DNA from: Lentzea aerocolonigenes
GTDB lineage: Bacteria; Actinomycetota; Actinomycetes; Mycobacteriales; Pseudonocardiaceae
NCBI RefSeq assembly: GCF_000955955.1
Contig: NZ_JYJG01000412.1
Span: forward strand, 1-22,189
DNA length: 22,189 nucleotides
Direction of reading: 5' to 3'
Positions 1-22,189 of the stretch are shown here, piece after piece. The translations under genes were made by a program, and so were the position numbers. The notes under the pieces were generated by a model. The model was given only the letters and a program-made list of their open reading frames with translations, was not told the DNA's origin and made no database searches. Position 1 is the stretch's first letter, and each line of letters opens with the position of its first letter.

Positions 1-1212
1 GGTGACGATCGGGTGTGACCCGGTCATCTCCGCGCGGATGCCCCTCACCCACGAGTTCGCCGCCCACTTGAAGACGATGCCGTGCATCTCGTCGGCGGGA
101 GCCATGTTGCCGTAGTTGTTGACGGCCTCGGCGGGGTTGAGGTTCGGCATCGCCTGCGTGAAGCCGAAGTTCTCGAACCCGACACCGCGGACCGGGTCCA
201 CCAGCGGCGACACCTTGGAGTCGTATGTCGCCCCGTCAATCGCCGGTGAACCGTCCGAGGTGGAGTTGACCGGGACGTCGAACTCCAGCGGTTTGTCGAG
301 CGTGACCGTCGTGCCGGAGACCGAGGCGACGGTGAAGATCTGCTGGCGCATGTGCATGTTCAGCAACGGCCACTCGGTGCCGGTCGCTTGCTGCTGCTCG
401 TAGAACTTGACCGAGTTGGCGGCTCGGACGTTCACGAACATGCCCGCCTTGATGGTGCTCGCGGACGCGACCTTGATGGTCTTGTCCCCGGTTTTCGCGG
501 CCGCGGCCACCTTCGCGCCGACCTTCCAGTGCACGTTGACCGTGCCCTCGAAGATGTCCTTGCGGTTGGCCGGCGCGGACTTGTAGTAGCTGGCATAGCT
601 CGAATGCACGCCGCGCGACTGGACCCGGAACAGGCCCCGGCCCGGCCACAGCCAGCCGCCCTTGCCCTGCCCGTAGGTCATCCCGTCCTCGTCCCAGTCC
701 GAGCCGTCGGGCGTGAGTGCGTCGTACCGGGTGTTGACGTCGGGCGTGTAGACGATCTTGGTTGCCGTTGCGCCCGCACCCCTGATGATCAGGTAGTCGG
801 CGTCCACGTGCAGCTCGTGCGACACCTTCAGCTCACCGGCCGGCAGTGTGATGAGGCTGAGCTTCGAATAGCTCGCGCTCGGGGAACACTGCGTCCGGAT
901 CGAGTCGATCGCTGCCTGCAGTCCGGCGGTGTCGTCGGCAGCGTCATTCGGGCGGACGTTGAACTGGGAACTGAGTTCGGCAGCTGTGACCTGACAACTC
1001 GCGCTCGGGTTGACGTCATTGTTTCCGGGCAGCACGCCATTGCCGCGATACCCCGCCTTCGACCAGTCGTACAGGCCGGAAATAGGGGAACGTCGATTGC
1101 CTGACGAGACATCCAGGCCGGTGAGTGCGGGTGCGGCCGTGGATGTCGTCACGGGTACGGCGAGCGAACCGATTAAGAGGAGACTTAGCAGGGGTATGGA
1201 GGTCGGCTTCAT
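1..1212 (-). CDS. Secreted right-handed beta-helix protein (pectate-lyase-3 / GH28-like), C-terminus off the window
   Basis: The frame is open from an ATG at 1212 to the window edge (404 codons, no stop seen), so the gene is partial at its 3' end. A GAGGG ribosome-binding site lies just upstream of the ATG. The first ~28 residues (MKPTSIPLLSLLLIGSLAVP, then VTTSTA-AP) form a Sec signal peptide with an AxA-like cleavage site, so the product should be exported. Near residue 80 the segment NDAADDTAGLQAAID is the typical N-terminal motif of pectate-lyase-3/GH55/GH28-type parallel beta-helix enzymes, where the first coil follows directly. Later stretches rich in Asn, Gly and Val with repeated short strands agree with a beta-helix. 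The catalytic residues would be in or beyond the visible part, so hydrolase, lyase or non-enzymatic wall protein cannot be separated. The shared beta-helix fold is well supported; the substrate is unknown. Confidence 0.72.
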   Translation of the reverse strand, partial: MKPTSIPLLSLLLIGSLAVPVTTSTAAPALTGLDVSSGNRRSPISGLYDWSKAGYRGNGVLPGNNDVNPSASCQVTAAELSSQFNVRPNDAADDTAGLQAAIDSIRTQCSPSASYSKLSLITLPAGELKVSHELHVDADYLIIRGAGATATKIVYTPDVNTRYDALTPDGSDWDEDGMTYGQGKGGWLWPGRGLFRVQSRGVHSSYASYYKSAPANRKDIFEGTVNVHWKVGAKVAAAAKTGDKTIKVASASTIKAGMFVNVRAANSVKFYEQQQATGTEWPLLNMHMRQQIFTVASVSGTTVTLDKPLEFDVPVNSTSDGSPAIDGATYDSKVSPLVDPVRGVGFENFGFTQAMPNLNPAEAVNNYGNMAPADEMHGIVFKWAANSWVRGIRAEMTGSHPIVT

Positions 1213-1246
1213 TGATAACCCTCGTTCAGCAGGGCGGGGCTATTTC

Positions 1247-1275
1247 TTTGTAGTCGAAGGTTGCATATGTGTCAA
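1247..1275 (-). promoter_or_regulatory. Sigma-70-type promoter of the beta-helix gene
   Basis: Reading the minus strand, TTGACA (1275-1270) and TACAAA (1252-1247) are separated by exactly 17 bases. Transcription would start near 1240, giving a leader of about 28 nt that contains the GAGGG ribosome-binding site of the ATG at 1212. The surrounding 1240-1325 is much richer in A+T than the rest of the window, as expected of a promoter region. It is unusually close to the housekeeping consensus for a high-GC actinobacterium. Confidence 0.6.
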
Positions 1276-1681
1276 ACATTCACATTCTTGAATAAAGTAA
1301 TCCTGACAAGGTTTTCAATAACGGTTTTCTGACTCGCCGGTCAGTTCTCCTGGCAGCTCACGGGTCTGAATCGTGTGAGCCGATTGGGCCGGTCGCGACC
1401 CGAGTGGGGGTGAGCGGGCCTCGCGTCCGGAGTACCGGGATTTTTTCCTGTGCGACGTGGAATCTTGCCCCTTCTGTCATCCGGATGGACGCACGGAACC
1501 CACAAAAGTGGGGGTACCGGTGAGGTAGCTCGGGTCAGCCCGCCCACTTCAGCGCGCCATTCCGCACACCCATTCGTGTCCGAACCAACCCTGAACGGCG
1601 GATCGCCGCTTGGGCCGACAGCTGCAAAGGTCGGTTGCTGTTCGGCAGCGAGCGTTCCAACGAACAGGAGCACGACAGGTC
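1276..1681. other. Intergenic region upstream of the 2-methylisoborneol operon
   Basis: About 400 bases separate the divergent beta-helix and methyltransferase genes. No coding frame here has convincing family similarity or codon bias. Visible small structures are an inverted repeat CTGAC-N6-GTCAG at 1329-1344 and a perfect 5-bp hairpin CCCAC-AAAA-GTGGG at 1499-1512 that runs into GGGTAC (1512-1517). These could be regulatory sites for the 2-methylisoborneol operon, but no recognised box was identified. No cyclic-nucleotide-binding regulator gene, often next to this operon in other actinomycetes, is present. Confidence 0.5.
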
Positions 1682-2524
1682 ATGGCGAGCCCCACTGTGA
1701 AGCCGGTTCTGCGCACCGACTACCAGCGTTCCGTCGCGGACTACTGGAACAAGGAGAAGGACCCGGTCAACATCAAGCTCGGTGAGGTCGACGGCCTCTA
1801 CCACCACCACTACGGGCTCGGTGCGTACGACCCTGCCGTGCTGGGGATGGGCGACGAGGCGATCATCGCCGAGATGCACAGGCTCGAGACCGCACAGGCC
1901 GAGGTGCTGCTGGACGCGTTCGGCGACGTGCCCGCCGGCGGCCACCTGATGGACGGCGGCTCCGGGCGCGGCGGCACGAGCTTCATGGCCAACGCCCGGT
2001 TCGGCGCCCGCATCGACGGCGTCAGCATCTCCGAGCAGCAGGTCGCGTTCGCCAACGACCAGGCTGTCGAACGCGGCGTCGCCGACCAGGTCCGGTTCCA
2101 CTTCAAGAACATGCTCGACACCGGCTTCGAGACCGGCTCGTTCAACGGCATCTGGACCAACGAGACCACGATGTACGTGGACCTCCAGCAGCTGTACGGC
2201 GAGTTCGCGCGGCTCATCGCGCCGGGCGGCCGGTACGTCTGCATCACCGGCTGCTACAACGACCTGACGGGTGGCCGTTCGCGTGCGGTCAGCCAGATCG
2301 ACCAGCACTACATCTGCAACATCCACCCGCGCAGCGAGTACTTCAGGGCGTTGGCGGACAACGGTTTCGTGCCGATCAGCGTCGTCGACCTGACGCCGGA
2401 GACCATCCCGTACTGGGAGCTGCGCGCCAAGTCGTCGGTCGCGACCGGTGTCGAGGACCCGTTCCTGACCGCGTACAAGGAAGGCAGCTTCCACTACCTG
2501 CTGATCGTGGCGGACCGCATCTGA
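1682..2524 (+). CDS. Geranyl diphosphate 2-C-methyltransferase
   Basis: This 280-aa SAM-dependent methyltransferase makes 2-methylgeranyl diphosphate from geranyl diphosphate, the first committed step to the earthy odorant 2-methylisoborneol. The sequence shows the family hallmarks: DYQRSVADYWNKE at 13-25, GLYHHHYG at 38-45, a SAM-binding glycine motif DGGSGRGG at 91-98, NMLDT near 143, NETTMYVDL at 160-168 and TIPYWELRA near 241-249. The ATG at 1682 is preferred because a CAGGAG stands about 12 bases upstream and the protein then begins as usual; an in-frame start at 1610 would add an unconserved tail. Its TGA overlaps the ATG of the next gene by one base (TGATG), implying translational coupling with the synthase. 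Length is slightly below the usual ~290 aa because the N-terminal tail is short. Family assignment is secure. Confidence 0.95.
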   Translation: MASPTVKPVLRTDYQRSVADYWNKEKDPVNIKLGEVDGLYHHHYGLGAYDPAVLGMGDEAIIAEMHRLETAQAEVLLDAFGDVPAGGHLMDGGSGRGGTSFMANARFGARIDGVSISEQQVAFANDQAVERGVADQVRFHFKNMLDTGFETGSFNGIWTNETTMYVDLQQLYGEFARLIAPGGRYVCITGCYNDLTGGRSRAVSQIDQHYICNIHPRSEYFRALADNGFVPISVVDLTPETIPYWELRAKSSVATGVEDPFLTAYKEGSFHYLLIVADRI

Positions 2525-3465
2525 TGAAGGACCTCCTCACCGGGCCGTCCGGGCTGGGCACCTCCGCTGCCCGGCTCGGGCGGCCCGAGGCCGTGGAACT
2601 GCCACCGGAACCCGGCTACGCGGAACGGCCGTGGGGCGACGGGACGGCGCCGCCGTTGTACGTGCCGGTGCTCGAACGCGAGGACGAGCTGCTGGCCGCC
2701 GCCGTCGACGAGCGGCTGATCGCGTGGGCGGGGGACTGCGGTTTCGAGGAGCCGGAACGGTTCCTGGGCGGCAAGTTCGGCCGTCTCGCGGTGCTGACCC
2801 ACGTGGACACCTCTGATGTCGAGCAGCTGCTGATCGCCGCGAAGCTCAACGCGGCGTGGTGGGCCGCCGACGACCTCTACGCGGACGACACCGAGATGGG
2901 CGCGATCCCGGCCGAGCTGTCGCCGCGGCTGGCGCTGGCGATGGCCGCGATGGACCCGGTGGCGCCCGCCGGCGAGTTCACCGTCGAGCTGGAGGAGCGG
3001 CTGGCGGCGGATCCGGTGCTCGTCGGACTGCGGTCCGGCATCGGGCACCTGGCGTCGCGCAGCACACCCACTGTGGTGCAACGGGTCTGCTACTCGACGT
3101 TCGCGATGTTCGTGTCCTGGGGTGCCTACGCGGCGTGGCGGCACACCGGCAACTACCCGCCCGCGTGGCAGTACCTCGCGACCCGGCAGCACGACACGTT
3201 CTACACGTCGATGACGCTGATCGACGCGGTCGGCGGCTACGAGCTGCCCGCGCCGTTGTACTACGACCCGCGGGTGCGGCAGCTGCTCACGGCCGCGGGC
3301 ACTGCGTCGGTGATCGTCAACGACCTGGTGTCGGTGGAGAAGGACGCCGCGGACGAGAAACCGGTCTGCAACATGGTGCTGCAGATCGCGGCCGACCGGG
3401 AGTGCTCGATCGCCGAGGCCACCGCGCGCACGGTCGAGCTGCACAACCAGCAGAGATGTGTATAA
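2524..3465 (+). CDS. 2-methylisoborneol synthase, 3' end broken by an adapter-like insertion
   Basis: This class I terpene cyclase converts 2-methylgeranyl diphosphate to 2-methylisoborneol in the cytosol. The aspartate-rich metal site is DDLYADD beginning at residues 116-117. The second metal motif, NDLVSVEKD at 266-274, fits the NSE triad with Asp274 in place of the usual Glu. The N-terminus lacks the long Pro-rich extension of many Streptomyces homologues, but PPLYVPV marks the normal domain start. The frame ends at TAA 3463-3465, inside a 19-bp Tn5 mosaic-end-like sequence. The lost C-terminus, ending in the conserved RY pair, continues at 3473-3578 in another frame. Roughly ten residues seem to be missing between the two parts, by comparison with family members. 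In the real genome the gene is most likely intact; as written here it would give a truncated protein. Confidence 0.9.
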   Translation: MKDLLTGPSGLGTSAARLGRPEAVELPPEPGYAERPWGDGTAPPLYVPVLEREDELLAAAVDERLIAWAGDCGFEEPERFLGGKFGRLAVLTHVDTSDVEQLLIAAKLNAAWWAADDLYADDTEMGAIPAELSPRLALAMAAMDPVAPAGEFTVELEERLAADPVLVGLRSGIGHLASRSTPTVVQRVCYSTFAMFVSWGAYAAWRHTGNYPPAWQYLATRQHDTFYTSMTLIDAVGGYELPAPLYYDPRVRQLLTAAGTASVIVNDLVSVEKDAADEKPVCNMVLQIAADRECSIAEATARTVELHNQQRCV

Positions 3466-3472
3466 CAGACAG
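3454..3472 (+). other. Tn5/Nextera mosaic-end sequence (probable library artefact)
   Basis: AGATGTGTATAACAGACAG matches the 19-bp Tn5 mosaic end used in tagmentation adapters at 18 of 19 positions; the one difference is C for G at 3466. It sits exactly where the synthase frame breaks. Flanking DNA on both sides is synthase coding sequence, and no transposase or IS50 sequence is near. Read in the downstream frame it gives EMCITDR, close to the EMCIRDR peptide that the unmutated mosaic end encodes. Confidence 0.9.
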
Positions 3473-3578
3473 GTTGCTGGCGGTGCCGTCGGTCGAGCTG
3501 CACCGGTTCCTGAAGGGCACCAAGGCCTGGATGGGCGGCGGTTTCGAATGGCACACCACCCACCCGCGTTACAAGTGA
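3473..3578 (+). pseudogene. C-terminal remnant of 2-methylisoborneol synthase
   Basis: Directly after the mosaic-end-like sequence, a frame different from that of the upstream synthase reads LLAVPSVELHRFLKGTKAW, then MGGGFEWHTTHPRYK and a TGA at 3576-3578. The GG-x-EWH and RY residues are those expected at the C-terminus of 2-methylisoborneol synthases; the RY pair senses the diphosphate in class I terpene cyclases. The piece has no start or ribosome-binding site of its own. It is therefore the displaced end of the gene that starts at 2524, not a separate gene. Confidence 0.88.
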
Positions 3579-3588
3579 GGTCCCGTAC

Positions 3589-3620
3589 GACGGGGAGGCG
3601 AGCGCCCTCGCCACCCCGTC
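3589..3620. terminator. Hairpin between convergent genes, likely bidirectional terminator
   Basis: A 14-bp inverted repeat with a single A/A mismatch (left arm 3589-3602, loop CGCC, right arm 3607-3620) fills the short gap between the synthase end and the end of the convergent esterase gene. There is no T-run, as is common for actinobacterial terminators. Confidence 0.65.
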
Positions 3621-3635
3621 GCCACTGGAAGCCAC

Positions 3636-4523
3636 TCAGGTCACGGACCTGAGCCACTCGATCCGGGTGGCGCGGGCGCGCCTCGAGAGCGCGGCTTCCG
3701 GTGCCAGCTGGTCGAACCCGTGGCACCCGCCCGGCCACACGTGCAGCTCGGCATCCCCGCCCGCCTGCCAGATCCGGGACGCGTAGTCGACGGCCTCGTC
3801 GCGGAACACGTCCACCGAGCCGACGTCGACGTACGTGCGCGGCAGGCCGGAGAGATCAGCGGCGCGTGCTGGAGCGGCGAACGGCGACACGTCCGGACCG
3901 CCTCGGGCGTCACCGAGCAACGCCGTCCACCCGGTGAGGTTGGACGCGCGCACCCAGGTGGTGCCGTCGAGGAACTGGTGGCTGGACGGCGTGGAGCACC
4001 TGTCGTCGAGCATCGGGCAGATCAGCAGCTGGCCGCTGACGGGAGGTCCGCCGTAGTCGCGGGCCATCAGCGTCACGGCCGCCGCCAGCCCGCCGCCCGC
4101 GGACGTACCGGCGACGACAGGAGAGGTGAAACCGTTGCGCTCCATCCACGTCAGCGTGCGGTAGCAGTCCTGGACAGGCGCCGGGTGCGGGTGTTCGGGC
4201 GCCAGCCGGTACTCCGGGGAGATCAGCACGACGCCGAGCTCGGAGACCCATTCGGCCAGCACGTGCAGGTCGGAGCGGCGCGTGCCCGCGACCATCCCGC
4301 CGCCGTGCAGGTGCAGCACCGGCGGTCCCTGCACATCGCCGGTGGGGCGCAACACGAGTACGGGCACACCGTCGGCGTCCGCCTCGGTGAACGTGACCGA
4401 GCCGTCCCGCGTCAGCTCGGCGTCGGTGACGACCCGGTTGTTCGCCCGTCGCTCGGGAATGCCGGCCGTGGTCAGCGGTGGCCGGGAGAGGTCGACCAGC
4501 GCCGCGATCTCCGGATCGATCAC
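3636..4523 (-). CDS. Alpha/beta hydrolase, HSL family IV esterase (probable acetyl esterase)
   Basis: A 295-aa cytoplasmic esterase with no signal peptide. It shows the oxyanion-hole HGGG at 73-76, the nucleophile elbow GTSAGG with Ser141, the EYRLAPEHP segment at 104-112, and likely catalytic Asp238 (in SVDVFRDEA) and His268 (in GCHGFD). These define the hormone-sensitive-lipase-like family. The start is a GTG whose last bases form GTGA with the stop of the upstream permease gene (4-nt overlap), so it is the last gene of the transporter operon. The position suggests it removes acetyl or other acyl groups from an imported oligosaccharide; this is inference from context. A much longer open frame continues upstream, but that extension is a shadow of the permease gene. 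Confidence 0.9.
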   Translation of the reverse strand: MIDPEIAALVDLSRPPLTTAGIPERRANNRVVTDAELTRDGSVTFTEADADGVPVLVLRPTGDVQGPPVLHLHGGGMVAGTRRSDLHVLAEWVSELGVVLISPEYRLAPEHPHPAPVQDCYRTLTWMERNGFTSPVVAGTSAGGGLAAAVTLMARDYGGPPVSGQLLICPMLDDRCSTPSSHQFLDGTTWVRASNLTGWTALLGDARGGPDVSPFAAPARAADLSGLPRTYVDVGSVDVFRDEAVDYASRIWQAGGDAELHVWPGGCHGFDQLAPEAALSRRARATRIEWLRSVT

Positions 4524-5338
4524 CCCTTCACCCCGGTGTGTGCGAGGCCCTCGATGAACTGACGCTGTGCCAGCACGAACACCACCAGGATCGGCACGGC
4601 GGTCATCGTCGCGGCGGCGAGCTGGACGTTCCACATAGGACCGCCGTAGATGTCCACGAACTGGGTGAGGGCCTGCGGCAGCGTGAACATGTCCGGTGTG
4701 GACAGGTACACGATCGGCTCCAGGTAGAGGTTCCACGAGTGCAGGAACGTGAAGATGGCGACGGCACCCAGTGCGGGCCGGGCCAGCGGCAGGGCCACCC
4801 GGTAGAAGATCCCGGCGCGGCCGAGTCCGTCCATCCGCGCCGCTTCCTCCAGTTCGGGCGGCAGGGCGATGAAGAACTGCCGCATGATGAAGATCGCGAG
4901 CACGCACGGCGCGCCGAAGATCGGCACGATGATCAGCGGCCAGTGCGTGTTGGTCAGGCCCAGCGACTGGAAGAGCTGGAACAGCGGCACGATCGTCACC
5001 TCGCTCGGGATGAGCAGGCCGGTCAGCACCACCACGAACAGCACGTTCTGGCCGGGGAACCGGATGCGCGCGAACGCGTAGCCCGCGAGTGCCGCGACCG
5101 CCATCGTGCCGGCCGTGACGATCACCGCGATGTAGAGGCTGTTCCAGTACTGCTGCCCGAACGGCTGCATCTTGAACACGGTCTCGTAGGTCGAGAACGT
5201 CCACTGCGACGGCAGCAGCGACTCGGAGAAGATCTCGCTGATCGGCTTCATCGACGAGGTGATCATCCACCACGTCGGGAACACGAACGGCACGCACAGC
5301 AGGCACAACAGGCCGTAGAGCCAGACTTTACGACTCAT
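4520..5338 (-). CDS. Carbohydrate ABC transporter permease, MalG type
   Basis: A 272-aa inner-membrane subunit with about six hydrophobic helices, beginning MSRKVWLYGLLCLLCVPFVF. The cytoplasmic EAA loop that docks on the ATPase is seen as EEAARMDGLGRAGIFYRV, followed by ALPLARPAL. It belongs to the carbohydrate-uptake CUT1 family and pairs with the permease encoded just upstream; their genes overlap by 11 nt (5328-5338). The ATG at 5338 gives the family-typical length. No ATPase gene is present in the operon. In actinobacteria a single MsiK-type ATPase often serves several such importers, and that is presumed here. Confidence 0.93.
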   Translation of the reverse strand: MSRKVWLYGLLCLLCVPFVFPTWWMITSSMKPISEIFSESLLPSQWTFSTYETVFKMQPFGQQYWNSLYIAVIVTAGTMAVAALAGYAFARIRFPGQNVLFVVVLTGLLIPSEVTIVPLFQLFQSLGLTNTHWPLIIVPIFGAPCVLAIFIMRQFFIALPPELEEAARMDGLGRAGIFYRVALPLARPALGAVAIFTFLHSWNLYLEPIVYLSTPDMFTLPQALTQFVDIYGGPMWNVQLAAATMTAVPILVVFVLAQRQFIEGLAHTGVKG

Positions 5339-6215
5339 GCAGCACCCACTTCCGGCGCATCCGCCACTGCAGCAGGGTCAGCGCGGCGACGATGACGAAC
5401 AGCAGCACCGAGAGCGTCGCGCCGTAGCCGAAGTGGTGGAACTGGAACGCCTGCTGGTAGAGGTAGTAGATCAACACGGTGGTCGACGTGCCGGGACCAC
5501 CTTGGGTGAGCACCGCGATCTGCGCGAACACCTGCAGCGAGCCCACGATCGTGATGATCGACGTGAGCAGGATCGTCGGGCTGATCAACGGGATCGTGAT
5601 GCGCCGGAACCGGGTCCACGCGCCCGCGCCGTCGATCTTCGCGGCCTCGTACAGCGGTGCCGGAACTCCTTGCAGCGCCGCGAGGAACAGCACCATGTTC
5701 AGGCCGACGTTCTTGATCACCTGCACGACGATCACCGCGACCATCGCGGTGGAGTCGCCGCGCAGCCAGTTCGGTCCGTCCACGCCGAAGAAGCCCAGCA
5801 GCCCGTTCACGCTGCCCTCCGGCTGGAGCATGAGCTGCCACACGAGCGTCCACGCCACCAGCGACACCAGCACGGGGGAGAAGAACAGCGTGCGGAACAC
5901 CGTGGTGCCGCGCAGTTTCTGGTTGAGCAGCACCGCGAGCAGCAGAGCCAGCGACAGGTTCAGCACCACCAGGCCGGCGGCGAACCACGCGGTGGCGACC
6001 AGCGACTCCCGCAGTTTCTCGTCACTCAAGAGCTGCTGGTAGTTCTCGGCACCGATGAACTCGAACGTACCGCCGAGCACGTTCCACTCGTTGAGGCTGT
6101 ACCACCCGACCAGCCCCAGCGGGATCAGCACGAACGCGAGGCTGCCGAGCAGAGCAGGCGCGACGAACAGGTACCCGACCAGGTTGTCGCGCCTGCGATA
6201 CGTCCAGAACGTCAC
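5328..6215 (-). CDS. Carbohydrate ABC transporter permease, MalF type
   Basis: A 295-aa membrane protein with a short basic N-terminus (VTFWTYRRRDNLVGYLFVAP) and about six transmembrane segments. Its EAA loop is YEAAKIDGAGAWTRFRRI, followed by TIPLISPTI, the CUT1 signature. The GTG at 6215 is chosen because it forms a GTGA overlap with the stop of the sugar-binding-protein gene; an open extension to 6290 would run inside that gene. It forms the membrane channel with the MalG-type partner. The substrate cannot be deduced from the permease sequence. Confidence 0.92.
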   Translation of the reverse strand: MTFWTYRRRDNLVGYLFVAPALLGSLAFVLIPLGLVGWYSLNEWNVLGGTFEFIGAENYQQLLSDEKLRESLVATAWFAAGLVVLNLSLALLLAVLLNQKLRGTTVFRTLFFSPVLVSLVAWTLVWQLMLQPEGSVNGLLGFFGVDGPNWLRGDSTAMVAVIVVQVIKNVGLNMVLFLAALQGVPAPLYEAAKIDGAGAWTRFRRITIPLISPTILLTSIITIVGSLQVFAQIAVLTQGGPGTSTTVLIYYLYQQAFQFHHFGYGATLSVLLFVIVAALTLLQWRMRRKWVLHES

Positions 6216-7414
6216 TTGCGCTCCAGCAACGGCTTGATCTTCGTGCACACGCCGTCGAGCACGGCGTTCACGTCGGCATCCGGCTTCCACAACGGGTCCA
6301 GCGCCGCGCGGATGGTCTGGTTCAGCTCCTCCTGGCCCTGGTGGCTCGGCTTCACCACACCCTTGCTGATGCCCTCGACCACGACCGACTGCAGCTGCTC
6401 CGGCCGGATCAGCGGGTTGCTCTTGGCGAGCGTCTGGGCGTTGAGCAAGGACGACCGCACCGACGGGAAGAACTGCGCGAGCTTCGCGGAGTTGGCCTCG
6501 TTGGTGAAGAACCCCAGGAAGTCCGCGGCGGCTTCGGCGTTCTTGGACCGCTTCAGCACGCCGACGCCGGCCTGGCCGATCACGGCGTAGTCACCCTTGG
6601 GGCCGCTGGGCAACGGCACGAGCGTCCAGGTGAACTTGGCGTCCTTCAACGCACCCGCGCGCGAGATCTGGCTGATGGCCATCGCCGCGTTGCCCGCGAA
6701 GAAGTCCACGGTCGTGCCGGGACCGGGAATCGCCTTGTCGGTGAAGATCGCCTTGTGGATGAACGACATCGCGGCCTTCATCTCGGGGCTGGAGAACCCG
6801 CACGACCGGCCGTCGTCGCTCCACGCGTTGGCGTCCCAGCCGCGCCAGATCGACGAGAGCACCGCCCAGTTCTGGTACTTGAAGTCCGGCAGCACCAGGC
6901 CCTTGCCGGACGCCGCGGCCGCCGCCATCGCCTGTTCCCAGGTCCACTTCGCCGGCACGTCCTTCACCAGGCTGGTGTTGACGAAGAGCCCGAACGGCGA
7001 CGTGGAGAACGGGTAGGCGTAGAGCTCGCCGTCCTTCTCCCACAGCTTCGTTCCCGAAGGCGTCAGCTCGTCCCCCTTCTCGATCTTGCCGCGAATCGGG
7101 GCGAGTGCGCCGGACGAGACGAAGTCCGGTGCGGACTCCTCCAGGATCCACGCCAGGTCCGGCGCGTTGCCGCCGGCGATCTGCGTGGTCAGCGTGGTGG
7201 TGTAGCCGTCGGCGGGGATCGAGTCGAACTTGATCTCGGTGACGTCCGGGTGCGAGGCCTTGTACTCGGACGCGATCTCGTTGAGCAGCTTGAGATGCGT
7301 CTCGTTGGCCGTCCACACGGTCATGCGCAGCGACTTCGGGCCGGACGAGGCTGATCCGCTGCACGCGGTCAACGCGAGCAGTCCGGCGAGGATCACGGCT
7401 GTGAGGCGTGACAT
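6212..7414 (-). CDS. Extracellular sugar-binding lipoprotein of an ABC importer
   Basis: A 400-aa solute-binding protein. It starts with a lipoprotein signal (MSRLTAVILAGLLALTAC) whose lipobox LTAC places the lipidated cysteine at residue 18, so it should be anchored on the outer face of the membrane. The rest has the bacterial extracellular solute-binding protein family 1 pattern: LRMTVWTANETH near the mature N-terminus, then NAPDLAWILEESAPDF, YAYPFSTSPFGLFVNTSLV and, late in the protein, KNAEAAADFLGFFTNEAN. It binds the sugar and delivers it to the two permeases encoded directly downstream. The gap to the oxidoreductase gene upstream is only 15 bases. The ligand is unknown, but esterase and oxidoreductase neighbours point to a modified oligosaccharide. 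Confidence 0.93.
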   Translation of the reverse strand: MSRLTAVILAGLLALTACSGSASSGPKSLRMTVWTANETHLKLLNEIASEYKASHPDVTEIKFDSIPADGYTTTLTTQIAGGNAPDLAWILEESAPDFVSSGALAPIRGKIEKGDELTPSGTKLWEKDGELYAYPFSTSPFGLFVNTSLVKDVPAKWTWEQAMAAAAASGKGLVLPDFKYQNWAVLSSIWRGWDANAWSDDGRSCGFSSPEMKAAMSFIHKAIFTDKAIPGPGTTVDFFAGNAAMAISQISRAGALKDAKFTWTLVPLPSGPKGDYAVIGQAGVGVLKRSKNAEAAADFLGFFTNEANSAKLAQFFPSVRSSLLNAQTLAKSNPLIRPEQLQSVVVEGISKGVVKPSHQGQEELNQTIRAALDPLWKPDADVNAVLDGVCTKIKPLLERK

Positions 7415-7429
7415 CTTTGTCTCCCTGGG

Positions 7430-9004
7430 CTAGTAACCGGACACGTCCGGCCAGCGGAGCTCGACGCCGTCGCGGTCCAGCCGGTGCTGGAAGTCCGCGA
7501 GCAGGCCGGGGGTGTTGCGCACCGCGCGAGGGGTGACTCGGTGCGCCAGGCAGAAGTCCGCGAGCGCGCCCGCGACCTCGCCGACGTTCCACTCGACCGG
7601 GTGCAGCCGGTGGGAACCGTTGGTGATGTGGGTGGTGCCGATGTTCTTGCCCGCGGGCAGGAGGTTCTCGACCCGCTGGGGGATGAGCGCGCCGAGCGGG
7701 ATCTCGAACGGGCAGCTCGCGACGTCGAGGTAGTTGTCGCCGCCGGTCGACGGGTGCAGGTCGATGCGGTACATGCCGACACCCACGGCATCGGTGTGCT
7801 GCACGGCGCCCTTGTCGCCGCGCACGGCGAGTGAGAGGTCCTGCTCGACGATCGTGTACTCGGCCCTGATCCGCCGCGACTCGCGGATGTACGGGGCCTG
7901 GGCCAGACCGTCCGCGCTGCCGGTGACGTCACCGCGCAGCCGCAGGCCCGGAAACCCGGCTTCGGTCTGCAGCCAGTACAGCACCGACCGCGAGAGTTCA
8001 CGTGCCGCCGCGATGTGCGCGTCCGCGTCCGGTACGTCGATCACCGGCGACTCGAAGTAGTCGATCATCGGCCAGTTGACCAGGCAGATGTCGCTCTCGT
8101 AGGCGCCCTCGACGAAGTTGCGCCGGGCGGCGATGCGCCGGAACGTCCACAGGTTGCTGTCGCCGGCGCTGAGACGTTGATCCGACACGACGCTGAACGG
8201 GTCGTCGTCCGGGTTCGGGGTGAACGTCCGCTCGGCGATGCTGAGCGTGCGGGGGTCGGGGGAGCGGAACGACAGCATCCGGTCGCCCCAGTAGTCAGGC
8301 TGGTAGTCACGCCAGAACTCGTACCGCGCGGGCTTGTCGATCGTGTGGTCGCCGTCGACGTGGTCGATCGCGAAGCACACCGACATCGCCTGCATGTTGG
8401 CAGGCTGGGCCACTTCGGGCGCACTGGGTTCGCCGGTGTCCAGTGTGGACTCGAAGCCGGTCACGTACTCGGTGCCGGACAACGGCAGCAGCTCGCCCGT
8501 CTCGGTCGCGTCCAGGATGTAGGGCGCGGACAGCTCGATCTCCGAGCCGTTGTACGAGACCGTGACCGACGTGATCCTGTCACCGTCCATCCGCGCCGAG
8601 ACTGGCCGGCACGGTTGCAACACGGTGAGTTTGCCGCTGCCCTGGTACGGTGCCAGCATCTCGTCGATCACCGCCACGGCGACGCGCGGCTCGTGGCAGA
8701 GCCTGCTGACCGCGCCCGCACCCGGGTTGAGCTCCCGCCACGCTCGCGCTCGCGGGGTCAGCGGGTAGTGGCGGCGGTAGTAGTCGCGGATGCCTTCGCG
8801 CAACGCACGGTAGCTCGCGGTGACGCCGAACCGTTCGACCCAGCTGTGCTCGTCGGGCGGCACGGCCTGGCTGGTCAGCTGCCCGCCGAGCCAGTCGAAC
8901 TCCTCGGTGAGCACGACCCGGCGGCCCGCCCGCAGGAGTGCGAGAGCGGCGGCGACGCCTCCGAGTCCGCCGCCCACTACGACGACGTCAGTGTTGTGCG
9001 GCAA
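7430..9004 (-). CDS. FAD-dependent oxidoreductase (FAD_oxidored type)
   Basis: A flavoprotein of about 524 aa. The N-terminal Rossmann motif is DVVVVGGGLGGVAAALAL, with GxGxxG at 11-16. The C-terminal segment LLPAGKNIGTTHITNGSHRL, then HPVEWNVGEVAG, is the second FAD-binding region typical of the PF12831 family. Members often sit in sugar-utilisation loci and are sometimes loosely labelled xanthan lyase; few have a known reaction. There is no signal peptide, so it acts in the cytosol, probably on the imported sugar. The TTG at 9004 is preferred because GGAGGA stands five bases before it; an in-frame TTG at 9022 would add six residues but lacks a ribosome-binding site. It follows the LacI gene by 63 nt and should be co-transcribed with it. 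Confidence 0.88.
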   Translation of the reverse strand: MPHNTDVVVVGGGLGGVAAALALLRAGRRVVLTEEFDWLGGQLTSQAVPPDEHSWVERFGVTASYRALREGIRDYYRRHYPLTPRARAWRELNPGAGAVSRLCHEPRVAVAVIDEMLAPYQGSGKLTVLQPCRPVSARMDGDRITSVTVSYNGSEIELSAPYILDATETGELLPLSGTEYVTGFESTLDTGEPSAPEVAQPANMQAMSVCFAIDHVDGDHTIDKPARYEFWRDYQPDYWGDRMLSFRSPDPRTLSIAERTFTPNPDDDPFSVVSDQRLSAGDSNLWTFRRIAARRNFVEGAYESDICLVNWPMIDYFESPVIDVPDADAHIAAARELSRSVLYWLQTEAGFPGLRLRGDVTGSADGLAQAPYIRESRRIRAEYTIVEQDLSLAVRGDKGAVQHTDAVGVGMYRIDLHPSTGGDNYLDVASCPFEIPLGALIPQRVENLLPAGKNIGTTHITNGSHRLHPVEWNVGEVAGALADFCLAHRVTPRAVRNTPGLLADFQHRLDRDGVELRWPDVSGY

Positions 9005-9067
9005 CAGCTTCCTCCAGGTCAACCGAGGGGGCGTGCGGGGAGGGTGGGCAGAGCACGAGTTCCTCCA

Positions 9068-10063
9068 TCAGGCCCGCCCGAGCGTCGAGCCCTCGATGAA
9101 CTCACAGGCCAGCAGTTCTTGCGGTGTGGATCCGCGCTCCAGGACCTCGGTCAGCGCCTGCACCGCCCGCCGTCCCATCTCGCGCCGGGGAATGCGGAAA
9201 CCGGTGAGCGCCACGTCGTCCGGCGCGGGCCGGGTGGCCGCGCCGAGCATGAGCACGGAGAGATCACCGGGAACCGACAGGCCTCGGTCGCGAGCGGCGA
9301 GGACGAGCGCGGCACCGTCGGAGACCTCCTCGGTGAGCACGGCCGTGACGCCTGCGCCGAGCAGCTGGTCAAGCCCGGTGAACGGCACGTGGATGCCGTC
9401 GACCCCATGTGCGGCAACGGCTTCACGGAACCCGCGCAGCCGGTCCGCGGACGACTCGGCGCCCTTGCCCGCACCGACGTAAGCGAACCTGCGGTGGCCC
9501 AGCGCAACCGCGCGGTCCACCAGGTCGCACACGGCCGCGGGGTAGTCGGCGCCGACGTGCGGCACCGGGCCGCCCGCGTCGTCGCGACGGCCGATCGACA
9601 CGAACGGGATGCCCTCGGTCAACATTTGGGCGAGGTCTCCCCGGTCGAGGGTGCGACCGAGCAGCACGCACCCGTCGGCGAGCCGGATCCTGCTGTCGTC
9701 GCTGAAGATCCGCCGCCTGCCGCCCGCCGCCTTGGCGCTGGTGAACAGCAGCAGGTCGCACCCGGCCTCCTCGGCCTGCTCCTCGATGCCCTCGAGGAAC
9801 GGCTGGTAGAAGTCGGCGCGGGTGCTCGGGAACACCGCCTCGTAGGTGAACACGCCGAGGATGCGGTTGCGCTGGTCGTGCAGCCTGCGGGCGATCGGGT
9901 TCGCGACGTATCCCGTCCGGCGGATCACCTCCAGCACCCGTGTGCGGGTCTCCGGCGCGATGCGGGCACCGCCGTCCTGCCGGTTGTTGAGCACCAGCGA
10001 CACCGTGGCCTGGCTGACGCCTGCCATCCGCGCGATGTCCTGCTGGGTGAGCCGCTTGGCCAT
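9068..10063 (-). CDS. LacI-family transcriptional repressor
   Basis: A 331-aa regulator. The N-terminal helix-turn-helix and hinge helix are clear: LTQQDIARMAGVSQATVSLV at 5-24, then LNN and the segment TGYVANPIARRLHDQR. The remainder is a periplasmic-binding-protein-like sensor domain (RILGVFTYEAVFPS onwards, GLSVPGDLSVLMLG late). It should repress the locus until a sugar inducer binds. The ATG at 10063 has AGG about six bases upstream; a GTG two codons earlier is possible. It is the first gene of the minus-strand operon, and a perfect palindrome lies just before its start, so it probably represses itself together with the divergent gene. Confidence 0.94.
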   Translation of the reverse strand: MAKRLTQQDIARMAGVSQATVSLVLNNRQDGGARIAPETRTRVLEVIRRTGYVANPIARRLHDQRNRILGVFTYEAVFPSTRADFYQPFLEGIEEQAEEAGCDLLLFTSAKAAGGRRRIFSDDSRIRLADGCVLLGRTLDRGDLAQMLTEGIPFVSIGRRDDAGGPVPHVGADYPAAVCDLVDRAVALGHRRFAYVGAGKGAESSADRLRGFREAVAAHGVDGIHVPFTGLDQLLGAGVTAVLTEEVSDGAALVLAARDRGLSVPGDLSVLMLGAATRPAPDDVALTGFRIPRREMGRRAVQALTEVLERGSTPQELLACEFIEGSTLGRA

Positions 10064-10070
10064 GAGCACC

Positions 10071-10088
10071 TGCCAATTCGAATTGGCA
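10071..10088. promoter_or_regulatory. LacI-type operator O1, perfect 18-bp palindrome
   Basis: TGCCAATTCGAATTGGCA equals its own reverse complement. The central CG flanked by AT-rich half-sites is the usual shape of LacI-family operators. It lies 7 bases upstream of the LacI start codon, where bound repressor would block transcription of the minus-strand operon. Confidence 0.75.
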
Positions 10089-10091
10089 TGG

Positions 10092-10121
10092 AGTCTGCGC
10101 CAGTGGCTCGCGAGTCGTCAA
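10092..10121 (-). promoter_or_regulatory. Possible promoter of the LacI/transporter operon
   Basis: On the minus strand, TTGACG (10121-10116) and CAGACT (10097-10092) are 18 bases apart. The -35 is good and the -10 keeps only the most important positions. It lies between the two operator palindromes, consistent with repression by looping or by occlusion at O1. Confidence 0.35.
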
Positions 10122-10126
10122 GCCTG

Positions 10127-10144
10127 TAATAATTCGAATTAGCA
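10127..10144. promoter_or_regulatory. LacI-type operator O2, imperfect palindrome
   Basis: TAATAATTCGAATTAGCA shares the AATTCGAATT core and the right-hand GCA of O1. The inner 12 bases (TAATTCGAATTA, 10130-10141) are perfectly palindromic. Its centre is 56 bp from that of O1, and it overlaps a TAATAAT that could be the -10 of the divergent rightward gene. One repressor could thus control both directions. Confidence 0.65.
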
Positions 10145-10198
10145 TCTTGACGGACCTGGTGTGAGCGAGCGAGGGTGCTGCGCCAAGGAGGTAGGCCC

Positions 10199-11977
10199 GT
10201 GAACGCATTCAGCCGTCGCAGCCTGATCACCGGTGCCACCGCGATCGGACTGCTCGCCGCTCTGCCGTCGTCGGCGCTCGCTCTGCCCGCGCCACCACCC
10301 GTCACGCCGAACCGGCGCTCGTTCGCACCGGACGAACAGCGGTTCGCGCAGTACCTGATGCTGGTCTCGCCGATGGTCGCCGACATGGACTCCAGCGGGT
10401 TCTTCGGCGGCGGCTGGTGGCGCAGCCCGAACGCCTCGTACAACGCCCGCGTCCAGGAGCACGTCTACACACTGGCCTGGTTCGCGACGCAGGCCCGGCC
10501 GTGGAACCCGTATCGCGGCAACGCCCAGGTGCTGGCCGCGCTGGACGCCGGGCTCGGCCACTACCTGGGGCTGCAGCACTCGGACGGGTCGTGGCCCGAG
10601 TACTCCAGAGATCAGCACTCGCTGGCGGCGACCGGGTTCGCGATGGGGTACCTGAGCAAGACCAATGCGTTGCTTCGCCGAGCCGGTGTGCTGCCACAGC
10701 GGCAGGCGCAGATCAGCGCGTCGCTGCGCAAGGCGATGACGTGGTTCCTGGACGGTTCGAACGAGGTCGTCTGGCAGTCGCCGCTTACCTGGGCCAACCA
10801 GACCACGTCCGGACTCGCCGGGTCGGCGCTCGCGTTGAGGCAGGACCCGGATCCGGTGCTGCGGCAGCGGTTGACCGAGGCGTTCGCGCGGCTGGCCGTC
10901 CGGGGGCAGAGTCCTGCCGGGTTCTTCTACGAGGAGAGCGGCGCGGACACCAACTACAACTTCGAGGTGATGCTGCCGGAGCTCGCGGACGCGTGGCGGC
11001 AGTCGGAGGACCCGAACCTCGTTGCCATGGCCCGGAAGTACACCGACTGGCTCGGCTACAACCTGCTGCGCGAGCCGGACGGGTCCGGGTGGTTCTCGAA
11101 CGTCGCCCCGAACTCGCGGACGTCCTCCAAGTTCTACGCCGACGTCCGGCCCGATCCCGAACGGACGGCGCTCGACAACCAGTTCGTGCCGGTCGTCCCG
11201 GATCTGGCGGCGTTCGTGTCCAGCCGGGAGGATCTGGCCGGCGCACGTGCCGCGTGGGCAGCGGACCCGGCGCCGGTGCCGGCGTTGGTCAAGCCGGACA
11301 CCTCGCCGCGGATCCTGACGCACGCCATCTACGGAGAGCGGTATCCGAGCCGTGCCGAACGGACGGCGGCGATCGCGCGGCTGCCGTACCAGCAGGCGCA
11401 CTTCACCGAGCGGCGCAGTGATCAAGGGCAGGACTTCCTGTTCGTGCGACGGCCTCGGTTCTATCTCGGCGGCTACTTCGGTGCGCGCCGGGCGACCTCG
11501 CTGGCGCGCACCGGGCTGACGTTCCTGTGGCACCCGGTCGCGGGCACACTTGTGCAGTCGTTGAACAACAACAACTACGCGTGCTGGGCGACCGTGTTGC
11601 CGGGACAGGTGCCGGACTCGAACGGGCCGCAACAAGCCGAGTTCCTGGGCGGTGAGCCGTACCGGTTCCGGTACCGCACGCCGTCGGGTTCGGTGGTGAC
11701 CGAGGTGGCCGTCGGCGACCGGATCACGCGATCGGTGCGGGCGACGACGGCGGCTTCTGAACAGATTCCTCTGGTGGTAAGGGATTCCGACACCGTCGCA
11801 CTCGACTCGCGCGGTCTCACGCTGACCCGCGGCCGGGTGGTGGTGCGGTTCGACTGGGCGCAACAGCTCGATCCTTCGCTGCGTCCGGCGTCGACGGTGA
11901 CCTATCCGGGCCGCCGCATGTTCATCCTCACCGTGCCGCACAACGGGATCTTCACCCTGACGATCTCGGTCCGTTAG
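10199..11977 (+). CDS. Tat-exported protein, probable alpha/alpha-toroid glycan-active enzyme (family not recognised)
   Basis: A 592-aa protein starting at a GTG with an ideal AAGGAGG (10185-10191). The N-terminus carries a twin-arginine signal (FSRRSLITGATAIGLLAALP, Arg6-Arg7) with likely cleavage near ALALP. The next ~350 residues look helical, with motifs such as EHVYTLAWFATQ, YLGLQHSDGSWPEYS and TNYNFEVMLPELADAW, resembling the alpha/alpha toroids of polysaccharide lyases and related enzymes. The last ~200 residues read as beta strands (YRFRYRTPSGSVVTEVAV, PLVVRDSDTVALDSRG), suggesting a C-terminal beta-sandwich. The layout matches several lyase families, but I could not assign one or name catalytic residues securely. 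It is divergent from, and shares operators with, the LacI/transporter operon, so it probably degrades the polymer whose pieces are imported. Confidence 0.75.
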   Translation: MNAFSRRSLITGATAIGLLAALPSSALALPAPPPVTPNRRSFAPDEQRFAQYLMLVSPMVADMDSSGFFGGGWWRSPNASYNARVQEHVYTLAWFATQARPWNPYRGNAQVLAALDAGLGHYLGLQHSDGSWPEYSRDQHSLAATGFAMGYLSKTNALLRRAGVLPQRQAQISASLRKAMTWFLDGSNEVVWQSPLTWANQTTSGLAGSALALRQDPDPVLRQRLTEAFARLAVRGQSPAGFFYEESGADTNYNFEVMLPELADAWRQSEDPNLVAMARKYTDWLGYNLLREPDGSGWFSNVAPNSRTSSKFYADVRPDPERTALDNQFVPVVPDLAAFVSSREDLAGARAAWAADPAPVPALVKPDTSPRILTHAIYGERYPSRAERTAAIARLPYQQAHFTERRSDQGQDFLFVRRPRFYLGGYFGARRATSLARTGLTFLWHPVAGTLVQSLNNNNYACWATVLPGQVPDSNGPQQAEFLGGEPYRFRYRTPSGSVVTEVAVGDRITRSVRATTAASEQIPLVVRDSDTVALDSRGLTLTRGRVVVRFDWAQQLDPSLRPASTVTYPGRRMFILTVPHNGIFTLTISVR

Positions 11978-12012
11978 TCCACAGTGGACAGTGGGTTCAC
12001 CCTGATGGCGCA

Positions 12013-12105
12013 ATGCCGAAGCGCATGTTCTCGCAGCTCGCGGGGTATTCGTTGATCCCCGAAACCCGCTGGCTGAGCCGCTCATACCGTGAGGAGTGGT
12101 TGTGA
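12013..12105 (+). CDS. Possible 30-aa small ORF preceding the 58-aa gene
   Basis: An ATG at 12013 opens 30 codons (MPKRMFSQLAGYSLIPETRW, then LSRSYREEWL) with strong G/C at third positions. Its TGA overlaps the next ATG by one base. No clear ribosome-binding site precedes it, and the same DNA contains a sigma-B-like promoter, so the two readings compete. No family was recognised. Confidence 0.2.
   Translation: MPKRMFSQLAGYSLIPETRWLSRSYREEWL
12023..12048 (+). promoter_or_regulatory. Sigma-B-type stress promoter (GCAT-N16-GGGTAT)
   Basis: GCAT at 12023-12026 and GGGTAT at 12043-12048 fit the actinobacterial sigma-B/F/H pattern GNNT-N14-16-GGGTAC/T. It lies about 57 bases upstream of the ATG at 12105. 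Confidence 0.45.
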
Positions 12106-12281
12106 TGGCACATGTGCGTCGTCTGGTCGACGTCCACACCGGTGACGAGTTCGATCAACCGGTTCCCTTCGGTCTGGTGTACCCGGTGTGCACAGCGGAC
12201 GGCGCGGCGCCTCCCAGTCAGCGCGGGCGGACGTGGGAGCACCTCATGGCGAGCGACCGGGAGTTGCGGCCGGTCGTGTGA
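12105..12281 (+). CDS. Hypothetical protein, 58 aa
   Basis: The ATG at 12105 follows GAGGAG (12091-12096) at a spacing of eight bases. The product (MAHVRRLVDVHTGDEFDQPV, then PFGLVYPVCTADG) has no signal peptide or transmembrane segment and was not assigned to a family. Codon use is normal for this genome. A sigma-B-like GGGTAT box upstream and a strong hairpin right after the stop suggest an independent, stress-induced transcript. In-frame GTG starts at 12096 and 12102 are possible but less well spaced. Confidence 0.6.
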   Translation: MAHVRRLVDVHTGDEFDQPVPFGLVYPVCTADGAAPPSQRGRTWEHLMASDRELRPVV

Positions 12282-12301
12282 ACGGTGATCCCACCGGGTA
12301 C
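12276..12301 (+). promoter_or_regulatory. Possible sigma-B-type promoter (GTGT-N16-GGGTAC)
   Basis: GTGT at 12276-12279 and GGGTAC at 12296-12301 match GNNT-N16-GGGTAC and lie 46 bases before the ATG at 12347. The box overlaps the left arm and loop of the following hairpin, so it may instead be chance. Confidence 0.35.
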
Positions 12302-12327
12302 TGCCCGGTGGGACGCCCGGTCGGGCG
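12289..12327. terminator. Tandem hairpins after the 58-aa gene
   Basis: A perfect 10-bp stem (TCCCACCGGG at 12289-12298, loop TACTG, right arm 12304-12313) is followed at once by CGCCCG-GT-CGGGCG (12314-12327). Only eight bases separate the stop codon from the first stem. This is the common GC-rich, T-poor terminator form of actinobacteria. Confidence 0.6.
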
Positions 12328-12346
12328 CCCGTGAAGGGAGCTCGAC

Positions 12347-13135
12347 ATGGACTTCGGACAAGGGCTGACCGACGCCTGGCGCGCGGTGGCGACGTTCGTG
12401 CCCAAGCTGGCGGTCTTCCTGCTGATCCTGCTGATCGGCTGGTTCGTCGCCAAGGCGGTGGCCAAGCTGGTCGACAAGGTGCTCGAGCGGGTCGGGTTCG
12501 ACCGGCTCGTCGAGCGCGGCGGCATCAGGCAGATGCTCTCGCGCAGCAAGTACGACGCTTCTGATCTGCTCGCGAAACTCGTCTTCTACGCGTTGCTGCT
12601 GATCACGTTGCAGATCGCGTTCGGCGTGTGGGGCCCGAACCCCGTCTCGGACCTGTTGACCGCCATCGTGGCGTGGCTGCCCAAGGCCGCGGTCGCGATC
12701 ATCATCGTCGTGGTGGCCGCGGCGATCGCCCGTGCTGTCAAGGACTTCATCGGCAGCGCGCTCGGCGGTCTGTCCTACGGCAACGTGCTCGCGAACATCG
12801 CGTCGGTGTTCATCTGGGCGTTGGGCATCATCGCCGCGTTGAACCAGATCGGTGTCGCCACCACGGTGACCACGCCGGTGCTGATCGCGGTGCTCGCGAC
12901 GGTCGGCGGGATTCTCGTCGTCGGCGTGGGCGGTGGCCTCATCGGGCCGATGCAGCAGCGGTGGGAAGGCTGGCTCGGACGAGCGGAGCGCGAGCTGCCG
13001 CAGGCCCAGGCTCAGGCCGAGGCGTACCAGCGCGGTCGCGAGGACGCGGTGCGGGCCCGTGCGGAGGCGGAGACGGTCGCGCGCGAGACGGCGGCCAACG
13101 ACCCGGTTCTCGACACGAGGCCGGACGTTCGCTGA
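12347..13135 (+). CDS. Mechanosensitive-channel-like TM-helix membrane protein
   Basis: A 262-aa integral membrane protein. About five hydrophobic segments are visible: around residues 15-40 (VPKLAVFLLILLIGWFVAKA), 75-95, 105-125 (AAVAIIIVVVAAAIARAV), 145-165 and 170-195 (ending GGILVVGVGGGLIGP). These match the conserved TM-helix repeat (PF05552) found in small MscS-related proteins. The MscS beta domain is absent; instead residues ~200-262 are a charged, Ala/Gln/Glu/Arg-rich tail that is probably helical or coiled-coil. It could be a gated channel or a membrane scaffold used in osmotic or envelope stress. The ATG has a GGGAG about seven bases upstream. It ends four bases before the convergent gene's stop. 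Confidence 0.85.
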   Translation: MDFGQGLTDAWRAVATFVPKLAVFLLILLIGWFVAKAVAKLVDKVLERVGFDRLVERGGIRQMLSRSKYDASDLLAKLVFYALLLITLQIAFGVWGPNPVSDLLTAIVAWLPKAAVAIIIVVVAAAIARAVKDFIGSALGGLSYGNVLANIASVFIWALGIIAALNQIGVATTVTTPVLIAVLATVGGILVVGVGGGLIGPMQQRWEGWLGRAERELPQAQAQAEAYQRGREDAVRARAEAETVARETAANDPVLDTRPDVR

Positions 13136-13139
13136 GTGG

Positions 13140-13460
13140 CTATGCCAGCTCGTTCGACAGCGGCCTCGTGCCGTGTGTGTGAGCGAGCTGGCACACCGCC
13201 ATCAACCGGATGCCGAGCCACGACGTGGGTGTCCACTCAGGCTCGACCTCCAACAGCCCGCGCGCGTACGAGGCGAGCAGCACGACCGCGGCCATCGTGC
13301 CCGCACCCTCCACACCGAACAGCAGGATGTCGCGCACCGCGGCGGCGTGCTGGTCGACCTCGGCCAGCAGTGCCGGCGTGACGGCGAGTGCCGCCCACCC
13401 GGCCCCGATGCGGCCGGACAGCTCGGAGATCCACTGTCGCGCCTTGTTCTCACCACGCAT
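13140..13460 (-). CDS. DUF6401-like small protein
   Basis: A 106-aa protein (MRGENKARQWISELSGRIGA at the start). The central ALLAEVDQHAAAVRDILLFG and LLASYARGLLE resemble DUF6401 proteins, which are small, actinobacterial, sometimes labelled as linked to natural-product biosynthesis and of unknown function. The assignment is from memory of the family pattern and is tentative. It is convergent with the channel-like gene, with only four bases between the two stops, and divergent from the next gene. No good ribosome-binding site is seen before the ATG. Confidence 0.65.
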   Translation of the reverse strand: MRGENKARQWISELSGRIGAGWAALAVTPALLAEVDQHAAAVRDILLFGVEGAGTMAAVVLLASYARGLLEVEPEWTPTSWLGIRLMAVCQLAHTHGTRPLSNELA

Positions 13461-13493
13461 CCGGCCACGGTAACGAAACCCGGTGAAGCCCTG

Positions 13494-13518
13494 GTTTGAG
13501 GGCGCTGGGCGGGGGTAC
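13494..13518 (+). promoter_or_regulatory. Sigma-B-type stress promoter (GTTT-N15-GGGTAC)
   Basis: GTTT at 13494-13497 and GGGTAC at 13513-13518, 15 bases apart, match the full actinobacterial sigma-B/F/H consensus. The box lies 55 bases before the ATG at 13574, an ordinary leader length. It is the best such promoter in the window. Confidence 0.7.
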
Positions 13519-13573
13519 TCGCCCGCCGTACGTCAAGCAGTCGGCGCGGCGGATTCGGCTGTGGAGGCGAGCG

Positions 13574-13900
13574 ATGACCCTGAACGACATCTCACTGCAG
13601 CAGCAGCGCGTGACCGCGTTGGAGAAGCTGGACAACGCCGTGTGCACAGCGCTCACGAACATCGAGCTCGACGAGGCCCGCAAGTATCTGAGCGAGGCTC
13701 TGGCCGACTGCGCCGCGACCGACACCACCGTGCCCGCACAGGTCCTGGCCTGCGTCGAGGCCGCGGACGAGCACCTCGGCTACAGCGAGCGGATGGAAGC
13801 GCGGACCCTGCTGACCGTCGCCCACCGCATGCTGGCCCGCGTGCCCCGGCCGGTCCTGCCGCGTCCCTCCACGCCCGGCGACGTGATCCTGCGCGGGTGA
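13574..13900 (+). CDS. Hypothetical protein, 108 aa, probably stress-induced
   Basis: The ATG follows GGAGG (13564-13568) at a proper distance. The protein (MTLNDISLQQQRVTALEKLD, then NAVCTALTNIELDEARKYLS) appears wholly helical up to about residue 90, with two regularly spaced helix pairs, and ends in a Pro-rich tail (RVPRPVLPRPSTPGDVILRG). There is no signal peptide or membrane segment. I do not recognise the family. A full-consensus sigma-B-type promoter stands upstream, so general stress or stationary-phase expression is likely. Confidence 0.72.
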   Translation: MTLNDISLQQQRVTALEKLDNAVCTALTNIELDEARKYLSEALADCAATDTTVPAQVLACVEAADEHLGYSERMEARTLLTVAHRMLARVPRPVLPRPSTPGDVILRG

Positions 13901-13924
13901 TTGATCCACGGACGTCCCGGGTAT
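13899..13924 (+). promoter_or_regulatory. Sigma-B-type stress promoter (GATT-N16-GGGTAT)
   Basis: GATT at 13899-13902 and GGGTAT at 13919-13924 fit GNNT-N16-GGGTAT. The -10 region GGGTATTCG is identical to that before the 58-aa gene. The next start codon is 33 bases downstream. Confidence 0.5.
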
Positions 13925-13956
13925 TCGAACGCGTGTTCGGATGAAAGGGGACGACC

Positions 13957-14145
13957 GTGAACCGCACACCGGAGAAGGACCCGCGCGACTGGACGACCGG
14001 TGACGAGCCGATGACCGGGCCGCAGGAGTCCTACCTGCACACGCTCGCCCAGGAAGCGGGCGAGGAGGTGCCGGACGAGCTGACCAAGGTCGAGGCCTCG
14101 CAGCTCATCGACCGGCTCCAGGAGAAGACCGGACGCGGCAGCTGA
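13957..14145 (+). CDS. DUF3072 family protein, 62 aa
   Basis: A GTG start stands six bases after AAAGGGG. The protein's core MTGPQESYLHTLAQEAGEEV, followed by LTKVEASQLIDRLQ, is the DUF3072 pattern: a small acidic, helical, SAP-like domain of unknown function common in actinobacteria. The GGGTAT box upstream suggests stress induction. Translation ends shortly before a large inverted repeat shared with the convergent BTAD gene. Confidence 0.85.
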   Translation: MNRTPEKDPRDWTTGDEPMTGPQESYLHTLAQEAGEEVPDELTKVEASQLIDRLQEKTGRGS

Positions 14146-14163
14146 CCACCCGGACCTCAGCTC

Positions 14164-14216
14164 GCCATGAACGGCGCTTTTGCGGACCTGACGTACGCGA
14201 AAGCGCCGTTCATGGC
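14164..14216. terminator. Large inverted repeat, likely bidirectional terminator
   Basis: Two 21-base arms (14164-14184 and 14196-14216) pair completely except for one T/C position that can form a G-U wobble in RNA; the loop is 11 bases. The arms begin GCCATGAACGGCGCTTT. It lies exactly between the convergent ends of the DUF3072 and BTAD genes. The AAAGCGCC/GGCGCTTT core gives a short T-run in both directions. Confidence 0.75.
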
Positions 14217-14224
14217 ACACGGCC

Positions 14225-14902
14225 TCAGCGGAGCAGAGGCCGCACGAGTTCGTGGATGTGCCGGGACGGTTCCATGCCCAGCTCGGCTCGTAGCTGGGTG
14301 CGGTAGGTCTGGTACTGGCGCACGGCCTGCGCGGGGTTGCCGTCGGCCAGATGCAGCTCCACGAGCGTGCGGTGCGCACTCTCTCGCAACGGGTCTGCGT
14401 GCACCGCGGCGAGCGCGGCCTGATGCGCGTGGTGATGATCTCCGCACGACCGGAACCTGTCGCTGAGCGCCTCCAGTGCGCGCAGCCGGGCCTGCCGCCA
14501 CCAGTCGCGCTCGGCCTGCACCCACGGCTGCCACCAGCCGGGCAGCAGGTCCGCCTTGAGCATCCCGACGGCCTCCGGACTGGCACCGGGTGCCGCGGCG
14601 AACGCGCACGCACGGCGGAAGTCGACCTCGACGTGCGGGCCGAGCGTGAGCGTGTCCTCGTTGACCACGACCAGCGGCGTCGACGGCTTGACCAGCCGCC
14701 ACAACGACGAACGCAGGCACGCGCCGGCCCGCCGGGTGGTGGTGTCCGGCCAGAGCAGCGTGGCGGCGACCTGGCGCGGCACGGGCGAGTCCCGCAGCGC
14801 CAGCAGCGCGAGCAGCCTGCGTGCGCCGGGCACGACGTGGACGTCCGTGTAGTCGCAGTCCAACCGGAAGCCGCCGAGCAGCTGGATGTGCAACCGCGTC
14901 AT
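14225..14902 (-). CDS. BTAD-domain transcriptional regulator (short SARP-like)
   Basis: A 225-aa protein. The first ~95 residues (LHIQLLGGFRLDCDYTDVHV, then PGARRLLALLALRDSPVPR) form the OmpR-like winged helix of SARP/BTAD regulators. The rest is the bacterial transcriptional activator domain, ending with NPAQAVRQYQTYRTQLRAEL and GMEPSRHIHELVRPLL. The NB-ARC and TPR parts of large SARPs are absent. The ATG at 14902 follows AGGTGA; the open frame continues upstream without a better start. It lies divergently beside the manganese catalase gene with 196 bases between. SARPs often activate antibiotic clusters, but none is seen here, so the target is unknown. Confidence 0.85.
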   Translation of the reverse strand: MTRLHIQLLGGFRLDCDYTDVHVVPGARRLLALLALRDSPVPRQVAATLLWPDTTTRRAGACLRSSLWRLVKPSTPLVVVNEDTLTLGPHVEVDFRRACAFAAAPGASPEAVGMLKADLLPGWWQPWVQAERDWWRQARLRALEALSDRFRSCGDHHHAHQAALAAVHADPLRESAHRTLVELHLADGNPAQAVRQYQTYRTQLRAELGMEPSRHIHELVRPLLR

Positions 14903-15098
14903 GAGAGTCACCTGCCGAACCGCCTGGGAGACCAAGGATTCGCCGGGTGCCCGGTTGTTGCGGGCTCACACACTCGCGCACGAAATTGCTCCGTCCTGAC
15001 CAGCGGCGGTGACGCGGTCGTGTCGCGGGCGTGGCCCGGCTGAGCCGCGCGGGTCACGGGCGCTGCCTAGCTTTCCCGGCAGACCCAAGGGAGGCGAG

Positions 15099-15962
15099 AT
15101 GTTCCTGCACACCAGCAGGTTGCAGTTCGAGGCCAAGCCCGACCGGCCGGACGCGCACTACGCGCGCAAGCTCCAGGAGCTGATCGGCGGCGCGTACGGC
15201 GAGATGACCGTGACCATGCAGTACCTGTTCCAGGGCTGGAACTGCCGGATGGAGGGCAAGTACAAGGACCTGATCATGGACGTGGCGACCGAGGAGATCG
15301 GCCACGTCGAGATGCTCGCGACGATGGTCGCGCGGCTGCTGGAGGGCGCGCCGTCCGAGGTGACCGCCCAGGCAGTGGCCGACGACCCCGTCATCGCGGC
15401 GGTGATCGGCGGCATGGATCCGCAGCAGGCGATCGTGAGCGGCGGCGGGCCGACGCTGTCCGACAGCAACGGCGTGCCGTGGAACGGCCGGTTCATCGTG
15501 GCGAGCGGCAACCTCATGGCCGACTTCCGCGCGAACGTCGCGGCCGAGGCGCAAGGCCGGTTGCAGACCGCACGGCTCTACAACATGACCGACGACACCG
15601 GCGTGCGGGACATGCTGAAGTTCAACCTCGCGCGCGACACGGCGCACCAGAACATGTGGCTCGCCGCGATCGAGGAGCTGCAGGAGGACGGCCTCGAAGG
15701 CCCGATCTCACCGAGCGCGCTGTTCGACGAGGAGTACGCCGAGCACGCGAGCACGATCTGGCACAACTCCGACGGTCCCGCGGGCGCCGAGGGCGGCTGG
15801 GCGTCGGGCACCGCACCGGACGGCGTGCACGACTTCGAGTACGTGATGAAGCCCGAACCGCTGGGCGGCAAGGGAACGGCGCCGACGCCGGACCCGTTGC
15901 TGTACGCCACCAGCCCGGCGAACCTCGGGCTGATCGAGAAGGCGATCCGCAAGCTCACGTGA
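15099..15962 (+). CDS. Manganese catalase
   Basis: A 287-aa non-haem catalase that splits hydrogen peroxide to water and oxygen at a di-manganese site. The conserved ligands are visible: Glu35 in GGAYGEMTVTMQYLFQGWN, Glu66 and His69 in VATEEIGHVEML, Glu150 in AAEAQGRLQ and His183 in LARDTAHQNMW. Spacing and length agree with the family (about 270-300 aa). The ATG is preceded by AAGGGAGG at 15087-15094. There is no signal peptide, so the enzyme is cytosolic. A metal transporter gene starts 13 bases after its stop, which suggests co-transcription and manganese supply. Confidence 0.95.
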   Translation: MFLHTSRLQFEAKPDRPDAHYARKLQELIGGAYGEMTVTMQYLFQGWNCRMEGKYKDLIMDVATEEIGHVEMLATMVARLLEGAPSEVTAQAVADDPVIAAVIGGMDPQQAIVSGGGPTLSDSNGVPWNGRFIVASGNLMADFRANVAAEAQGRLQTARLYNMTDDTGVRDMLKFNLARDTAHQNMWLAAIEELQEDGLEGPISPSALFDEEYAEHASTIWHNSDGPAGAEGGWASGTAPDGVHDFEYVMKPEPLGGKGTAPTPDPLLYATSPANLGLIEKAIRKLT

Positions 15963-15975
15963 GGATGGTGTGCTG

Positions 15976-17190
15976 ATGGCCGGCATCACGGTGCCAGCTC
16001 GCGTCCGGTCGGCCGCCGTCGTCATGGGGCCCGCGTTCGTCGTCGCGGTCGCCTACGTCGATCCGGGCAACTTCGCGACGAACATGGCGGGCGGCGCGGC
16101 GCACGGATACCTGTTGTTGTGGGTGATCGTCAGTGCGAGCCTGCTGGCGATGTTCGTCCAGTACCAGTCGGCGAAGCTGGGCATCGTGACCGGCCGCAAC
16201 CTCGCGGAACTGTGCCGCGAGCACTACTCGCGGCCGGTGGCCGGCCTCTTGTGGGTGCAGGCGGAGCTGGTGGCCGTGGCCACCGACCTCGCCGAGTTCG
16301 TGGGGGCGGCGGTGGCGCTGAACCTGTTGTTCGGCGTGCCGCTGCTGCCCGCGGCCGGCATCACCGCGGTGGTGTCGTTCGGAATCCTCGCGCTGGCACC
16401 GTTGCGACGGCGCCGGTTCGAGTCGGTGATCATCGGCCTGCTCGCGATCGTGCTCGGCGGATTCCTCTACCAGACCCTGAACCTCGGCCCGCTGACCGGA
16501 GCGGCGGCCGGGCTGATCCCGGGGTTCGAGGGCGTGGACAGCGTGCTGCTCGCGACCGGCATGCTCGGCGCCACCGTGATGCCGCACGTGATCTACCTGC
16601 ACTCGGCGTTGACCCAGAAGCACCACCGGCCGGGGGATGTCAGGGGCGTGTTGCGGGCCAGCCGCACCGACATCGTCGTCGCACTGGGCATCGCGGCGAT
16701 GGTGAACGTGAGCATGCTCGTGGTGGCGGCCGGTGCGTTCCACCAGGCCGGTGCGCCGCGGGAGTCGTTGGAGGACATGCATTCCGGGCTCGGGCAGCTG
16801 CTAGGGCCGGGTGCGGCACTGGCGTTCGCGCTGGCACTGCTGGCGTCCGGGCTCGCCGCGTCCAGCGTCGGCACCTACTCCGGCCAGGTCGTGATGGAAG
16901 GGTTGCTGCGCCGCCGGATTCCGTTGTGGCTGCGCAGGTTCGTGACGATGGCGCCCGCGCTCGCGGTGCTGGCGTTCGGCGTGGACCCGACGAAAGCGCT
17001 GGTGCTGAGCCAGGTCGTGCTGTCGTTCGGCATCCCGTTCGCGTTGGTGCCGATGGTGTTGCTGGCCCGGCGCAGGGACGTGATGGGCGCGTCGGCGAAC
17101 CGGCGCGGGGTGACCGCGGCGGGTGCGGGGGCGGCTCTGGTGATCTCCGCGCTGAACATCTTCCTGCTCGTGCGGACGGTGACCGGATGA
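15976..17190 (+). CDS. NRAMP-family manganese/iron transporter
   Basis: A 404-aa proton-coupled divalent-metal importer with about eleven hydrophobic helices. The TM1 metal-binding signature AYVDPGNFATN is present (Asp29, Asn32). The TM6 signature is ATVMPHVIYLHS with Met202-Pro-His; Val stands where many members have Asn or Ala. The ATG at 15976 is used; a GTG two codons earlier is also possible, and GAGGA at 15961-15965 serves either. It lies 13 bases after manganese catalase and overlaps the next gene by ATGA, so it probably supplies Mn(II) to the catalase. The neighbour relation favours manganese over iron, but this is inference. Confidence 0.93.
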   Translation: MAGITVPARVRSAAVVMGPAFVVAVAYVDPGNFATNMAGGAAHGYLLLWVIVSASLLAMFVQYQSAKLGIVTGRNLAELCREHYSRPVAGLLWVQAELVAVATDLAEFVGAAVALNLLFGVPLLPAAGITAVVSFGILALAPLRRRRFESVIIGLLAIVLGGFLYQTLNLGPLTGAAAGLIPGFEGVDSVLLATGMLGATVMPHVIYLHSALTQKHHRPGDVRGVLRASRTDIVVALGIAAMVNVSMLVVAAGAFHQAGAPRESLEDMHSGLGQLLGPGAALAFALALLASGLAASSVGTYSGQVVMEGLLRRRIPLWLRRFVTMAPALAVLAFGVDPTKALVLSQVVLSFGIPFALVPMVLLARRRDVMGASANRRGVTAAGAGAALVISALNIFLLVRTVTG

Positions 17191-17597
17191 TCGCGGCGGT
17201 CGTGCTGGGCGTGGGAATCGGCGGTTTCCTGGACGGGATCGTCATCCACCAGCTGCTCGGATGGCACCACATGCTGTCCGGCTGGTACCCGAGCTCCGAC
17301 GTGCACCTGATGATGATCGGTGACGGGCTGTTCCACCTGCTGTGCCTGGTCATCGTGCTGGTCGGGGTGGCGTTGCTGAACCGGCGCGCACCGCTGCCGG
17401 AACGGGTGCTGCTGGGCGGGATCCTCGCCGGGTGGGGCGTGTTCAACCTGGTCGAAGGGGTCGTCGACCACCAGGTCCTCGGCATCCACCACGTGCGCCC
17501 AGGACCTGATCAACTGGTCTACGACCTGGGCTTTCTCGCGTCGGGTGTGGTGCTTCTCGCGATCGGCGCGCTGTTTGCCCGCCGTGCTCGCGGGTAG
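17187..17597 (+). CDS. DUF2243 family membrane protein
   Basis: A 136-aa protein with about four transmembrane helices. The signature GIGGFLDGIVIHQLLGWHHM and a second GVVDHQVLGIHHV, both rich in His and acidic residues at helix ends, are typical of DUF2243. Such paired His/Asp clusters could bind metal, but the family function is unknown. The ATG forms an ATGA overlap with the transporter stop, indicating translational coupling and a possible shared role in metal or redox homeostasis. Confidence 0.88.
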   Translation: MIAAVVLGVGIGGFLDGIVIHQLLGWHHMLSGWYPSSDVHLMMIGDGLFHLLCLVIVLVGVALLNRRAPLPERVLLGGILAGWGVFNLVEGVVDHQVLGIHHVRPGPDQLVYDLGFLASGVVLLAIGALFARRARG

Positions 17598-17606
17598 CCG
17601 TCCGGT

Positions 17607-18074
17607 GTGGAAATCGAACAGAGGGTGACCGAGTCGAGCCTGCTGGCGAGCTTCTCCGACTACGCCGACGCCCAGCGGCTCGTCGACCGGATGTCGGACG
17701 ACGGCTTCCCGGTGGAGAGCGTGCGGATCGTCGGCGAGGGCGTCCGGACCGTCGAGCAGGTCACCGGGCGCATGACACGAGGCCGGGCGGCGGCGTCCGG
17801 TGCGGCGGGCGGTGCGTGGTTCGGTGTGCTGATCGGGCTGCTGTTCGGGCTGTTCACCGCAGGTGCGGGATGGTTGTACCTGCTGTTGATCAGCCTGCTG
17901 ATCGGTGCGTTCTGGGGCGCTGTCTTCGGGTTCGTCGCGCACTGGAGCACGCGCGGGCACCGGGACTTCTCCAGTGTCATGACGCTGCAGGCGGTCATGA
18001 CGCTGCAGGCGCAGCGGTACGAGGTCCACGTCGACCAGGCGCAGGCCGCCCAGGCGGCGCGCTACGTGCTGTAG
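17607..18074 (+). CDS. General-stress-protein-17M/YflT-like membrane protein
   Basis: A 155-aa protein. Residues ~11-50 (SLLASFSDYADAQRLVDRMS, then DGFPVESVRIVGEG) follow the YflT/general stress protein 17M pattern, a ferredoxin-like fold known from sigma-B regulons of firmicutes. Residues ~70-113 hold two transmembrane segments rich in Gly and aromatic residues. The C-terminus (RYEVHVDQAQAAQAARYVL) completes the fold. Residues 124-135 are a perfect 6+6 duplication (VMTLQA twice). The GTG start is ten bases after the DUF2243 stop, with no obvious ribosome-binding site, so coupled translation is likely. It is probably a membrane-linked stress sensor or structural protein. Confidence 0.82.
   Translation: MEIEQRVTESSLLASFSDYADAQRLVDRMSDDGFPVESVRIVGEGVRTVEQVTGRMTRGRAAASGAAGGAWFGVLIGLLFGLFTAGAGWLYLLLISLLIGAFWGAVFGFVAHWSTRGHRDFSSVMTLQAVMTLQAQRYEVHVDQAQAAQAARYVL
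17976..18011 (+). repeat. Perfect 18-bp tandem duplication inside the YflT-like gene
   Basis: GTCATGACGCTGCAGGCG occurs twice in direct succession (17976-17993 and 17994-18011). It preserves the frame and doubles the peptide VMTLQA. Confidence 0.95.
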
Positions 18075-18581
18075 ATGCAGACCTTCCTGCCCTACCCGGA
18101 CTTCGCCGCCACGGCCCGCGTGCTGGACCGTCGCAGGCTCGGCAAGCAACGCGTCGAGACCTTGCAGGTGCAGCGCGCTCTCGTGGTGCCCGGCCACGGC
18201 TGGCGGCACCATCCGGCGGTGAAGATGTGGGCCGGGTACGAGGAAGCGCTCGTGCGGTACGGGCTGGAGATCTGCGCGGTGTGGCGGGCCGCCGGCTTCC
18301 TCGACACGTGCGAGGCGACCATGCGGTCGGATCTGGCGCGGGCCAGGGACATCACGGTGGTGCGCGGCCAGGCCGAACTGGCGGTGGCCGGCGACCTGCC
18401 GAGCTGGCTGGGCGACGAGGAGCTGCACCGCAGTCACCAGTCGGCGTTGGTGCGCAAGGATCCCGAGCACTACCGGCGGTACTTCCCGGACGTGCCGGAC
18501 GATCTTCCTTACGTGTGGCCGGAACCGCCGACGCTGACCCGGACCGTGAACCCGTCCTCGTCGCGCCCCATGGACACGTAG
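18075..18581 (+). CDS. Pyrimidine-dimer DNA glycosylase-like protein (MSMEG_6728 type)
   Basis: A 168-aa protein. MQTFLPYPDFAATARVLDRR, then RLGKQRVETLQVQRAL, HHPAVKMWAGYEEALVRYGL and FPDVPDDLPYVWPEP are typical of actinobacterial proteins distantly related to T4 endonuclease V (PF03013), a UV-damage glycosylase. Whether these act on DNA has not been shown to my knowledge. The ATG follows the previous stop without a gap (TAGATG). It is the last gene of the catalase-transporter run and overlaps the convergent MEDS-HATPase gene by 73 bases. Its place beside peroxide-defence genes fits a damage-repair role. Confidence 0.85.
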   Translation: MQTFLPYPDFAATARVLDRRRLGKQRVETLQVQRALVVPGHGWRHHPAVKMWAGYEEALVRYGLEICAVWRAAGFLDTCEATMRSDLARARDITVVRGQAELAVAGDLPSWLGDEELHRSHQSALVRKDPEHYRRYFPDVPDDLPYVWPEPPTLTRTVNPSSSRPMDT

Positions 18582-19435
18582 TCGCACGTGCGGTGCAGGA
18601 TCCACAGCCCGAGCCCTGCCGACCGGGTGGCCGTGGTCGGCATCAGGCCGGCCATCGGATCCGACGGGCCCGGTCCGTCGTCGGTCGCCGTCACGACCAC
18701 GCGCGAATCGTCCGCCCACAGCCGGAAACGCACCGGTGCGACGCCGTGGCTCAGGCCGTTCGTGACGATCTCGCTGGCCGCGTACACGATGTCGTGCGCG
18801 TTGTCCTCGGTGAGCTCGGTGCCCGTGATCGCCGCGCTGACCGCCTCCCGCACGGCCGCGGGCGTCGGGTCGACCAGCGAGACCCGCGGCGAGCCCTGTT
18901 CGAGCACGTCGGCAACGGGGTTGCTGAGCGGTGAACCGTTGCCGAAGCCGGGATTCGGCAGATGTTCGCCGGACGCCGCGGCGACGTAGGGGTGGGTGCG
19001 GGCGACGTCGGCGAGGACCTCGGGCGGGGTGGTCCTGGTGTCGTACGGGCACAGGCCCCACAACGGGAACTCGGCGAAGGCCTGGTTCACCGCGTTCTCG
19101 TAGCGGCCCCACCAGTCCCACGGCACGCCGTAGCCGGGGTGCGGCACGTCGCCGACCGTGCGGATCTGGGTCGCGCCCTGCCGGGAGTGCTTGCCGAAGA
19201 TGTCGCGATAGCTGGCGATCGCGTCGGCAGGGCGGGAGTACTGGTCGGCGCCCGGCAGGTAGGTGACGGCGTCTTCGCGGCCCAGCGCGTCCCTCAGCAG
19301 AGCCGTGTTCTTCTGCGCGCACGCGATCATCGTCGGCTGACCGTCGCGCAGGCCACCCTCCACGAACGGCACCGCGATCGCCAGGAAGTCGTCGTCGGAG
19401 CCGTAGAAGGCGGTCTCGTGGTAAAAGCCCGTCAT
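18509..19435 (-). CDS. MEDS-HATPase regulator, RsbA-like (anti-sigma factor family)
   Basis: A 308-aa two-domain protein. Residues ~1-160 form a MEDS (DcmR-type sensory) domain, with FYHETAFYGSDDDFLAIAVP near the start. Residues ~185-304 form an RsbW-like ATPase: N-box SEIVTNGLSHG at 221-231 (Glu222, Asn226), G1 box TDDGPGP at 251-257 and G2 box GLGLWIL at 274-280. There is no His-box or dimerisation domain, so it is an anti-sigma/switch kinase type, not a two-component sensor. Such proteins bind a sigma factor or phosphorylate STAS partners. The ATG overlaps the stop of the MEDS-STAS gene (ATGA). Its last 73 bases overlap the convergent glycosylase-like gene. Confidence 0.88.
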   Translation of the reverse strand: MTGFYHETAFYGSDDDFLAIAVPFVEGGLRDGQPTMIACAQKNTALLRDALGREDAVTYLPGADQYSRPADAIASYRDIFGKHSRQGATQIRTVGDVPHPGYGVPWDWWGRYENAVNQAFAEFPLWGLCPYDTRTTPPEVLADVARTHPYVAAASGEHLPNPGFGNGSPLSNPVADVLEQGSPRVSLVDPTPAAVREAVSAAITGTELTEDNAHDIVYAASEIVTNGLSHGVAPVRFRLWADDSRVVVTATDDGPGPSDPMAGLMPTTATRSAGLGLWILHRTCDYVSMGRDEDGFTVRVSVGGSGHT

Positions 19436-20253
19436 CGCACGCAGTCCACGTCGTCCAGCCCGAGTATCGCGATCAGGCGTGGCAGCGCCGACTTCTCGGA
19501 CCGCAGCACGAGCGTCGCCTCGTTCGCGCGCGCATACCCGTGCAGCGCGAGCAAACCGTGGTGGTCGATGAATCTCAGTCCGGTGGTGTCGACGCGCAGC
19601 TCGCCGTCATCGGGTTCGGTGCTCTCGAGCGCGAGCGACAACAGGTCGTGGCTCACCCAGTCGACCTCGCCGTCGAGCGCGATGCCGTCCGTCGTGGCGT
19701 GCAGGCGGAACGGTGCCGACGCGGTGTTGTTGACCGGGTGCAGCGTGCTGAGCCGGGTGACCGCCGGCTCCGGCAGCTCGGAGCGGTCGTAGGCGCACAT
19801 GGCGGAGAACGGTTCCGCGGTCATGTACCTGTCGATCAGGTGCTCGTAGCGGCAGAACGCGTCGAGCGAGTCCGGCGTGCGCACCAGCGCCGTCGCGTCC
19901 GCGGCCACCCGCAGCCCGGCGAAACCGTCCTCGATCGCGGCCCGCGTCGCCGTGGCGTACGCGTCGACCTGCTCCTCCGGCGTCACCGTGGCGCTGGTGC
20001 CGTAGCGCGACTCCAGCGAGATCACCTCGGCCCGCCCGTCCCGCAACGCCTCCGCGAGCACGGGCTGCGCCACCAGATCTGCTTCCAGGTCGTCACCCTG
20101 AGCGACGTAACACGCGCGCTGCCCCTGCTCGAGGCCGTCGACGAGGAACTCCGCCGCCCGCGCGCGGAACTCGGCGAAGTCGTCGAAGGGCCAGCAGAGG
20201 TGGTCGTTCGGGTGCAACCCGACGACCACGTCGGTGACACCTGACGTCCGCAT
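19432..20253 (-). CDS. MEDS-STAS anti-sigma antagonist-like protein
   Basis: A 273-aa protein. Residues ~8-165 form a MEDS domain with the hallmark LHPNDHLCWPFDD (His14, Cys20). Residues ~180-273 form a STAS domain with RVDTTGLRFIDHHGLLALHG (220-239). At the position where anti-sigma antagonists carry a phosphorylatable Ser (usually D-S-S-G) it has Asp230-His-His-Gly233. It is therefore unlikely to be switched by phosphorylation; the MEDS domain may sense a ligand or redox state instead. The ATG at 20253 with AGGA upstream gives a normal N-terminus; a longer open frame upstream lacks family similarity. It is translationally coupled with the MEDS-HATPase. Confidence 0.87.
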   Translation of the reverse strand: MRTSGVTDVVVGLHPNDHLCWPFDDFAEFRARAAEFLVDGLEQGQRACYVAQGDDLEADLVAQPVLAEALRDGRAEVISLESRYGTSATVTPEEQVDAYATATRAAIEDGFAGLRVAADATALVRTPDSLDAFCRYEHLIDRYMTAEPFSAMCAYDRSELPEPAVTRLSTLHPVNNTASAPFRLHATTDGIALDGEVDWVSHDLLSLALESTEPDDGELRVDTTGLRFIDHHGLLALHGYARANEATLVLRSEKSALPRLIAILGLDDVDCVR

Positions 20254-20399
20254 GGCGACCGATCCTACGCTCACGGTTCGTCGTCCATCCGGGGGAACCT
20301 GGTGGCCGATCCGCAGCCGGACCTGGACTGCGCTACGGTCTGACGGGGTTGAGCAGGCAGCCCGTGTGACGGTCGAGCCGTCCAGCGAGAGGTTGCCGC

Positions 20400-20771
20400 A
20401 TGCGCACCGATGACGATGTCCCCTTCCGCACCACCACTGAGACCGTGGGCGACGCCGTCGTCGTGCGCCTTGCCGGTGAACTGGACCAGGTGACGGCCGG
20501 CGAGCTGTCCGGCTGCCTGGACGGGGCGGTGAGCTCGGTCGACCCACCGGCTCCCGTGGTGGTGGACCTGACGGAGGTGGACTTCCTCGGCGCCTTCGGG
20601 ATCAGGCTGCTGCTCGATCACCAGGACCTGTGCCTGCGCAAGGGAAGCGCGCTGATGGTCGTCGCCAGCTCGCCTGCCGTGCTGCGACCGCTGCAGGTGC
20701 TGGAGCTGACGGGCATACTGGGCGTGCGGCCGACGGTCGTGGACGCGCTCGCGGTGGCCGACCCGGCGTGA
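20400..20771 (+). CDS. STAS-domain anti-sigma factor antagonist lacking the phospho-serine
   Basis: A 123-aa single-domain protein with the STAS pattern: VVVRLAGELDQVTAGELSGC (20-39), VVVDLTEVDFLGAFGIRLLL (53-72) and ALMVVASSPAVLRPLQVLEL (84-103). In SpoIIAA/RsbV the loop reads D-S-S-G; here it is Gly64-Ala65-Phe66-Gly67, so there is no residue to phosphorylate. It may bind its anti-sigma partner constitutively or be regulated by abundance. The ATG is preceded by GAGAGG. It is divergent from the MEDS pair (146-bp gap) and 56-77 bases upstream of the SpoIIE phosphatase, with which it may form an operon. Confidence 0.9.
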   Translation: MRTDDDVPFRTTTETVGDAVVVRLAGELDQVTAGELSGCLDGAVSSVDPPAPVVVDLTEVDFLGAFGIRLLLDHQDLCLRKGSALMVVASSPAVLRPLQVLELTGILGVRPTVVDALAVADPA

Positions 20772-20780
20772 TCCGTCCAC

Positions 20781-20816
20781 AAAGGATCTCGTAGAGGATC
20801 TCCCAGAGGATCTGAG
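20781..20816 (+). repeat. Three 12-bp direct repeats in the phosphatase leader
   Basis: AAAGGATCTCGT, AGAGGATCTCCC and AGAGGATCTGAG follow one another without gaps, sharing A(A/G)AGGATCT. They end in AGGAGG (20815-20820), the ribosome-binding site. Every unit contains a purine-rich AGGA. Confidence 0.8.
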
Positions 20817-20848
20817 GAGGAACGCCGACGGACGACTCCGCGTACGCG

Positions 20849-22030
20849 ATGCTCGCGAACCTGCTCGAGGACAGCCACCTCGCCACCCTGGAGCGGTTGC
20901 CGGAGCTGGTCGGGCAGCGTGCGGCCGCGGTCGGGCTGTCGGAGGTCCTGATCCTGCTCGCGGACCTGCGCGAGGAGACGCTGGTGGCGGTGCACCCGGC
21001 CGAGACGCGCAGGTTCCCCGTGGACGCGAGTCTCGCGGGCCGGGCGTTCCGCGACCACACGCTGGTCGCGACCGCGCGCAACGGGACGCAGCACTTCTGG
21101 ATCCCGTTGCTGGACGGCACGGAACGCATCGGGGTCCTGGGAGTCGCCGCGCCGGACCGTTCGGAGTCCACAGTGGACCACGTGCGGGCGCTGTCCTCGC
21201 TGGTGGCGTTGATGCTGGTGAGCAAACGCCCGCACAGCGACACCTACCAGCGGCTCGTGCGCAGCAAGCCGATGGCCGTGGCCGCGGAGGTGGTGTGGCC
21301 GCTGATGCCGCCGCTGACCTTCGCCACGGACAACCTGGTGCTCACCGCCGTGCTGGAGCCGGCCTACGAGATAGGCGGCGACGCGATCGACTACGCGATC
21401 GAAGGCCACGTCGTGCACATGTCGATCTTCGACGCGATGGGCCACGACCAGTCCGCCGGGCTGACGGTCGCCCTGGCGACGGGCACGTGCCGCAGCAACC
21501 GGCGCCGCGGTGCGAACCTCGTCGACACCAGCGTCGCGGTGGACGAGGTGATCGGCGAGCAGTTCGGCGGGCGGAGGTTCGCCACGGGCGTGCTCGCCGA
21601 GCTCGACTTCCACACGGGTGTGCTGAGCTGGGTGAACCGCGGGCACCCGCCGCCGCTGGTGATCCGTCAGGGCCGCTGGCTGCGGCAGCTCCGGTGCCGT
21701 CCCGCGCCGCCGATGGGGTTCCAGCTGCCAGGAGCGCCCGTGCTGTGCCACGAACACCTGGAACCCGGCGACCGGCTGCTCTTCTACACCGACGGCATCG
21801 TCGAGGCCCGCGACGTCCACGGCCGCCAGTTCGGGCTGCGCCGGTTCGCGGACTTCGTGATCCGGCGCGAGGCCGACGGCTGTCTCGCACCCGAGACGTT
21901 GCGGCGTCTGATGCGCACGGTGCTCGACCACCAGAACGGGCGGCTGCAGGACGACGCGAGCGCGCTTCTCGTGGAGTGGCAGCACGACCGCGAGAAGTCG
22001 CTCCTGGTGGACACGCCTAACCGTGTCTGA
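20849..22030 (+). CDS. GAF-SpoIIE (PP2C) serine phosphatase
   Basis: A 393-aa cytosolic phosphatase. Residues ~10-125 look like a GAF sensor (SEVLILLADLREETLVAVHP, then FWIPLLDGTERIGVLGVAAP). Residues ~165-378 form the SpoIIE/PP2C domain: EIGGDAIDYA (174-183), FDAMGHD (194-200), FYTDGIVEARD (312-322) and DDASALL (368-374). The aspartates Asp178, Asp195, Asp315 and Asp369 are the likely metal ligands. Such enzymes dephosphorylate STAS antagonists to free a sigma factor. The ATG at 20849 has no ribosome-binding site. AGGAGG at 20815-20820 is ideally placed for an in-frame ACG at 20828, which would add seven residues (ACG-DDSAYA). Either that rare start is used or the base at 20829 is wrong. Confidence 0.92.
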   Translation: MLANLLEDSHLATLERLPELVGQRAAAVGLSEVLILLADLREETLVAVHPAETRRFPVDASLAGRAFRDHTLVATARNGTQHFWIPLLDGTERIGVLGVAAPDRSESTVDHVRALSSLVALMLVSKRPHSDTYQRLVRSKPMAVAAEVVWPLMPPLTFATDNLVLTAVLEPAYEIGGDAIDYAIEGHVVHMSIFDAMGHDQSAGLTVALATGTCRSNRRRGANLVDTSVAVDEVIGEQFGGRRFATGVLAELDFHTGVLSWVNRGHPPPLVIRQGRWLRQLRCRPAPPMGFQLPGAPVLCHEHLEPGDRLLFYTDGIVEARDVHGRQFGLRRFADFVIRREADGCLAPETLRRLMRTVLDHQNGRLQDDASALLVEWQHDREKSLLVDTPNRV

Positions 22031-22145
22031 TCCAGCGCAGCACCACCCAGATCACCACGATCCCGGCCACGACGCCGAGCCCGGACCGCGCCACGGTCGC
22101 GCGCTCGGCGTTCTCCTGCCTGCGGAGCGCCTTTTCCTTGTTCAT
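22017..22145 (-). CDS. Small single-helix membrane protein, 42 aa
   Basis: The ATG at 22145 is preceded by AGGAG at eight bases. The peptide has a charged N-terminus (MNKEKALRRQENAERATVAR) and one hydrophobic helix (residues ~21-39, SGLGVVAGIVVIWVVLRWI), ending RHG. Its TAG lies inside the last 14 bases of the convergent phosphatase gene. The clear ribosome-binding site and the coherent charged-helix layout support a real gene. No family was recognised; by topology it should sit in the cytoplasmic membrane. Confidence 0.6.
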   Translation of the reverse strand: MNKEKALRRQENAERATVARSGLGVVAGIVVIWVVLRWIRHG

Positions 22146-22156
22146 CTGGCGATCTC

Positions 22157-22189
22157 CTAGTAGTACTTCGTCAGGTCGCGCTGACCTGG
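22157..22189 (-). CDS. Last ten codons of a minus-strand gene (partial)
   Basis: A frame entering from the right edge reads PGQRDLTKYY and stops at TAG (22159-22157), eleven bases before the 42-aa gene. Tight spacing in the same direction suggests an operon. Too little is visible to name a product. Confidence 0.3.
   Translation of the reverse strand, partial: PGQRDLTKYY

What the first reader, a model, noticed from the sequence alone, without database searches (positions are those of the whole stretch)
3440..3578. Tn5/Nextera mosaic-end sequence splits the 2-methylisoborneol synthase gene
AGATGTGTATAACAGACAG (3454-3472) matches the tagmentation mosaic end at 18 of 19 bases and sits exactly where the frame breaks. 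The C-terminal exon-like remainder is intact but in another frame, and about ten conserved residues are gone. A natural Tn5 event would leave a transposase or a 9-bp target duplication; neither is seen. Anyone reading the frame literally would call a truncated enzyme or pseudogene, and would infer loss of 2-methylisoborneol production wrongly.
Basis: partly seen in the sequence, partly recalled or inferred. Interest (0 to 1): 0.72.

Follow-up and report, generated by a model that had tools for sequence, protein, structure and literature searches.

The report
Sequencing-adapter scar in odour gene
A stretch of laboratory sequencing adapter was stitched into this draft genome in the middle of the gene for the musty-smelling compound 2-methylisoborneol, so the gene very probably only looks broken; it is an assembly error and not biology.

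Summary
Window 3454-3472 matches the Tn5/Nextera mosaic end at 18 of 19 bases (0 of 100 shuffles); the frame stops inside it. In 23 of 23 other genomes of the genus the gene runs uninterrupted across this point, with 33 bases between fixed points against 23 here. The assembly shows the cause: 19 mosaic-end matches at up to 3 mismatches in 648 contigs, 14 exact, reversed control 0. Eight lie 0-2 bases from a contig end facing inward, and two more form a back-to-back pair ending a contig. The 23 relatives have none at up to 1 mismatch. At four other internal scars the flanks are neighbours in the relatives fetched; two were undecided, one not compared. None of 7 single internal copies has an adjacent 9-bp duplication or a second mosaic end in its 3-kb locus. 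The same one-base variant occurs in 25 stretches of other public genomes, 24 near a stretch end. This is a contig-join or gap-closing scar. The synthase is probably intact in the organism; no reads were available to prove it.

The parts
3454..3472 (+). Tn5/Nextera mosaic-end adapter remnant, 18 of 19 bases; its GACAG end abuts the downstream genomic flank
   Evidence: 18 further matches at up to 3 mismatches in the assembly
3452..3453 (+). AG in front of the mosaic end; relatives mostly have CTG where the window has CAG at 3451-3453. Three of the 8 simple contig-end copies in this assembly also carry AG in front, so these two bases are probably part of the scar
   Evidence: the assignment is inference
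2524..3451 (+). Genuine 5' part of the 2-methylisoborneol synthase gene (residues 1 to about 309); 89-94% identical in protein to 21 of 23 congeners, 71% to G019, partial match (83%) to G005
3473..3578 (+). Genuine 3' part of the same gene in another frame: 34 residues plus stop; 0 amino-acid changes against 9 of 23 congeners
3463..3465 (+). TAA stop supplied by the adapter letters; end of the apparent 313-aa product
1610..2524 (+). ORF of the geranyl diphosphate 2-C-methyltransferase (partner enzyme), intact at its end, its stop overlapping the synthase start; true start probably further in than 1610

Best explanation
Library adapter left in the reads was assembled into the draft genome. Tagmentation joined the mosaic end to a genomic fragment whose first base is 3473. 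Reads that still carried the adapter tipped a contig end with it. When two contigs that are true neighbours were joined or gap-closed, the adapter tip was kept and about 31-32 genomic bases between the contigs were lost. The result is a net 10-base loss, a frameshift and an adapter-encoded stop in the 2-methylisoborneol synthase gene. Shown: the adapter letters, their other copies at contig ends, the collinear flanks, and the gene uninterrupted here in relatives. Inferred: the joining step, the untrimmed reads, and that the strain's real gene is intact.
For: 18 of 19 match, 0 of 100 shuffles. 19 matches at up to 3 mismatches in the own assembly, 14 exact, reversed control 0. Eight have only 0-2 bases between them and a contig end, with GACAG facing the genome; two more make a back-to-back pair that ends contig C635; another back-to-back pair is inside C561. 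0 of the 23 other genus genomes have one at up to 1 mismatch. 23 of 23 congeners are uninterrupted here, with 33 bases between fixed points against 23 in the window. The flanks look like constrained coding sequence: e.g. 50 silent and 20 amino-acid codon changes on the left and 5 and 2 on the right against L005. Internal scars C541, C555, C622 and C411 have flanks that are neighbours in every relative stretch fetched for them (3, 2, 3 and 1), with net length changes of about -52, -78, +1 and -19. The C-variant recurs in 25 stretches of other public genomes, 24 within 120 bases of a stretch end, facing inward. The SKESA paper (one passage read) reports this 19-mer as the most frequent suspect k-mer in 204 of 224 trimmed read sets (5 of 5 and 199 of 219).
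Against: One base differs from the adapter (G to C), so the copy is not exact. No raw reads or second assembly of this strain could be examined; the closest other protein in the 120 rows listed (of 744) is 94% identical. Two internal sites (C561, C577) could not be shown collinear and C482 was not compared with relatives. Assemblies bearing the mosaic end are a minority: 15 of 395 others drawn from the phylum at up to 1 mismatch.
Confidence: 0.97

Rival explanations
1. A natural or laboratory Tn5-type transposition (or a remnant left after excision) disrupted the gene in the living strain.
For: The mosaic end is by origin a Tn5 end (recalled), and the letters sit inside a gene. One other internal site, C482 (3 mismatches), does have an 18-base word of genome repeated on both sides of the adapter letters, though that is not the 9 bp of Tn5.
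Against: No adjacent 9-bp duplication at any of 7 single internal sites and no second mosaic end within 1.5 kb on either side of them; ten of the 19 matches sit at contig ends, which transposition does not explain; bases are lost as well as gained here; no congener carries it at up to 1 mismatch.
Confidence: 0.01
2. The adapter is an artefact, but the strain also has a genuine deletion or decayed synthase gene at this point.
For: About 31-32 bases of the relatives are absent, and nothing in the window can show what they were.
Against: Three of the four other scars resolved against relatives lose bases too (net about 19, 52 and 78; the fourth, C622, is +1 net), so the scar alone can explain the loss; in 22 of 23 comparisons the left part, and in all 23 the right part, align codon by codon, with silent changes outnumbering amino-acid changes except against the distant L023 (left part) and the altered L024 (left part).
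Confidence: 0.02
3. Chance resemblance within a diverged gene segment.
For: None of substance.
Against: 0 of 100 shuffles at up to 3 mismatches; reversed control 0 in 10.25 Mb; 18 further matches in the same assembly.
Confidence: 0.001

Closest known systems
Nextera/Tn5 tagmentation adapter carry-over in short-read assemblies
   Same: Same 19-mer, GACAG end against the genome, concentrated at contig ends; the same k-mer is reported as the commonest suspect adapter in SKESA's trimmed read sets (PMC6172800, one passage read)
   Different: Here one base is changed and the copy is internal, left behind at a join, so trimming of contig ends would not remove it
Nextera mate-pair junction adapter (recalled: two mosaic ends back to back, 38 bases)
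   Same: C561 and C635 hold back-to-back mosaic ends of 36 and 37 bases
   Different: Both are 1-2 bases short of the recalled 38, and stitching of two adapter-tipped contigs would look alike; the window copy is a single end
2-methylisoborneol synthase (NCBIfam NF041167, family 2 encapsulin cargo terpene cyclase; PDB 3v1v/3v1x)
   Same: The N-terminal piece and the out-of-frame C-terminal piece both match the model, at positions 35-322 and 333-366 of 366
   Different: Model positions 323-332, under the scar, are not matched; the first piece scores 372.8 against a cut-off of 400

Membership tests
Nextera adapter remnant (assembly artefact) | Mosaic-end 19-mer | tested here: met
   18 of 19 at 3454-3472; one base differs
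Nextera adapter remnant (assembly artefact) | Other copies in the same assembly, at contig ends, GACAG end facing the genome | tested here: met
   19 matches at up to 3 mismatches; 8 simple inward-facing ends plus a junction pair ending C635
Nextera adapter remnant (assembly artefact) | Absent from relatives' genomes, and their gene uninterrupted at this point | tested here: met
   0 of 23 others at up to 1 mismatch; 23 of 23 uninterrupted across the site
Nextera adapter remnant (assembly artefact) | Absent from the strain's genomic DNA by reads or PCR | not testable with these tools
   no reads held
Natural Tn5/IS50 insertion | 9-bp target duplication | tested here: not met
   none adjacent at 7 of 7 single internal sites. 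The 13-base word shared across the window scar is the VELH-coding repeat of the gene itself, also a near repeat in relatives; C482 has an 18-base repeat, not 9
Natural Tn5/IS50 insertion | Two ends enclosing a transposase gene or cargo | tested here: not met
   one mosaic end only in the window at up to 3 mismatches; no separate transposase search was run
2-methylisoborneol synthase | Family-specific HMM score above the cut-off in one reading frame | tested here: not met
   372.8 bits against 400 for the interrupted frame as written; the C-terminal piece matches separately
2-methylisoborneol synthase | Partner geranyl diphosphate methyltransferase next to it | tested here: met
   NF041943, 493.7 bits against a cut-off of 400, ORF 1610-2524

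The most novel reading that the evidence does not exclude
The strain's synthase gene carries a genuine lesion here (a deletion of about 32 bases) that also helped to cause the assembly break, so the strain really lacks 2-methylisoborneol; the adapter letters themselves are still foreign.
Probability: 0.02. Interest if true: 0.2.

Novelty: not a real feature. Interest (0 to 1): 0.1.

Why it matters
Read literally, this genome would be scored as having lost 2-methylisoborneol production, and at least four other internal joins of the same assembly carry the same kind of scar. Internal adapter scars survive trimming of contig ends, so gene losses inferred from such drafts need checking. A search for the 19-mer with one mismatch allowed finds this one and most of the others (17 of the 19 matches).

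Tried and rejected
Natural transposition: rejected for want of an adjacent 9-bp duplication and a second end and because of the contig-end copies. Chance: rejected. A second, intact synthase copy in the own genome: one match only. Chimeric join of distant regions in the window: rejected, since both flanks match the same gene in 23 of 23 congeners at a constant spacing of 33 bases. Mate-pair library as the source: left open; two back-to-back pairs suggest it. No paper naming this genome's library was found in one listing search (15 of 547 papers shown, none with the genus name), which guessed the genus Lentzea from the best protein hit. Plasmid records hold only distant relatives, 5 records below 60% identity. 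A search for the 19-mer with contamination and assembly listed 14 papers, of which one (SKESA) was opened at one passage. A search for adapter at contig ends in public assemblies listed 9 papers, none opened. The mate-pair junction adapter search listed one paper, not opened.

Full report
What is in the sequence. The window holds AGATGTGTATAACAGACAG at 3454-3472 on the + strand, one base away from the Tn5/Nextera mosaic end; no other place in the window comes within 3 mismatches, and none of 100 dinucleotide shuffles do. The gene that starts at 2524 is read as 313 aa and stops at a TAA at 3463-3465, which lies inside the 19-mer. Its translation matches NCBIfam NF041167, the family 2 encapsulin cargo terpene cyclase, at model positions 35-322 of 366; an overlapping frame ending at 3578 matches positions 333-366. 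The ORF just upstream (1610-2524) is geranyl diphosphate 2-C-methyltransferase, above its curated cut-off. So this is the two-gene 2-methylisoborneol cassette (the pairing is established knowledge, recalled). PDB entries 3v1v and 3v1x, named 2-methylisoborneol synthase, match the closest intact relative P0001 over residues 3-351 of 354.

What relatives show. All 24 genomes of the genus searched, own included, match the synthase. In 23 of the 23 others the coding sequence runs uninterrupted across the site, reading LHNQ(L/V/M)VRDFE(A/E)GH and on to the end. The spacing between the last codon compared on the left (3448-3450) and the first on the right (3474-3476) is 33 bases in 23 of 23 relatives and 23 in the window. 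One row departs elsewhere: L024 (genome G005) matches only residues 204-309 and shows 207 codons with amino-acid changes in an ungapped comparison of the left part, so its own N-terminal part is altered or shifted; at this site it agrees with the rest. L023 (genome G019, 71% identical) is a distant copy with more amino-acid than silent changes on the left. A 39% identical second terpene synthase (L025) and five weaker matches (L026-L030) were left out of these counts. The 34 residues after the adapter have 0 amino-acid changes against 9 of 23 congeners, with 7 to 12 silent changes in those nine, as expected of a gene still under selection.

What the assembly shows. The own genome (10.25 Mb in 648 contigs) has 19 matches at up to 3 mismatches, 14 of them exact, and none for the reversed control pattern. 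Their surroundings fall into four kinds. Eight lie at a contig end with only 0, 1 or 2 bases outside (the contig end is read from where the fetched stretch stops short) and the GACAG end facing the genome. Two make a back-to-back pair that ends contig C635. Two make a back-to-back pair inside C561. Seven are single internal copies: C55 (this window), C411, C482, C541, C555, C577 and C622; that of C482 is the 3-mismatch match. Three of the eight simple end copies have AG in front of the mosaic end, as the window copy does (3452-3453). The other 23 genus genomes have none at up to 1 mismatch.

Other internal scars. Relatives' stretches were fetched for six of the seven other internal places and compared with 600 bases on each side. 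C541 (3 of 3 stretches), C555 (2 of 2), C622 (3 of 3) and C411 (1 of 1) have both flanks in the right order and strand. Comparing the bases between the matched flanks gives net changes of about -52, -78, +1 and -19. C577 and C561 gave no left-flank match and remain undecided; for C561, one search had placed both sides on one contig of G007, in order, with about 1.3 kb more between them. C482 was not compared with relatives, but an 18-base word of genome is repeated on both sides of its adapter letters, as when two overlapping contig ends are laid side by side. So the resolved internal copies look like joins of true neighbours, with the adapter tip kept and genome replaced.

The mismatch. The exact variant with C was scanned for in the genome-contig collection (one genome per species, GTDB 220; own records may be left out): 25 stretches hold it. 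In 24 of 25 it lies within 120 bases of an end of the fetched stretch and faces inward; the exception is L060. One search also counts one as outward; that is the 127-base stretch L056, whose two ends are both near. For 14 of these 24 the contig length shows that the stretch end is the contig end; for the other ten, which lie at the start of an 8000-base stretch, this is inferred. The variant is therefore a recurrent form of the adapter, most simply a read error, and not a sign of age.

Mechanism. Shown: adapter letters at a point where relatives have other bases, with the same letters at many contig ends. Inferred: untrimmed tagmentation reads tipped the contigs, and a scaffolding or gap-closing step fused the tips. 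The back-to-back pairs resemble the mate-pair junction adapter (its sequence is recalled, not from a call), which would fit a scaffolding library, but fused tips would look alike. A 13-base word, CGGTCGAGCTGCA, occurs on both sides of the window scar; it is the VELH-coding repeat of the gene itself and may have helped to break the assembly there. That is speculation.

Known and not new. The SKESA paper (PMC6172800; one passage read) names this 19-mer as the commonest suspect adapter k-mer: all 5 trimmed read sets in one collection and 199 of 219 in another. The finding is an artefact of a known kind. Its use is as a warning: the synthase should not be called lost, and other joins of this assembly need the same caution.

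Noticed in passing
own genome contigs C411, C541, C555, C577, C622, C482, C561 (loci L046, L039, L040, L042, L043, L049, L041): Seven further internal mosaic-end places in the same assembly; four have collinear flanks in relatives with bases replaced, so more genes may be falsely broken.
   Followed up: partly
L024 (genome G005, contig C3:286960-287277): The synthase of this congener matches only from residue 204 on; its N-terminal part is altered or shifted, with no mosaic end in that genome at up to 1 mismatch.
   Followed up: no
window 1-1239 (-): The gene upstream of the methyltransferase is an ORF on the other strand, open at the window's edge, starting with a signal-peptide-like stretch; its 404-aa form has no Pfam match. 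No encapsulin shell gene was recognised in this upstream stretch (Pfam was run on two of its ORFs only), although the synthase is filed as an encapsulin cargo.
   Followed up: no
L060 (Alcaligenaceae bacterium SAGV5 contig), 2653-2671: The C-variant of the mosaic end lies well inside a fetched stretch of a 2.4 Mb polished contig, unlike the other 24 stretches of that scan.
   Followed up: no
phylum sample, e.g. genomes G219, G143, G133: 15 of 395 other assemblies drawn from the phylum carry the mosaic end at up to 1 mismatch; G219 has 20 matches, including an exactly abutting back-to-back pair inside contig C7.
   Followed up: no
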